Positions 1 to 64,000 of a DNA stretch of 64,000 bases are shown here, in pieces. The position numbers and the translations under genes were made by a program. The stretch covers positions 124,001 through 188,000 of the IMG/VR virus record IMGVR_UViG_3300037042_002125; one strand, given 5' to 3'. The first letter of the stretch is position 1, and each line of letters starts with the position of its first letter. The DNA is from a virus. Below the pieces are notes generated by a model. That model was not told where the DNA came from and searched no databases. It saw only the letters and a program-made list of their open reading frames with translations.

Positions 1-1863
1 GCTAAAGAAGACACAGCCAAGATGATGGCTTTGTTTAAGCAAAAGGGAAACCTGCATGAAGAAGCTTCGATGAAGCTTAAGGATGTGCAGTCTCTCCTAA
101 AAGGAAATAAGGACCCGTATGTTGCCCAGTATGCTAAGGTAACTCAAGACCTGTTGAAACAACTGATTGAAAGTTCAAAGAATCTTGGTAAGTCAGAGAT
201 TGAGACTGCTGGCGTAATGAGCGACCTTGAGAAGGTCAAAGCTTCTATGGAGAATCTCCCTGAGGAATTCTCTAAGAGGCTTGAAGAAACCACTGAGCTA
301 TTCAACACTCTAAACAAACAACAAGAGCAGCAACGTGCTAAGTGGTCAGCAGATAACAAACGCGCTCAGGACCTTCTTGACGATAGGGCAAAAGAGCTAA
401 AGGAATGGCGTCATAACCTCGGCATGGGTATTGCTGACAAAATTGGTATAGGCGGGTTCAACGTAGGCAACGCAATACGTGGGTACAAGAGCGTAAAGGG
501 CTTTGTCAACAAGCATCGCGAGCTTAGTGCGGCCAAGAAATTGGTCAGGATGACTAACCCTAAGCTTGCTGGTGTTGGCGAAGGGATGAAAGAAGACAAC
601 AAAGCTGAAAACGAAAAAGAGCTTGTTGAGCTAGTAAAAGAATACGTCAACGACAATAAGAAATTCAACCACAAAGTTGTTGATGGTATAGGCAAGAAAA
701 AATCCGGAGGCGGAGATAGCGGTCTTGGCGGCCTTGCTGCGGCTATTACAGCAGGATTGGGAACATTCTTTTCTGGGTCAGGACTTACTAGCTTACTTGG
801 TAGTATAGCTGGTAAAATTCCTCTTGGGCAAGTTGCTTCCTCGTTAGCTAGAGTTGCTGGCCCTGCTGCCCTGGTAGCAGGTGCTGGGTATGCTGGTTGG
901 CAAGTAGGAACAAAGATTTATGAAAAGTACGGCGACGAGATACAAACAGGCATAGGCAAAATAGATGACTTTGTATCTCACCTGTTTGGTCGACAATCCG
1001 TAAACGACATAAATAGGGCAGCAACTGCACCAATGCCGTTTACACCTAAGAGCGGGACAACTCGCGGACTAGGTGGAGGAGGTGGGCGAGGCTCAGTTAA
1101 TCCGCCAATGGTTACCCCAGATGACTCTCCCTCTGTAGTAAGCACAGGAGGACAGGTATCTGGATCTACTGGCACAGGAACATCAATGCCAGACACTGGC
1201 GTAGGTGGAGGTCGTGGTCGTATCAATCCAGCCAACGTAGATCCAAATTCTGTGCAGCTTAATAGTGGCGCAAACGTAAAAGGCTTGAACCCAAGTGTTA
1301 AAGCCAACCTCATGGGTATGGCTACAGAGTACCAACAACTGACAGGGAAGAAACTCCCGATCAACAGTGCTTTCCGCTCTATTGATGAACAGGCTAAGCT
1401 ATACAAGACGAAGCCTAAGGGAATGGCGGCTGCCCCTGGTAGCTCACTCCACAATTTTGGCTTTGCTGTTGATACAAATTCAGGCGTTGGTGGTGAGTTG
1501 CAGAAGAATGGCTTGCTTGCCAAGTATGGGTTTGAAAGACCTCTAAGCAAGGAACCTTGGCACATGCAACCTGCGGGCATGACTTTGGCGGCTGCCCGTA
1601 GTGGTTTGTACTCTGGAGATGCTCCAGCAGATCAAGGTGGACCTGGCGAATCTGCTGCAAGGGCAGCGCCTGCTGCTCAGGCTGTAACGGCTGCTGTATC
1701 GCCAGGAGATACTGGAAACGTATCTGGCCCAGGCGGGGGTGGTGCAGGTGGTGGATCTGGTAAAGGCTCAATGGGCGTCCCTTCACAAAGTAGCGTTAAG
1801 GATATTCCTACGTTTGACCAGTCAGACGGGATGTTCTTGGCTATGAATCTTGGAGTATGCTAA
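1..1863 (+). CDS. Tail/baseplate protein with C-terminal M15 (VanY-type) peptidase domain, 5'-truncated by window
   Basis: The reading frame is open from base 1, so the gene starts upstream of the window. The first internal ATG is at 22, and residue numbers below count from it. The N-terminal part (about residues 1-230) is charged and helical, probably coiled coil. A Gly/Ala-rich hydrophobic stretch follows (about 240-300), then Gly/Ser/Pro linkers. Residues about 425-520 match the M15 D-Ala-D-Ala carboxypeptidase/endopeptidase family: SSLHNFGFAVD supplies the SxHxxGxAxD metal site (H477, D484) and EPWH (E511, H514) the second metal/catalytic motif. Such domains on tail proteins cut peptide cross-links of peptidoglycan during DNA injection. 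The C-terminus is Gly/Ala rich. The stop is followed directly by the next ATG, and the neighbour carries a glycan-cutting domain. The peptidase call is firm. The tail location is inferred from context; a tape-measure-related protein is an alternative. Confidence 0.75.
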   Translation, partial: AKEDTAKMMALFKQKGNLHEEASMKLKDVQSLLKGNKDPYVAQYAKVTQDLLKQLIESSKNLGKSEIETAGVMSDLEKVKASMENLPEEFSKRLEETTELFNTLNKQQEQQRAKWSADNKRAQDLLDDRAKELKEWRHNLGMGIADKIGIGGFNVGNAIRGYKSVKGFVNKHRELSAAKKLVRMTNPKLAGVGEGMKEDNKAENEKELVELVKEYVNDNKKFNHKVVDGIGKKKSGGGDSGLGGLAAAITAGLGTFFSGSGLTSLLGSIAGKIPLGQVASSLARVAGPAALVAGAGYAGWQVGTKIYEKYGDEIQTGIGKIDDFVSHLFGRQSVNDINRAATAPMPFTPKSGTTRGLGGGGGRGSVNPPMVTPDDSPSVVSTGGQVSGSTGTGTSMPDTGVGGGRGRINPANVDPNSVQLNSGANVKGLNPSVKANLMGMATEYQQLTGKKLPINSAFRSIDEQAKLYKTKPKGMAAAPGSSLHNFGFAVDTNSGVGGELQKNGLLAKYGFERPLSKEPWHMQPAGMTLAAARSGLYSGDAPADQGGPGESAARAAPAAQAVTAAVSPGDTGNVSGPGGGGAGGGSGKGSMGVPSQSSVKDIPTFDQSDGMFLAMNLGVC

Positions 1864-3132
1864 ATGTTAGTCTCTACGGCTGCTGCCTTGATAAGCATAA
1901 TGCACAGAGACAAAAAGGCAATAAGACTAGCTGTTCATAAAGGAATAGGCAATAAGGACGATGATAAGTCTTCCTTTTCCTGGATGGGGTCTATGCTTGC
2001 AATGTCTTTTGCTGGACCTTTGATATACAAATTTATTGAACATGCTTTTGGCGCAAAATTATTTGGTGATCCAGATAGTACAGACTTAGCAGAGCAACAA
2101 GGTTTAGTAGGGGCTGCGGTGGAAGCAGTCAAGACTGGTTCCTCAAATATGTTGGACAGTCTATTGGGAAAGCCAAAGAAGGCTGAAGAAAGTGCCCCTG
2201 CACCAGATCAAGTTGAACAAGGGCCTACTACCAGAGGATTAGTACGCAAAGGTTCTCAGATTTCAAAAATAGCTTCGCCAACAAAAGATATTGACAACGC
2301 ATTAAGAGCGGTTGCTATAAGAGAGAAGATTGAATACGGCTTGCTCTATGCCTTTGCTGGGGTTGAATCAACGTTTAGCTCTGGAGCGCAAGCGAGTTCA
2401 TCTTCTGCTCAGGGGTTGTTTCAATTTACGTCTAGCACTTGGGATTACTTGACCAACAAAATTTATCCCGAGTTAGGCTATGTGTCAGCAGATAGAAAAG
2501 ATCCTGCAAAGTCTGCTACTGTTGCATCTAAATATATTAAATCGATCCAAACAACTCTTAAGAATTTCTTAGGCAAGATGCCTACAATAGGCCAAACTTA
2601 TCTTGGGTACTTTATGGGGCCCTCTGGTGCAAAGAAATTCCTTGGAGCATTGTTAAAAGATGCAAATCAGCTAGGCTCTTCAATATTTCCTAATCAAGCA
2701 AAGGCGAATCCTAACATTTTTTCAGAGGGTGGAAAACCTTTGACACTTAAGCAGATCTTGGACAAGTTGGAAGGAAAAGTAGGCGTGTATTATGCGCAAG
2801 CAGGTACAGTTTCTGGCCAAGGTAATACGCAAATGGCAACTAACTCTCCCGGCAAAGGAGACAGCGTTACACCCGTAGGACAAGGTGCCCAAGTAGCCCA
2901 GGTTTCTAAACCAACCGCACAACCTCCTAGAGTTGAAGCTACTGCCACACAAGTTGTTCAAGCGGTTACTCCTTCGCAATTGCCTTCCTCTTTTAAAGTA
3001 GAGAGGTACACTTTGCTAGAGGGTGAAAGCCAAAACTATATACTACCCCATATTGGTAGTGGTGGCAATAACAATGCGGAACTCACTTACGTTAGAGACA
3101 GTCAGAACAGAATGACTGCCGTTTACGCCTGA
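1864..3132 (+). CDS. Tail-associated lytic transglycosylase-domain (SLT) protein
   Basis: A 422-residue protein whose ATG immediately follows the upstream stop, with a GGAG ribosome site in the upstream gene. Residues about 145-270 look like a soluble lytic transglycosylase fold. GVESTF contains the expected catalytic glutamate (E168), followed by SSSAQGLFQFTSSTW, the usual Ala-x-Gly-Leu-x-Gln-Phe signature. It should cleave the glycan strand beta-1,4 bond, complementing the peptidase domain of the preceding protein. The first 60 residues contain two hydrophobic segments (about 1-12 and 40-58). The region after residue 300 is Gln/Pro/Val rich and probably a linker. It lies at the head of the baseplate operon, which fits a virion-associated lysin acting at genome entry. 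It could instead be the C-terminal half of a longer tape-measure-like protein in related phages. Confidence 0.75.
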   Translation: MLVSTAAALISIMHRDKKAIRLAVHKGIGNKDDDKSSFSWMGSMLAMSFAGPLIYKFIEHAFGAKLFGDPDSTDLAEQQGLVGAAVEAVKTGSSNMLDSLLGKPKKAEESAPAPDQVEQGPTTRGLVRKGSQISKIASPTKDIDNALRAVAIREKIEYGLLYAFAGVESTFSSGAQASSSSAQGLFQFTSSTWDYLTNKIYPELGYVSADRKDPAKSATVASKYIKSIQTTLKNFLGKMPTIGQTYLGYFMGPSGAKKFLGALLKDANQLGSSIFPNQAKANPNIFSEGGKPLTLKQILDKLEGKVGVYYAQAGTVSGQGNTQMATNSPGKGDSVTPVGQGAQVAQVSKPTAQPPRVEATATQVVQAVTPSQLPSSFKVERYTLLEGESQNYILPHIGSGGNNNAELTYVRDSQNRMTAVYA

Positions 3133-3157
3133 CCTGAACATTTAAGGACTATACACC

Positions 3158-4084
3158 ATGGCAGATCCAAGTACATTTGGTACTGTTGTTGACAGACAAA
3201 ACAAAGGTAGTTTCAACTCGCACAGTACAAACAACGCCAAGTCAATAAAAGAGTTGGCGTACAAGACATACATTGTCGCTTCTGAACAGAGCATTATTGT
3301 TGAGGCTTGGTTGCCTGAGACGTTCATGCTTGACGTTAACGCCAAATACGAAGCCCCTTATGAACAGGGAATAGGTGCATTAGGTGCTATGCAAGGTCTT
3401 AGCGAGATGGCTCGCTTCCTTGGCCTGAGTTTGACTACACAGGCTATGACGGCTCAGGTATGGCAAGGTGGTTCGTTTATTGATCTAAGCATACCGCTAG
3501 TCTTTCAAGCTGAGACTGACGCGGGAAGAGACGTAATGTTTCCTATCAAACAGTTGCTGAGTTTGACAATGCCTAAAGACCCTTCTGGCGGAGGTTTCTT
3601 GACTGCCCCAGGTCCGCGTATTGACATAAATAAGCTGGCATCTAATGGTCTTGAAGGTGTTACAAAGGCTTTTACTGATGTAAAAGATAGTTTAGGCAAG
3701 GTCATAGGCTCCCTAGCAACTCCAGTTGACACTGGCAAGAAGGTGGTCAATGGGAACTCTGGATTCATCCAGGGATCTGTTGATACGGCCAACAACGTAG
3801 CTCGTAGTTTATCATCTGCCCTTGTAAATAGCGTTGTCAATAACATTAGCTTGTACGTTGGAAAGTTTTTGTACTTCCCATCAGTGGTCATAACAGATGT
3901 TAGTCCAACCTATGATGTTATATTAGGACCTGACATGAACCCTCTTAGAGCAAGTGTGAACGTTGGCCTACGCACGTTCTATATGCCTACAAGTTCAGAT
4001 ATTGACTTAATGTTCCCCTCTACTCTAAGCCTTGACCCAACAGCAGGTTATGGGTATGGGACTTCTACTCGTAAGGGTTTGTGA
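3158..4084 (+). CDS. Putative baseplate/tail protein, function not assigned
   Basis: A 308-residue protein with no motif I can name with confidence. It sits between the tail lysins and the gp53/LysM-like and gp27-like genes, where myoviruses encode hub or tail-tube-initiator proteins. The sequence is rich in beta-strand-like stretches (about 30-130 and 235-300) around a Ser/Asn/Val-rich middle (about 165-230). The N-terminal half reads like a tube-type fold with alternating hydrophobic residues. The ATG at 3158 is preceded by AAGGACT at good spacing. The stop lies 1 base before the next start, suggesting translational coupling. A structural baseplate role is inferred only from position; a gp48/gp54-type cap is one possibility. 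Confidence 0.5.
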   Translation: MADPSTFGTVVDRQNKGSFNSHSTNNAKSIKELAYKTYIVASEQSIIVEAWLPETFMLDVNAKYEAPYEQGIGALGAMQGLSEMARFLGLSLTTQAMTAQVWQGGSFIDLSIPLVFQAETDAGRDVMFPIKQLLSLTMPKDPSGGGFLTAPGPRIDINKLASNGLEGVTKAFTDVKDSLGKVIGSLATPVDTGKKVVNGNSGFIQGSVDTANNVARSLSSALVNSVVNNISLYVGKFLYFPSVVITDVSPTYDVILGPDMNPLRASVNVGLRTFYMPTSSDIDLMFPSTLSLDPTAGYGYGTSTRKGL

Positions 4085-4085
4085 T

Positions 4086-4439
4086 ATGGCATCTGCAATT
4101 CTTGACCTAAACAGAACAGCATATTTGTCTGTTGGTGGTACGCCACAAATGCCGTATGTTGATTATCTTAGTCCAAAGTATGTCAACATAAAGTACCTGC
4201 TTCCACCAACTAAGATATACACTGTGGATGCCTCTGACCATGCTAATGCCCCCGGGATTGCTTTCAATTTCTATGGTAGTGTGGACTACTGGTGGGTTGT
4301 TTGCATGTACAACGGAATCCTTGACCCAATAACAGAATTAGAGCCAGGCACATCTCTTCAGTTGCCGTCTCTTGTTGACGTAAACGCATTCCTTTCCTCG
4401 CAGGACACCAATCAGCTTGACACTGTGGTGACAATCTAA
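4086..4439 (+). CDS. Baseplate wedge protein, gp53/LysM-like
   Basis: The start at 4086 is chosen because its ATG lies one base after the upstream TGA, giving 117 residues. The longer frame from 4032 would overlap the upstream gene by 53 bases. The C-terminal half contains DYWWVVCMYNGILDP, then a Pro-Gly-Thr turn and Leu-Pro-Ser. This is the LysM-like pattern of T4 gp53-type wedge proteins and of Mu-type LysM tail proteins, in which an aromatic WW segment, an Asn-x-Ile-x-Asp/Asn-Pro turn and a PGxxLxxP end are typical. In T4, gp53 helps join wedges around the hub. The stop TAA is followed immediately by the next ATG. Confidence 0.6.
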   Translation: MASAILDLNRTAYLSVGGTPQMPYVDYLSPKYVNIKYLLPPTKIYTVDASDHANAPGIAFNFYGSVDYWWVVCMYNGILDPITELEPGTSLQLPSLVDVNAFLSSQDTNQLDTVVTI

Positions 4440-5567
4440 ATGCCGTTAGCCATAACAGACCGAATTTATTTACAGATTCGGATTAACAATGTTGAAATTC
4501 CGCTTGATCAGAATACAATTAGCTACCTACACATTGTAGAGAGCGTGCGTATCTATGTACCTATGCTGAGTTTCAAGATCAACGATATTACAAAGTTCCT
4601 TACTCGTAATGACTTGCTGGTAGACGGCTCCTTGATTGAGATAACGATTGAGATTGAAGGGTACAGGACAGTGTACGTGTTTAGATTGTTTGGTTCGTCA
4701 GAGCTTATAGCTAATGGCGCTACCTCATACATCATCAAAGGGTACTTGAATGTTCCTAGGTACTGGACACAGTCTTCTGTTGAGTCATTAAAAGGGAGCG
4801 CCAGCAAGTCCTTACAGGCAATAGCTTCGGCAGTAAACCTAACTTACACTGGGGTAACTACTACAGAGGACCAGCTGTGGGTGCCAATGAATCGCAAGTA
4901 TTGCGATTTTGCCAAGGCCATTGTAGACGGAGCGTCTATTTCTGGAACGTCGTGCATAAAATTGGCTGTTACTGCTGACAAAGAAATGCTGGTGCGAGAC
5001 ATTTCTACAGCTTTGCAGGCTGAACCAAAAGAACTATTCTCTAACAAAGATAGTTCGGCAGAATCTGCCTTTATAATAACTGACTATGAGGCGCTGAATA
5101 AATCAGGTTTCTTCAATGCAAGCACTGGTTACAAAGATTTTAAGATCCTGCAATCAGTTCTTGCTGACGATATTCAGATCAAAGACGTATCGTTCAATAA
5201 GAACAGTCGAAAGATGATGATCAACAAGGGAATACAAGCGGGTGTTGAACAAAACCGCGTGGCGTTTGCCCCTATAGATGTTGGTAATGTGAGCAGTACA
5301 TACGAGAGTGCTAAATATCAAAATAGGCGGCTGTCTAACCTGTTTGTATTTGGTCTTAATTTCCTTACACCTAGACCGGTTAAGAGTAAATTATTGGACG
5401 TAGTAGGTACAGAGATAAGTAAACCAGATCTAGACGGAGTGTCTCAGTACAGTGGCAAGTATCTTCTTACCAGCAAGGTCACGTACATCCATGGTATGAA
5501 TTTCTTTCACAAATGTGAGGTTTATAGGCATGGGCTTAACGCAATTCAAGAATCAACTCAGATCTAG
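4440..5567 (+). CDS. Baseplate hub protein, gp27/gpD-like
   Basis: A 375-residue protein. The N-terminal region (about 1-110) has the two-barrel pattern of phage hub proteins (T4 gp27, Mu gp44, P2 gpD), with alternating beta strands such as the IEITIEIEGYRTVYVFRLFG stretch. A helical insertion follows (SVESLKGSASKSLQAIASAV, about 115-135), as in gpD-like proteins, then further beta segments up to YLLTSKVTYIHGMNFFHKCEV near the end. Trimers of such proteins form the adaptor between tail tube and spike. The next gene encodes the spike, which is the usual order. The start abuts the upstream stop. The assignment rests on fold-like pattern and gene order, not on a catalytic motif. Confidence 0.65.
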   Translation: MPLAITDRIYLQIRINNVEIPLDQNTISYLHIVESVRIYVPMLSFKINDITKFLTRNDLLVDGSLIEITIEIEGYRTVYVFRLFGSSELIANGATSYIIKGYLNVPRYWTQSSVESLKGSASKSLQAIASAVNLTYTGVTTTEDQLWVPMNRKYCDFAKAIVDGASISGTSCIKLAVTADKEMLVRDISTALQAEPKELFSNKDSSAESAFIITDYEALNKSGFFNASTGYKDFKILQSVLADDIQIKDVSFNKNSRKMMINKGIQAGVEQNRVAFAPIDVGNVSSTYESAKYQNRRLSNLFVFGLNFLTPRPVKSKLLDVVGTEISKPDLDGVSQYSGKYLLTSKVTYIHGMNFFHKCEVYRHGLNAIQESTQI

Positions 5568-5575
5568 GAATATCC

Positions 5576-6316
5576 ATGATTGATAACCTAAATGACCAAG
5601 ACAAGCCAAACTATTCTGGGTATTTCATTGGCACAGTCTTGTTCAATGAGGACCCAGACAAGATTGAGAGAATCAAGGTTACTATACCTAGTCTCCTTCA
5701 AGGTGATAAAGACAAGCTACCTTGGTTGGGTAAGAAGAAAGCTGAGCTTTTCCCTGATGCAAAGGATGGGACGTTTGGAACGTTCGGTTTAGTGCCTGCT
5801 GTAGGCACTCAGGTCATAGTCAGTTTTCAAGATGCAAACCCGTTGTACGGTATGTATGAGGCTTGCCCACACCAATCAAATGAGAGAGTAGCAGAGGCGC
5901 TCACTAATTATCTGTATAGGTATGGGTTCAAAGACCCAGCAGGTAATTTGTTCATGGTTGATACTAAACCAGGTGCTGTAGAGATTTTGGTCCAACATAA
6001 GAGCGGAACACTTATCAGAATAGTTGATAACGGAGACATGGAAGTTATAGTGGTTAAAGACTTGTCAGTGAACGTAACTGGTAATTCCACAATACAAGTC
6101 TCAGGCAATTCTGACGTAACCATATCTGGCGCTGCGACGTTGTCAGTTGCTGGAGGTATAACTTCCGATACACCTACGTGGAATCACACTGGAAACATTA
6201 ACATAACTGGCAAGGTCACTGTTACCAACGATGTTGTCGCAGCTGGCATATCGCTTAAGTCTCACCTCCATATGGGAGTAACTTCTGGTACAAGTATGAC
6301 AGGCATCCCGGTTTAA
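5576..6316 (+). CDS. Baseplate central spike, gp5/gpV-like with metal-binding tip
   Basis: A 246-residue protein. Residues about 15-95 look like the OB-fold of spike proteins: GTVLFNEDPDKIERIKVTIP, then LPWLG, then VGTQVIVSF and GMYEACP. The middle (about 140-215) is a run of short Val/Thr/Ser-rich strands (SVNVTGNSTIQVSGNSDVTI) typical of the triple-stranded beta-helix that pierces the outer membrane. The C-terminus ends in SHLHMGV...TGIPV. H230-L-H232 matches the HxH motif that binds an iron ion at the tip of P2 gpV/phi92-type spikes. Unlike T4 gp5 there is no lysozyme domain here. Lytic domains are instead on the two genes at the left edge. The start has a TAGGA site 6 bases upstream. Confidence 0.8.
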   Translation: MIDNLNDQDKPNYSGYFIGTVLFNEDPDKIERIKVTIPSLLQGDKDKLPWLGKKKAELFPDAKDGTFGTFGLVPAVGTQVIVSFQDANPLYGMYEACPHQSNERVAEALTNYLYRYGFKDPAGNLFMVDTKPGAVEILVQHKSGTLIRIVDNGDMEVIVVKDLSVNVTGNSTIQVSGNSDVTISGAATLSVAGGITSDTPTWNHTGNINITGKVTVTNDVVAAGISLKSHLHMGVTSGTSMTGIPV

Positions 6317-6332
6317 CTTAAGGTGAACATAT

Positions 6333-6758
6333 ATGGCAATTGATCCACAACGTCCAAGACTATCTGAGCAGACAGTTAACGTCGTTTGGTTAGACGTTAA
6401 CACTCTGTTGGGAACAGGTCTTAAACCCGACTTGCTTCCCGACGTGAACGCTATAAATAATAGTTTGTACAATTTGTTCCGGTGTCCAGTAGGCGCGCGA
6501 GGACCAATATTCCAACCAGAGTATGGTTCAAGCATTTTTAAGCTATTGCATGAACCTTTGGATTACATAACGGCCAACAAGGTTAGGATGTTCACAATAC
6601 AAGCCATTCAAAGATGGGAACCTCGCATTGTTCTTGACATGGCACGGTCCAGAGTAGATCCTGATCTTAATAGAAACGCTTACATGGTTTCAATCTACTA
6701 CTCTATAGTGGCTACAAAGCAACTTGGAAATGGCTCTTACATACTAGGTAAATCATGA
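6333..6758 (+). CDS. Baseplate wedge protein gp25/gpW-like
   Basis: A 141-residue protein of the GPW/gp25 family. The conserved core is visible as CPVGARGPIFQPEYGSSI followed by LLHEP and IQRWEPRI, the usual region in which gp25-like proteins carry an EYG/D...L...P and WEPR signature. In contractile tails this protein plugs into the hub-wedge core and connects to the sheath. Its length agrees with T4 gp25 (132 residues). It is followed by a J/gp6-like gene with a 4-base overlap, the standard order in P2, Mu and T4-like baseplates. Confidence 0.9.
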   Translation: MAIDPQRPRLSEQTVNVVWLDVNTLLGTGLKPDLLPDVNAINNSLYNLFRCPVGARGPIFQPEYGSSIFKLLHEPLDYITANKVRMFTIQAIQRWEPRIVLDMARSRVDPDLNRNAYMVSIYYSIVATKQLGNGSYILGKS

Positions 6759-8476
6759 CAATTGAACTATCAAACATATCGCCAGACTTCAATGACCTGG
6801 TTTCACAACTGCAAACAATCCTAGCCTCAAAGGATACCTGGAAAGATCGTCTTACCACGTCTACTGGGCAGACTTTGATTGAAATGATTGCGGCAATCGG
6901 CGCTTATTCTCAGTACAGCATAGAGAGTGCGTTCCAAGAGAACTGGCCTCAAAGTGCCAAGAATGCCAACTCCCTGTATGCAGCCAGTAACTTTATGGGC
7001 GTTCGCGTAAATCGTAAAGGTCCCTCCTCCATAACAATCAACTTTGTTGCTCCTAGTGCAGTGTCATTGCCTGCATACAGCCAGTTCACAGGCGTGGGTA
7101 GCTATTGGTTTAATCGCGACCCAATTGTCTATGACCCTGATATTCTTACTCCCCTCCCTGTTGTGTTGTATCAAGGGCAAGTAAAAACAGAAAATTTCTA
7201 CGGACTAGGCAGCAACTTTCAAGCCTTTATAACAACAGAGACAGCATTCACTGTAGCTGACCAAGACATTACGTTAGAAATAAATAACGTAAGTATACCT
7301 GTAATACAGGAGGGCCTATGGACTAAACCGACTTTACCTGGTGTTCAGGATATGACTTTGCCTTCGGGGCAAATGATGCTTCTGTTTGGTAATGCAATCT
7401 ACGGTTCCCTTCCTACAGTAAATGACCTATGCACCGTAACGTATGTGGTCACGTTGGGGGTTAACGGAGACAACATACCAACGCTTAGCCAGAAATTTAA
7501 TCTTGAGACTGATACAACTAAATACGGTATTGCTACAACGCAAGCTTCTGGTGGCGGTGATCAAACAAGTTACCTAGTGTACAAGAATATAACGCCTGCT
7601 TTGTTTGGGGCGTTTAGTTCTTCCGTAACGGGTAACCAATACAAACGTCTACCTATACAGTACCCGGGTGTTCTAGATGCCAAGACGTTCTCCCAACGAG
7701 AGATAAACCCCTTTGCATTGACCTGGATGAACGTAATCAAGGTCTGTTTGTTGACCAATACCGTCATGGATACTGCTCAGTGGCATGCTTTTGAGACATG
7801 GTACTTAGACCAAACAATGTATAGCACTAGAATCTATAGACAAGATCCTATAGCGAGCAATGTCAATGTAAATGCAAAAGTCTATTGCAAGAATTTTGCC
7901 AATACAAGCGATGTTCATGTTAACACAATAGCCGCAGTAGCCGCAGTGTTCCAACCAAGACAAGGTATCATAGGCCTTGATATCTACAGGTCAGACATAA
8001 TCAATGCAATTTTGCAAGCAGATTCAAATGTTGAGTACGTGGTATTGAATTCTCCTGCGACAGATATCATCTTGTCCTCCTTCATTGTGGACTTTCCAAC
8101 TTGCACGGTTATTCCTTCTGGGGGAACCTTGGCCGTAGGGTACTATGACTACTGCATATCTGCCACGTCATCTCTTGGCGGAGATTCTGCCCCATCTAAG
8201 TGGACTACTGTTCACATAACTGTTCCTAATTCTAGGATTGTTTTGTCGTGGGCCCCAGTTACAAATTCTGTTGGGTACAAAATATGGGGTCGTACAACAC
8301 CGACTCCATTAGGGTTGTTGGCAACCGTTAGCGTCTCTACATTGACCTGGACAGACAACGGAACAGTAGTGCCAGTAGGAAGTGTTCCAGTTGAAGGAAC
8401 AATAGAAACTTACTACCCTAGGTTGAACAGCAACGTACAGGTTATAGGTTACTCAAATCGAGATACGCTTAGTTAA
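6755..8476 (+). CDS. Baseplate wedge protein gp6/J-like with C-terminal Fn3-like domain
   Basis: A 573-residue protein starting in an ATGA overlap with the gp25 gene. The N-terminus (about 1-110: GQTLIEMIAAIGAYSQYSIE, then NSLYAASNFMGVRVNRKGPS) matches the start of J/gp6 proteins, in which the wedge dimer forms. The central region has the beta-rich domain and the residues 350-440 segment (INAILQADSNVEYVVL) corresponds to the conserved baseplate-J C-terminal part. From about 440 to 560 there is an added domain with the rhythm of a fibronectin type III fold (GYYDYCISATSSLGGDSAPS, then SVGYKIWGRT), a common decoration of tail proteins. It builds the wedge ring with gp25 and the next gene product. 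Confidence 0.85.
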   Translation: MTIELSNISPDFNDLVSQLQTILASKDTWKDRLTTSTGQTLIEMIAAIGAYSQYSIESAFQENWPQSAKNANSLYAASNFMGVRVNRKGPSSITINFVAPSAVSLPAYSQFTGVGSYWFNRDPIVYDPDILTPLPVVLYQGQVKTENFYGLGSNFQAFITTETAFTVADQDITLEINNVSIPVIQEGLWTKPTLPGVQDMTLPSGQMMLLFGNAIYGSLPTVNDLCTVTYVVTLGVNGDNIPTLSQKFNLETDTTKYGIATTQASGGGDQTSYLVYKNITPALFGAFSSSVTGNQYKRLPIQYPGVLDAKTFSQREINPFALTWMNVIKVCLLTNTVMDTAQWHAFETWYLDQTMYSTRIYRQDPIASNVNVNAKVYCKNFANTSDVHVNTIAAVAAVFQPRQGIIGLDIYRSDIINAILQADSNVEYVVLNSPATDIILSSFIVDFPTCTVIPSGGTLAVGYYDYCISATSSLGGDSAPSKWTTVHITVPNSRIVLSWAPVTNSVGYKIWGRTTPTPLGLLATVSVSTLTWTDNGTVVPVGSVPVEGTIETYYPRLNSNVQVIGYSNRDTLS

Positions 8477-8490
8477 CTCTAGGACACATA

Positions 8491-9237
8491 ATGTCAAACA
8501 TTGTTAGAAGCACATTGCTTCCTCCTTATTTAGAAGACAGTCCTGCGTGGGCAGACCTAACCGACTCTATCGACGCAGTGTTTGGATCTAAGATTGACGA
8601 TCCAACTCACTGGTTGGCTCGGTTAAGAGATACTTGGATTCTCACTGCCACAACAGAAGGACAACTAGCTGACGCTTCCTTGATGATCCAAAACAGCGAT
8701 TTTGAAGCTATAGAAAAGAACATCTTGATACGTCAAGCTAACATGATAGGTTTTGATCTTGTCGATTCAAACACAATGACTAGCGATCAATACCAACGCA
8801 TGGCTAGATACTTGGCCAAGTATTGGTATGGCAAAGGTACATTCCAGGTACAGAACTTTTTAGGGTTCATAATAGACGCATTGATTACGTTCACGAACAT
8901 GTGGTCAATACAAGGTCTAACATATGACACATACGGACCACTTCTCCCAGAAGGGGATCCTGGTATAGGTGCTCCTATCTGGGAAGGTGGAATTTGGTTT
9001 CCTACAACACACATTGAAGTAGGCATTGATTTGACAAACTCTTATCAAGGTTGGCCTGTTGGATCAACGGCTAGGCTTGCAAAGCTTGTCTATTCTCTTG
9101 CCAACTACAACCTAGTTATCTACAATGTAATCTTGAACATTGGTATTTGGGTACACTCAGTTGATGATCCAAAGATAGGCATAATTGTTACTGCCTGTCC
9201 TTGGGAAGAGATCATAGAAGAGATCGAAACGGTTTAG
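8491..9237 (+). CDS. Putative baseplate wedge protein, tail-protein-I-like
   Basis: A 248-residue protein directly after the J/gp6 gene, the place of P2 gpI or the T4 gp7 N-terminal part. The start LPPYLEDSPAWADLTDSIDAVF resembles the opening of tail protein I family members (short LLPPxL..s...L...), which bind J and link the wedge to fibres. The middle is helical (about 20-130) and the end contains aromatic beta strands (LVYSLANYNLVIYNVI). I did not find a diagnostic motif, so the family is inferred from position and the N-terminal pattern. The ATG at 8491 has a TAGGA site 7 bases upstream. Confidence 0.6.
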   Translation: MSNIVRSTLLPPYLEDSPAWADLTDSIDAVFGSKIDDPTHWLARLRDTWILTATTEGQLADASLMIQNSDFEAIEKNILIRQANMIGFDLVDSNTMTSDQYQRMARYLAKYWYGKGTFQVQNFLGFIIDALITFTNMWSIQGLTYDTYGPLLPEGDPGIGAPIWEGGIWFPTTHIEVGIDLTNSYQGWPVGSTARLAKLVYSLANYNLVIYNVILNIGIWVHSVDDPKIGIIVTACPWEEIIEEIETV

Positions 9238-9249
9238 CATACATTAATC

Positions 9250-9279
9250 TAGCTGTGGGTATTTAATTTAATACAGCTA
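9250..9279 (+). promoter_or_regulatory. Stem-loop enclosing an AT-rich TTTAATTTAAT element upstream of the TTG-start fibre gene
   Basis: TAGCTG (9250-9255) and CAGCTA (9274-9279) are inverted repeats, with a second pairing TATT/AATA inside and an unpaired TGGG bulge. The loop is TAATTT. The same undecamer TTTAATTTAAT recurs at 22432 and at 47626, each in front of a gene. A ribosome site AAGGAG follows at 9281. The role could be promoter, RNA processing site or transcription attenuation. Confidence 0.35.
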
Positions 9280-9293
9280 CAAGGAGAAGAATT

Positions 9294-11003
9294 TTGAACT
9301 CAGGCTTTCTAATAACAGACGCAGGTTTAGCAATTGCGACTGCTGCCCTCCCTGGTGGCCCTTACATTCACATTGCAGAGTTTAGAGTAGGTTCGGCTTA
9401 CGGCTATACACCCACCCGTAGTCAAAGTGCTCTAGTTGGATCTACTTTGTATGCTAGTGCTGCTACTGCCTACACCATCATTGATATAAACATCTCTCAA
9501 GTTATGTTCATTATGCCTAACACAATAGGCTCTTGGAACTTTGGCGAGGTTGGCATATATTTGCAAGACGGAACTTTGTTTGCTATTTGTGTGTGGGATG
9601 TACCACAAGAAAAGATCAAGGCAGTTGGTTCACAGTTTGGCAATACGTGGAAGATCAAGAGTTTGCTTAAGCTGGCACAAGCGCCTGCGATTGTAGAAGT
9701 GAATTTGATCAATAGTCAAAACATTCTTGAAGTTCCCAATTGGGAGTCCTTGCTCGCACCGTCTGACCAGCCAACAAATTCAAACATAGCGATTGTTCAT
9801 GCTGATGACGAGAATGGTAAACCTGTTCTTGTTGTTCGTGATGAGGATTATGACTGGGGATTAATAGCTTACGCAAAGGTTTTTGCAGGTTCTGTTTCTG
9901 ACCCTGGAGCAAGTGCTACAGCTGACACGTTCACAAACCCAGGTATCATACCATTGTGGTTTGGTGTTCCCAATGCTACGTCACGTTACCTAGTTAAGTT
10001 TTCAAATGGGCAAATCAGAATTCTGACAAATAGGTTGTCTGATGATACCATACAGTGGGCAACTGCTCTTGGTGCCCCACCTGTTGGGGCTATCAGCATA
10101 TGGCAAGACATAAGTTTCTCAGATGCAATATACTGGGCAGATACCTACGAATACAACAAGATGATCTTGAACTTCAATCCGTATTGGGCTACTCCCAATG
10201 GAGTTTATCCAGGATCTAATCGTGGTTTCAACGAAACGGCTTTTCCTGTATTGGCAAGAAAAACTACGTCTACAGATTGGACAATCTTACTTAATGCTAT
10301 TCGTAATACTAGCAAGACGTTGGGCGTCGACCCTGCCCCAGTTACTGGTTTCAATGATTTCATCTACCACGCAGACAACGCAGAGCTAATAGGTCTTGAA
10401 ACCGTAAGGGAACGTTGGGATGCTACGGTTGCTCAAATTGTCAGCCTGTACGCTAATCGCAACGTTGTCAACTTGCTGTACCAAGCTCTTACTGCGTATG
10501 CTCCTGAAACGTATTCTTTGTATTGGGGTGGAACAAAGAATCACTACTTTGATTTTACCTACGCAGATGCTAATATGCGTCAAGGTATGCTTAATAGTGG
10601 ACATGCGTTGAACATAACGCCGTCAGTGACAAGTCCTACCTCTGCCGCTTGGGTAAAACTGCAAACAGATTTTGCATCCTTCGGTGCCATTAGTTTGACG
10701 CCAACTGGCGTAACTGCCTCAGCGTCTTGGCACCCAACCAGTATTGGCCTACAAAACTTGACTGGAACAGATCAGTTGCTAGCCTCTTTTGTTAACCAAC
10801 TGTCTTGGACAGTCTACGTGTATGGCAAGATCGTCGGTAATGCAATACGCATAACCTTCAGTATGATAAATTTAGGTGGGGCATACTACTACTACTACTA
10901 TGCGTCACCTGGTACAATAAATTTTGCATGGTCTTCTAGAAAGGCTAGCTTACTTGCTTCTCCGATTCAACCAACTCCTTTGCTAACGTACACTACGGGC
11001 TAA
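9294..11003 (+). CDS. Tail fibre protein with phage tail-collar-type N-terminus (TTG start)
   Basis: A 569-residue protein. Translation starts at TTG 9294, supported by AAGGAG at 9281-9286 with 7-base spacing; no ATG fits. Residues about 1-150 follow the phage tail-collar fibre N-terminal pattern (FLITDAGLAIATAA, then AEFRVGSAYGYTP, IGSWNFGEVGIYLQDG). This part attaches fibres to the baseplate. Related N-terminal logic (LLLD..., FGEVAIY) occurs in the fibres at 11060 and 53411. The rest has beta and helical parts with many aromatic residues, including a run of six tyrosines near residue 533, and probably forms the receptor-contact region. It has no collagen-like or S74 part. Position right after the wedge genes supports a short-fibre role. 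Confidence 0.75.
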   Translation: MNSGFLITDAGLAIATAALPGGPYIHIAEFRVGSAYGYTPTRSQSALVGSTLYASAATAYTIIDINISQVMFIMPNTIGSWNFGEVGIYLQDGTLFAICVWDVPQEKIKAVGSQFGNTWKIKSLLKLAQAPAIVEVNLINSQNILEVPNWESLLAPSDQPTNSNIAIVHADDENGKPVLVVRDEDYDWGLIAYAKVFAGSVSDPGASATADTFTNPGIIPLWFGVPNATSRYLVKFSNGQIRILTNRLSDDTIQWATALGAPPVGAISIWQDISFSDAIYWADTYEYNKMILNFNPYWATPNGVYPGSNRGFNETAFPVLARKTTSTDWTILLNAIRNTSKTLGVDPAPVTGFNDFIYHADNAELIGLETVRERWDATVAQIVSLYANRNVVNLLYQALTAYAPETYSLYWGGTKNHYFDFTYADANMRQGMLNSGHALNITPSVTSPTSAAWVKLQTDFASFGAISLTPTGVTASASWHPTSIGLQNLTGTDQLLASFVNQLSWTVYVYGKIVGNAIRITFSMINLGGAYYYYYYASPGTINFAWSSRKASLLASPIQPTPLLTYTTG

Positions 11004-11059
11004 GATTAAATAGCCATAACCCCTTCTCAATCCACACCCACTTACTTTAGGGATACGTC

Positions 11060-18991
<7,932 letters not shown>

Positions 18992-18992
18992 A

Positions 18993-19253
18993 ATGCTCAA
19001 GACAAAATCTCAACCCCTTCCAGTAGTTACTTCTGAACAAATTGCATCTCATTACAAAGCGGCAATTGATTCTGTTAACACTATAACTGAATTAGTTGCC
19101 CTTACAGATAGAACAGAATCTGATGCATCAGCTATTGAGCGCAACAAGGCACACTTGCGGATTATGGTTGCTAAACCTTTTTGGACTACAGAAGACTTGA
19201 GTCCACTTAATGCCGCAATCTCAATTGAGGTACCTGCATCTACACTACAGTAG
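18993..19253 (+). CDS. Small protein following the long fibre, unknown function
   Basis: An 86-residue protein. The ATG at 18993 lies one base after the fibre stop; an earlier in-frame ATG at 18951 is inside the fibre gene. It is mostly helical, with ERNKAHLRIMVAKPFWTTEDL followed by LNAAI. Short proteins with a similar RNxxHLxIMxAK pattern commonly sit beside fibre genes in other large phages, but their job is not established to my knowledge. A fibre-assembly helper is an inference from position only. It is the last gene before a strong terminator. Confidence 0.6.
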   Translation: MLKTKSQPLPVVTSEQIASHYKAAIDSVNTITELVALTDRTESDASAIERNKAHLRIMVAKPFWTTEDLSPLNAAISIEVPASTLQ

Positions 19254-19272
19254 GACGTAAAGTACTCGTGAC

Positions 19273-19314
19273 AACGCCGGGACCAATTAAGTTTGGTTAC
19301 CCGGCGTTTTCTTA
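19273..19314. terminator. Rho-independent terminator between converging operons
   Basis: A perfect 9-bp stem AACGCCGGG (19273-19281) / CCCGGCGTT (19300-19308), followed by TTCTT. The loop contains ACCA/TGGT that can extend pairing. It lies between the plus-strand fibre operon and the minus-strand glycosyltransferase operon, and may serve both directions. Confidence 0.85.
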
Positions 19315-19325
19315 TGCCTTATGCC

Positions 19326-20447
19326 TTACGGCTTAGCAACATCTATTTGGCTAAGAATCTCTCTTAATTTTGTGCTAGTTGAGTCTATTTCTAGACCTTG
19401 GTGCACCAACATCTCTGCTTCACTAAGGCGATCCAAATTGAAGTTAGCCTTTGCGCCTAACTCGTATGGCACAGCAGACCAAGATTCAGGCTCATTGATA
19501 TAATGAGAAGGTCTTTCCTTTATATCTAATGCCCTGTTGATTGCGAACAGCATACCCGCCCAATCACACTGTATCTCCAACACTTTTGCCAAGTGTACCC
19601 ATGGCTCACGTGCCGTAGCATCTTCAGCGCAGGCTTTGAATGCCCATTCAAGAGAGTTTATACGGTTTCCCTTGCCTACAAAACACCTACTGATGTATCT
19701 CATAGACGCAGCGCGTTCAGCTAGCCACTTTGCTCTTGGCAAACTAAGGTGACGTACCAACTCGTCTATTGCTTTATCGAATTGACCATAATACATCAAC
19801 TCACGCCCGTAGTAATGAGAATTTCGATCGTCTTCTGGTTCTTCTTCTACAGACATTTTCAGCAATGGCAAGTAAGATGACCTCGACTTGGTGCTGTCTG
19901 GAAAGTGGTGCAACTGGAACCCATGGCAATAAATTGGCTGCTCTGACTCTCCATTTAGATATGAGTTAGTGATTTCATGCACAGGTTTCACCCAACGATA
20001 ACCATCTCTTGTATGAATCTTTTCATACCAGAAGGTTGTCCCGGGTGTACCATCAGGGTTGAAGTTCCACGTGTACAGATATTTTACACGCAGATTCTTT
20101 CCAACTCCACCGATCTTCCCTCCGTTCTCAACCCAGCACTTCTCCAATGCTGCTCGCCAGCCTGGCGTCAAGATTTCATCTAGATCTGTACAGACGCATA
20201 TGTCAACGTCAGCAGACACGAGGTGCATGGATGTGTTTCGCGGCAAGTCAAACCGCCAAGGTTTGAACACACCAACTTCAACATGAACACCACGGGCCCG
20301 TAATTTATCAACAGTGTCGTCTTTGCTGCCTGTATCTAAGACAACAATTTCGTCTGCCTCGTGCATACTATCCATCCAACGATCAACGAACTGTGCCTCG
20401 TCTTTGCATATAGCGTACACTGCTATCTTAGGTCTTGCTTGCGTCAT
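19326..20447 (-). CDS. Family-2-type glycosyltransferase
   Basis: A 373-residue protein. The opening KIAVYAICKDEAQFVDRWMDS, then VVLDTGSKDDT and the D88-L-D90-E motif, is the GT-A/GT2 nucleotide-sugar site (DxD binds the metal and sugar diphosphate). The rest (about 210-370) is helical with TPR-like spacing (YYGRELMYYGQFDKAIDELV). It should transfer a sugar to an unknown acceptor in the cytoplasm. It is related over the catalytic part to the second half of the gene at 20789. The start is in an ATGA overlap with a 44-residue gene. Its place directly behind the collagen-like fibre suggests fibre glycosylation (inference), though DNA or host-surface targets are possible. Confidence 0.85.
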   Translation of the reverse strand: MTQARPKIAVYAICKDEAQFVDRWMDSMHEADEIVVLDTGSKDDTVDKLRARGVHVEVGVFKPWRFDLPRNTSMHLVSADVDICVCTDLDEILTPGWRAALEKCWVENGGKIGGVGKNLRVKYLYTWNFNPDGTPGTTFWYEKIHTRDGYRWVKPVHEITNSYLNGESEQPIYCHGFQLHHFPDSTKSRSSYLPLLKMSVEEEPEDDRNSHYYGRELMYYGQFDKAIDELVRHLSLPRAKWLAERAASMRYISRCFVGKGNRINSLEWAFKACAEDATAREPWVHLAKVLEIQCDWAGMLFAINRALDIKERPSHYINEPESWSAVPYELGAKANFNLDRLSEAEMLVHQGLEIDSTSTKLREILSQIDVAKP

Positions 20448-20578
20448 TTCTTTGCCTCACATTTGTGTTTCAATAAAGGGATACGAAGGACTGTGAACAG
20501 CCAGCCTAAGTACCCTACATTTTCTTGGCAACCACTACAGATGTACCGAGTGGTTGTTACTACTCGTAAAGGTTCCAT
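20444..20578 (-). CDS. 44-residue Cys-pair microprotein in the glycosyltransferase operon
   Basis: This gene fills the gap between 20447 and 20583 exactly. Its ATG (complement of 20576-20578) lies 4 bases after the upstream stop, and its TGA overlaps the ATG of the glycosyltransferase as ATGA. The product has C14-S-G-C17 and a later H38-K-C40, which could bind zinc, around a hydrophobic centre (YLGWLFTVLRIPLL). Coupled start and stop are strong evidence that it is translated. Function unknown. Confidence 0.65.
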   Translation of the reverse strand: MEPLRVVTTTRYICSGCQENVGYLGWLFTVLRIPLLKHKCEAKK

Positions 20579-20582
20579 TGTC

Positions 20583-20792
20583 CTACTCTCTTATCTCAAG
20601 TAGACGCCTAAATTCTGCCGCTTTATGTCTCATACCATACTCGTAGGCAGTGTTCATCAAGTGTGCAACTTTCCACGCAGGGATAGGCATATCTTCTTTT
20701 GGAACAGACACTGTGCGACACCCGCCTGTGTCATCGTGTTCGCAAATAACTTGGCCCTCTGCTTCTAACCATAGAAATTTAGGGTGGCTCAT
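20583..20792 (-). CDS. Small conserved-looking protein, unknown function
   Basis: A 69-residue protein beginning in an ATGA overlap with the methyltransferase-glycosyltransferase gene. It reads as an N-terminal beta part (PKFLWLEAEGQVICEHD) with Cys/His residues, then a basic helix (AYEYGMRHKAAEFRRLLEI). No family recognised. Tight coupling on both sides argues that it belongs to the same operon and is expressed with the glycosyltransferases. Confidence 0.6.
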   Translation of the reverse strand: MSHPKFLWLEAEGQVICEHDDTGGCRTVSVPKEDMPIPAWKVAHLMNTAYEYGMRHKAAEFRRLLEIRE

Positions 20793-22387
20793 ATTGATTT
20801 ATCTCTCAATTCTTCGTACAGTGCGTCGAAACCAGGGCCCCAGCACCATGGGTTATTGTCATAACCGCTGCTCTGAGTAGTACATTGTTTTGCCTTTTCA
20901 ATCGCGTAGGTTGCTTGGTTTGCAGGACCAACCTCTTTGAAAAAGAGTGCCAGTGTTACCCACCGTTCCCTAGATGAAGGTGCTAAGGAGCACGCCTTTC
21001 GGTAGTGCATCTGAGCTTCCATTATATCAATCGGTTTCCAATACCCACCGAGAATTAGATGAATGTACGACGTGTCGCAGCCTGGGATGTCTATGGCACT
21101 TGCAAGAGCCTCAATTCCATCCATACGGCGACCTGCTTTGACCAACTCATCAGCGTAGAAGAACCACGACTTCCAGACTTTAGGATCTTCCTTTAGTGAT
21201 TGTTCAAGCAGTGGTAAGTACGTGTGCTTACCTTCCTTCATATCGGGTTTTTGTGTCATCAGGAAACCACCAAGCCATGCCCATTGCTCTGCATGATCTG
21301 TGCCTGTGTAGACTAGAATCTCATGCACAGGCAGCTTCCATCTCCAGTTGTGGCGAGTGTGGATTCGTTCATGCCAATGAGAAGATTTGTTGGTACTTTC
21401 TGCATCACTGGCAATGGTACGCCAGTCCCATATGGTCTGGAAACGACAGTTGTATTTGTCGTACAGACGACCTCTAGTCCTGTAGTGCATCTGAATCTCA
21501 CCGTACAGAATGTCGTACCACCCATCTTGGAGGTATTCATCTAGATCAAGAGAGATACAGAGATCAACATCTTGAGGCACAAGCATCAACGCATTGTTAC
21601 GAGCGTCATCGAAGCGCCACGGTGCAACGTGTGTCTGGTAGACGTTAGTTACCCCGCCTTTTAGAAGTATTTCTTTAGTTGCGTCCTTACTTCCCGTATC
21701 GCAGATCACACTGTGATCAGCGTACACCACAGATGCGGCAAAACGAGCGGCAAACTGTTCTTCGTTCTTGCATATACCATAGACAGCAATCTTTGGGCGA
21801 AGCAGATTCAGAAGTTCTCTTTGGTATATGTCTGACGCCATGAAGTAAACCCCTATCTCATTCTCAATCCCGTACTCCACAATGAGATTTCCAAAGGTAG
21901 ATATAACTTCTTCGTGTGTCCAATCATCTTTGACGTGCTTCTCGAATGGGTTTCCATCATATTCATCTTGTGGGTAGTGACCAAGGGGGATGCTCATAAC
22001 AAGATACTTACAAGAGTCACTCAGAGTATTAAGAAGATAGACTGCCTTTTCTTTTTCCATGTGCTCTGCGACGTCGCCAACAAAACAGATATCAATCTTT
22101 TGTGGCGTGTAGATGCCAATGAAATCTCTAGCAACCAGTACAGCATCTTTTTCGTACAGTTTGTCATATTTATCTGGTAGACTATATTTTTCGATGTAAG
22201 GTCTCCAAATTTCTATTCCAATCCACTCTGTTCGAGGTTTAGGCAGCAGCCCTTTTCCGTACCTGTCGTAATAGGTACCGCTACCAACACCTACGTCTAA
22301 GACACGAAGATTGTTGTTGTGAGCGCCAGCAATCCGCTGAACTGCTCTGTCAATGAGATGTTTTCCTGAGTTTGAACTAAATGGCAT
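20789..22387 (-). CDS. Methyltransferase-glycosyltransferase fusion protein
   Basis: A 532-residue protein with two enzymes. Residues about 1-190 are a Rossmann SAM-dependent methyltransferase: VLDVGVGSGTYYDRYG (G-x-G-S-G at about 33-37), then an acidic strand end and DICFVGDVAEHM. Residues about 196-530 are a GT2 glycosyltransferase: KIAVYGICKNEEQFA, CDTGSKDAT and D281-L-D283-E, with a helical TPR-like tail. The second half is a paralogue of the enzyme at 19326. The fusion suggests that a sugar is added and methylated, or that both modify one acceptor. It is first in its operon, with a TGTAAATA box 20 bases upstream of the start and AAAGGA as ribosome site. Confidence 0.85.
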   Translation of the reverse strand: MPFSSNSGKHLIDRAVQRIAGAHNNNLRVLDVGVGSGTYYDRYGKGLLPKPRTEWIGIEIWRPYIEKYSLPDKYDKLYEKDAVLVARDFIGIYTPQKIDICFVGDVAEHMEKEKAVYLLNTLSDSCKYLVMSIPLGHYPQDEYDGNPFEKHVKDDWTHEEVISTFGNLIVEYGIENEIGVYFMASDIYQRELLNLLRPKIAVYGICKNEEQFAARFAASVVYADHSVICDTGSKDATKEILLKGGVTNVYQTHVAPWRFDDARNNALMLVPQDVDLCISLDLDEYLQDGWYDILYGEIQMHYRTRGRLYDKYNCRFQTIWDWRTIASDAESTNKSSHWHERIHTRHNWRWKLPVHEILVYTGTDHAEQWAWLGGFLMTQKPDMKEGKHTYLPLLEQSLKEDPKVWKSWFFYADELVKAGRRMDGIEALASAIDIPGCDTSYIHLILGGYWKPIDIMEAQMHYRKACSLAPSSRERWVTLALFFKEVGPANQATYAIEKAKQCTTQSSGYDNNPWCWGPGFDALYEELRDKSI

Positions 22388-22407
22388 GAGGTTGTCCTTT
22401 CATAGTT

Positions 22408-22415
22408 TATTTACA
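22408..22415 (-). promoter_or_regulatory. TGTAAATA box (candidate promoter)
   Basis: TGTAAATA on the minus strand, 20 bases before the ATG of the fusion gene at 22387. It is one of six such boxes in front of transcription units here. It resembles the T4 late promoter element TATAAATA. Confidence 0.4.
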
Positions 22416-22431
22416 ATGTGGCATAGGCTAA

Positions 22432-22442
22432 TTTAATTTAAT
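22432..22442 (+). promoter_or_regulatory. TTTAATTTAAT element in the divergent intergenic region
   Basis: TTTAATTTAAT inside a longer AT stretch (about 22430-22456) between the minus-strand fusion gene and the plus-strand endolysin gene. The same undecamer occurs at 9262 and 47626. Possible promoter or UP element; direction unknown. Confidence 0.3.
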
Positions 22443-22469
22443 TTATAATTATAAGTACAGATTTAATAA

Positions 22470-22640
22470 CCTAGTTCTGTAGGCGTAGTGTCAACTTGGA
22501 GTTGGGATTTTGGTGATTTGACTACGTCTACTCTTCAGAATCCAAGTCATACCTATAGTACCCCAGGAGTCTATTCTGTATATCTATTCCATGGTACTGG
22601 GTCAACCTTGTTCAAACCTCTTTTGATTACAGTGACTTAA
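22470..22640 (+). pseudogene. PKD-domain coding relic without a start codon
   Basis: The 56 codons from 22470 to the TAA at 22638 translate to a clear PKD domain: WSWDFGD, then [21 protein letters not shown], ending ITVT. It lacks a start codon and has two in-frame stops just before it (22464-22469). The rest of the 22388-22666 gap is AT rich. It looks like the 3' remnant of a tail or surface protein gene. PKD domains are common in phage tail proteins as adhesive Ig-like modules. Start by non-AUG initiation or frameshift cannot be excluded. Confidence 0.7.
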
Positions 22641-22666
22641 CCAAACAACCTTAGAGAGAAATAAAA

Positions 22667-23293
22667 ATGACCTCCTTTAATCTGATACCAAAATTGACGC
22701 TTGACCACGAAGACTTCGAAGCTTGCGCCAAGCTTTTGGGTTGTTCAGTAGACGCGGTTAAGGCAGTATCTCTTGTTGAGACAAACGGCGGCGGTTTCAA
22801 TCCAGATGGGTATCCTAAAACATTGTTCGAAGGTCACTACTTCTCTCGTTTGACTGATCACAGGTTCGACAAAGAATATCCAACTATTTCCTACCCCAAG
22901 TGGACAAAACAATTCTATTGCAAGAATTGGAAGGACGAACATGCAAGGTTGGTACTTGCCTCGACGTTAGATCAGGAGGCTGCTCTTAGGTCTGCGTCTT
23001 GGGGCATGTTCCAAATCATGGGTGACAATTACAAACTTTGCGGATTCTATGACGTAGTTCAGTTTGTAAATGCTATGTGTGAGGGGGCATCCCATCACTT
23101 AGAAGCTTTTACACACTACGTCATAAACCGACACCTCAACGACGAGCTACAAAATCTTGAGTGGGCAGACTTTGCACGTCAGTACAACGGACCAGGACAA
23201 GTAGCTGTATATAGCAAGCTTTTAAGTGATGCCTATGAGAAAATAGTACATGCGCCTGGCGCAGATCAGGAGGATGCCAAGAACGAAACTTAG
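22667..23293 (+). CDS. Endolysin, N-acetylmuramidase family
   Basis: A 208-residue protein matching the phage N-acetylmuramidase domain (formerly DUF3380). VSLVETNGGGFNPDGYPKTL holds the conserved Glu (E38), followed by LFEGHYFSRLT, then SASWGMFQIMGDNY and FARQYNGPGQVA. These are the usual blocks of the family. It cuts peptidoglycan glycan strands at the end of infection. Many family members also have an N-terminal peptidoglycan-binding domain; here only the catalytic domain is present. No signal peptide is visible, so a holin would be needed. The ATG follows AGAGAGAAATAAAA. Confidence 0.9.
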   Translation: MTSFNLIPKLTLDHEDFEACAKLLGCSVDAVKAVSLVETNGGGFNPDGYPKTLFEGHYFSRLTDHRFDKEYPTISYPKWTKQFYCKNWKDEHARLVLASTLDQEAALRSASWGMFQIMGDNYKLCGFYDVVQFVNAMCEGASHHLEAFTHYVINRHLNDELQNLEWADFARQYNGPGQVAVYSKLLSDAYEKIVHAPGADQEDAKNET

Positions 23294-23302
23294 GATATTA
23301 CC

Positions 23303-23653
23303 ATGTCAAATCAAGATCAAAATCAAAAACCACCCCAGCAAGATCCATCATACACCTTCGCAAGAATTGCGTATGACCAGAATTGTATCTTTGTATTCAA
23401 TCGCAAATGCTTAAAGGCTAGTTCCGAAAATCTTTACGGTCTGACCTTAGGGTTTGCCTATGATTCCAAGGGCTACCCAATCTGCACAGCTGGCATTGAC
23501 ATACGAGAATTGCATAGACAAATGACGCAAGTTCTATTCGATGCACGTACTATTTATTTTTCAACAATTGACTCAATAGATCAGCGGTTAAAAACTCAAA
23601 TAGCTGACGCTGTCATAGCCTTCGATGCACAGGCAGCTGAACATGTCGAGTAG
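23303..23653 (+). CDS. Hypothetical protein
   Basis: A 116-residue protein with a Gln/Asn/Pro-rich N-terminus (1-15) followed by an alpha/beta region. No recognised motif. It sits between the endolysin and two putative glycosyltransferases, and its end overlaps the next start by 11 bases, so it is probably co-expressed with them. Confidence 0.55.
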   Translation: MSNQDQNQKPPQQDPSYTFARIAYDQNCIFVFNRKCLKASSENLYGLTLGFAYDSKGYPICTAGIDIRELHRQMTQVLFDARTIYFSTIDSIDQRLKTQIADAVIAFDAQAAEHVE

Positions 23654-24437
23654 CAAAGGCGTTCTACTCTTCTCCTTCAACAATGAGGCAATGCGGTATG
23701 ACTTGATGGCCCTAGAATGTGCTAGGCGTGTAACACTACAGCTAAACTTACCAGTTGTAGTTGTTACTGATGCACCCATCAAAGGTCTTGACTGTATATT
23801 AGTTGAAGCACCTGCAAAAAACTCTAGGTACTACCCAGATGCCAAAGCAAACCTTAGCTTCCTAAACGGGGCTAGGGTTAACGCCTATGACCTATCCCCT
23901 TTTGATGAGACACTTGTAATTGACACTGACTATCTTCTACAGACGCCTACTCTTCTAAAAGGGTTTGACTACCCTGGATTGAAACTGACTAAGAGAGCCG
24001 TAAACGTAGGTCTAAAGACAATGACGGATGATATGCGTATCATAGGATCATCTGGCATAGAGATGTATTGGGCTACAGTGTTGTACTTTGATCGTTCAGA
24101 TCTATCAAAACTATTCTTCCAATATTGGCGTAAGGTACTAGACAACTGGCAATTTTATGTATCTTATTTTGGCCTTCCAAATGGGTTGGTTCGTAATGAT
24201 TTTGCAGCCACATTGGCTCTCTATAAAATCTATGGGAAACTAGGAATCCCTAACGACATTGATACAGGGTTAGGCTTAACTTTGTGTACGCTACCTATGG
24301 ATTGGGTCATAACGTCTATTGATCCCATTGCGGTAAAAAGTCATACAGGTACAGTAGCACAATTAGAAAATATTGATGTTCATGTACTTAACAAGAAGTC
24401 TCTATTAGGATTGCTTTCAAATGAATACCAACAATAA
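23643..24437 (+). CDS. Putative glycosyltransferase (GT-A-like), paralogue A
   Basis: Start 23643 (MSSSKGVLL) is preferred to 23625, which would overlap the upstream gene more deeply; product 264 residues. The opening GVLLFSFNNEAMRYDLMALE and VVVVTDAP fits a nucleotide-sugar-binding Rossmann half. NAYDLSPFDETLVIDTDYL contains an Asp-Thr-Asp (DxD) motif in the position expected for a GT-A glycosyltransferase. The following gene has the same blocks, so the two are tandem paralogues. I cannot name the GT family, donor or acceptor. They differ from the GT2 enzymes at 19326 and 20789. Confidence 0.6.
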   Translation: MSSSKGVLLFSFNNEAMRYDLMALECARRVTLQLNLPVVVVTDAPIKGLDCILVEAPAKNSRYYPDAKANLSFLNGARVNAYDLSPFDETLVIDTDYLLQTPTLLKGFDYPGLKLTKRAVNVGLKTMTDDMRIIGSSGIEMYWATVLYFDRSDLSKLFFQYWRKVLDNWQFYVSYFGLPNGLVRNDFAATLALYKIYGKLGIPNDIDTGLGLTLCTLPMDWVITSIDPIAVKSHTGTVAQLENIDVHVLNKKSLLGLLSNEYQQ

Positions 24438-25212
24438 TCTCACTAGAGGAGTGTTGACGTTTGCCTACGGGTATGAATATCAACGCATGGCATACGCACA
24501 AGCTTTGACTTTAGCTGATCTAGATACGCCACTTACTGTGGTTGTCCCATACTTAGAGTACCCAAAACTTGCCGAAGTGGCGGTAGTTATAGAGTTCAAA
24601 GAACCTATGGCTAAATTTGAGTGGGAAGCCTACGCTTACGATTTGTCACCGTATGACGTAACCATAAAGACAGACTGCGATGTAATTTTCCCTTTAGGAT
24701 TTGATATCCAACACTACTTCGACCAAGTAGAAAAGATTGGTCTAGTATCTGGACAATCTTGTGACTTAGAGTCTGAGGCTGTTGATTGTTCTTGGTACAG
24801 GAAGAAAGAACTTGAGTTAGGTTGGCCTAGTTTTTACGTTGCAATATATGGGTTCACAAAAGACAGAAGCTTGTCTTTCTTCGAGTATGCAAAGAACCTG
24901 TTTATAATCTGGTGGAAACTCAAACCTATATTAGGTTCCCTTCCTCCAACAACAGACTCTGTGTTCAGCTTAGCTTACAGAGACATAGTTGGCACAAACC
25001 AAATTGAAAACGGGCTAAACTTCATTCACGCCAAACAAGGCGTATGTGGAGATATGTTTTTAGACAACTGGTCCGCTAGTGTTCCTCATCACATTAGTCA
25101 AGAAGGTACATTGTATGTCAATGGGCATAAAGTTTTCTTGCCCTTTCATTACGTTGATAAAGACTTCCTATCAAAAACAATTATGAGTGGCATAAGAAAT
25201 GTTCTACGTTAA
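24421..25212 (+). CDS. Putative glycosyltransferase (GT-A-like), paralogue B
   Basis: A 263-residue protein whose start overlaps the end of paralogue A by 17 bases. It has the matching blocks GVLTFAYGYEYQRMAYAQALTL and AYAYDLSPYDVTIKTDCDVIFP, again with a DxD motif (D-C-D). Later aromatic-rich segments (FFEYAKNLFIIWWKLKP) are also shared in position with paralogue A. Retention of the DxD in both copies suggests that both are active. Donor and target are unknown; a virion protein, DNA base or host-surface glycan are all possible. Confidence 0.6.
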   Translation: MNTNNNLTRGVLTFAYGYEYQRMAYAQALTLADLDTPLTVVVPYLEYPKLAEVAVVIEFKEPMAKFEWEAYAYDLSPYDVTIKTDCDVIFPLGFDIQHYFDQVEKIGLVSGQSCDLESEAVDCSWYRKKELELGWPSFYVAIYGFTKDRSLSFFEYAKNLFIIWWKLKPILGSLPPTTDSVFSLAYRDIVGTNQIENGLNFIHAKQGVCGDMFLDNWSASVPHHISQEGTLYVNGHKVFLPFHYVDKDFLSKTIMSGIRNVLR

Positions 25213-25699
25213 TTACCACCCTCGCTCTGGGTTAATCTTAAGTGTTAGCCAATGCAAAGAACAGGATGCTCTTGAGATCACACAAGAAGAGTACCTAGAT
25301 TTTATGACTAACCCAGGAGCCATTACGAGCTATTGGGTGTTAGTAGACCAAACTACCGGTCAGGTTACTCTTGTTAAGCAAGTGCAAAATAACTTTTCAC
25401 CAAACCCAAGTATCTTTTTGAAACAGAGTACTACTCTACATGAGGACTTTGTGTTCTATGCTGACATAGATTCCGGTGAGATTACTTTGAAGGTCAAAAA
25501 TCCTTTGGATGTAAACAGAACAGATATTCGCATCCATGGAATGCTTAATGGTGATATATGGCAGGAGGTTCAGACAGTGGTGTTTAAACCAGGTGTCTTC
25601 ACATCTACTACAAAGGGAGAATACTCTCTGGAAAGCTATATGTGGTATGTTGAGAGACCGCTTTTGGACAAGACTTATGGAATCACCTATACAAAGTAA
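25199..25699 (+). CDS. Hypothetical protein, beta-rich
   Basis: A 166-residue protein starting inside the end of the putative glycosyltransferase gene (14-base overlap). The middle and C-terminal half alternate hydrophobic residues (DFVFYADIDSGEITLKVKNP, then VFKPGVFTS) like an Ig-like or jelly-roll decoration domain. No diagnostic motif. The order before the prohead protease hints at a virion protein, which is inference only. Confidence 0.5.
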   Translation: MFYVNYHPRSGLILSVSQCKEQDALEITQEEYLDFMTNPGAITSYWVLVDQTTGQVTLVKQVQNNFSPNPSIFLKQSTTLHEDFVFYADIDSGEITLKVKNPLDVNRTDIRIHGMLNGDIWQEVQTVVFKPGVFTSTTKGEYSLESYMWYVERPLLDKTYGITYTK

Positions 25700-25742
25700 T
25701 TTGATATAACGTGCCTAGGAGCACAATTGATAAGGTTAGATC

Positions 25743-26540
25743 ATGCAAACATTCAACAGCGATAAAACCAAAAGAGCCGTCTATGCTTTCGCAGAACAAA
25801 GTCTGTCTCCAATTGACGTCTACAAAGAGTCAAAACGCTCTGGGGTTCTTACGTTGGCGGGTCCAGCAGCCGCACCAGCAATTGTCTTAGACAACGGGGA
25901 TGTGAGAGACCAGGGAATTAGCGAAGGCGTCCCAATGGACTTTGCTCAGTGGCTGCCCTACTGCGCTCCGGTTTACCAAGTTAGCTCTGATCCTCGGGAC
26001 TACGTGATGGTACCAGTGATCATCATGCCGTCTGATTTGCCGAATCGCAATGGCGTTGCGTTTCCCCTTCGTGAGCTGATAAAGTTCAACCCTGAGTTAG
26101 GGCAGCAAGCCTACAAAACTTGGAAGGGCAAGCCTACGCATTTGGATCATAAGAACGAAGATATCACAAAGGCGTACGGTGTGATCGCCGATACGACTTT
26201 GCGGAAGCTCGTGGGGTTTAACGAAGGTCGTTTGTGGAAGGTCTTGTCCTTCTTGGCCTTCGATAGGAGCAAACATGCTGACGTATGCCAGCGCATCTTA
26301 GATGGTGACATAAACAGTTACTCGATGGGTGCCTGGATTGCCCAGTACACCTGTTCATATTGTGACGCAGAACTTGGCAAGTGCGATCATTTGGCTAAGA
26401 ACAAGCCTGGTGAGATGTACCAGAAGGACAACCGCTTAGTGTTCCGCAACTGTGCTGGCATCGAAGGTTTTGAGACCTCCGCTGTTGAAACGCCTGCATA
26501 CATCAGCGCCATTTCCGACGAAGTGTCTGAACTCGCCTGA
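25743..26540 (+). CDS. Prohead maturation protease with zinc-binding Cys cluster
   Basis: A 265-residue protein. Around residues 115-135 is KPTHLDHKNEDITKAYGVI, the region of the catalytic His of phage prohead proteases, followed after a strand-rich stretch by GDINSYSMGAW, which carries the likely catalytic Ser. FETSAVETPAY near the end resembles the conserved ExSxVxxPA closing motif. Between them TCSYCDAELGKCDHL forms a Cys3-His cluster that probably binds zinc and is an addition to the basic fold. It should cleave scaffold and head proteins during capsid maturation. The major capsid gene is not in this window. Start supported by AAGGTTAG 5 bases upstream. Confidence 0.75.
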   Translation: MQTFNSDKTKRAVYAFAEQSLSPIDVYKESKRSGVLTLAGPAAAPAIVLDNGDVRDQGISEGVPMDFAQWLPYCAPVYQVSSDPRDYVMVPVIIMPSDLPNRNGVAFPLRELIKFNPELGQQAYKTWKGKPTHLDHKNEDITKAYGVIADTTLRKLVGFNEGRLWKVLSFLAFDRSKHADVCQRILDGDINSYSMGAWIAQYTCSYCDAELGKCDHLAKNKPGEMYQKDNRLVFRNCAGIEGFETSAVETPAYISAISDEVSELA

Positions 26541-26657
26541 AGGTAGATCACATCATGCCAATCAAACCCCTTCAAGTAATCCCCCAAAAATATTCTTCGT
26601 GAGTACCCTAAGGGAAAGCTGTGGCCCACTAAAGGGAAACGGTCAAAGAAGGGGATT

Positions 26658-27185
26658 GTGAACCAATGCCATCGTAATAGTTCAAAGCTGTGGTTCAACC
26701 ATCAGAGCGACTACTCAATTGTGACAGGGTATGTGTGCGTTGCCGACCGTTGGTATGAGCATACGTGGCTACTTGATAAGGACAACCGCATAGTCGATAC
26801 CACTCTCAAGAACGGTTCTGCTTACTACGGAGTTCTTTTGTCTCGCAAGGAGGCGAAAGAGTTTGCAGCCAACGAAGGCGTGGGTGCAGACTATAGGGAT
26901 TGGTCTAAACAAGAATGTGAAAACGCTCAAGAAACTTTGCTGAAAATACTAATGTCCCAGCTGTCTCAAGATGATGCAAAGACAAGAGATCGCATACTCA
27001 AAAAGAAAGGCTGGTCAAGCAAGGACCAACTTGACATGGCAAGAATCAACAGCGACATTGCCCATGTGGAGTATGCAAATTGGTGGTCACGGTACAAAGG
27101 TGATACAAAGATACTCTTGAAAGAACTTGAACTATGGTTGGACAAACCAACTCTCAAAGCGTTCAGGGCCAAAGTTAATCTTTGA
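26658..27185 (+). CDS. Hypothetical protein with an apparent upstream +1 frameshifted N-terminus
   Basis: The open frame from GTG 26658 gives 175 residues. The coding pattern clearly continues upstream in the same frame to 26580 (KNILREYPKGKLWPTKGKR) with no start codon there. A well-placed ATG at 26555, preceded by GAAGGTAG, runs in the frame that would join this one by a +1 shift at ATC-CCC-C-AAA. So the true protein may begin at 26555. The product has VNQCHRNSSKLW and an aromatic ADRWYEHTWLLD strand; no family recognised. Its stop overlaps the converging lipoprotein gene by 11 bases. Confidence 0.55.
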   Translation: MNQCHRNSSKLWFNHQSDYSIVTGYVCVADRWYEHTWLLDKDNRIVDTTLKNGSAYYGVLLSRKEAKEFAANEGVGADYRDWSKQECENAQETLLKILMSQLSQDDAKTRDRILKKKGWSSKDQLDMARINSDIAHVEYANWWSRYKGDTKILLKELELWLDKPTLKAFRAKVNL

Positions 27186-27447
27186 TGTTAAGCGCCTTTT
27201 TAATCTCCACGTTCTCTTGTGCCTTGAACGTTGCACAGCTAGAGTAGAGGTCAAGTACAGTCTTTGTCCAGGCGTGTACATCCTCTTCTCTAGCGGACTT
27301 TATATCAGGAACTTTTTCACAGTCTGCAAGAAGCCTTTTGTCGAACTTCACCTCCCGCGTCTGATCAATTGCTGATTCAGGCTTCTGTGGCAAGTGGTTG
27401 CAGCCAGCAACTAGCATAGCCAAGATAATGCCAATCAATCTCATCAT
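27175..27447 (-). CDS. Lipoprotein, o-spanin-like (Rz1-type)
   Basis: A 90-residue protein with a classical lipoprotein signal: MMRLIGIILAMLVAGC, with lipobox L-V-A-G-C (C16) as the predicted lipidated residue. The rest is a short charged periplasmic domain with two Cys. This architecture fits an outer-membrane spanin that joins a membrane-anchored coiled-coil partner to breach the outer membrane at lysis. The candidate partner is encoded two genes upstream (27888-28631). It is the last gene of the minus-strand operon. It is less Pro-rich than typical Rz1, so a different lipoprotein role remains possible. Confidence 0.6.
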   Translation of the reverse strand: MMRLIGIILAMLVAGCNHLPQKPESAIDQTREVKFDKRLLADCEKVPDIKSAREEDVHAWTKTVLDLYSSCATFKAQENVEIKKALNIKD

Positions 27448-27891
27448 TTAATTTGCCTTCTTTCTTGATATTTCTGTCATACCCATCCACCCAGTGTTTG
27501 GTCGGTTGCCTGTTGGGTCCAATTGCTCATCAATTTGTGCTTGAGCATCCTTAACTTCATCAATAGACTCAGATCCAGACTCAGACTCAGAATCAGAGCC
27601 ATCTTCGTCTATATCATCAACAGGACCTTCATCACTATCGTCATCTTCGTCGAAGATAGCTGCCACTATGGCATACGATTGAGTCATTAGGTCTGTGGCG
27701 ATAACCGGCTGGAAGGTCCCGTCATCTAATTCGTAGCCGTTGATCACTGCGTTCAGTCCTGAGAGAACGCCATGTGCTACAGCCGCAGAAACCATTTCCA
27801 CCATTTCGTCTGATAAAGTATCATCACGAGCTAGAAACTCTTCAATGAAGGTTGCGACTGTTATTTGAACTTTTGCTTTACTGGAGGTCAT
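27448..27891 (-). CDS. Hypothetical acidic protein
   Basis: A 147-residue protein with two parts. The N-terminal 75 residues are helical (VATFIEEFLARDDTLSDEMV). From about 78 on there is an Asp/Ser/Glu-rich low-complexity tract (DEDDDSDEGPVDDIDEDG, then SESESGSES). No motif recognised. It lies between the two spanin-like genes, overlaps the upstream one by 4 bases (ATGA), and ends next to the following ATG. Confidence 0.55.
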   Translation of the reverse strand: MTSSKAKVQITVATFIEEFLARDDTLSDEMVEMVSAAVAHGVLSGLNAVINGYELDDGTFQPVIATDLMTQSYAIVAAIFDEDDDSDEGPVDDIDEDGSDSESESGSESIDEVKDAQAQIDEQLDPTGNRPNTGWMGMTEISRKKAN

Positions 27892-28631
27892 ACAAGAGGT
27901 ACCTTTAGAACAGATTTGGGTTTTGTTTCGTTATCAGGAGTAACTGGCGGAATTGGAATAGCTGGTTTTGCTTTTTCTACTTCAATCTCTTTGTCGGGTA
28001 AATTGCCGTTAGCTGCTGGTGGTTCTACACTACTCTGCGGCGTGTTTTTAGCAGGGGCTGTATTTGGCACTGCTGGAATAGAAACAGGCGTATTTGCTAT
28101 CTTTATCATGTCTTTGACGCTAATAAAGAACGCATCATGGAAACGGCTGCATATCACTTCATCCTTGTCCAACGTTACGGTTACAGGCTTATGCGTCTCG
28201 GGACTTTGGATAACTACTGACGTCGTAGCAGACGACCCACGTAGCTTGCGTTCTTCGGCCAACTTACGAGCAAACTCTTTTGCGGCTGCATTTAACTGAT
28301 CAGATTTCTTCAAGACCTCACCTACAGCTAGGTCAGCGGCTTTCTTTGAATCAGCTTCAACCTGCAAGATCTTTGTATCGCGTTCCTTGATATCATCCTC
28401 ATACTTTGTTATCAGCCTGTCTTTGTCCTTGATGATCTGTTCGTAATGGGCAGTCAATTTGTTTGTGGCCCATGTATAGCCTGCCCAAACAGAAGCGGCA
28501 GACAGTATGGCAAGGCAAAGGATAGTCGCTGCCAATTTTGGGTTCGCTTTTATCCAATCGAAGATACCTTTGAACAAGGCGGCGAAAAATGATCGGATGA
28601 TGCCTAGGAATTTGAGTATAGCGAGTATCAT
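27888..28631 (-). CDS. Membrane-anchored coiled-coil protein, possible i-spanin
   Basis: A 247-residue protein. One transmembrane helix is visible at about 33-55 (KLAATILCLAILSAASVWAGYTW). A long charged coiled coil follows (about 57-115), then a Ser/Thr/Pro-rich tail ending in repeated PxxP. One N-terminal membrane helix plus a periplasmic coiled coil is the layout of inner-membrane spanins (Rz). The lipoprotein two genes downstream would be the partner. It is longer than typical Rz (about 150 residues), so the assignment is tentative. It follows the primase gene with 11 bases between. Confidence 0.5.
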   Translation of the reverse strand: MILAILKFLGIIRSFFAALFKGIFDWIKANPKLAATILCLAILSAASVWAGYTWATNKLTAHYEQIIKDKDRLITKYEDDIKERDTKILQVEADSKKAADLAVGEVLKKSDQLNAAAKEFARKLAEERKLRGSSATTSVVIQSPETHKPVTVTLDKDEVICSRFHDAFFISVKDMIKIANTPVSIPAVPNTAPAKNTPQSSVEPPAANGNLPDKEIEVEKAKPAIPIPPVTPDNETKPKSVLKVPLV

Positions 28632-28642
28632 GGTGTATGTCC

Positions 28643-29692
28643 TTAAATGAGATTCTTTTTAACTTGGCGCAAAAACTTCTTGGGGCAGTTGAACGGGTCG
28701 TACTCCATCATCTTGGGACGCCCTTTGTCATCTAGTATTTCTCGTCCTTTCTTGTCCAACAATGGCTCTGCGTATTTCCACAGCGACATGTATTTGGTGT
28801 TGAAGTGCTGTTTGATGTCCTTGTAGATGACCTTGGTTGCAAGCTTACCTGCGTCGTCACCATCCATGAAGATGATTATGTTCTCTGCTCCAGTTTTTTC
28901 CAACTGGAACCGCTTAAGCTCATTCCAATTACCTGCACCTAACACTGCCATTGCAGGAATTCCAAATCGCAATAGCCGTATTACATCGCGCGGCCCTTCA
29001 CACAACACAATTGTTGACAAGTCCTTACGCTCCATCAACTCCACTGCGTAGTCATAGAACAGTAAACCATATTCTCGTGACCATTTGCCAGGTGCGTTGA
29101 TGTACGAAGGGGGTGTAACAGAGTAAAGCTCTCCTGTCTTAGGATCCTTCTTGACTACCTTATCTGGCTTCTCCAACTCTGCTTTAACGTAACCCCGCAG
29201 TTCGCCTTTGATTAGCACAGGCATGAACACGTAGAAGTTGTCGTTGTATTTCTTGTGAACAAACTCACAGCCTATCTTTGTCAAGAACGAACAAGGGATA
29301 GTACGCCACTCATCTTGAGTAAGATCAAAGAACTCTAGGTCGGCATGATCTCGCTCAAACCCCTCTTCTTCTTCATCATCGGTTTGATTCAACAGACCGT
29401 TTCTGTACGTAGATGGGTTGACGTAGTCCTCATCTGTCCTCTTCTTGTTGCTGTACTTGCGTAGGCCCAATGTGTCAGCTAAGTCGTCCCATGGAACAGA
29501 CTTCTTGCACGACCAACATCGGAACCACCCTAACGGTGCCCGTGCCTCTTCTAAATCCAAGTTGACGTTACCACTTGGGTTTGAGTCATTGTGATACGGA
29601 CAGACGATCTTGGCGCCTTGCCTTTCAATCTCTTTTATCTGTAGACTTGATATCTCTCCGAGTATAAAGTCTCTTTTCTTTTCATTGCTCAT
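28643..29692 (-). CDS. DNA primase, DnaG-type with CHC2-like zinc site and TOPRIM
   Basis: A 349-residue protein. The N-terminal zinc-binding site is C31-P-Y-H34 ... C59-W-S-C62, as in DnaG-type primases. The TOPRIM domain follows with VLCEGPRD (catalytic Glu) and MDGDDAGK (metal-binding Asp pair). It should make RNA primers on the lagging strand together with the DnaB-like helicase at 41920. It is short compared with bacterial DnaG because no helicase-interaction domain is visible. It is the first gene of its minus-strand operon, with a TGTAAATAC box 18 bases upstream of the start. Confidence 0.9.
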   Translation of the reverse strand: MSNEKKRDFILGEISSLQIKEIERQGAKIVCPYHNDSNPSGNVNLDLEEARAPLGWFRCWSCKKSVPWDDLADTLGLRKYSNKKRTDEDYVNPSTYRNGLLNQTDDEEEEGFERDHADLEFFDLTQDEWRTIPCSFLTKIGCEFVHKKYNDNFYVFMPVLIKGELRGYVKAELEKPDKVVKKDPKTGELYSVTPPSYINAPGKWSREYGLLFYDYAVELMERKDLSTIVLCEGPRDVIRLLRFGIPAMAVLGAGNWNELKRFQLEKTGAENIIIFMDGDDAGKLATKVIYKDIKQHFNTKYMSLWKYAEPLLDKKGREILDDKGRPKMMEYDPFNCPKKFLRQVKKNLI

Positions 29693-29710
29693 AGTATTGC
29701 TACCTCGTTT

Positions 29711-29719
29711 GTATTTACA
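29711..29719 (-). promoter_or_regulatory. TGTAAATAC box upstream of the primase gene
   Basis: TGTAAATAC on the minus strand, 18 bases before the primase ATG. With the plus-strand copy at 29791 it forms a divergent pair in the 142-base gap 29693-29834. The gap also holds GTAATTTAATAC (about 29751-29762). Confidence 0.45.
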
Positions 29720-29790
29720 ACATACCCAGCAATGTAACTTAGTTGGCGCTGTAATTTAATACGTGGGCTTGTCCGCACTTGGATGCAAAG

Positions 29791-29799
29791 TGTAAATAC
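29791..29799 (+). promoter_or_regulatory. TGTAAATAC box upstream of the 29835 operon
   Basis: TGTAAATAC on the plus strand, 35 bases before the ATG at 29835. It starts the long plus-strand replication block. It is the divergent partner of the box at 29711. Confidence 0.45.
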
Positions 29800-29834
29800 T
29801 TTTGATGGTGCAAAACACCAGGAAGGAATATACC

Positions 29835-30182
29835 ATGATAGACGAAGTTGTTATCAGCAATCAGTTGCTTGCCAACTTGACCAACCTTGATGAGACCAAA
29901 AATTTCATCTTTGAGGTCTTAAACGAGTACATCCAAGGCTCGTATGCTCCATTGCAAAATGGAAGGATTGATGGAGGACGAGTTAAACGTCACCTCGAGT
30001 GTATGCTTGAGGACTCAATCAAGAAAAAGAACCCTACATTCAACAGCACCGTCCAGATAAATGTTGAATGGGGTCTGCGATCAGTGTGCGGATTCTCCTG
30101 CAGGATCTTTGTTGGCATATCTGATTTTGACTTAACCCCCTTTGGACACTCAGCCGTTGAGGCTGTTCCCCTATGGCAATAA
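29835..30182 (+). CDS. Hypothetical protein
   Basis: A 115-residue protein. Start 29835 is preferred to the in-frame 29802 because GGAAGGAA lies 7 bases upstream. It has an N-terminal helical part and a C-terminal beta part (QINVEWGLRSVCGFSCRIFV). No recognised family. First gene of the plus-strand replication operon; it overlaps the nuclease gene by 10 bases. Confidence 0.6.
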   Translation: MIDEVVISNQLLANLTNLDETKNFIFEVLNEYIQGSYAPLQNGRIDGGRVKRHLECMLEDSIKKKNPTFNSTVQINVEWGLRSVCGFSCRIFVGISDFDLTPFGHSAVEAVPLWQ

Positions 30183-31222
30183 TAACATCAAGCACAACAA
30201 GACTTTCCAAAGCCATAGCAAAGGCTGATAAAGAAACAATAACAGGGACTGACAAAGGAAACGTAAGTAAGATCATACGGACGTTCAACACTTACCTAGA
30301 TTCCTACGAAGATAACTTTCAAGAGGAAGAAGTTGACCCAAAGCGGTACTTCTTCCTCCGTCCGTCTTCCTTCCCTTACTGCGGGTTCAAAAAACTCCTT
30401 AGTGCTCCTACAGATATTGATGCACCTCGCCTCAATACATTCGCGTCTACCTACTTTACTCAAATAGGTCACGCTACTCACGAAGTGTTTCAATTGTTCG
30501 GTGGGCGCGGTGGTAAGTTTGTAGGTGATTGGGTGTGCAACACTTGCGGTAATATCTCAAAGTTCACAACCGACAATATGTGTGAGTGTGGCTGCCCAAA
30601 GGGAATGAGCTATCTTGAGCTAGAGATACGCTACCGAGGGATCATACTAGGTCACATTGACGGGCTGTTCCGTCTTGATCCTAAGAAGGGTAACAAATCT
30701 GCCCACGTCTTAGTTGACTACAAGACAACCTCTAGCAAGAACGTTAAGCTTCCTGCTAAATCCTCTCCCTTCCCCTACAAGTACAACGTTGCCCAGATAG
30801 AAGCCTACGTCCCACTGATTGAAGAGCAGTATGGGGTAAACATCGACTACTGGTTACTAGCCTACCTAGCAAGAGATGCCCCTTTCAAATATGGTAGGGT
30901 ACTTCGCGCTAAGTATCTATCTGTAAATGATAAGGCAGCTATACTTAAAAAACTTGATCGTTGGGTCAAGACTCATAAGCTAGTCCTAACTGCCTCTACT
31001 ACTGAGGAATTCGAACGCATTGACAAGCGTAAGCTGTGCAAGAGTGCTCAGGACTACAAAGACAATTATAAGGAAGAATACAACGTGTGCCCATACGTCA
31101 AAGATTGCTTCACTAAACCAGAAATCTTGATCAAGAAGGCCCTCAAGCACAAGATCTTTCCAATCATAGACCATGCACCTAAAAAAGTTCAACGTTCACT
31201 AAGAGAAATAATACAATCATGA
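30173..31222 (+). CDS. PD-(D/E)XK exonuclease, Cas4/RecB-like with Fe-S-type cysteines
   Basis: A 349-residue protein. The nuclease core shows GHIDGLF (motif with Asp), then VLVDYKTTS (D-x-K of the PD-(D/E)XK site) and QIEAYVPLIEE (motif IV Gln). One Cys early (SFPYCGFKKLL) and three near the end (LCKSAQ, then CPYVKDC) match the 1+3 cysteine arrangement of Fe-S cluster nucleases such as Cas4, AddB and Dna2. An extra zinc-ribbon-like insert, CNTCG...CECGCP, lies before the core. Likely roles are recombination end-processing or host DNA breakdown. No cas genes are nearby, so a CRISPR role is unlikely. Confidence 0.8.
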   Translation: MAIITSSTTRLSKAIAKADKETITGTDKGNVSKIIRTFNTYLDSYEDNFQEEEVDPKRYFFLRPSSFPYCGFKKLLSAPTDIDAPRLNTFASTYFTQIGHATHEVFQLFGGRGGKFVGDWVCNTCGNISKFTTDNMCECGCPKGMSYLELEIRYRGIILGHIDGLFRLDPKKGNKSAHVLVDYKTTSSKNVKLPAKSSPFPYKYNVAQIEAYVPLIEEQYGVNIDYWLLAYLARDAPFKYGRVLRAKYLSVNDKAAILKKLDRWVKTHKLVLTASTTEEFERIDKRKLCKSAQDYKDNYKEEYNVCPYVKDCFTKPEILIKKALKHKIFPIIDHAPKKVQRSLREIIQS

Positions 31223-31623
31223 ACAGACAAGAATTCCTATTGACGCAACTAATTACAGACTGTTCCGCAGTTACGTCTAATACAGCTCAAGCATTGCAAT
31301 TTGGTTTGCATGAATCTGTCCAAATTGGCAATAGCAGTCGCATTAACCGCCACCTCCTTGAATCAAAGATACAAGATTTGCTTGGCACACTAGCATTACT
31401 ATCTGACGAAGACATTATCCGTCTAGAGATGGATGACGAAACAGAAAGGGACATACAGGACAAGAAAACAGAAGTGCTAAGTGATATGGAGTACGCGCGA
31501 AAGTTTTGCAAGACCGTCATTACTCCAAAAGCAACCCAAACTCGCAAAATAACTGTGGTAGTCAGACATGAAAAAAGCAACGTTCGCCCCGATGTATGTA
31601 GCCATATTCCCCCAGCTGTCTAG
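31219..31623 (+). CDS. Hypothetical protein
   Basis: A 134-residue helical protein that starts in an ATGA overlap with the Cas4-like gene. The centre has an acidic region (LLSDEDIIRLEMDDETERDIQ). No motif recognised. The last 56 bases overlap the next gene in another frame. Confidence 0.5.
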   Translation: MNRQEFLLTQLITDCSAVTSNTAQALQFGLHESVQIGNSSRINRHLLESKIQDLLGTLALLSDEDIIRLEMDDETERDIQDKKTEVLSDMEYARKFCKTVITPKATQTRKITVVVRHEKSNVRPDVCSHIPPAV

Positions 31624-31903
31624 GATTGCTCAAGAACATGGGTACGCATTAGCTGCCCACGGAAGTGTCAATACTGATTTCGATCTGATTGCCATCCCTT
31701 GGATTGAGAAAGCAAGTGAGCCCAAAGACTTTGTGAAAGACATAGCGGCCTATCTCAAAGTCCTTGAAGGTACATTCGGTACAGGCATAGATTGTGGCCC
31801 TATTGGGGATAAGCCACATGGTCGTATTGCTTGGAAACTCCATCTAAGTTGTGGCGCCGCCATTGACTTGAGCGTAATGCCTATGGTGAAGAAAAATGAG
31901 TAA
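31568..31903 (+). CDS. Nucleotidyltransferase-fold-like phage protein
   Basis: A 111-residue protein. AAHGSVNTDFDLIAIPW resembles the G-S-x(n)-D-x-D strand-turn of minimal nucleotidyltransferases, and GRIAWKLHL...AIDLSVMP could supply a third acidic strand. Small phage proteins with this HGS...DFDLIA pattern are common and uncharacterised. Catalysis is not proven: the second Asp is followed by Leu as in active members, but the finger helix is short. It overlaps both neighbours and belongs to the replication operon. Confidence 0.5.
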   Translation: MKKATFAPMYVAIFPQLSRIAQEHGYALAAHGSVNTDFDLIAIPWIEKASEPKDFVKDIAAYLKVLEGTFGTGIDCGPIGDKPHGRIAWKLHLSCGAAIDLSVMPMVKKNE

Positions 31904-32777
31904 AGCTTTTGTTGCAGATGGCAACTTCTATTTGTGGCGAGCCATGTCAGTTGTCCTAAAACGGAAAAACCCAGAGAAGCTTGTCAAGAATACGCTGACT
32001 ATGTTCTTGAACATGGTAGCTGGTGACGCGGTTATGCACCACTCCTCTCATGTACTGGTATGCTTTGATGCCAAGCGGTCGTTTCGGAATGACATATACC
32101 ACGCATACAAGGCTAACCGAACGCATGGAGAGACCACAGTAATACTTGCAGATGGCAGAGAATTCCGCACTGATATAACGCCAGGGTCGTTAGTGAAACC
32201 TGCAAAAGAGATGCTAGACCTAGCAGGCTTGGCGCATTCTCAGGTCAAGTTAAGAGAGGCTGACGACCTAATGGGTAGCGCGGCCATTAGCTTGCCGTGT
32301 AGGATAGTCATTGGTACGCGGGATAAGGACATTGCCCGATGTGTAAATGAGAGAGTGAGCTTGTGGTGGCCTATTGAGAAGAGGCTAATAGGGCCCAAGG
32401 AAGTACTCAAACACTTTGGTGTCAACCCTATTCAGATCACTGACTACCTGTCTCTGCTAGGTGACAAAGTAGATAACATCCCAGGCGTCCCTGGTTGTGG
32501 CCCTAAGACAGCGTGTGCGATCTTAGCCAAGTTTGGTTCGCTTGATGATGCGATAAAGGACAAGGCATTTAGACTTAAGTACCATGAGCACAGGACTACA
32601 CTTGCGATGGCGCGTAAACTTGTGACGTTGAAGCCTGATACCAAGTACAACCTAGATGATTTGGTACCTCAGAAAATTGATAGGGCGTTGGGTAACATGG
32701 TATGGGCCATACCTAACACCCTCAAGGACTTAGCTGAATCTCGCAAGATGAGTAAGATGAAGGGCCTGTTTGGATAG
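31896..32777 (+). CDS. 5'-3' exonuclease / flap endonuclease (FEN-like)
   Basis: A 293-residue protein. FVADGNFYLWRA at the start carries the first metal-ligand Asp. LREADDLMGSAA and IGTRDKDIARCV give the central acidic cluster. GDKVDNIPGVPGCGPKTACAILAKFGSLDDAI is the helix-3-turn region of FEN and T5-type exonucleases. It should remove RNA primers and flaps ahead of ligase (51002). The length agrees with T4 RNase H and T5 D15 (about 290-305). Confidence 0.9.
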   Translation: MSKAFVADGNFYLWRAMSVVLKRKNPEKLVKNTLTMFLNMVAGDAVMHHSSHVLVCFDAKRSFRNDIYHAYKANRTHGETTVILADGREFRTDITPGSLVKPAKEMLDLAGLAHSQVKLREADDLMGSAAISLPCRIVIGTRDKDIARCVNERVSLWWPIEKRLIGPKEVLKHFGVNPIQITDYLSLLGDKVDNIPGVPGCGPKTACAILAKFGSLDDAIKDKAFRLKYHEHRTTLAMARKLVTLKPDTKYNLDDLVPQKIDRALGNMVWAIPNTLKDLAESRKMSKMKGLFG

Positions 32778-32781
32778 ACAT

Positions 32782-32976
32782 ATGAAAGTAAAATTTTCAC
32801 TTACCGTGGGAAACTTCTACGTAGAAGAAATAGTGCGCTTCAAAGAGGAAATGTCTGATGTAGAGCTCGATGAAGCCTTTGCAGACTGGCAATCAAACTA
32901 TTTGGATGGGCACTGGGCAAGAGTGAAGCCCGAGCCTAAAAAGAAACCCTCAACATCAACAAGAAAGAAGATATGA
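32782..32976 (+). CDS. Small hypothetical protein
   Basis: A 64-residue protein. The ATG at 32782 is chosen over the TTG at 32770, which would overlap the flap endonuclease. It has acidic helices with VELDEAFADWQSNYLDGHW, then a Lys/Pro-rich tail. It ends in an ATGA overlap with the metallopeptidase-like gene. No recognised family. Confidence 0.55.
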   Translation: MKVKFSLTVGNFYVEEIVRFKEEMSDVELDEAFADWQSNYLDGHWARVKPEPKKKPSTSTRKKI

Positions 32977-33992
32977 AAGAAAAAGACTATCTGATCTGCA
33001 AGATCAAAGGCAATGAAGACGAGAAGCCATTTGTTGCCAGAGTCAATAGCCTAGGCAAAGAAACGATAGAGGTGACGTTGGAGAAGAACGTTCACCACGA
33101 ACGTAAGGTTATTGAGATCACCAAGAAAGACATTGTGGTACGCCTTGGACCAACGCCAGCACCTGGTACAGTCTACGGCTGCGATGTATCCAACCTCTAT
33201 CGCAAGACACTTAGCCACGATTTCTGGGGTACGCTCTATTGCTTTGTTAGCCTGCCACCAGAGACGTTGAAGGTCCTTCGTAATAGCTTGGACCGCACCG
33301 CAAAGATCGTCGAGAAACTTGGCTTAGAGGATTTCGTTGACCTGTTCACAATAGAGATACGCGCCAAGAAGGGCAAGTGGGCAGGTATGTACAAGCATAA
33401 CAAAGAAGGCTTGCATACCGTTTGGTTTGCTCCTGAGTGGGCACAGAACGCCGCTGAGTTCATGGACTACGTTATCCTCCATGAGTTCGGCCATGTTCTA
33501 CGGTACAATGGGCTGACCAGCAAGAAGGCACAATCGCGCTGGCTCAAACTGTTTCACCAAAGCATCAAGCCTGATCTGATCGACCACAAGGATTTGATGA
33601 AAATTCTCAAGGGAATAAAGGCGGCCAAGAAAGAGGATGACCTTGTTGGGTTCAGTGAAGCTCTTAGAGGGCTTGCAGATGATGACGAAGAGATGCTGCA
33701 CCGCACCAAGATTCTTCTGCGCTGGTTCAAACAGATCCACCACTTAAGTGTAAAGGATTTGAACATCATGTGGGCTGCAGAAGCGTTTGAACAGCTTGAG
33801 GCCTTGTGGCCTACTGTTAGCATTGATAGTTCTAAGCTTGATCCTCTAGTCAGCGAGTACGGTACAGTTAGCTCAGAGGAATTGTTTGCCGAGTCATTTG
33901 CACTACACGCTCAAAAGAAAAAGCTGCCCAACTCTGTAGTAACCCTTATGGACAAATCCCTATCACTTATCCGGGCTAACAAGCCAGCGTGA
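32973..33992 (+). CDS. Putative zinc metallopeptidase (HExxH)
   Basis: A 339-residue protein. H170-E-F-G-H174 within DYVILHEFGHVLRYNG is a zincin active-site helix. A downstream SSEELFAESFALHAQ segment could supply the third ligand (Glu), as in gluzincins. The N-terminal 60 residues are a small beta domain. The substrate is unknown; virion maturation, host-protein attack or a non-catalytic role are possible. It is in the replication operon, overlapping the gene before it by 4 bases. Confidence 0.7.
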   Translation: MKEKDYLICKIKGNEDEKPFVARVNSLGKETIEVTLEKNVHHERKVIEITKKDIVVRLGPTPAPGTVYGCDVSNLYRKTLSHDFWGTLYCFVSLPPETLKVLRNSLDRTAKIVEKLGLEDFVDLFTIEIRAKKGKWAGMYKHNKEGLHTVWFAPEWAQNAAEFMDYVILHEFGHVLRYNGLTSKKAQSRWLKLFHQSIKPDLIDHKDLMKILKGIKAAKKEDDLVGFSEALRGLADDDEEMLHRTKILLRWFKQIHHLSVKDLNIMWAAEAFEQLEALWPTVSIDSSKLDPLVSEYGTVSSEELFAESFALHAQKKKLPNSVVTLMDKSLSLIRANKPA

Positions 33993-34039
33993 CTTTATGA
34001 CCGGTCCTACAAAAGAATACAGCGAGTCATGCAAGTCCC

Positions 34040-34234
34040 TTGTTAAAAAAAGGCCGGTTGCTCTTAACAGTTGATGTGCGTACAGAAGAAGAAGCAGATC
34101 AAATTCTTACCTGGATGTACGGCACCCAAAAGCCAATGTCTGCTGCTCTACAAGAGATAGCTTGGGATAAGGCGACAGTGACCCAAGCTGTGGCTGATGC
34201 CGTTGAGACTCTTAAGAAGGCGTTACAACCATGA
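34040..34234 (+). CDS. Small hypothetical protein with probable homopolymer frameshift near its start
   Basis: As it stands the frame opens only at TTG 34040 (64 residues) with no ribosome site. An ATG at 33997 starts a 25-codon frame that would join this one if one A of the A7 run (34045-34051) were absent. The joined product would read ...KSLVKK then GRLLLTVDVRTEEEADQIL. The body is helical. It ends in an ATGA overlap with the next gene. Either a sequencing/assembly indel or slippage is likely. Confidence 0.45.
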   Translation: MLKKGRLLLTVDVRTEEEADQILTWMYGTQKPMSAALQEIAWDKATVTQAVADAVETLKKALQP

Positions 34235-34566
34235 CAGAAGATATAGACAGAATAAACGTCAGGAGTATGCTTGATCGTATCCAGAGAGCTGTTGACGAAA
34301 CAATGGCCAGTCCTCTTAGGGTACTACCAACACAATACTCTATTACGCAACTAAACGCCCTACCAAACAGGCAAAAAATTGCGATCATAAATATGTCGGG
34401 TAACAACCTGCCTGACCTTGAAGATTTGAAAGCACAAGGGCGCATACATGACTTCAAGATAGAGTTCACAAAGGCCGGCATGGCTGACATATACATCAGC
34501 CCTATCCAGGCAATTGAATACATCAACGTATCCATTAAGTCTCAAAAGAAAGGTAGTGAGCAATGA
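34231..34566 (+). CDS. Hypothetical protein
   Basis: A 111-residue protein beginning and ending in ATGA overlaps. Alternating strands and helices (YSITQLNALPNRQKIAIINM, then IHDFKIEFTKAG). No recognised motif. Confidence 0.6.
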   Translation: MTEDIDRINVRSMLDRIQRAVDETMASPLRVLPTQYSITQLNALPNRQKIAIINMSGNNLPDLEDLKAQGRIHDFKIEFTKAGMADIYISPIQAIEYINVSIKSQKKGSEQ

Positions 34567-34856
34567 TTGTAGAAGAAGTAAGACCCGGCGTAAAACAGTA
34601 TAGGATGATGGCAAACAATAGTGACCTAAGTCCAACTAGGAAACGAACAAGCTACAAGAGACTATCTAAAACAGAGGAAGAGCTATTAACTTTTTTAGCT
34701 AAACCAAAGACTGTTCTAGAAGTAGGGAAGTTTGCCGAAGCAAATCTTGAAACTATACGCTACCACTTGCGAAAGCTTGTTACCCAAGGCAAGATAGAGT
34801 ATTCTGCATCATCTGGAGAATCTGGAACATATCATCAGTATTGGACAAAAAAGTGA
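34563..34856 (+). CDS. Winged-helix DNA-binding protein
   Basis: A 97-residue protein. Residues about 37-90 look like a winged helix: KTEEELLTFLAKPKTVLEVG (helices 1-2), ETIRYHLRKLVTQGKIEYS (recognition helix and first wing strand), then HQYWTKK. The pattern is like ArsR/MarR-type or small phage regulators. It probably binds phage or host promoters; no effector site is visible. The end overlaps the next start as GTGA. Confidence 0.65.
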   Translation: MIVEEVRPGVKQYRMMANNSDLSPTRKRTSYKRLSKTEEELLTFLAKPKTVLEVGKFAEANLETIRYHLRKLVTQGKIEYSASSGESGTYHQYWTKK

Positions 34857-35269
34857 ACAAGAAAATTAACAACCCTATCATATGCGTTGACTTCGACGGA
34901 GTGATCAATAGCTATACCTCAGGCTGGATTAGCATTGATGTAATACCTGATGATCCTGTCCCTGGCGCTATCGAATGGCTTATGGATCATCTTCCAACAC
35001 CAGAAGGTCTCGGTCACATGGATGAATACAAAGGCCCTATCGTCTGCATCTATTCGTCGCGCTCGAAGGAGAACCGTGGCATCAAGGCTATGCAGCGGTG
35101 GCTGGTCAAGCACGGCTTACCTCGTCAGTACATCACTGACAATGTGCTTCAGTTCCCTACTCAAAAGCCAGCGGCGTTCTTGACTCTTGATGATCGCGCT
35201 ATATGCTTCACAGGCACGTTCCCTACCACGGAGCAAATGATGGCGTTTAAACCTTGGAACAAGAGGTGA
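34853..35269 (+). CDS. HAD-like phosphatase (GTG start)
   Basis: A 138-residue protein from GTG 34853, which overlaps the upstream TGA; TTG 34841 is an alternative. IICVDFDGVI is HAD motif I (nucleophile D13, acid D15). IVCIYSSRS supplies motif II (Ser), KHGL and FLTLDDRA motif III/IV. Small HAD proteins of this kind in phages act on nucleotides or polynucleotide 3'-phosphates, but the substrate here is unknown. Confidence 0.8.
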   Translation: MNKKINNPIICVDFDGVINSYTSGWISIDVIPDDPVPGAIEWLMDHLPTPEGLGHMDEYKGPIVCIYSSRSKENRGIKAMQRWLVKHGLPRQYITDNVLQFPTQKPAAFLTLDDRAICFTGTFPTTEQMMAFKPWNKR

Positions 35270-35272
35270 GTT

Positions 35273-35521
35273 ATGAGCAACTTGTTGATGCAGACGATAG
35301 GCAACGACGATTGGATGAAAGCCAATGCTCCAAAGATTAAAAATATCTTGCCTGATACGTGGACGCACATAGCCAACTTGAATGGTTTACAATTAGGTTA
35401 CCAGCTCAAACTACTTGGCATCGACTGGCGTTCAGAGGATGAGTTCGGTAAGTGCATGATATATCTTGAGCGTATAGGTATTATGAAACGAGACGGTATG
35501 TTGATCAAGAGGGCCTTATGA
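35273..35521 (+). CDS. Small hypothetical protein
   Basis: An 82-residue protein, helical, with a C-terminal part (CMIYLERIGIMKRDGMLIKRAL) that could be the end of a winged-helix. GAGGTGAG serves as ribosome site. It ends in an ATGA overlap. Confidence 0.55.
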   Translation: MSNLLMQTIGNDDWMKANAPKIKNILPDTWTHIANLNGLQLGYQLKLLGIDWRSEDEFGKCMIYLERIGIMKRDGMLIKRAL

Positions 35522-35745
35522 CAACAGTATTTGTCGTGACAATAAGAGACGTTGTCACTATCATCTGCGTAGTAGTTGTTCTCATTGCATGTGTTACACC
35601 ATTGCTTTTGACATTGATGAGGCAACGTCGTTGCCTGCACAACGAAGGGGTTACTGAAACGTCTACTTGCGATGCAATCTGCCGCAAGTGTAGAAAGAAT
35701 CTGGGGGTTCATAGGAACCTGGATACTGAAAAGGGATCACAATGA
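35518..35745 (+). CDS. Small membrane protein with C-terminal Cys cluster
   Basis: A 75-residue protein. One transmembrane helix (about 9-33: RDVVTIICVVVVLIACVTPLLL) is followed by a cytoplasmic-type basic patch (MRQRRC) and a cluster C-x(11)-C-x3-C-x2-C that could bind zinc. No family recognised. It is coupled to both neighbours by 4-base overlaps. Confidence 0.6.
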   Translation: MTTVFVVTIRDVVTIICVVVVLIACVTPLLLTLMRQRRCLHNEGVTETSTCDAICRKCRKNLGVHRNLDTEKGSQ

Positions 35746-36023
35746 AATTTATTCGGCAAGCACCTATTGATCCTAACTCCAAACTAGGTAAGGCACGCTA
35801 TCAGGTCACCAACGCAAAATCAGCTCTACATCGTGGTGAAGAAGCTAGAGATGAAGCACAAATTATTGACGCAATAAACAGTGCAAACCTATTCATCAAG
35901 CTTGCCAAGTCTGCTTTGGATGGATCTGATGAAGCAAAACTCAAAGTGTCTACTAATAGGTTTGGTAAAACAACCGTTCACTACCAAACGCCTGCAATAC
36001 AACCTCCTCCAAGGAACCCTTGA
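35742..36023 (+). CDS. Hypothetical protein
   Basis: A 93-residue protein. The centre is a charged helical hairpin (SALHRGEEARDEAQIIDAIN, then LFIKLAKSALDG) and the end is Pro rich. No recognised motif. Confidence 0.55.
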   Translation: MKFIRQAPIDPNSKLGKARYQVTNAKSALHRGEEARDEAQIIDAINSANLFIKLAKSALDGSDEAKLKVSTNRFGKTTVHYQTPAIQPPPRNP

Positions 36024-36055
36024 CGTTAATTTCATGTAACTATTAGGAGCAGGCT

Positions 36056-36466
36056 ATGACGATGACAGCCAAACAGTTGATGAAATTTACGCCGCGGAAT
36101 AGAAAAGATGCTTCTCTATCTGCTCGCATCAAGGAAATAAAAAAGGGCACTTTGTCAAATGGATCTACGATCTACAAGGCAAAGATTATGACTACCCGCA
36201 CACCAGCGGGTGCTCGTAAACCGCCTCCGCCTATGTACACCTATGTGACTACAGTAGAGGTTAGTCCAAAGGAAAAATGCGTGGTATCCTGTTCTTGTGA
36301 AGACTTTTTGTTCACGTGGGAGTACACCTTGAACAAGAAAGGTGCAGCCCGTATTGAATACTCCAATGGAGAGTCGTCTAAGGACAGGAATCCTCAGCAA
36401 ATTCCTGGAACGTGCAAACACATCTATTCATTCCTAACACGTTTGATCGACAAAGGAAAACTATAG
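36056..36466 (+). CDS. SWIM-type zinc-finger protein
   Basis: A 136-residue protein. VVSCSCEDFLF and PGTCKHIYSFL give the C-x-C-x(n)-C-x-H pattern of SWIM zinc fingers, with an insert of about 40 residues between the pairs. SWIM domains bind DNA or proteins. It is placed just before the sigma-like gene. A role in transcription or recombination is inferred, not shown. The ATG has AGGAGCAGGCT 5 bases upstream. Confidence 0.65.
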   Translation: MTMTAKQLMKFTPRNRKDASLSARIKEIKKGTLSNGSTIYKAKIMTTRTPAGARKPPPPMYTYVTTVEVSPKEKCVVSCSCEDFLFTWEYTLNKKGAARIEYSNGESSKDRNPQQIPGTCKHIYSFLTRLIDKGKL

Positions 36467-36507
36467 GTCAGGTTTAGCACAGACTAAATCTGGCAGTTTG
36501 GTACATC

Positions 36508-37578
36508 ATGACAACCCCAACATCAACATCGTCTAGATCAGATCCAAAATCCCACCCAAAATCTTCAAATGGCAAGGCAACAATAAACAACTACAACCAC
36601 TCAAAGTTGTTTGCCAAGCTGAAATCAATTGAAGAGACTATACCAAACAATCTCACCTCCTATCAGTACCTAAGTGTCCTTGACGAATTGATCTACCGTG
36701 GTCTGTATCCTATAATTGAAGGTACAAAATTCTTCGAGAACTTCTTGGCACAGATTCTTGGGTGGCAAACAATAAATTCGAAGCGCAAGGTCGTTGGGGT
36801 TGGAAGACAGGCCTTTAGTTCATACACCACATTGTATCTTCTCCTTGATGACCCAAAGCAACGCATAAAGCTTATCAAGAAGATGAAGATTGATAGGGCG
36901 GTCTTATTTGAGGCAATGCGTAGGTGGACATCGATCTCAGAGGAAATAGTTTCTATATCTGAGACAGACGTAATAACCTCTGATGCCTTAACACAAATTG
37001 CAGACCTTAGCGAAAGGGCTTCAATACGAGATGGGTATCATGTGATAGCCCTTTACAATCAAGTACACTACTGGCATAACCAAGCAGTAGCTTTTAAATC
37101 TCAGATCTTAGAAAAGTACACTCGCCTGTGCCTTACCACTGCCCAACGTGATTACGTGCAGATGGATTGCCAGGGAGATTTAGATGACATAATTCAAGTT
37201 TACTTCATGAGCGCAGGCAAGGCCATTGATAAATGTGACACCGAGAAGGGTGTTCTTACCACACATATTCAAAACTGGCTGCTCAGCGCCAAGAACGTAG
37301 TCATAGCTACCTATGTAAACGGGGCAGTTACGCAAACCAAGGCAAGTACCGCAGGTGCTTCTATCATTCGTACAATGGTAGATCACGTTAGCCTAGATGA
37401 AATCGAAAACATGATTGCAGAGGAATTAGATGACCCAGCAGAAAAAGAAGAGACGGTCTATCAGGTACGGAAAGTAACACGCTTCTTTGACAAGACAGGT
37501 ATAGGTCGAATCCTTTTGGGCATACAAGACGTTCTATCAAAAGAAGATGTACAGGCACTGAGGGCTCACGCACTGTAA
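36508..37578 (+). CDS. RNA polymerase sigma-like factor (candidate late sigma)
   Basis: A 356-residue protein with an Ser/Thr/Pro-rich start. Around residues 222-265 there is a sigma region 2-like pattern: DLDDIIQVYFMSAGKAIDKCD (as in the D-L-x-Q-x-x-x-x-x-x-x-A-x-x-x-x-D pattern) followed by KGVLTTHIQNWLL, like the F-x-T-Y-x-x-W-I block. The region up to VDHVSLDEIE fits a linker to region 3/4. The long N-terminal part (about 30-210) has no match I recognise. Its stop codon lies inside the TGTAAATAC box that precedes the sliding clamp gene. In T4 the late sigma gp55 works with the clamp gp45; the pairing here suggests the same design. Confidence 0.6.
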   Translation: MTTPTSTSSRSDPKSHPKSSNGKATINNYNHSKLFAKLKSIEETIPNNLTSYQYLSVLDELIYRGLYPIIEGTKFFENFLAQILGWQTINSKRKVVGVGRQAFSSYTTLYLLLDDPKQRIKLIKKMKIDRAVLFEAMRRWTSISEEIVSISETDVITSDALTQIADLSERASIRDGYHVIALYNQVHYWHNQAVAFKSQILEKYTRLCLTTAQRDYVQMDCQGDLDDIIQVYFMSAGKAIDKCDTEKGVLTTHIQNWLLSAKNVVIATYVNGAVTQTKASTAGASIIRTMVDHVSLDEIENMIAEELDDPAEKEETVYQVRKVTRFFDKTGIGRILLGIQDVLSKEDVQALRAHAL

Positions 37579-37582
37579 ATAC
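37574..37582 (+). promoter_or_regulatory. TGTAAATAC box upstream of the sliding clamp gene
   Basis: TGTAAATAC overlapping the stop codon of the sigma-like gene, 47 bases before the clamp ATG at 37630. Confidence 0.4.
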
Positions 37583-37629
37583 AATAGTTAAGTGTAAGCA
37601 TCTCTTTCTCAAGAATAGGAAAAACAAAC

Positions 37630-38700
37630 ATGCAATTCTCAATCGACTCTGAACTACTGGGCGGCACAATCCGTACTTTGCAGCGTATAGCCCAAGCCGT
37701 TTCTATCTCACTTGAGGTCGCCAAGGGCAACGTTCTTATCACAGGCACTGGCAACGGGAACTCTTGTTCCATCAATTTGCCTTGCAAGATACTCGAGAAG
37801 TCCGCGCAAAACAAATTCAGCATTGCCGCTGAAACGTTAGCTAACGCAATTGCAAAACGCAAGGACATGAAGATCACAATCAAGGACACGTCCATTGAGC
37901 TGGCGAGTTCTCGGTATGCGGTTGAGCTCTTGATCAACCAGTTTGAACAGATTGAAGTTATCCCAGAAGCTGTCAAGCAAGACAAGAGCTTGAAGCTCAG
38001 TACAAAATTCCTTGATGCTATACGGGCCAACTTGAGCAAGATAGAGTTGAAGCCTTTGTTAAGTCTCTATGATTACATTCCTATTGGTATCAAGAGCACT
38101 GACGAAGGTACGTTTGTTGCTTGCTTTGATACTTGGCAGTCGGCGTTTTTCTTTGACAAAGAAGTTACTGGCAAACTAGAGTTCACGTTGCCTAGCAATA
38201 TCTTCATGACGATTGCCAAAGAGTTCAAGAACCAAAGCTACAAACTTTGCATCACCGACAGCACGGTATACGCCTACAATGATTTCTTTGAGTTGGGCAT
38301 TGCGCTGACGCAAACTGAAGGTGAGCAGGTTACGTTAGGTCACATGCTGGCTCTCTACAACAGTCTCAAGAAAGATAAAAGCGGCGTAAAGATCAAATTG
38401 AAGACAGAAGGCATAAACCAACTGATCGAAAATGCCAAAGCTGTCTACGAAAAGGATAGCACATTTACGTTCACTACCAAAGGTGACAAATGCAAACTTG
38501 TGCTCAAGAGTTCATTTGGCTCCATGAGCACGTTGGTCATGATGGAAGAAGCGCCCGCAAAGGACGTCAGCTTCTCTTGCGACTTCTCATTCTTTAGCAC
38601 ACTGCTTGCTAAAGCACCACCCACCCTTGAACTCAGAGTAAATGATAGGATGATGTTGTTTTCCAACAAGCCTGTCACGTACCTCTTGAGTCTGGTATAA
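37630..38700 (+). CDS. Sliding clamp, DnaN (beta) type
   Basis: A 356-residue protein close in length to bacterial beta clamps (about 366). The pattern of three tandem clamp domains is visible: VAKGNVLITGTGNGNSCSINLP in domain 1 with KFSIAAETLANAIAKRKDMKITI; domain 2 around 120-235; and domain 3 ending with MLFSNKPVTYLLSLV, like the PxxxL C-terminal end of DnaN. It should tether the replicative polymerase to DNA. This is unusual for a phage with T4-like baseplate genes, since T4 gp45 is a trimer of two-domain units. No clamp-loader gene is visible in the window. Confidence 0.75.
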   Translation: MQFSIDSELLGGTIRTLQRIAQAVSISLEVAKGNVLITGTGNGNSCSINLPCKILEKSAQNKFSIAAETLANAIAKRKDMKITIKDTSIELASSRYAVELLINQFEQIEVIPEAVKQDKSLKLSTKFLDAIRANLSKIELKPLLSLYDYIPIGIKSTDEGTFVACFDTWQSAFFFDKEVTGKLEFTLPSNIFMTIAKEFKNQSYKLCITDSTVYAYNDFFELGIALTQTEGEQVTLGHMLALYNSLKKDKSGVKIKLKTEGINQLIENAKAVYEKDSTFTFTTKGDKCKLVLKSSFGSMSTLVMMEEAPAKDVSFSCDFSFFSTLLAKAPPTLELRVNDRMMLFSNKPVTYLLSLV

Positions 38701-38710
38701 GGGCTAGTCC

Positions 38711-39169
38711 ATGTCTACAGTAATTGAAGAATCCTCTCCAATGCCGTTGACGATGGACTTAGACATAGCAGAGTCCTTCAACAAGCGTCTAATAACGAGC
38801 TACATCTACCGAGGCCGGACATACTTCCTATTGTTCTACAAGAATGGGACGCCTGGCCCTTTTTACGTTGAGGATGCACCCTACGCAGAGAACTCCTTGC
38901 TCTCAATTGGAGAAATCAAATGCAAGGCAGACGATCTTGTGATAGGTAACATCTTCTACACTAATGTAAATTACAGATGTGAAGGCAGCTTTCTGCTAGT
39001 CTACAGCGGGGTGTTCAAACATTCCATCAACAAGAAATTGCCAAGGGACTTGAACATGTCCTTGTGGGCTAAGACTCCTTACATGCAAATCTTCCAAGAG
39101 AAGAATAGAGCAACGTTAGTAATTAGTCCTATGCTCAAGAATAGTATCAAACAGAATCTGGAGATCTAA
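38711..39169 (+). CDS. Hypothetical protein
   Basis: A 152-residue protein of mostly beta character (LITSYIYRGRTYFLLFYKNG, then SFLLVYSGVF). It follows the clamp gene by 10 bases and abuts the next ATG. No motif recognised. Confidence 0.55.
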   Translation: MSTVIEESSPMPLTMDLDIAESFNKRLITSYIYRGRTYFLLFYKNGTPGPFYVEDAPYAENSLLSIGEIKCKADDLVIGNIFYTNVNYRCEGSFLLVYSGVFKHSINKKLPRDLNMSLWAKTPYMQIFQEKNRATLVISPMLKNSIKQNLEI

Positions 39170-39733
39170 ATGGCTAACAAAAAAGAACAGAGTAGAAAAA
39201 CCAAAGAGGTTGGCGGTGAGAGCCTTAAGAGATCTCTGCTTGAGGACGATACGTACAAACGTTACCGTAACATTGTCAAGGCTATCAAGGACAAAATTAT
39301 TGTGGATGATATGGACGATGAAATAAATCGTCTGCATAGCGGGCGTATATCACGCACGTTGTATGGTACCACACCGGGCGGTGACAAGATCATGAACGCG
39401 GCGCTGCAAGATGCTTCCCACAGGTCCCGCATGGCTGAAATACGGGTGCGGGTATCTAAGCAAGCTGACCTGCTGGACATTACGTTGGAAGCTACACGCA
39501 TCTACTTGGCTCGCCAGTTTGCAGACGAGGTGCCAGACATACGGACTAAAGGCGAACGCATGGCCTACTTCGATGCTCACCTCACCAATGGAATTGTCAT
39601 GCACTCCAAACTCAAATCATTGATATCTCGCATTGACGTGCTGATCAAAGACGTTGACCAAACTGGTTTTTCTTTGAAACATTGCGTGGACATCCTTGAG
39701 CTGGTATACCACAACTCGGGGGCGAAGCAGTGA
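39170..39733 (+). CDS. Hypothetical charged helical protein
   Basis: A 187-residue, helix-rich protein with a basic N-terminus. It has RSRMAEIRVRVSKQADLLDITLE and a heptad-like C-terminal half. It immediately precedes the SF2 helicase and overlaps it by 4 bases (GTGA). A recombination or replication accessory role is inferred from position only. Confidence 0.55.
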   Translation: MANKKEQSRKTKEVGGESLKRSLLEDDTYKRYRNIVKAIKDKIIVDDMDDEINRLHSGRISRTLYGTTPGGDKIMNAALQDASHRSRMAEIRVRVSKQADLLDITLEATRIYLARQFADEVPDIRTKGERMAYFDAHLTNGIVMHSKLKSLISRIDVLIKDVDQTGFSLKHCVDILELVYHNSGAKQ

Positions 39734-41238
39734 AAGTGTTCTGCAGGGATGCCTTGTACATCCCAATACACAAAGTAAATGACGAGGAATATTCTGCTGT
39801 AGAGAGAAAATTCGAAAGAGATTCTTACGTAGATGAAGGTCAATGTGAAAAATGTGACTACTTCTCAGAGCGACCTTGCGATATCTGTACCGACTGCCCC
39901 AATTATGAGGGCAAGGTCAAGATGCACAGCATTGTCAAGAAGGACAGTGGTAAGAAATTCCTACGACTGCCTTTTGGATCTAGGGCTGCTGTAGAGAAAA
40001 TCTTTGGGCCCGTAACGTTTGTGAACAAGAACGAAGATGTGCCTATGAAGAAGGCAATCGAGTTCACTGGTGAGTTGCGAGAGGACCAAGTACGTGCTAC
40101 CAAGAAGATGTTCAACGCAGAGTTCGGTGTGTTGAAGTCTCCGCCTCGCAGTGGTAAGACCGTCATGTGCGCCTACCTTGTGTGCAAGCTTAGCCAGAAG
40201 ACTTTGATACTTGCGTCGCAAAAGGACTGGCTGGATAATTTCCATGAGACGTTTGTAGGTAGTGATACACAGACGCCACTGACAAACATTAAAGGTAAAC
40301 GTATTGGGTTCCCTAAGACGTTGGCTGACTTTGAGAAGTACGACATATGCTTAGTAACCTATCAGAAGTTTCTGTCAGCTAAGGGTAAGAAGCTACTCAA
40401 GGCCATTAGCAAGATGTTTGGTATCCTCTTAATTGACGAGGTGCAGGCAGTTGGTGCCAAGGAGTTTGCGACTGTAGTGAGCAAGATTCATACACGCTAC
40501 AAAATCGGAGTTAGCGGAACACCTCAGCGGAAGGACAGCAAGGAATACATCATCTACAGTCTGCTTGGCCCTATCTTCTACGAGAACCACGTAGAGAAGT
40601 TGAGGCCTCGCCTTGAGTATGTTCGAACAGAGTTAGCAGGTAAGATGCCTCAGACGTGGACATACATGGTCAACAAGGTAGAGGAAGATCCTAAGAGACT
40701 TAAGCTAATAGCAGAGACGGCTATCCAAGATGTTAAGAACAAACATTTGGTATTCATACCTTTGGGCCGTGTGAATGTGATTAAGGCTCTTGTCAAAGCC
40801 ATCAACATACTGTGTGGTAAGCAAATAGCCGCAGCGTTCTATGGTGGCATAACCAAAGAGAAGCGGATTAGCGTGATACAAAAGGCGCGTGACTACAAAT
40901 ACAAAATCATTGTAGGTAACACGAGGCTGTTAAGCACTGGCATAAACATACCTCGGGCTAGTATGCTCTATCAGGTCACCCCTTCGGCTAACTTGCCCAA
41001 GGCTCAGCAGAGATTTGCGCGTATCCTAACGCCGTACGATGGGAAACCTGAACCTGTGTTCAAGTATTTCCTTGATGATGTAGACGTGATACGCTCGTGT
41101 ATGCGTAAGGAACATTGGCAATGTGTCATACCAATGTTCAGGCCTAAGATGACCGGGCACGTCAAGGAGACCCTTGACGCCTATTTCAAGAACAGTAAAA
41201 AAGCAAAACAGGACGCTTATACAGGCGGCTACATATGA
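39730..41238 (+). CDS. SF2 DNA helicase, UvsW-like (GTG start)
   Basis: A 502-residue protein starting at GTG in an overlap with the previous stop. P138-P-R-S-G-K-T144 is Walker A; LLIDEVQ is motif II (DEVQ in place of DEAH); VSGTPQR is motif III; STGINIPRA and QQRFARI are motifs V and VI. An N-terminal Cys cluster (CEKCDY...CDICTDC, about 39-56) probably binds zinc. Such helicases remodel recombination intermediates and branched forks. It is followed by the loader and DnaB-like helicase. Confidence 0.85.
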   Translation: MKVFCRDALYIPIHKVNDEEYSAVERKFERDSYVDEGQCEKCDYFSERPCDICTDCPNYEGKVKMHSIVKKDSGKKFLRLPFGSRAAVEKIFGPVTFVNKNEDVPMKKAIEFTGELREDQVRATKKMFNAEFGVLKSPPRSGKTVMCAYLVCKLSQKTLILASQKDWLDNFHETFVGSDTQTPLTNIKGKRIGFPKTLADFEKYDICLVTYQKFLSAKGKKLLKAISKMFGILLIDEVQAVGAKEFATVVSKIHTRYKIGVSGTPQRKDSKEYIIYSLLGPIFYENHVEKLRPRLEYVRTELAGKMPQTWTYMVNKVEEDPKRLKLIAETAIQDVKNKHLVFIPLGRVNVIKALVKAINILCGKQIAAAFYGGITKEKRISVIQKARDYKYKIIVGNTRLLSTGINIPRASMLYQVTPSANLPKAQQRFARILTPYDGKPEPVFKYFLDDVDVIRSCMRKEHWQCVIPMFRPKMTGHVKETLDAYFKNSKKAKQDAYTGGYI

Positions 41239-41858
41239 AAGAGCAAGAGGAAGATCCCCGTTTCAAGAACAGGGGCAAGTTGAAGATACGGCTTGCTGAA
41301 AAGTACATTACGATAATGAAGAACAGAGGTGTCAACGGTGGAGTGTTCAGACAGAACCCCTTTGTGTTGATGCCTACGTCCTTCACTTCCGACGTTGAGG
41401 GTCTCAAGCCCAAAGTGTTTAGCCGTCAGAAGCAGTTCGAGATGTTTGACAAGTTCATGGAGTCTCCTTTTGAGCCTATGAACTGTTGCATTGTATCTGC
41501 TCCTGATGACGGGAAGGCCAAGCTAATGGCAGCCTACATGATGCAGCACGCCATAGCCCAGCACAATAGCTACACGTCCTTGCCTATGTGGATTGATCTA
41601 ACTGGCGGCTTTGACAATCCGCTCGTTGTAAATAAAGTGAAGCCCTCCTTGCTTGTAATAAACAATGTAGGAGTAGCATCAACTCAATCCAAGATGGAAA
41701 AGCTTAGGGACATACTGGAAGTGTATAGTGACATACCGCGCATTGTAGTAGCAACTGGTTGTGACCCCTACTACTTCTTCATGCGTCACTTGTATCTGCC
41801 CATACACTCGCTGATGTACCTAACCAATTCATCTGTCAAAAAATCTATTGAACTCTGA
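41235..41858 (+). CDS. Degenerate AAA+ protein, candidate helicase loader (DnaC-like)
   Basis: A 207-residue protein. SAPDDGKAKLMAAYMMQ has the position and shape of Walker A but lacks the full GxxGxGK[ST]. SLLVINNV corresponds to Walker B with Asn-Asn for the acidic pair, and PRIVVATGCDPYYF resembles sensor I. So it keeps the AAA+ core but has probably lost ATP hydrolysis. It is encoded directly before the DnaB-like helicase and 4 bases overlapping the SF2 helicase. Loader function is inferred from fold and neighbour. Confidence 0.5.
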   Translation: MKEQEEDPRFKNRGKLKIRLAEKYITIMKNRGVNGGVFRQNPFVLMPTSFTSDVEGLKPKVFSRQKQFEMFDKFMESPFEPMNCCIVSAPDDGKAKLMAAYMMQHAIAQHNSYTSLPMWIDLTGGFDNPLVVNKVKPSLLVINNVGVASTQSKMEKLRDILEVYSDIPRIVVATGCDPYYFFMRHLYLPIHSLMYLTNSSVKKSIEL

Positions 41859-41919
41859 GGCCTATTTGCGTCAGTAGTCAAAGGGGAATATCATCAAGTT
41901 AGTTGCAACAAACTCTGAG

Positions 41920-43320
41920 ATGTCGGTACTTAGGGCAGCCGCCTCTAAGAATCCAACAATCGCAGGGACAGTCCTACAAGGTATTGATGAGTCTTACTTT
42001 CACAACGAGTTTGCGAAAGAAGTCTTGGCACGGATACTTAAGGTTAATCAGAAGTCAGGAACTCCTCCTACTTGGCGTGAGTTATGCGACGACCCTCATA
42101 TCCGTGAGGAGACAAGAAAGAAGTTACGCACCTCTGAGATTGACAAGATCAAAACCCCAGAGGAAGCACTGCGTAGCATAAAACTTCTGCACGGCTACAG
42201 GCAGTTGCGTGGAATGTTCCAGCTGGCAGAAGATACGGTGGTATCACTGCGTAAGAAGAAGGTCAACCCAGATCGGCTGTTGACTACAATGGCGGATACG
42301 ATCATCCAGCTAAGACAGAACCGAAGCGAAGGTAACCAAGTCCTTACGTTCGGCAAAGGTAACAACACCACTGACATAGTGAAGAACCTGCTGCTCGATG
42401 AAGAGAAGAATTTCCTACCAACAGGCTTTAAGGATTTTGACGACGAGAATGGTGGCATTAGCTTTGGCAATTTGTTCTTGTTAGCTGGTTCAACAGGTGG
42501 TGGCAAGAGCGCATTGGCAGCACAGTTAGGAATTAACTGGGCGGACATGGGTGAGGACGTAACAGTCATTCCACTTGAAATGTCCGAGGACGAAATGACA
42601 GCACGGTTAATGGCTAATGCAGCCAAGTTGGACGTGCGAAAGATTCTGTTCCGCAGGCTTAGTGAAGACGAGAAGAAGATCTACTGGAAACGCTACAAAC
42701 GATTTGTGATGCGTAAGAAGAAGGTAGAAGGTTCCTTCAGAGTGTTCAAGCCTAAGAGTGACATGAACATCCAAGAGATAATGGCTACGGTCTATCCCTT
42801 GGGCAGTAGAGTTGTCATCATCGATTACGTGTCGTTGTTGAAGGACGTTGATGGTGATGACGCATGGCAAAAGCTTGGTGCTGTCGCCCGCTATTGCAAG
42901 GTCTATGCCGAGACTCACAACATCATTATCGTCTTGCTGGCGCAGGTTAGCGATGAAGGTATTGTCAGGTACGCAAGGTCACTTGTTGAACATGCCAACT
43001 ATGCTTGGAGATTTGTTGCAACGTCTGCAACTCGGGAACATGAGATCATAAACATAGACCAGCTTAAGGCGCGTAATGGTCGCATGTTTGAGTTTACGCT
43101 CCGGGCACAGATGGCCTACATGCGGATACGCAACCTCGACATAGAGGAGAAAGAAGAACTTATGTCCAGGATTAGCGGGTCGTCTGAAAACAAGGACAAG
43201 GGTGCTATTAAGGGCAAGCGGTTTGACAAGACTCGGAAGCACAGTGACAAAGAAGACAAACCTAAGAAGACTAACCCAGGCAAGGACTACTTGAAGGATT
43301 TGTCGGATGACGAAGATTAA
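41920..43320 (+). CDS. Replicative DNA helicase, DnaB-like
   Basis: A 466-residue protein. G190-S-T-G-G-G-K196-S is Walker A; VTVIPLEMSEDEMTARL is the H1a-like block; VVIIDYVSLL is Walker B; IIIVLLAQVSDEG is the H3/sensor Gln motif. The helical N-terminus (about 1-100) resembles the DnaB N-terminal domain, and the C-terminus is a Lys-rich tail. The start at ATG 41920 has no ribosome site. In-frame codons upstream (KLVATNSE) continue to AAGGGG at 41881, so a longer form with a rare start is possible. It unwinds the fork with the primase at 28643. Confidence 0.9.
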   Translation: MSVLRAAASKNPTIAGTVLQGIDESYFHNEFAKEVLARILKVNQKSGTPPTWRELCDDPHIREETRKKLRTSEIDKIKTPEEALRSIKLLHGYRQLRGMFQLAEDTVVSLRKKKVNPDRLLTTMADTIIQLRQNRSEGNQVLTFGKGNNTTDIVKNLLLDEEKNFLPTGFKDFDDENGGISFGNLFLLAGSTGGGKSALAAQLGINWADMGEDVTVIPLEMSEDEMTARLMANAAKLDVRKILFRRLSEDEKKIYWKRYKRFVMRKKKVEGSFRVFKPKSDMNIQEIMATVYPLGSRVVIIDYVSLLKDVDGDDAWQKLGAVARYCKVYAETHNIIIVLLAQVSDEGIVRYARSLVEHANYAWRFVATSATREHEIINIDQLKARNGRMFEFTLRAQMAYMRIRNLDIEEKEELMSRISGSSENKDKGAIKGKRFDKTRKHSDKEDKPKKTNPGKDYLKDLSDDED

Positions 43321-43334
43321 AGGAGCGTATGCTC

Positions 43335-43931
43335 ATGGCTAACTTAACCAAAAAACCTTTACGAAGCTCTGGGGCTGCCTCGGCCGCCAGGGCTTTCTTG
43401 CCTCAGACAAAGGCCCCTAGTTCCATATGGGACAATGCAAAGCTATCTGACATTGGGAACAACTTTGAGATCATTAGGGAAGCGCCTATCCTCGAGGAGT
43501 ATTCTTTCCATAACCCTTTCCTAAGAGGGCAATCTGAGTTCATATTCTTTGTAGTTAAGCCTAAATACAAGGTCAAAGAGAAGAAGAAGGTAGTTACACC
43601 CTTAAACTTGAACAGCAAGTTGAGCAAACCTCAGAAGAGAAAGATAGCTAGAGCCATTGGCGATAACATTGAGGATTTTTCTACGTTCTTCATGGAGGAG
43701 ATTTTGCCAGTTAGTCTGGCAATATCGTCTGCTGGTCAGAAGGTAGACGAATTGATCCAACAATTGATAGACGATAAGGCAAACCTGCCAATGTCATTCA
43801 TCCAAGCTAAAGCTACGCAAGCCGTTTGCTTGCGGATCATTAGACGTATATCACAAAAGTTCAAGCTGACTAAAGACGAACAGCGTATGATGTTTAGGGA
43901 GTATCTACGTGAAAACGTTTTCAAAATCTAG
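43335..43931 (+). CDS. Hypothetical protein upstream of terminase, candidate small terminase
   Basis: A 198-residue protein. Start 43335 is preferred to ATG 43329 because AAAGGAG sits 9 bases before it. The C-terminal half is helical (SFIQAKATQAVCLRIIRRIS, then TKDEQRMMFREYL). It overlaps the large terminase start by 23 bases, the usual place of a small terminase subunit, but I see no helix-turn-helix that would confirm it. Confidence 0.5.
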   Translation: MANLTKKPLRSSGAASAARAFLPQTKAPSSIWDNAKLSDIGNNFEIIREAPILEEYSFHNPFLRGQSEFIFFVVKPKYKVKEKKKVVTPLNLNSKLSKPQKRKIARAIGDNIEDFSTFFMEEILPVSLAISSAGQKVDELIQQLIDDKANLPMSFIQAKATQAVCLRIIRRISQKFKLTKDEQRMMFREYLRENVFKI

Positions 43932-46900
43932 TAGTGGGAGTGGGATAATCCTACCTCACTTTGCAAGCAAGAGTAAAAACTATGTTGACTCTCTGTTCAA
44001 CAATCCTGGTTCCGCATCTTTACCTTGGGAGGCTTTCCCTGATGACTATGATCCACTCGATCTTATAGCAGCAGACGGAGAGTTTGATCTTGCTAAAATG
44101 ATGGACAAGGCCGTAGACAGCATAACAGGTCTACCTAGAGATATCCGCCTACCAGAAGGTGATTTTCCAGAGGCTAAGAACTACTTTGATTATTGCGAAA
44201 ACTTTGTAGGTCCTGACACAAAATTTCCTTTCTCCCGTCAGATGTGGGCAGCTATTCATCTGCTTGCCGAATACTGCCCTAGGTGTTCTCACCCTAAATG
44301 GGAAAATATTTTCAACGTAGGCGTTGACGTTGACCCTCGCAACATACCCAACAACGTCCGCCTTCTCCACTATGGGAAATGCCCCAAGTGCAAGACAACA
44401 AAGGCTGAACTGTTTGCTAACAAGGAGCTAAACCTATACGTTGAAGCCGCTTGGTTATGGGGACAACGTTCTGGCAAATCAATCTTGACCGCTAGTCTCA
44501 CGAACTACCTTCTCCACAAGTACCTCAAGTTTCCAAAGATGAGTGCTATATGTGAGGGTATTCAATCCAGCACACCATTGACAGCTACATTCGTTGGCGT
44601 TCGTTTTGCGGACGCCATTGCTACCTTGTGGGAGCCAATCACTAAAGGTATACATGATAGCCCTTGGTTTAGGGAATATCATGCGATGATGGATCAATAC
44701 GGTACCAAACTTGGCATTGAGTTTTACAGATTTAAAGATCAGTACCTAAAATACGGCCACAAGAATTTAGAAATCTATCCAGCAGGCCCATCCAAACGTG
44801 CCCTACGTGGTCGTACTCGTTTCTTGTGCCTTACTGGCGATACTTTGGTAAATACAGACAGGGGTTTGGTAGAGATCAAAAACAATTTGCAGGGTCAGTC
44901 TGTAGACGTTTACATGACTAAAAATGCAGATATTACTTACCATGCATACTCGGGTAAAAAGGAAGTCTTTGAAGTAACTCTTGGTAACGGCTTATCTGTT
45001 ACTGGGTCTTCGGTGCACCCTCTCCTAACGTTAGACTTAGAGACATACAAACCTAAATGGACAAAAATCGAAAACTTGACCGTTAACGACTACGTCGTCT
45101 GTGGATTAGGTGGCACGTTTCCAGATGAGTTAACCTTGCCTTCCGGCGATCTACCGTCTAAAGCCAAGTATGAAGTAGCTATTGAGGAAATGGTAAAGCG
45201 TAAGACGTTCTATCTTGCAGATATAACTAAAGTATGTGGGTTGTCTCCAAACGTGTTAAGCATAACAACCTGCCAGTACACTAGGCTAGGTTTACTGACA
45301 AAACGTAAGATGTCACAGACTGGGACCTCTTTATTCTCAGTAGCTAAAGGCGTGACGGTCAACCAACTACTTGCAGCAAAGAAAAAAGGCTCTCAGCGTA
45401 TAACTCAAAACAGGAACAAGACACAATTCCCGCTATCAATGACCACAGAACTAGCAAGTGTTCTGGGGTACTTGGTAGCTGATGGGAAATATACAGAACA
45501 AGGGTTTGCTCAAGAACTAGGTTTTGGCACAACCTCAATACTTAAGGCTGAGGACTTTGCGGCCAAATTCCAAGATACCTTTGGGTGTGCACCTCGTAGG
45601 CGTACAGGTTATAAATCTGATGTAAAACTAGGAAAGGTGTATGGTTGTAGGATTGCGTACTCTGCGGTCAAAGACTTCTTAAAAACTATAGGACTAGTCC
45701 CCGCCGTTGCAAAGACAAAAGAAGTACCTTGGTCTATTCTACAGGCTGACCGAGACAGTGTGGTAGCTTTCCTGTCATCTGCTATTAGTTGCGATGGCCG
45801 AGTTCCTAATACTTTCAATAAAGGCCTAGGTAGAACGGTTAGTTATACGTCAACTAGCTTAAAATTGCTGCAACAGATGCAAATTTTATTCTTTAAACTT
45901 GGGTACCCGTGCCATATAAAACAGAATACTGACGGTACGTCTAAGGTCGTCCTTAAAGCCTACACTGCCAGCAAGTTTCTTGATGAGTACACTGGGCTAG
46001 AAAAACGCGACTGGCATATTAACCGAGAACGTACCGTACGTAGAAACTCTATGTCGTATTCAGAGTACCGTATCCCAGGTTTAGAACTTCGCAATACAAG
46101 TATGGTGTACTTTGTTCATACTCTAAAAGAGTTAAATGCTCACAGCCGAATAAATACTTCTGGACTAGGTCATCTTATAGACAAAAATTTTGTCTTTTCA
46201 AAAGCGAAGACCATTAAGTCAAAAGGTGTTAAGAAAACCTACGACATTAGTGTTGATAGTAAAAGTCACGCGTTTGTTGCCAACGGGATTGTTGTCCACA
46301 ACACAGGTCTCGATGAATTAGGTTGGTTCCCTATCTCAGGCGAGAACAGAGACCTTGAACGTGCAGACGCAGACGAAGTTCACACAGCACTTGACCGCTC
46401 CTTGCTTACGATGCGGCGCGAAGTGCGTACCTTGTACCGAAAGGGGTACAGCAATTTCATACCTGGTATCGCAATCAACATTTCCAGTCCTGCAGACGAG
46501 ACAGATAAGATGTGTAGGCTGGTCGAGGAGAATAGATCGAGCACTCGTGTGTTGGCGCTTCAGCTTGCTACGTGGGAAATTAGTCCTTTGTTTACCAAGG
46601 ACAACGAGGAAATTGCAGATGCATATTCTAAGAATCCAATAGATGCCGAGCGTGACTATGGGGCTAAACCTCCAATGAACGCGCGGTCGTTTATGGATAT
46701 GTCTGTGGCGGCCCGAGGGTTTAACGGACGTAATGCTGCTCACGTTACGCCTTTTGAGAAGACTATAAACGAGAAGGTCAGACGTGCGGCAGCTCTTGAT
46801 AGTTGGTCACCCTCAACTCCTCAGCCAGCGTCGGTGTTATCAATGGATGCAGGTCTGACAAACAATTCGTTTGCCATAACCATTATGAACTTGAACCAGA

Positions 46901-47625
46901 CTAAAGTTGGTGAGTTGATAAACACTAGAGTTCAAGTGCAGGTGGCGGTTGAGATTCAGCCGCGACCAGGGGTAATGCTTCACTATAGCAAAATCTACAG
47001 TGACGTTATCAAACCAATGATAAAACATTTCAACGTCCGCTTCATGTTCGCAGATCGTTGGAATTCTGTTGCTTTATTAGACACAGCAGAAGAAGATTTC
47101 AAACACATTGGATTAGTCGCCAAGCAGCACAGTGTCAAGTACCCCGATTTCTTGACCACCAGGTCATATTTAGAGGAAGGTAAACTTATCCTTCCTAAAC
47201 TTGAAATGGAATATGAGAAGATTCGACAAATTGATAGCTACCCCTCTTATTTTGAAGGTAAGCCAGCCGCTCATCTATTGTTCCAGTTTGCCACTGTACG
47301 TGATATGGGTAGTACAGTTATCAAAGGTGGACCTTACACAGATGACATTTTTAGGGCCTTGGTTCTAGGTGTAGGTCGTATTCTCAATCCGAAGATCATG
47401 GAAGAGATTCTAAAGATGGGAGTTGTCCTCAACCAAAGGAATTTCGGTGCCGTAACAATGGGGAGATCTTTTGGTATGTCTAGTCCAATAAACTACCTTG
47501 CGAATAGGGACCCGTCTAAACCCAATGTAGGTTCTACAATCCTATCTGGGTATTCTACTATTAGTCCTGTTGGGGGTTCTAACTTTGCAACCTCACAAGT
47601 TGTAAGAAGTTCTAGGACAAGGTAG
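43909..47625 (+). CDS. Large terminase subunit interrupted by an intein (GTG start)
   Basis: A 1238-residue precursor from GTG 43909. Removal of residues 307-798 leaves 746 residues. G185-Q-R-S-G-K-S191 is Walker A. After splicing, RTRFL joins TGLDELGWF, which restores the Walker B region (LDEL). The C-terminal nuclease domain has SMDAGLTNNSF, FMFADRWNSV and GPYTDDIFRAL with the three expected acidic sites. A zinc-ribbon pair (CPRCSH...CPKCKT, about 125-160) is an extra. It cuts and pumps DNA into the head with the portal (47930). Fusion with an intein makes translation of a long precursor and protein splicing necessary for an active motor. Confidence 0.92.
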   Translation: MKTFSKSSSGSGIILPHFASKSKNYVDSLFNNPGSASLPWEAFPDDYDPLDLIAADGEFDLAKMMDKAVDSITGLPRDIRLPEGDFPEAKNYFDYCENFVGPDTKFPFSRQMWAAIHLLAEYCPRCSHPKWENIFNVGVDVDPRNIPNNVRLLHYGKCPKCKTTKAELFANKELNLYVEAAWLWGQRSGKSILTASLTNYLLHKYLKFPKMSAICEGIQSSTPLTATFVGVRFADAIATLWEPITKGIHDSPWFREYHAMMDQYGTKLGIEFYRFKDQYLKYGHKNLEIYPAGPSKRALRGRTRFLCLTGDTLVNTDRGLVEIKNNLQGQSVDVYMTKNADITYHAYSGKKEVFEVTLGNGLSVTGSSVHPLLTLDLETYKPKWTKIENLTVNDYVVCGLGGTFPDELTLPSGDLPSKAKYEVAIEEMVKRKTFYLADITKVCGLSPNVLSITTCQYTRLGLLTKRKMSQTGTSLFSVAKGVTVNQLLAAKKKGSQRITQNRNKTQFPLSMTTELASVLGYLVADGKYTEQGFAQELGFGTTSILKAEDFAAKFQDTFGCAPRRRTGYKSDVKLGKVYGCRIAYSAVKDFLKTIGLVPAVAKTKEVPWSILQADRDSVVAFLSSAISCDGRVPNTFNKGLGRTVSYTSTSLKLLQQMQILFFKLGYPCHIKQNTDGTSKVVLKAYTASKFLDEYTGLEKRDWHINRERTVRRNSMSYSEYRIPGLELRNTSMVYFVHTLKELNAHSRINTSGLGHLIDKNFVFSKAKTIKSKGVKKTYDISVDSKSHAFVANGIVVHNTGLDELGWFPISGENRDLERADADEVHTALDRSLLTMRREVRTLYRKGYSNFIPGIAINISSPADETDKMCRLVEENRSSTRVLALQLATWEISPLFTKDNEEIADAYSKNPIDAERDYGAKPPMNARSFMDMSVAARGFNGRNAAHVTPFEKTINEKVRRAAALDSWSPSTPQPASVLSMDAGLTNNSFAITIMNLNQTKVGELINTRVQVQVAVEIQPRPGVMLHYSKIYSDVIKPMIKHFNVRFMFADRWNSVALLDTAEEDFKHIGLVAKQHSVKYPDFLTTRSYLEEGKLILPKLEMEYEKIRQIDSYPSYFEGKPAAHLLFQFATVRDMGSTVIKGGPYTDDIFRALVLGVGRILNPKIMEEILKMGVVLNQRNFGAVTMGRSFGMSSPINYLANRDPSKPNVGSTILSGYSTISPVGGSNFATSQVVRSSRTR
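44827..46302 (+). mobile_element. Intein with LAGLIDADG homing endonuclease in terminase
   Basis: A 492-residue in-frame insert. Block A: C307-L-T-G-D-T-L-V, with Cys1 as nucleophile. Block B: GSSVHPLL. Endonuclease blocks: LGYLVADGKY and FLSSAISCDGRV, two LAGLIDADG-type motifs with acidic ends. Block F/G: KKTYDISVDSKSHAFVANG then IVVHN798. The +1 extein residue is Thr799. The acidic residues of both endonuclease motifs are kept, so it may still home. It sits at the Walker B site, a typical conserved target. Confidence 0.93.
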
Positions 47626-47636
47626 TTTAATTTAAT
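47626..47636 (+). promoter_or_regulatory. TTTAATTTAAT element downstream of terminase
   Basis: The third copy of TTTAATTTAAT in the window, between the terminase stop and the start of the zinc-ribbon gene (47657). It may drive the portal operon. Confidence 0.3.
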
Positions 47637-47656
47637 TGCATGTAAAGGGGTACCTA

Positions 47657-47917
47657 ATGTCTAATTCCACCACACCAATCCAGAGAATCATTCCTCGCGT
47701 CATGCAAGCTCAGCCACATTCTGAAACGACAGTGGCTAAGACTACAGTGACAGTGGGTGCAGATGGTAAGGAAAAAGTCACGTCAAGAGTTGAAAACATC
47801 AACGAAGGTCAATGTCCAATATGCGGAACTCAGTTACGACCAACCGAAGCTAATGGAAATACTGTCCTGTATTGCCCCGCTCACAACATTGTGATGCCGG
47901 TTCGAGATCAAAATTAA
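47657..47917 (+). CDS. Small zinc-ribbon protein
   Basis: An 86-residue protein. The ATG at 47657 follows AAAGGGG with 7 bases spacing; TTG 47636 is a worse start. CPICG (about 60-64) and CPAH form a C-x2-C ... C-x2-H zinc site. The first 55 residues are Thr/Val rich. It lies between terminase and portal and is probably a packaging or head accessory, though the role is unknown. Confidence 0.6.
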   Translation: MSNSTTPIQRIIPRVMQAQPHSETTVAKTTVTVGADGKEKVTSRVENINEGQCPICGTQLRPTEANGNTVLYCPAHNIVMPVRDQN

Positions 47918-47929
47918 AGGTAGAACAAT

Positions 47930-49795
47930 ATGTTCGGTACTGACAGAAGAATATCCGTTAATGGCAGCACATTGCGTTCAACAAAGCTAGGTCAACTGTC
48001 CGCCACAAAGACAATAAAGTCTCGGACAACTGAAATGGCAAACCTGTTCGGTGGTGGCCCATTAGGAGGAGCAGGAAACTCCTCAATGAACGTCTACGCG
48101 TCTGGTCCTCTTGCATCTGTATCCATGCTAAACGGATTGGTACCAGAGCAGGAGGATTATCTACGACGTTACTACAGGGACATCTACTACCTCGATGCCG
48201 TAGCTGGTACCACAGTGGACTTGATGTCCACGTTTCCATTTTCAGAGTACACTCTCACTGGTTGCGACACAGACAAACTTGAGAAGTATGCAGAGTCGTT
48301 GGAACGTCTTAACATCCGTTCGCTGATGCCTGAGATTAGCACAGCCTACTTGGTCGAAGGTTCCTCAATCTCCAGTCTGATCTTTAACCAGAGAGAAAAG
48401 ATCTTCATCGACCTGGTTATGTTCGGCGTTGACAACTGCACCATCCAGCAACTGCCGTTCTACTCGACCGACCCAAGCATTACGGTCAAGAACACTCAGG
48501 CGATGATCGAGTTCATGCGCTCGAATGACAAGCAGGCAAGGGCAATCCGTTCTTTGCTTCCACCGCAGTTGGCAGCAACGTTCGCCAGCAATGCGTTCAA
48601 GCTTGACCCATTGACGACCTTGTATTTGTCCCGCAAGACGCTCCCAGGTTCAGAGCCTATCTCGTTCTTGAAACGCATGTTGCCTATCTACCTTCTTGAG
48701 AAAACTCTGTTCCGCGGAACGATTGTTGAAGCCAACAAACGCCAGCGCAGTATGTTGCACGTCACAATGGGCGACGACACTCACACGTTCACACCAGAAG
48801 AAATGGCAGAGACTGTCAACCAATTCCAATTGGCAGATTTGGATCCACTAGGCGCCGTCATTGGCACACGTGGTACTGTCGCAGCTTCTGAAATCCGCCA
48901 AGGTGGTGATTTCTGGAAGTGGACAGACACTATCGACACGATGACTCCCTACAAACTTCGCGCCTTGGGGATAAGTGAAGCATTCCTAAGCGGCGACAGC
49001 AATTTCAGCAACACAGAGACGGCCTTGTCAGTGTTCCTGGAAAACCTCGATGCGTACAGGTCATACTTGACGTACGAAGTGTTCACTAACAAGATCTTTC
49101 CGATTGTCGCTATTGCCAACGACTTCTTCAAGAAGGGTAAAGAAATAGATACGTCAAAACGAAACAAGATGACGTACCAAGCCAACAACCATAAGGACTT
49201 GGACATTCCGTTGATGCACTGGCACAAACGTCTTGAAGCAAAAGACGAAGACAACATCATAGAGACTCTCACTACGTTACAAGAAAAGGGATTCCCCATT
49301 CCTATGCGTATGTGGGCAGCGGCTGCTAAGGTAGACCTCGGCGCATACTACCACGACCTGCAACAGGACAAAGAAGTTCGAGAGTTGATTGCCAAATACA
49401 GCGGCCAAAAGCCAGAAGATATTGGGGCAGCCAAAGACGGTGAAGGCGATGAAGAGGATGATGGAGAATTTGCATCTTTGCACAACATCACTCAGCCTGT
49501 TCGCTCACAGAATCTGTTGGACCGTGACTTTGGGCCTAACGCAGGCGAAGTTGTTGGTCGTACAAAGACCGGCAAGGCCACGTACATCTTAAATCAGAAG
49601 CGCGCCAATGATGAAGCCAATCAAAACATTGCAAAGGCAATGACAGAGTTGAACAAGCCTGAGGTGAGGGCAGCCGCATTGAAACGTGTTCGCTCTGCTT
49701 TAGGCGCAATTCCAAACATCATTGGTGAGCCACTTCGCAAAGCAGAAAAATCTGCGTCTCTTGCACGAGCAAGAGCATCTGGTTCACAGCATTAA
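47930..49795 (+). CDS. Portal protein, gp20-like
   Basis: A 621-residue protein. EQEDYLRRYYRDIYYLDAVAG and the region through MPEISTAYLVEGSSISSLIF match portal N-terminal parts. RMLPIYLLEKTLFRGTIVEANKRQRSMLHV is the stem-type helix region. FWKWTDTIDTMTPYKLRALGISEAFLSG followed by NTETALSVFLENLDAYRSYL is the crown-side conserved block of gp20-type portals. It forms the dodecameric ring through which terminase loads DNA. Length is typical (T4 gp20 about 524, larger in jumbo phages). Confidence 0.85.
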   Translation: MFGTDRRISVNGSTLRSTKLGQLSATKTIKSRTTEMANLFGGGPLGGAGNSSMNVYASGPLASVSMLNGLVPEQEDYLRRYYRDIYYLDAVAGTTVDLMSTFPFSEYTLTGCDTDKLEKYAESLERLNIRSLMPEISTAYLVEGSSISSLIFNQREKIFIDLVMFGVDNCTIQQLPFYSTDPSITVKNTQAMIEFMRSNDKQARAIRSLLPPQLAATFASNAFKLDPLTTLYLSRKTLPGSEPISFLKRMLPIYLLEKTLFRGTIVEANKRQRSMLHVTMGDDTHTFTPEEMAETVNQFQLADLDPLGAVIGTRGTVAASEIRQGGDFWKWTDTIDTMTPYKLRALGISEAFLSGDSNFSNTETALSVFLENLDAYRSYLTYEVFTNKIFPIVAIANDFFKKGKEIDTSKRNKMTYQANNHKDLDIPLMHWHKRLEAKDEDNIIETLTTLQEKGFPIPMRMWAAAAKVDLGAYYHDLQQDKEVRELIAKYSGQKPEDIGAAKDGEGDEEDDGEFASLHNITQPVRSQNLLDRDFGPNAGEVVGRTKTGKATYILNQKRANDEANQNIAKAMTELNKPEVRAAALKRVRSALGAIPNIIGEPLRKAEKSASLARARASGSQH

Positions 49796-49804
49796 GGACA
49801 TGTC

Positions 49805-50533
49805 ATGTCAATACTTAGCTTAGCCGCAAAAGATAACAGGAAATTCCTCGAAAGATTTATCTCTCAGTATTGCAGTGAAGATCCTGGGCAATTTCTTTTC
49901 TTGCCTATCAATGTAGGTGCTTGGTATAAAGGCATTACTGGAATGAGTTCCAAGGACAAAGAGCCAAAGGGACTTAAAACCTTAACGAAGGCTATTTTGG
50001 CTATTGGCAAACCTCCGGTTATTGGTACCACTGTATACAGAATGGCAAACGTAAAAGTTCCGCCATCTGGAATTGAGACGCTGATGGGTAGACCTAGGAA
50101 ACTGCAGGTTGGCCCACGACCAATACTGTCCTTTTCCAGAGATAGGGAATACACAAAGAAGTTCTACAAAAAATTCTATACCCGAGGTGGTGGTACCCCT
50201 ATCAAAAGGGGAGACGCTAGGTTTGCCTACGTGGTGCTAATGACAGAAGTGTCAATAAAAAATTATGTGTTGGACACACATACAATCACAGAACTGTTCA
50301 AGTTGATACTGACAAACTGGGAGTTTACGTTGTCATTAGTAGAGCAACTAGACCCAAATGAATGGCAAAAACTAAGAAAACAAATAACCAAATACCCCTT
50401 CACGGCAACGTACAAAGAGATATCTACTGTATTCATACAACAGCAGCAAGAGGTTATCCTGAGAAGTAAAACCTCTACATTTCCAAATGTCGAAGTAGTA
50501 GATGTACTTTGGCATAGTGGTAACAAGGACTAA
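49805..50533 (+). CDS. Putative mono-ADP-ribosyltransferase (R-S-E class)
   Basis: A 242-residue protein. Three blocks of the R-S-E ADP-ribosyltransferase fold are present in order: VYRMAN with R79; ILSFSRDREYTKKFYKKF with S109-F-S111 (STS motif and the usual following helix); and FIQQQQEVILRS with Q214-x-E216 (ARTT loop, Q-x-E type), then a KTSTFPNVEVVDVLW strand as seen after the E-x-E motif. Enzymes of this class transfer ADP-ribose from NAD to protein residues; T4 Alt, ModA and ModB act on host transcription and translation. Its position after the portal gene suggests packaging into the virion. Activity is inferred from motifs only. Confidence 0.65.
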   Translation: MSILSLAAKDNRKFLERFISQYCSEDPGQFLFLPINVGAWYKGITGMSSKDKEPKGLKTLTKAILAIGKPPVIGTTVYRMANVKVPPSGIETLMGRPRKLQVGPRPILSFSRDREYTKKFYKKFYTRGGGTPIKRGDARFAYVVLMTEVSIKNYVLDTHTITELFKLILTNWEFTLSLVEQLDPNEWQKLRKQITKYPFTATYKEISTVFIQQQQEVILRSKTSTFPNVEVVDVLWHSGNKD

Positions 50534-50539
50534 CAAATC

Positions 50540-50992
50540 ATGCAACCACCATTCAAAGTAGCTGCGTTCTGGAACTCGTTTAATTCCCAGGTAGCAACTC
50601 GCGTTCTTCGAGATAGCTTGGCCATCCAACGGCTGGCAAAAGCCAATCGCGCTGACTTTGTTATCGCGTGTGACCCCGAACTTCACCACACGTTGTCTGC
50701 AATGGGCATTCCTGTTACGAGCGATTTTGTTAGCCCCAATATGGTTAGGGCTTACTTGATGAGAGATGACTTAACAGATGACCTAACTGATCGTCTACCT
50801 GAGTGTGAGGATACTGAGTTGATCACCTTGACTCCAATGCCTGCACTAGGTGATGGGCACAGTGAACAGACAGTTGACCCTTATGCCGGTGTCAAGTTGT
50901 TCAAGGATTGGAAGGCAATTCCGGAGACACTTCCTCTGGACAAGGCGCCGCCTAAGGGACCTTCGGACCCCATGTGGTCACCTTGGTTGTAG
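50540..50992 (+). CDS. Hypothetical protein
   Basis: A 150-residue protein with no motif I recognise. The N-terminal half is alpha/beta (FKVAAFWNSFNSQVATRVLR, then ANRADFVIACDPELHHTL). The C-terminal 60 residues are Pro/Asp rich and end in PMWSPWL. It follows the ADP-ribosyltransferase gene by 6 bases and precedes the ligase gene by 9. Confidence 0.55.
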   Translation: MQPPFKVAAFWNSFNSQVATRVLRDSLAIQRLAKANRADFVIACDPELHHTLSAMGIPVTSDFVSPNMVRAYLMRDDLTDDLTDRLPECEDTELITLTPMPALGDGHSEQTVDPYAGVKLFKDWKAIPETLPLDKAPPKGPSDPMWSPWL

Positions 50993-51001
50993 GGGTGTAA
51001 G

Positions 51002-52870
51002 ATGGCAACACTCGACCAACTCAAAGATCAATACCTTGCCGCAAAAGAAAAATACTACAACGATAAAAACGGCAAGAACCTTATGTCGGACGCAATGTTC
51101 GATAAGCTTGAAGACAAGATACGCAAAGCCGACCCTAAATGGAAAGGGTTTAAGGCAGGGGCACCCGTCAACAAAAAGACGAAGGTGAAGTTGCCTATCC
51201 CTATGTTCTCGCTCGATAAATTGAAGGCACCAACTGTACAGGCATGGCTAGACAACCAAAACCCAAATGACGACGTAACGTTGAGCGATAAGCTTGATGG
51301 GTCCTCCCTTGAGATCGTCTACACTCGTGGTGTACCTACATTTTGTGCCACCAGAGGCAATGGCGTCATTGGTGGAGAGGTTAGCTTCTTGATACCTCAC
51401 CTGAGGATTCCACAGAAGGTAGGGACCGCAGACTTCACTATCCGCTGCGAAGGCTTGTTCTCTAAGGCAGGTTTCCTCAAGTACAAAGCTGAGTTTGACG
51501 CAGCCCGCAATGCAGCCAGTGGTATCTTGAACAGGCAAGACATTCACCACAGCATGAAGGACCTCAAGGTAGTGGTGTTGCAGGTCATGAAGCCTAACGT
51601 TCAACCTAGTAAGGGCTTGCGTTGGGCAAAGCAAAAGGGCTTCACTGTCGTCCCGTTCAAAGTGTTTAAGGTGCGTGATCTTAATGCACACAACCTAAGC
51701 ACCCTTCTGGCCCAGCGTAAGGTCGCATCTAAATTTGACATGGATGGGCTTGTCCTTACGCTTGACAAGGTCAACAAACTGCCAATGAACGGCAACCCCG
51801 ACTGGGCAAAGGCCTTCAAACAAAACATTGATACTGATAGTGCGCCTGTCACCACAGTAAGAGCAGTAGAGTGGGAAGTGTCATCTCACGGCCTTATCAA
51901 ACCAGTGATTGTGTATGACGCGATAAATTGGGACGGTAGCACTCTAACTAGAGCAAGTGCCTACAACGCCAAATTCGTCAACCTGAATGGCATTGGTATA
52001 GGGTCGAAAGTTGCCTTGATACGCTCAGGAGAAATAATACCTAAGGTTGTCAAGGTTTTGAAAAAAGCAGCAAGGACAGCTATCCCTGATCCTAAAGTGT
52101 TCGGTGACTACCACTTAACCAAGAATGACACTGACTATGTGCTGAGCGCACCCCTTGAGAATGAGGATTTCCGGGTCAAGAAGATTGCCCGCTTCTTTGC
52201 TAACCTCGAAGTTGATTACCTACGTGAGCAGACAGTTCGCAAGATGTACGAGGTAGGCTTTGACAACGTCAAGAGCATAACACGGGCGACAGTCAAAGAC
52301 TTCATGGGCATCCCTGGCATACAGGCCAAGGGCGCCAACAAACTCTATGAGGCTATCCATTCCAAAATAGACCAAGGCGTTCCTGTGGTAAAACTGATGG
52401 ACGCTAGTGGTGTGTTTCCCAGTGGTATGGGCGAGACACGTTTTGAAACCATTGCCAAGTACCATGACTTATTGGACCTGTGCGCTTTGCCCGAGTCTGA
52501 ACAATTGGCTATTCTGTTGAAAATTCCTGGGTTCAAAGACTTGACTGCTGACTTCTTTATCAGAGGCAGTAAGAAGTTTCTCAAGTGGGTTAAGCTAGTA
52601 GGTATAACCCCGGTTAAGCCAAAGAAAGTGAGGGTAAAACTTGACAGCCAAAAACTCGCAGGAATGGGAATCAGTTGGACTGGGTATCGCAGCGATGAAC
52701 AAGAAAGCACCGTCAAAGCAAACGGCGGAACAGTTGAGAGCTTCGGAGGACGGACGAAAACTTTGCTGGTTAGTCCAACCGGAAAGGCAAGCTCAAAAGC
52801 CCAGAAAGCAGAACAAAAAGGAATCCCAGTCATGACATGGGAAGCCTTTGCACGCAAGTACAAACTCTAG
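51002..52870 (+). CDS. ligA: NAD-dependent DNA ligase
   Basis: A 622-residue protein. K97-L-D-G-S-S is the adenylation motif (K97 takes AMP). The region TRGNGVIGGEV, then RNAASGILN and FDMDGLVLTLDKV match the nucleotidyltransferase motifs of LigA. The OB domain region (GIGSKVALIRSGEIIPKVVKV) follows, then a HhH-type part and a C-terminal BRCT-like domain (about 545-620). The zinc finger Cys4 of bacterial LigA is not obvious. It seals nicks left by the flap endonuclease. Most T4-like phages use ATP-dependent ligases, so an NAD enzyme is notable. Confidence 0.93.
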   Translation: MATLDQLKDQYLAAKEKYYNDKNGKNLMSDAMFDKLEDKIRKADPKWKGFKAGAPVNKKTKVKLPIPMFSLDKLKAPTVQAWLDNQNPNDDVTLSDKLDGSSLEIVYTRGVPTFCATRGNGVIGGEVSFLIPHLRIPQKVGTADFTIRCEGLFSKAGFLKYKAEFDAARNAASGILNRQDIHHSMKDLKVVVLQVMKPNVQPSKGLRWAKQKGFTVVPFKVFKVRDLNAHNLSTLLAQRKVASKFDMDGLVLTLDKVNKLPMNGNPDWAKAFKQNIDTDSAPVTTVRAVEWEVSSHGLIKPVIVYDAINWDGSTLTRASAYNAKFVNLNGIGIGSKVALIRSGEIIPKVVKVLKKAARTAIPDPKVFGDYHLTKNDTDYVLSAPLENEDFRVKKIARFFANLEVDYLREQTVRKMYEVGFDNVKSITRATVKDFMGIPGIQAKGANKLYEAIHSKIDQGVPVVKLMDASGVFPSGMGETRFETIAKYHDLLDLCALPESEQLAILLKIPGFKDLTADFFIRGSKKFLKWVKLVGITPVKPKKVRVKLDSQKLAGMGISWTGYRSDEQESTVKANGGTVESFGGRTKTLLVSPTGKASSKAQKAEQKGIPVMTWEAFARKYKL

Positions 52871-52880
52871 GAAGTACAGT

Positions 52881-53393
52881 ATGGAAGCACACACCTACGC
52901 AAACATTAGGGAATCTATTCGATCTGGAGATTTGCTGGCCTTTTCTCATGGAGACTTCAAGTCGTTTAATGGCATGCTTGTCAAAGGGGTCCGTGTGTTT
53001 ACAACATCCACCTATAGCCATGTGGCAGTAGCGTGGGTTGCAAAAGATAGAGTGTTTGCTCTTGAGGCAGTTGTGCCTAAGGTACGGATATTTCCCTTGA
53101 GCTTGTTAGGCGATTTTGATCTTATTCCGCTAGAAGCGCCTTGGACAGCAGACACAGAACAGTATGCTTTGTCAAAGGTAGGCGCTGACTACTCGAGGTG
53201 GACAGCAATACAAGGCTTCTTCAACCCTCTTGCTGATGGTGACGTTTCAGAATGTGCAGCCTATGCTCGTGAGGTTTTGAAGCGCGATGGAATTGATTTA
53301 GGGAAAATGTCCCGACCGGATACTGTCATTCATGCTGCCCAAGATTTGGGTGCCACTTTGATTCATGTCGCCAACGGCGGCTATGTAGCTTAA
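52881..53393 (+). CDS. Permuted NlpC/P60-like peptidase
   Basis: A 170-residue protein from ATG 52881; the in-frame ATG at 52848 lies inside the ligase gene. GDLLAFSHG, then TYSHVAVAWV with H47, and SECAAYARE with C125 follow the circularly permuted NlpC/P60 (YiiX/LRAT-like) order, in which the His strand precedes the Cys helix. Such enzymes cut peptide cross-links or acyl bonds. No signal peptide is seen, so it would act in the cytoplasm, in the virion, or after lysis. It directly precedes a fibre gene, so a tail-associated role is possible. Confidence 0.6.
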   Translation: MEAHTYANIRESIRSGDLLAFSHGDFKSFNGMLVKGVRVFTTSTYSHVAVAWVAKDRVFALEAVVPKVRIFPLSLLGDFDLIPLEAPWTADTEQYALSKVGADYSRWTAIQGFFNPLADGDVSECAAYAREVLKRDGIDLGKMSRPDTVIHAAQDLGATLIHVANGGYVA

Positions 53394-53410
53394 TCTTTAG
53401 AAAGTTCACT

Positions 53411-55363
53411 ATGATATTCCAAGTAACAGACGCAGGTCGGCTCCTCCTAGATTCAATGCCAGATGGTGTTGTAATAACACGAGCAGACTTTGGGGATGCT
53501 TTCAACTACTCCTTGCCACCTAACCCAACTGGCCTAACTGGTGCATTGGTTTATAGCGCCAACGTAGTGTGGAATCCACAAATAGTTGATGTGAATACTC
53601 TACGCTATTCTATTCTACTGGCTAACTCTTTACCAAGCTTTGCCTTTGGCGAAGTTGCTCTCTACAGTGACACCACGTTGTTGGGAGTTGCCGTTAATGC
53701 TGTTATGCTTAACAAAATTGGTCCAGTTAGTGGATCAAGTGGACAAACCTTCAAGCTTGATTTCTTTATTGGTAACGCTCCAGGTCAGCAATATGCTGTA
53801 GGTGACGTTATAGGAGATCAACGTGCCTTTGCGCGTCTGCCAGTTCCAGACCTTCTCAAACCTCCTGCTCTCAATGAGACAAATGCCTATGTCATCTATG
53901 GTATTGGTGAGAATGATATTCCGTATTTTGCATTCTCTGATCCAACAGGCAAGTGGAGTTTCAGTTCAAAACCGTCAATCTACATAACAGGTACAATAAG
54001 TGATGTTGGTACGTATGGCCTACAAAGCTTTGATATTACTGGTAGCTACCCAGGGCCAGTAACTGACCTAGTTCTTCAATTTGTATCTGGCACAACTCGC
54101 GGCTACTGCCGTCAAGTATCTTCTATGGTGACAGATGGAATTGTGTGGACAACTCCGATGACTTATCTGCCGTCTGTTGGGGACAGTTTCATAATCCTAG
54201 GTCCCCAAGTGTCTAGTGGCGGTACCATAACCGCCACAGCGGACGACTACGCAGCGTTCTCTTTCAATGGTTCGGCATTGGTAGTACCACAAACCTTTGG
54301 TCACTATGTAAATACCTTTGAGAGTGGTACTAGCACTAGGTTGAGTCATACTAGCCTAACTTCTGCACACTACAATGGAGGAGGTAATACTGCTCTTGGG
54401 TATAGCTCCTTGGCACAAATATCTGTTGGTAACAACAACACAGCAGTTGGCGATCAAGCAATGAGAGATACAGGCGGTGGCGATAACAATACTGTCGTTG
54501 GTGCACAATCGCTTTCTTCTGACGCCTCTGGGGTATCAGGTAATTCTACTTTGGGTTACAACACTTTAAGTTGGTTAACACAGGGCAACAATAACGTTGC
54601 CATAGGGCACTCTGCATTAGCCACAGCAGGTTCCCTTATCGATAACGTTGCAGTTGGGGCGTTTTCCTTAACCAATTTGTTGGGTCAAGGTGCAGGTGCA
54701 GGCAATGGACATCGTAATGTGGCCGTTGGCGCATACTCTTTAACAGGTAGCACTATAGGGGATGACAATACTGCAATAGGTCATAGTGCGGCATACAGTT
54801 CCACCAGTGGGGTTAGAAATACGGCCGTAGGTGGTAAGGCTATGTACAGCGTAACTGTCGGGTATAACAATACTGCCGTTGGTTACTATGCAGGTCAAAA
54901 CCTTACAACAGGTACTAACAATACGTTCCTGGGGTACAATGCTTTGGCGTTAACAGGAACCGCATCTAATACAATTACGTTGGGCAACAGTGCCATAACG
55001 ACGTTGCGTTGCCAGGTTACAACAATTACCGCACTGTCTGATTTTAGGGACAAAACAGACATTATGCCGTTGCAGCAAGGTATAGATTTTGTCATGGGCC
55101 TTAAGCCCGTTAGCTTCACTTGGAATACTAGAGATGGTTCCAAGGTAGGCATTAAAGATAGCGGATTCATTGCACAAGACCTTAAGCAGTCTCAAGATGA
55201 AGTAGGGGCCCAGGACATTTTAAAGTTAGTCTGCGAAGACGACCCTGAACATCTTGAAGCATCTGCTGGTCGCTTGTTGCCAGTCTTGGTAAAGGCTATC
55301 CAGGACCTTACAAACCAAGTCAATAGTCTTAAGGCCGAGTTAGCTATTCTTAAGGGGGCCTAA
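53411..55363 (+). CDS. Second tail fibre with S74 chaperone, no collagen region
   Basis: A 650-residue protein. Residues 1-270 are a paralogue of the N-terminal domain of the long fibre at 11060 (ITRADFG, PPNPTGL, NTLRY, FGEVALY). Residues about 300-530 carry YadA-head-like repeats ([24 protein letters not shown]). The S74 domain begins at S543-D-F-R-D-K, then PVSFTWNTRDGSKVGIKDSGFIAQ, with cleavage expected before S543. The collagen array of the long fibre is absent here. A separate small collagen-like protein is encoded at 56176. It may be an alternative receptor-binding fibre. Confidence 0.88.
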   Translation: MIFQVTDAGRLLLDSMPDGVVITRADFGDAFNYSLPPNPTGLTGALVYSANVVWNPQIVDVNTLRYSILLANSLPSFAFGEVALYSDTTLLGVAVNAVMLNKIGPVSGSSGQTFKLDFFIGNAPGQQYAVGDVIGDQRAFARLPVPDLLKPPALNETNAYVIYGIGENDIPYFAFSDPTGKWSFSSKPSIYITGTISDVGTYGLQSFDITGSYPGPVTDLVLQFVSGTTRGYCRQVSSMVTDGIVWTTPMTYLPSVGDSFIILGPQVSSGGTITATADDYAAFSFNGSALVVPQTFGHYVNTFESGTSTRLSHTSLTSAHYNGGGNTALGYSSLAQISVGNNNTAVGDQAMRDTGGGDNNTVVGAQSLSSDASGVSGNSTLGYNTLSWLTQGNNNVAIGHSALATAGSLIDNVAVGAFSLTNLLGQGAGAGNGHRNVAVGAYSLTGSTIGDDNTAIGHSAAYSSTSGVRNTAVGGKAMYSVTVGYNNTAVGYYAGQNLTTGTNNTFLGYNALALTGTASNTITLGNSAITTLRCQVTTITALSDFRDKTDIMPLQQGIDFVMGLKPVSFTWNTRDGSKVGIKDSGFIAQDLKQSQDEVGAQDILKLVCEDDPEHLEASAGRLLPVLVKAIQDLTNQVNSLKAELAILKGA

Positions 55364-55407
55364 CACTAATTTTATTGGTAAACGGGAAACACACTAAGGC
55401 GGTATTT

Positions 55408-55968
55408 ATGGTAACTAAGAGAGACAATGGTGACCCCATAGATACTGGGGATTTCCCAGAGGACTTTGTTCCTTCACAACTAAAACTTGAAGCACTTGTC
55501 TCTCATCCAAGTAGATTTGGAAAAGGGCACGAGCGAGAGTACGAATATGAATCAGACAGCAGGTTCAGATTAGATGCGGAAAACTCTAATACAGAATACT
55601 TGAATGGTGCTGCACCTAATTTTTCTGACCGCAGAGTTGCCAATGATGAAGCTGCTATCTTTCATTTGGTAAAACAAATTCATTCAGACGTAAAACATCT
55701 AGATGGGAAATTAAGCTCTCACATCATAGACGAACCTAAGGATACGGCTAAAGCAATACAAAAGGCAATAACCGAATTGGTTCCTAACGGTGATGTGTCA
55801 AAACACTTTAATAGTCACAAGAGTGCTTTTGATTCTGATGATGCTAATAAAAAAATGTGGCGGGGCATAATAGAAAAAACAGTTGGGGGAGTTATTTGGG
55901 CTGCTTTAGGTTTATTAGCTCTTGCCATATGGGAATACGTAAAGAAGCAATTGGGAGTATCAAAATGA
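55408..55968 (+). CDS. Protein with C-terminal transmembrane helix
   Basis: A 186-residue protein. ATG 55408 (preceded by AAGGCGG) is chosen over TTG 55375. It is charged and soluble for about 150 residues, with one transmembrane helix near the end (about 156-175: VGGVIWAALGLLALAIWEYV), then a short basic tail. A single C-terminal helix fits an inner-membrane tail-anchored protein. It could be part of lysis or of superinfection exclusion; no motif is recognised. The stop lies in the first copy of a 25-bp tandem repeat. Confidence 0.5.
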   Translation: MVTKRDNGDPIDTGDFPEDFVPSQLKLEALVSHPSRFGKGHEREYEYESDSRFRLDAENSNTEYLNGAAPNFSDRRVANDEAAIFHLVKQIHSDVKHLDGKLSSHIIDEPKDTAKAIQKAITELVPNGDVSKHFNSHKSAFDSDDANKKMWRGIIEKTVGGVIWAALGLLALAIWEYVKKQLGVSK

Positions 55969-55992
55969 GAAGCAATTGGGAGTATCAAAATG
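55943..55992 (+). repeat. 25-bp perfect tandem duplication across a stop/start junction
   Basis: AGAAGCAATTGGGAGTATCA and the last 5 bases AAATG are repeated exactly at 55943-55967 and 55968-55992. Each copy contains GGGAG and ends in ATG. The first copy ends the upstream gene (TGA at 55966-55968); the second supplies the start of the downstream gene. The duplication seems recent. Confidence 0.95.
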
Positions 55993-56133
55993 AGTAGGCA
56001 ATTTAGATATGCGTTGGCAATTTGGCCGTTTGTGCTAGGTCTTTTGATCATATTTGGGTTGTACGAGGAGAACATTATTTCTTCCTTGTTATTGGAGATA
56101 CCTAGCAATATATCAAACGTTATCTCTAAGTAA
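55990..56133 (+). CDS. 47-residue membrane protein
   Basis: An ATG at 55990 with GGGAG nine bases upstream begins a 47-residue protein. It has one transmembrane helix (about 6-24: RYALAIWPFVLGLLIIFGLY) and a short C-terminal part. A small holin-like or pinholin-like protein is possible, but no lysis gene is adjacent (the endolysin is at 22667). It is too short for most automatic annotation. Confidence 0.55.
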   Translation: MSRQFRYALAIWPFVLGLLIIFGLYEENIISSLLLEIPSNISNVISK

Positions 56134-56175
56134 TTTAATGTGTAAATTGTTTTCAACGCCTACAAAGGACAAATC

Positions 56176-56790
56176 ATGCTAATGCTGTTGCAAAAGACTT
56201 TCATGGATGACACAGGTACGCCATATGCGAATTACCCTGTTGTTATCACTGAGTGTGGTTCAAACAATCCTGTTCGCCTGTACACCCAATCAGGGTTGTT
56301 GATGGAACGTTTTGGAAATACAAAAACAGATTCAGACGGAATCATTTCTGTGTATGTGTCAGATGAAAAATTCTATGGCGCAAATCTTTTTAATCCCTCA
56401 AACGGGTTGAAGGTACAAAGTGTATACCGTCTTGACGTTGGTAATGGCGCTGACGTTCGCGTTGGCCCAACTGGCGCAGCCTCTACTGTTACTGGACCTA
56501 CAGGACCGTCTGTCACAGGACCGTCTGTCACAGGTCCCACTGGCGCAGCCTCTACTGTTACTGGACCTACAGGACCGTCTGTCACAGGACCGTCTGTCAC
56601 AGGTCCCACTGGTGCTGACTCAACTGTTCCTGGACCTACAGGTCCTCAAGGTGACTCGTTGACGGGACCCACTGGTGCTGACTCGTCAGTCACGGGACCT
56701 ACAGGTGCCGCAGGCAACGATGGGGCTACTGGCCCGACCGGTGCAGACGGTGTGGCTGGCCCAACAGGCCCAACAGGCGCAGCACCCTGA
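56176..56790 (+). CDS. Small collagen-like fibre/tip protein
   Basis: A 204-residue protein. Residues 1-95 are a beta-rich head ([21 protein letters not shown], then [12 protein letters not shown]). From about 96 to the end is a Gly-X-Y array ([25 protein letters not shown]) of the same type as in the long fibre. It contains two copies of a 69-bp direct repeat. It has no S74 domain. It may attach to the fibre at 53411 or form a separate short fibre. No trimerisation domain is obvious. Confidence 0.75.
56471..56608 (+). repeat. 69-bp direct repeat in the small collagen-like gene
   Basis: CTGGCGCAGCCTCTACTGTT starts at 56471 and again at 56540. The unit is 69 bp, 23 codons, two full copies, with a partial third at 56609. 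It encodes [17 protein letters not shown] and related triplets. Confidence 0.9.
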
Positions 56791-56800
56791 TCTGATGTGA

Positions 56801-56809
56801 TGTAAATAC
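56801..56809 (+). promoter_or_regulatory. TGTAAATAC box upstream of the SprT-like gene
   Basis: TGTAAATAC on the plus strand after the collagen-like gene and just before a stem-loop (56811-56843). It may drive the 56884-59957 genes. Confidence 0.4.
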
Positions 56810-56810
56810 T

Positions 56811-56843
56811 AGGTGGGGTGCAGTTAACTACTGTACTCCACCT
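56811..56843 (+). terminator. Stem-loop after the collagen-like gene
   Basis: AGGTGGGGTGCAGT (56811-56824) pairs with ACTGTACTCCACCT (56830-56843): 14 bp with two G-U pairs and a 5-base loop. It is followed by TTGTGCG rather than a clean U tract. It lies just after a TGTAAATAC box, so it could be a terminator, or a 5' leader structure of the next transcript. Confidence 0.4.
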
Positions 56844-56883
56844 TTGTGCGTTATTTGTCGTATACCAACTCAGGAACAATATC

Positions 56884-57747
56884 ATGTCTATACAGGCTTT
56901 ACAGAGAGATGCTGAAGAAGCTTCTTTAAGTCATGGCAGACTGACTGTTGACTCAAGTTCTGGTATCACCCTTCCTCCAGACATAAAATTCAAAACACCT
57001 TTTGCGTTCTGCAAGATATCCCAAGGCAGCACGTTCAAGATGAAATACCTATCTGAGAGGTGGCACTTCTTTAACAAGGAGTTGTTTGGTGGGTCAATGA
57101 CAGAGCCAAAGTTGATTATAACCAAGGCATTTAAGCACATGAAGACCTTGGGGTTCTGGAGACCTTACACAAAAGAGTTATCCATACATCATAAGCTTTT
57201 CACTCTTGATAGTGACAAACAAATTTTAGGTACCCTTGTGCATGAAATGGCACATGAGTACGATTCTGATATCTTGCAAACCCCAATTAGAGAGCGAATG
57301 ATCAAAAAGGGTCATGGTCCTAGCTGGGACGGTATCATGCGGTCTATTGGTCTGCCTGCAGATGCAATGTTTGCAGGGGACTCTGACGAATTGATTGATG
57401 AAGAACAAAAAGAAAATTTGAATATTCGTAGGGGTAAAATCGAGTCACATAACCAAATAACACCCGCGTCCTTTGACGGCAAGCCTTACATACCAGTTAT
57501 GTTCATCAAGGGCAGCGGGACCTTGGAGCCAATGCTACTCCTAGATTCTCAGCTTGTACATGGCGATCCTAATTCAAGCTACAGAGGGTTTACTAAGAAA
57601 GACTTACGGACAGGTTCTTGCTGGTACGTAGACATAGATAACTGTCTTAAGCCTACATCTGCTCAACTTAAAAAGTTCCCTCCTGAGTTTGACACTATAC
57701 GCACTCTTGAGATAGTTAACTACACGTATGAACGGTATAAGCCTTGA
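56884..57747 (+). CDS. SprT-like metallopeptidase
   Basis: A 287-residue protein. ATG 56884 (with CAGGAAC upstream) is chosen over ATG 56818, which lies in the stem-loop leader. H120-E-M-A-H124 followed by KGHGPSWDGIMRSIG is the SprT signature (HExxH plus the downstream H-G-x-x-W/F motif). SprT/SPRTN proteins degrade DNA-bound proteins; phage versions are uncharacterised. The C-terminal 100 residues are an added region with no match I recognise. Confidence 0.8.
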   Translation: MSIQALQRDAEEASLSHGRLTVDSSSGITLPPDIKFKTPFAFCKISQGSTFKMKYLSERWHFFNKELFGGSMTEPKLIITKAFKHMKTLGFWRPYTKELSIHHKLFTLDSDKQILGTLVHEMAHEYDSDILQTPIRERMIKKGHGPSWDGIMRSIGLPADAMFAGDSDELIDEEQKENLNIRRGKIESHNQITPASFDGKPYIPVMFIKGSGTLEPMLLLDSQLVHGDPNSSYRGFTKKDLRTGSCWYVDIDNCLKPTSAQLKKFPPEFDTIRTLEIVNYTYERYKP

Positions 57748-57786
57748 TAAAGTGCAGGCGAACTAATTCCACTCACTGGAGAGTTT

Positions 57787-58275
57787 ATGTCCAAAGCAAA
57801 TTCACAACCTGAGACAAGTAAATGGGTCCCACCTTTCCAAAGGGCAGACAGCATAACACTTGACGGGTGTCATTACCTTCTAAGTAGGTTCAATAATAAA
57901 TGGGCAGTATTGCACGATGGTGATTGGGCTATTCTCCCCGAAGAAAAGTACATTTTTGTCTACATGGGAAGAGAGACTAATGGACGGAATTCCAAGTGGA
58001 AAGTTATCCGTAAACAAGGTACACCCAGGCTTACATCTAGTAATGACGAAGAAGCAGAACTTAATACCGAAACCTCAGATGGTCTTAAGGACTTCCAAGT
58101 TGTGGCCAACATCAACAAACACAAAGATACCTTGCACATTAGGGCACACAATGCTCGCCATGCTGAGATGATTGCGTTCTGCGAGTTAAGCACTAGAATA
58201 AAATTGTCTGTGGCTACTCTACGGTCTATGTGCCTACCTGATTCGCTAAACATACAATTACAACCAGAAGATTGA
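57787..58275 (+). CDS. Hypothetical protein
   Basis: A 162-residue protein. The middle is beta-rich (NKWAVLHDGDWAILPEEKYIFVYMGRE... region, about 37-60). The C-terminal half is helical (RHAEMIAFCELSTRIKLSVATL). No recognised motif. It ends 5 bases before the ATG of the topoisomerase gene (58281). Confidence 0.55.
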   Translation: MSKANSQPETSKWVPPFQRADSITLDGCHYLLSRFNNKWAVLHDGDWAILPEEKYIFVYMGRETNGRNSKWKVIRKQGTPRLTSSNDEEAELNTETSDGLKDFQVVANINKHKDTLHIRAHNARHAEMIAFCELSTRIKLSVATLRSMCLPDSLNIQLQPED

Positions 58276-58280
58276 CCATC

Positions 58281-59957
58281 ATGTCCAAAAAAGCTTTTTC
58301 TCGTATCGCAACACTGGCTCGCGTAAAGCCGAAAAGCTTAGATAGTTTCATCTACCTTCTGTATGCAGCATCTGCAGTATTGGCAAAAGACGAGACATTG
58401 CCTAAGCTGGCACAGAACGTCACAGCTAAAGCAAAAGACGCGGCAGAGGTAGATGCAGAGCTTGGAACTAAAATTGTCCCAATGTTGGTTAAGATCGTTA
58501 AGTCAAACGACTATGATGAAGAAGAGCTGTCTAAAGATGTTCGCGAACTGAGAAAAGCAATTCGGCGTGACGTTGATACTGATGCACAGGTCAACCATGA
58601 TCACATTGATATGCTAAAGGCCCTTACTGCCTACATATCAAGCCGTGCTGAAGGTGCTCTGCGTAAGTTAATCAGCTTGGCTCCCCTTACCGAGGCAAAC
58701 GAGCTTATAGATGCTTTGACATTCAAGCCAAACTCGCAAAAGGAATTTCTCAAACCACTCGAAAAGATTGTCAATGCGTTTCACCGCAAGGGTACTACAC
58801 TTACTTCCGAAGAGCAGAAAGTACTCAAAGTCAAGTCTCCGAAGGTGCATAAGGAATATCTGCGGCTTCGCAAGGAGTTCAACAACGTCTGGAAAGATGA
58901 GCTACGCAACCTTATTAACAAGGCAGGTCGGCCAATGACTGACTTCCAGTATGCCCTTGACTACTTGAAAAGCCAAGGCATACATAATCCTTTGCCGCCA
59001 GATTTTGAGGGTAACGTAGATGCCAACGGCAAGTTCTATACCAAGACAGGCAAGCTAATTGCTAACGTACCTGGTGTAGGCTTCAAGATCGTAATGAATC
59101 CGGATTACGATCCCAAAGAAGATAACACCTACGTGTTTACTACTGTCAATGCCGAAGGAAAGGTAAGCCAGCATGTCTACACTACCGAGTACCGCAAGAA
59201 GACAACAGACGTTAAGTTCAAGAAGGTAGACGAGCTAGACGCTGTTATTGATAGCGTCCGCAAGAAGTGGATGAAATACGTCAAACAAGGTGGATCAAGT
59301 GTTCAGGCTGTAGCCAGCACGGTATTAGAGTTGATCTATCAATTTAGTGCTCGTGTAGGTTCAATGGGTAATTCTACTGCTGGTCAAGACACTTATGGCA
59401 TAAGCACGTTGCTATACAAGCAAGTCAAAGCAGGAAAGACTGGTATTCTTATAAAGTACCCAGGTAAGAAGGGCGTTGTCCAGTCTCACCTGTTGCAAGG
59501 CTCTACCGTTGAAGCTAAGTGGTTGATCCGTAACATTAAAGAATGTCTTGTTGATAAAGACCCAACAGACAGAGTGTTTACGTTTGATAACAACGGTAAA
59601 TTGTACCCAGTAACAGGCAATATATCTAACAAGTGGTTTGCCAAACTGGGTTCACCCGTTACAGTACACAAACTTAGGCACGTCAAAGGATCTAGATTGT
59701 TTGCCCAAGAGATTGCTGACAATGACAAGGTTATAAACAACCCCAACAAGCCGTTGAACCAATCTCAAGCAGATGCGTTGTTCAAACAAATGGCTACTAA
59801 GGTAGGTGAGTTGTTAGGTCACGTTACTGGCATTGGTAAACAACAGAAAGTTACGCCAATGACTGCGGTGCAGAACTACATATCACCTGCACTAATGATT
59901 GGTTACTATCAAAGACTCAATTTGAGACCGCCAAAGTTCTTGTCCAAATTTGAGTAA
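58281..59957 (+). CDS. Type IB DNA topoisomerase
   Basis: A 558-residue protein from ATG 58281 (TTG 58272 is an alternative). The topo IB catalytic blocks are seen in order: FSARVGSMGN...YGISTLLYKQV (active Arg and the YGxxTL motif), ILIKYPGKKGVVQ (the GKKG strand), TVHKLRHVKGSRLFA (second Arg/His motif) and TPMTAVQNYISPALM, in which Y533 is the predicted nucleophile. The N-terminal 210 residues are helical and do not match the standard N-terminal domain. It should relax positive and negative supercoils ahead of the fork by a 3'-phosphotyrosine intermediate. Tyrosine recombinase was considered and judged less likely. Confidence 0.8.
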   Translation: MSKKAFSRIATLARVKPKSLDSFIYLLYAASAVLAKDETLPKLAQNVTAKAKDAAEVDAELGTKIVPMLVKIVKSNDYDEEELSKDVRELRKAIRRDVDTDAQVNHDHIDMLKALTAYISSRAEGALRKLISLAPLTEANELIDALTFKPNSQKEFLKPLEKIVNAFHRKGTTLTSEEQKVLKVKSPKVHKEYLRLRKEFNNVWKDELRNLINKAGRPMTDFQYALDYLKSQGIHNPLPPDFEGNVDANGKFYTKTGKLIANVPGVGFKIVMNPDYDPKEDNTYVFTTVNAEGKVSQHVYTTEYRKKTTDVKFKKVDELDAVIDSVRKKWMKYVKQGGSSVQAVASTVLELIYQFSARVGSMGNSTAGQDTYGISTLLYKQVKAGKTGILIKYPGKKGVVQSHLLQGSTVEAKWLIRNIKECLVDKDPTDRVFTFDNNGKLYPVTGNISNKWFAKLGSPVTVHKLRHVKGSRLFAQEIADNDKVINNPNKPLNQSQADALFKQMATKVGELLGHVTGIGKQQKVTPMTAVQNYISPALMIGYYQRLNLRPPKFLSKFE

Positions 59958-59980
59958 TAAGACTTGACGTTGCAATAGAA

Positions 59981-60015
59981 AAAGGGGCTGTAGACTAAAA
60001 ATCTACAGCCCCTTT
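59981..60015. terminator. Bidirectional rho-independent terminator
   Basis: A perfect 14-bp stem AAAGGGGCTGTAGA (59981-59994) / TCTACAGCCCCTTT (60002-60015) with loop CTAAAAA. Runs of A and T flank both sides. It separates the plus-strand topoisomerase operon from the converging minus-strand operon. Confidence 0.9.
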
Positions 60016-60032
60016 GTCGTTTGCTTTTCTTG

Positions 60033-60140
60033 TTATGTGACAGCATCTCCAGACAATTTGTTCTCCCACTTGACTATCCTGTACGACAAATATATGGGAA
60101 GCCATACAAGGAGAGCCATGTAAATGTATTCACTCATCAT
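60033..60140 (-). CDS. 35-residue membrane microprotein
   Basis: Encoded on the minus strand from ATG (complement of 60138-60140) to TAA (complement of 60033-60035). The start overlaps the stop of the gene before it as ATGA. One helix (YIYMALLVWLPIYLSYRIV) and a short polar tail. Last gene of the minus-strand operon before the terminator. Function unknown. Confidence 0.5.
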   Translation of the reverse strand: MMSEYIYMALLVWLPIYLSYRIVKWENKLSGDAVT

Positions 60141-60286
60141 TTCTTTTTCTCATAGAACTGGCGATTCCACATGTCGTAAGCATATCCTGCTATACGTGCC
60201 AACACGTACAGAACAATCAAGACACATACAACGATTATTAGACCGTTATCAAGCATCTCGATGATTCTGGTGAAAGTAGTTCCCAT
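60137..60286 (-). CDS. 49-residue membrane microprotein
   Basis: Minus-strand gene starting one base after the stop of the Acb2/Tad1-like gene. GAGGAGGCC upstream is a strong ribosome site. One transmembrane helix (about 15-34: GLIIVVCVLIVLYVLARIAG) and a basic, Lys-rich C-terminus (YEKKK). It is coupled to the 35-residue gene after it. Function unknown. Confidence 0.55.
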   Translation of the reverse strand: MGTTFTRIIEMLDNGLIIVVCVLIVLYVLARIAGYAYDMWNRQFYEKKK

Positions 60287-60287
60287 G

Positions 60288-60650
60288 TCAGGCCTCCTCT
60301 TTACCCTCTACCCCACGCACCATACGCCGTGCAGTCCTTACTTCGAGGTTCACCAACGCTTCTTCCATGTGTTGGATGGCTCGCTGGTTCTCATCGCAGC
60401 CAAATTTAGCATCCAAAAACTTTGTGCGGTGAATCAAGATCGCCAGCAAAGCCTCGTTGGTTAAGCCATTTACTCCAGATTTTGGAACTGGGCCGTATTG
60501 AAACTTGATCAGACATGAATCTTCGCCTAAAGCAACTTCGTAATAGTGTCCAGTTACGTTCGAAATAATCCCACTAGGGAAGAAGGTTCGTCCTGCAATG
60601 GCTGTTACGGTCACCCCATTGTGGTCTTTGTAAATTTGTGGATCTGGCAT
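60288..60650 (-). CDS. Acb2/Tad1-hairpin-type protein, candidate anti-CBASS/anti-Thoeris sponge
   Basis: A 120-residue protein. The ATG at 60650 (with AGGAGAACC upstream) is chosen over 60731, which overlaps folE. The N-terminal 50 residues are beta-rich. The C-terminal part reads GPVPKSGVNGLTNEALLAIL, then C-D-E-N-x-x-A-I and MEEALVNLEVRTARRM, ending RGVEG. This matches the helical hairpin of the phage family I know as the Acb2/Tad1 hairpin domain, whose characterised members bind cyclic dinucleotides or TIR-made cyclic ADP-ribose and thereby block CBASS or Thoeris defence. The beta part plus hairpin and total length fit Tad1-like members. Binding activity here is inferred. It is encoded in the same operon as the 7-deazaguanine genes. 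Confidence 0.6.
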   Translation of the reverse strand: MPDPQIYKDHNGVTVTAIAGRTFFPSGIISNVTGHYYEVALGEDSCLIKFQYGPVPKSGVNGLTNEALLAILIHRTKFLDAKFGCDENQRAIQHMEEALVNLEVRTARRMVRGVEGKEEA

Positions 60651-60663
60651 GGTGTAGGTTCTC

Positions 60664-61356
60664 CTATTTCTTTCCCATTGATACAAGTGATAAAAATTCA
60701 GCTTTAGCAGTGGTAGTCTTGAACACACCACTCAACTTGGATGTAACCGTATCTGAGCAGGCATCTTCTACCCCACGAGTACGGACGCACATATGTTCTG
60801 CCTCTATCAAGACCGCAACGTGTTCTGTTCCAAGAACAAACTTTAGTGTCTCACATATTTGGCTAGCAAGACGCTCTTGTATCTGCGGACGCCTGCAGAA
60901 AAACTCAACGATACGGTTGATCTTACTCAGGCCCAACACCTTGTCTTTGGCTATGTACGCCACGTGGGCGCAACCAATTATAGGAAGAATGTGATGTTCG
61001 CACGTGGAGTTGACAGTGATATTGCGTTCGAGAACCATCTCGTCTACTTGCATCTTGTTCTCGACAACAGTAGCCTTTGGGAAATTGTCGTAATCTAATC
61101 CCCAGAAGATTTCGTTGAGATACATCTTGGCAACACGCTTGGGAGTATCAGCCAAAGAGTCATCAGACAGATCCATACCTAAAGCCTGCAAGATACCAGT
61201 TACGTGATCTTGGATTGCCTGTAGCTGAACAGATTTTGTAACCTCTGCATTATTGCTCGGAAGCCTTGTCATTGGCGTTTCGATGCCTAGGCTTTTCAAG
61301 TGAGCCTCGACTCTGCCACCCAGGAATACATCTGCTTTTGCGTCGTCAGTTTTCAT
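60664..61356 (-). CDS. folE: GTP cyclohydrolase I
   Basis: A 230-residue protein. [20 protein letters not shown] contains the zinc-binding Cys/His and catalytic His, then [24 protein letters not shown] is the family signature. A second conserved block near the end has [21 protein letters not shown], with the second zinc Cys. It turns GTP into dihydroneopterin triphosphate, the first step of both folate and 7-deazaguanine synthesis. With QueD and QueE in the same operon, the queuosine-type route is the likely purpose. The N-terminal 25 residues are an extra. Confidence 0.95.
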
Positions 61357-61373
61357 TGTTATCCTTGTTTAGA

Positions 61374-62294
61374 TTAGGCCATTGAGGCGTATAGATGCAT
61401 TTGGAGACACAGCCGGTAGCCCATATGCAAGGCGTAGTTGGCAGCGTACTCATGGTTTATTTGGTTCTCTTTCTGGTTGAGCAACCCTGGTGTCCAGAAA
61501 CTAATCACTTCGTCTACAGTAGAACGCTCATGCAGGCTAGGTGTGTATGTACCGTCTGCACCCTTCTTTGTAAGCCGCAGGATTTTCGACTGTTGTGGCA
61601 CATCGTTGTAGATGTTCATTGGGGATATATAGATTTCCCTGCCAGTGCGAGCCTTCCATTCTTGAGCCCATTGAGGTACGTTCCAGTACGGGCTGTCAAA
61701 ATCTTGCTTGACAACGAATTTCAAACACTGAACAGAATCTAGAACCTTATCGTTTGGTTTGAGGTACTCAGTAGGTACACCATTCTTCTCGCCACACTTG
61801 GGACTACATACAAACGTAACAAAGTCTGGCACTCTCGTGTTGAGCAAACCATTGCTTTCGATTTGGACATGCTTGTATGCAAACTGTTGCCGCATCAAGA
61901 ACTCATACAAGTTATCTTGCAGCAAAGGCTCTCCACCAGTGACGACCAATATGCAGCCGTAAGGCCCAAGCTTTCTGTCAAACTTTGTTTCCTTATCAAA
62001 GCTCTTAGGCAATACCCAAAGAGGTGCAGGAGTCCCGCCTTCATTCCAGTGATCGCATATGGTAGCGTAGGCTTTCGCCTCTATTTGCTCGTAGGTAAGC
62101 CAGTCACCTTGGTCAAAGAACGTGTCGCAGAAGTGACAATTGAGATTGCACTTAGCAAGACGTATGAACAAGGCAGGCATTCCTGCATAAGGTCCCTCGC
62201 CTTGTATTGTGAAAAACATGCTCGTCACGTACAGGGAATTCGCGGGTGCGTCTTTGAAGAACTTCTTGCCAGTTATTTCGTTAGTTCCAAACAT
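61374..62294 (-). CDS. queE: 7-carboxy-7-deazaguanine synthase (radical SAM)
   Basis: A 306-residue protein. TIQGEGPYAG and C49-N-L-N-C53-H-F-C56-D-T form the QueE start and the radical-SAM [4Fe-4S] site (C-x3-C-x2-C). LVVTGGEPLLQ is the SAM-binding GGE motif. Later HVQIESNGLLNT and CSPKCGEKN follow the family. It converts carboxy-tetrahydropterin to 7-carboxy-7-deazaguanine. It is longer than bacterial QueE (about 220) owing to a C-terminal extension and an insert. Confidence 0.95.
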   Translation of the reverse strand: MFGTNEITGKKFFKDAPANSLYVTSMFFTIQGEGPYAGMPALFIRLAKCNLNCHFCDTFFDQGDWLTYEQIEAKAYATICDHWNEGGTPAPLWVLPKSFDKETKFDRKLGPYGCILVVTGGEPLLQDNLYEFLMRQQFAYKHVQIESNGLLNTRVPDFVTFVCSPKCGEKNGVPTEYLKPNDKVLDSVQCLKFVVKQDFDSPYWNVPQWAQEWKARTGREIYISPMNIYNDVPQQSKILRLTKKGADGTYTPSLHERSTVDEVISFWTPGLLNQKENQINHEYAANYALHMGYRLCLQMHLYASMA

Positions 62295-62302
62295 GGTTCA
62301 TC

Positions 62303-63103
62303 CTATACAGCATCTTTGCTTGTCTCATATCGACCCTCAAATGCCTTGAGAGAGTTTGCAAGGGCGATCTCGTAGTTGTCACTTAGCCACTGTTTGATCG
62401 TTGCCAGATCAGGCGGCGTGGTTTGTTTGTCCAACCAGGCAGTAAGGAAGTAGTTGTCTTGGTTAGCCCCATCCCACAGCTTGAGATACCGATCTACGGC
62501 ATAGTACCCATACTTGAACGTACCTGCCTTGTACCCTTTGTCTTGGCGGAATTGATTCAGCAAAGCCTTTGCCATGTAGCGGGTGTAGAGGTTACGCAAG
62601 TCAAAGTCAATTGATCTTGAAAGGCTGAACAACAAAGACCAAGGGTTAAGGCCAAGCAACCCGTGTGCTTCCACGTACTCACTTGCGCTGTTCAAATTCA
62701 GGCTAGCCATTAGCATCTTTGCCAAAGACAAAGTCTTAACTTTATCCACAGACAAATCTGCAGACATTTGAAGGCTTCGGTAGATGCTCTCAATTGCTTC
62801 ATCGGCGTCTTGGCTATCAATCACTGATTGGCTGAGCATGAAGTGAACTGCGTCTACTATCTCCATTTTGCAGTTACCTAGGTCTTGCTTATCTCCTGAC
62901 CACCACTCGTAGCCGTAGCTGTTAACGAACTCACCGATCTCTTGAGAGGCTGCTAGGCTGTAATCAAACTCCTGGGTGCGGCCTTTGTTAAGCCAATCCT
63001 CGTTGTAGGCTTTGGTGTTCAAAGCAATCTGGTTAAATACCATTTCACGTATCATCGAATACGCTGGTGAGGTTTTGAAATCTTCGCCGAAGAGGTTAAC
63101 CAT
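62303..63103 (-). CDS. dUTPase-like, all-alpha dimeric (MazG-type)
   Basis: A 266-residue protein. EIGEFVNSYGYEWWSGDKQD followed by KMEIVDAVHFMLSQS is the E-x-x-E...W...K-x-E-x-x-D metal/pyrophosphatase pattern of dimeric dUTPases. The remainder is helical, with VDRYLKLWDGANQDNY towards the end. It should hydrolyse dUTP to dUMP and keep uracil out of DNA. A relaxed substrate such as a modified dNTP is possible in this modified-base operon, but that is speculation. Confidence 0.75.
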   Translation of the reverse strand: MVNLFGEDFKTSPAYSMIREMVFNQIALNTKAYNEDWLNKGRTQEFDYSLAASQEIGEFVNSYGYEWWSGDKQDLGNCKMEIVDAVHFMLSQSVIDSQDADEAIESIYRSLQMSADLSVDKVKTLSLAKMLMASLNLNSASEYVEAHGLLGLNPWSLLFSLSRSIDFDLRNLYTRYMAKALLNQFRQDKGYKAGTFKYGYYAVDRYLKLWDGANQDNYFLTAWLDKQTTPPDLATIKQWLSDNYEIALANSLKAFEGRYETSKDAV

Positions 63104-63105
63104 GG

Positions 63106-63648
63106 TCAGTCCTTGTTGGTGTTTGAGATAAATGAGCTACGGCTCTTTGGAGTCTCCCACCAATCGACACGAGAGCAGGTAACCCCCAAAGCCTTCATCT
63201 TTATTGAGACTAAAGTGTGCATCCACTTTGCAAAATTCTCGCTCGTTGGTACAAAGTCTACAACTAGCATACCACCATACAGCTCTTGCAATAAAGGGGA
63301 CATTGAATCGTTTTCAACAGTCCATGCTACCTCCACTCCTTCCAGCTCTACTGGTTGTAATCTAGATGTTTCTGGGAATAGAATTAACCTTAGTGGATCA
63401 TTTCTGTCAATGACAAACTTGTGATCAATAAAAGTATTTAGCCACTTCTTAAGCCACTCCAAGTGCCTAAAATCTGTAACCATACCTCGCACCAACGTGT
63501 CTGAGCTTAAAAAGACTTGAACTTTTGCTTCATGGCCGTGCAGATGCCTACAGGCGCATTTCAAGTCTTCTGAAAATCTACCGTCTAATTCTTGACTCCA
63601 AACTCTATGGCCATAACAGAACTCAAAAGTCTTATCAATGTTGAACAT
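63106..63648 (-). CDS. queD: 6-carboxy-5,6,7,8-tetrahydropterin synthase
   Basis: A 180-residue protein. FEFCYGHRVW (H14 as zinc ligand) and C33-R-H-L-H37-G-H39 are the QueD/PTPS active-site motifs, with C33 as catalytic Cys and H37/H39 as zinc ligands. MVTDFRHLEWLKKWL and FIDHKFVI are the other family blocks. It makes carboxy-tetrahydropterin from dihydroneopterin triphosphate. First gene of the operon, with a TGTAAATA box 28 bases upstream. Confidence 0.92.
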   Translation of the reverse strand: MFNIDKTFEFCYGHRVWSQELDGRFSEDLKCACRHLHGHEAKVQVFLSSDTLVRGMVTDFRHLEWLKKWLNTFIDHKFVIDRNDPLRLILFPETSRLQPVELEGVEVAWTVENDSMSPLLQELYGGMLVVDFVPTSENFAKWMHTLVSIKMKALGVTCSRVDWWETPKSRSSFISNTNKD

Positions 63649-63676
63649 GGTTTCTTCCTTTATATCAATGTAATTT

Positions 63677-63684
63677 TATTTACA
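63677..63684 (-). promoter_or_regulatory. TGTAAATA box upstream of queD
   Basis: TGTAAATA on the minus strand, 28 bases before the queD ATG. It probably starts the deazaguanine operon. The 62-base gap 63649-63710 holds nothing else I can name. Confidence 0.4.
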
Positions 63685-63710
63685 CTCTAAGTTACTACAT
63701 GGTGTAAACT

Positions 63711-64000
63711 ATGAACCTAAATACCGCAGTAAAAAAATTCCTATCTTATGCAGATAAAAATGGCATACGTAGACTTTATGAAGTCCTACCTGGTTGGTTG
63801 AAAGCTAATTACCCGTCTGTTTATTTCTCTACTCCTGAGTTCAAATTGTTAGAACACCTGCCACACAAGAACGATCACGCATACAGGGATATGTCTAAAA
63901 AAGACAAGGCTAAAGTAAAGGCCTCACGTACACAACTATATAATGCTATTGCTAAACAGGCTTTGAAAATCCGACATTGCTACGGTTGTGGAGTCGAACT
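63711..64000 (+). CDS. 3'-truncated gene with zinc-binding Cys pair, unknown
   Basis: ATG 63711 opens a frame that runs off the window (96 codons seen). It is basic and helical. KIRHCYGCGVEL at the very end carries a C-x2-C pair, the first half of a zinc finger of the kind found in HNH endonucleases and other small nucleic-acid-binding proteins. A homing-endonuclease-like gene is possible, but the catalytic part is outside the window. Confidence 0.45.
   Translation, partial: MNLNTAVKKFLSYADKNGIRRLYEVLPGWLKANYPSVYFSTPEFKLLEHLPHKNDHAYRDMSKKDKAKVKASRTQLYNAIAKQALKIRHCYGCGVE

Follow-up and report, generated by a model that had tools for sequence, protein, structure and literature searches.

Does a small ORF that lies beside deazaguanine genes in a virus encode a sponge for immune signals of the host, and do the sponge and these genes belong to one system? 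The window is a stretch of 64,000 bases, positions 124001-188000 in a virus record that is 222,078 bases long. A sequence-only reading had placed the ORF (Table 1) in the Acb2/Tad1 hairpin family, and the C-terminal motif string that it quoted is present in the translation.

Homology to Tad1 and predicted fold

When the 120-aa protein alone was compared with the PDB, it matched CmTad1 (1.6e-11), phiKZ gp184 (3.2e-9) and CbTad1 chains (about 0.005). PHROG 2428 matched it at 6.8e-31, and tblastn with it found 130 phage records at E <= 0.01. These matches indicate that the ORF is not a chance one. A relative with 64% identity to it (L002) aligned with SBSphiJ7 Tad1 at 42% (2e-14) over 96% of the L002 length, beta part included; SBSphiJ7 Tad1 is the founding anti-Thoeris protein according to the available text of PMC12043709. 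The ATG of the ORF is preceded by AGGAGA, and a 74% identical relative on a 192-kb contig (L006) begins close to this form. A longer form, starting from GTG at 60731, would have 147 aa and would run into folE. A family profile search found a single copy in the whole record. No phage was matched by megablast of window positions 40001-64000.

The AlphaFold model of the single chain, built from a 77-row alignment, had a pLDDT of 89.7 and a pTM of 0.79. Its six strands are followed by helices 65-82 and 86-112, the arrangement of Tad1, which has an N-terminal antiparallel beta-sheet and two long C-terminal helices. All 19 PDB structures matched by this model at E <= 0.001 were Tad1. In VIA, CmTad1 scored Z 11.8 (rmsd 2.5, 112 residues) and CbTad1 Z 11.7 (rmsd 2.4, 110 residues), with the first unrelated chain at Z 7.5. 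A control model built from 13 close relatives only had a pLDDT of 74.5 and showed Tad1 likeness in the hairpin only. Foldseek gave nothing at E <= 0.001 for the control and no Tad1 among the 50 matches listed. The first seven VIA entries for it were Tad1, over residues 63-119 only, at Z 7.6-8.7, a range where common helix arrangements can score; the next was at 6.6. These control results suggest that the hairpin holds without the distant relatives; for the fold of the beta part, support comes from the wide alignment and from that of L002 with SBSphiJ7 Tad1.

By sequence similarity and predicted fold, the window protein is confirmed as a Tad1-type homologue on a divergent branch of the Tad1 family. 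The earlier choice of Tad1 over Acb2, made from the N-terminal beta part, agrees with the predicted fold.

The sequence-only reading had named searches of both the PDB and Pfam as a check of its assignment. The PDB supplied the Tad1 match, but the Pfam hairpin model PF24729 (Acb2_Tad1_hairpin) did not match the window protein at E <= 1. The same model found nothing at E <= 10 in the whole record and matched 0 of 13 aligned members of the window's subfamily at E <= 1, and NCBIfam placed no sponge family in the protein. The model does recognise SBSphiJ7 Tad1 (34.2 bits, cut-off 27) and, at E <= 0.01, 62 of the 77 sequences in the wide alignment. The Tad1-type label is therefore taken from direct similarity to solved Tad1 proteins, as this branch lies outside the reach of the Pfam model. 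Also unmatched by PF24729 was phiKZ gp184 (L098:19470-20162), the jumbo-phage Tad1 that is reported to be injected. Sponges of both kinds thus escape routine annotation, and relatives of gp184 may be widely unannotated. The finding marks a branch of the Tad1 family that is invisible to the standard Pfam model.

We consider it likely (about 0.8) that the product of the gene is a nucleotide sponge of the Tad1 type, which captures second messengers of host immunity. This reading draws on homology, the predicted fold and the conserved candidate ligand residues described below. A variant of it, in which the protein still binds signals, would have the virion carry the sponge and inject it, as happens with gp184, so that it acts on entry. 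Its relative gp184 is validated as injected in the available part of PMC10449902, and several phage relatives of the window protein are annotated as structural proteins. However, the window protein lacks the long N-terminal extension of gp184 (230 aa against 120 aa), and its gene sits among nucleotide-metabolism genes, not head genes. Injection is therefore improbable here.

The deazaguanine neighbourhood

The sponge gene, by our preferred reading, is the fifth of six closely spaced minus-strand genes (Table 1). The order is queD, dUTPase, queE, folE, sponge and 49-aa ORF; the gaps between them measure 2, 8, 17, 13 and 1 bp. Pfam and PHROG matches bear out the earlier naming of FolE, QueE and QueD as operon neighbours. 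For the 49-aa ORF, AGGAGG lies within the end of the sponge gene; this ORF had no Pfam or PHROG match and no homologue across 89 loci. The terminator-like hairpin after the run has the longest stem of the five terminator-like sites in the region; shuffled sequences gave 3.8 +/- 2.2 such sites.

Table 1. Features of the sponge gene run, in window coordinates
Feature	Position	Strand	Remarks
Terminator-like hairpin	59981..60015	-	16 pairs and a T tail; after the gene run
49-aa ORF	60137..60286	-	One hydrophobic stretch (by eye); 1 bp after the sponge gene
Tad1-type sponge gene (probable)	60288..60650	-	120 aa; ATG at 60650
folE, GTP cyclohydrolase I	60664..61356	-	4.6e-62; 13 bp upstream of the sponge gene
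queE-like radical SAM gene	61374..62294	-	PHROG 2076, 9.5e-46; below NCBIfam equivalog cut-offs
dUTPase_2/MazG-like nucleotide hydrolase gene	62303..63103	-	2e-17
queD-like gene	63106..63648	-	Pfam PTPS 8.3e-24; PHROG 2389, 6.5e-34; below NCBIfam equivalog cut-off

The dUTPase_2/MazG-like gene sits between queE and queD, and in phage Motura a dUTP hydrolase gene is also near deazaguanine genes. Elsewhere in the window, a 204-aa ORF at 56176-56790 (+) is rich in collagen-like GPTG repeats (by eye).

A DpdA-like homologue lies at 110541-111842 of the record. It aligned with the 'tRNA guanine transglycosylase' of Motura at 23% over 83% (3e-24) and was without a Pfam TGT match; Pfam TGT found nothing in the record. 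A search of the record for AAA gave nothing of use. A glycosyltransferase-like gene precedes the DpdA-like gene (L097:389-2808), and this pair recurs in L006.

The portal protein of the record had 91 matches; the 12 of these that were listed showed 35-43% identity and included those of Motura, PaBG, BcepSauron and Vibrio GR11A, and a baseplate wedge match points to a contractile tail. The L006 contig, whose portal is 42% identical to that of the record, carries homologues of DpdA (56%), folE (63%), queE (34%) and the sponge (74%) within 6 kb, with a weak queD match nearby. Among the 89 loci searched, some with short flanks, L006 was the only one with folE, queE and DpdA matched beside the sponge; none of the three was found in the fetched flanks of the other 88. 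Motura, PaBG, BcepSauron and GR11A had no match to the sponge. Further relatives of the sponge come from a beta-proteobacterium bin (63%), from Polaromonas P2-4 (61%) and from Acinetobacter lwoffii (50%). It appears that the sponge gene moves from phage to phage and that the deazaguanine neighbourhood belongs to this phage group.

The sequence-only reading had proposed a combined counter-defence island. The deazaguanine setting is real, but an island as a general system was rejected because folE, queE and DpdA were matched beside the sponge in only 1 of 89 loci, some of them with short flanks; this confines the 'island' to one phage group. Deazaguanines in phage DNA protect it from restriction enzymes, as stated in the available text of PMC6884629. 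No report of a sponge adjoining deazaguanine genes was met in the available parts of the literature searched, where jumbo-phage Tad1 and predicted jumbo-phage deazaguanine are each mentioned separately.

The same counts bear on a role of the protein within the pterin/deazaguanine pathway, in which it would regulate or serve the pathway by binding one of its nucleotides rather than an immune signal. The nearness of folE (13 bp) and the recurrence of folE and queE near the sponge in L006 would fit such a role. However, among the 89 loci searched, some with short flanks, the linkage was matched at that one locus only, and Motura, a relative in culture, carries queC, TGT, queE and folE without a sponge match, so that we regard a pathway role as very improbable.

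Conserved residues and the pair at positions 86 and 101

The 77-row alignment has invariant G62, N88, R105, R109 and G116. For a wider count, 166 loci were searched and 162 matched; 103 distinct stretches were left once the record's own loci, five duplicates and the stretches of phiKZ and T4 had been removed. G62, N88, R105 and R109 were retained in all 103. Some of the patterns used to retrieve loci contain N88, so the invariance of N88 is partly due to selection; no pattern includes R105 or R109, which are free of this bias. In the printed chains, N88, R105 and R109 of the window protein align with N92, R109 and R113 of CbTad1, which we take to be its ligand-contacting residues.

The pair R90/W105 of CbTad1 corresponds to D86/N101 in the window protein, and F82 of CbTad1 aligns with L79. 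Arg and Trp are found at the two positions in SBSphiJ7, CmTad1 and CbTad1. Other residues are found in phiKZ gp184 (E/A), FLC9 gp131 (P/A), Thanatos-2 (T/A), ABMM1 (E/E) and Acinetobacter phages (E/E). As gp184 is without it, the Arg/Trp pair does not strictly define Tad1. Of 51 rows, 33 had R or K together with W and 18 had neither; of the 103 stretches, 68 had R, K or Q at 86 with W at 101, and 35 had another residue at 86 with a non-W residue at 101. Gp131 of Burkholderia phage FLC9 (L094:2266-3279) is a fusion: residues 3-162 form a prolyl isomerase domain of the cyclophilin type (Pfam 2.5e-44), and the C-terminal part is a Tad1-like hairpin region that matches the window protein at 49%.

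Covariation of the two positions was weakened when each changed only twice on a tree built without these columns. Two changes each mean that positions 86 and 101 mark branches and not many independent events. The covariation is further weakened by retrieval patterns that include the residue at 86. T4 Acb2 had been removed before this tree and a second one were built. On the second tree the window sponge adjoins L006, and the 13 rows with CDEN do not form one side of a branch (2 changes); a single clade for them was not rejected (p-AU 0.11), with few columns and many forks unresolved.

Loss of R90 and W105 might point to a sponge that has decayed and lost binding in its pocket. Decay is highly improbable, as conservation within the close subfamily is tight (43 columns do not vary among its 13 rows) and N88, R105 and R109 are retained. 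In addition, gp184 likewise lacks Arg and Trp, and the available text of PMC13282480 reports phiKZ Tad1 as working.

It is conceivable, though we think it unlikely, that the acidic branch without Trp (D86/N101, E/E of the Acinetobacter phages, E/A of gp184) has a re-tuned pocket. Such a pocket might capture a signal poorly bound by canonical Arg/Trp Tad1, or might leave decoys unbound, for instance the nucleotides of Panoptes. If this were true, a set of sponges with its own specificity would be unannotated, as Pfam misses all 13 members of the subfamily. Swapping residues at the two linked positions would test ligand choice directly.

Proposed function and comparison with known systems

As a Tad1-type sponge, the protein would be made together with the folE-queE-queD genes and, by analogy with known Tad1, would probably assemble as a hexamer made up of three dimers. 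It would bind, without cleaving, gcADPR of Thoeris and/or cyclic di- or trinucleotides of CBASS, the presumed ligands. With these signals captured, host effectors would stay off; both the anti-defence effect and its timing are presumed.

The neighbourhood resembles phage 7-deazaguanine DNA modification (DpdA pathway) in FolE, QueE, QueD and, more tentatively, the DpdA-like homologue. It differs in that Pfam QueC found nothing in the possibly fragmentary record, and the sponge is outside the pathway as described in the available part of PMC6884629.

Acb2 (T4 Vs.4) has a two-helix hairpin broadly like that of the window protein. However, the N-terminal helix of Acb2 is short and a beta part is absent, according to the accessible text of PMC12043709, whereas the window model has six strands before the hairpin. 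T4 Acb2 also aligns poorly with the window protein and is without the R-G-V-E-G tail.

The known Tad1 proteins (CmTad1 8kbb; CbTad1 7uaw and 8kbf; SBSphiJ7) resemble the window protein in full-length predicted fold, in hairpin sequence and in the equivalents of N92, R109 and R113. The window protein differs from CbTad1 in the residues at 86, 101 and 79 described above and in a helix turn that is shorter by one residue, and from SBSphiJ7 Tad1 in not being found by PF24729.

Gp184 of phiKZ (8y6v) shares with the window protein the hairpin similarity, the non-Arg/non-Trp pair, the lack of a PF24729 match and its occurrence in a jumbo phage. We infer that gp184 and phiKZ Tad1 are one protein, in keeping with the words 'encoded by orf184' in the available text of PMC12043709. 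According to the available part of a 2026 review (PMC13282480), injected phiKZ Tad1 blocks CBASS and Thoeris, and it is the only described jumbo-phage anti-defence protein named there. In contrast to gp184, which is 230 aa long, has a long extension at its N-terminus and is packaged and injected, the window protein is free-standing at 120 aa, and our finding would add a sponge of this free-standing Tad1 type to jumbo phages.
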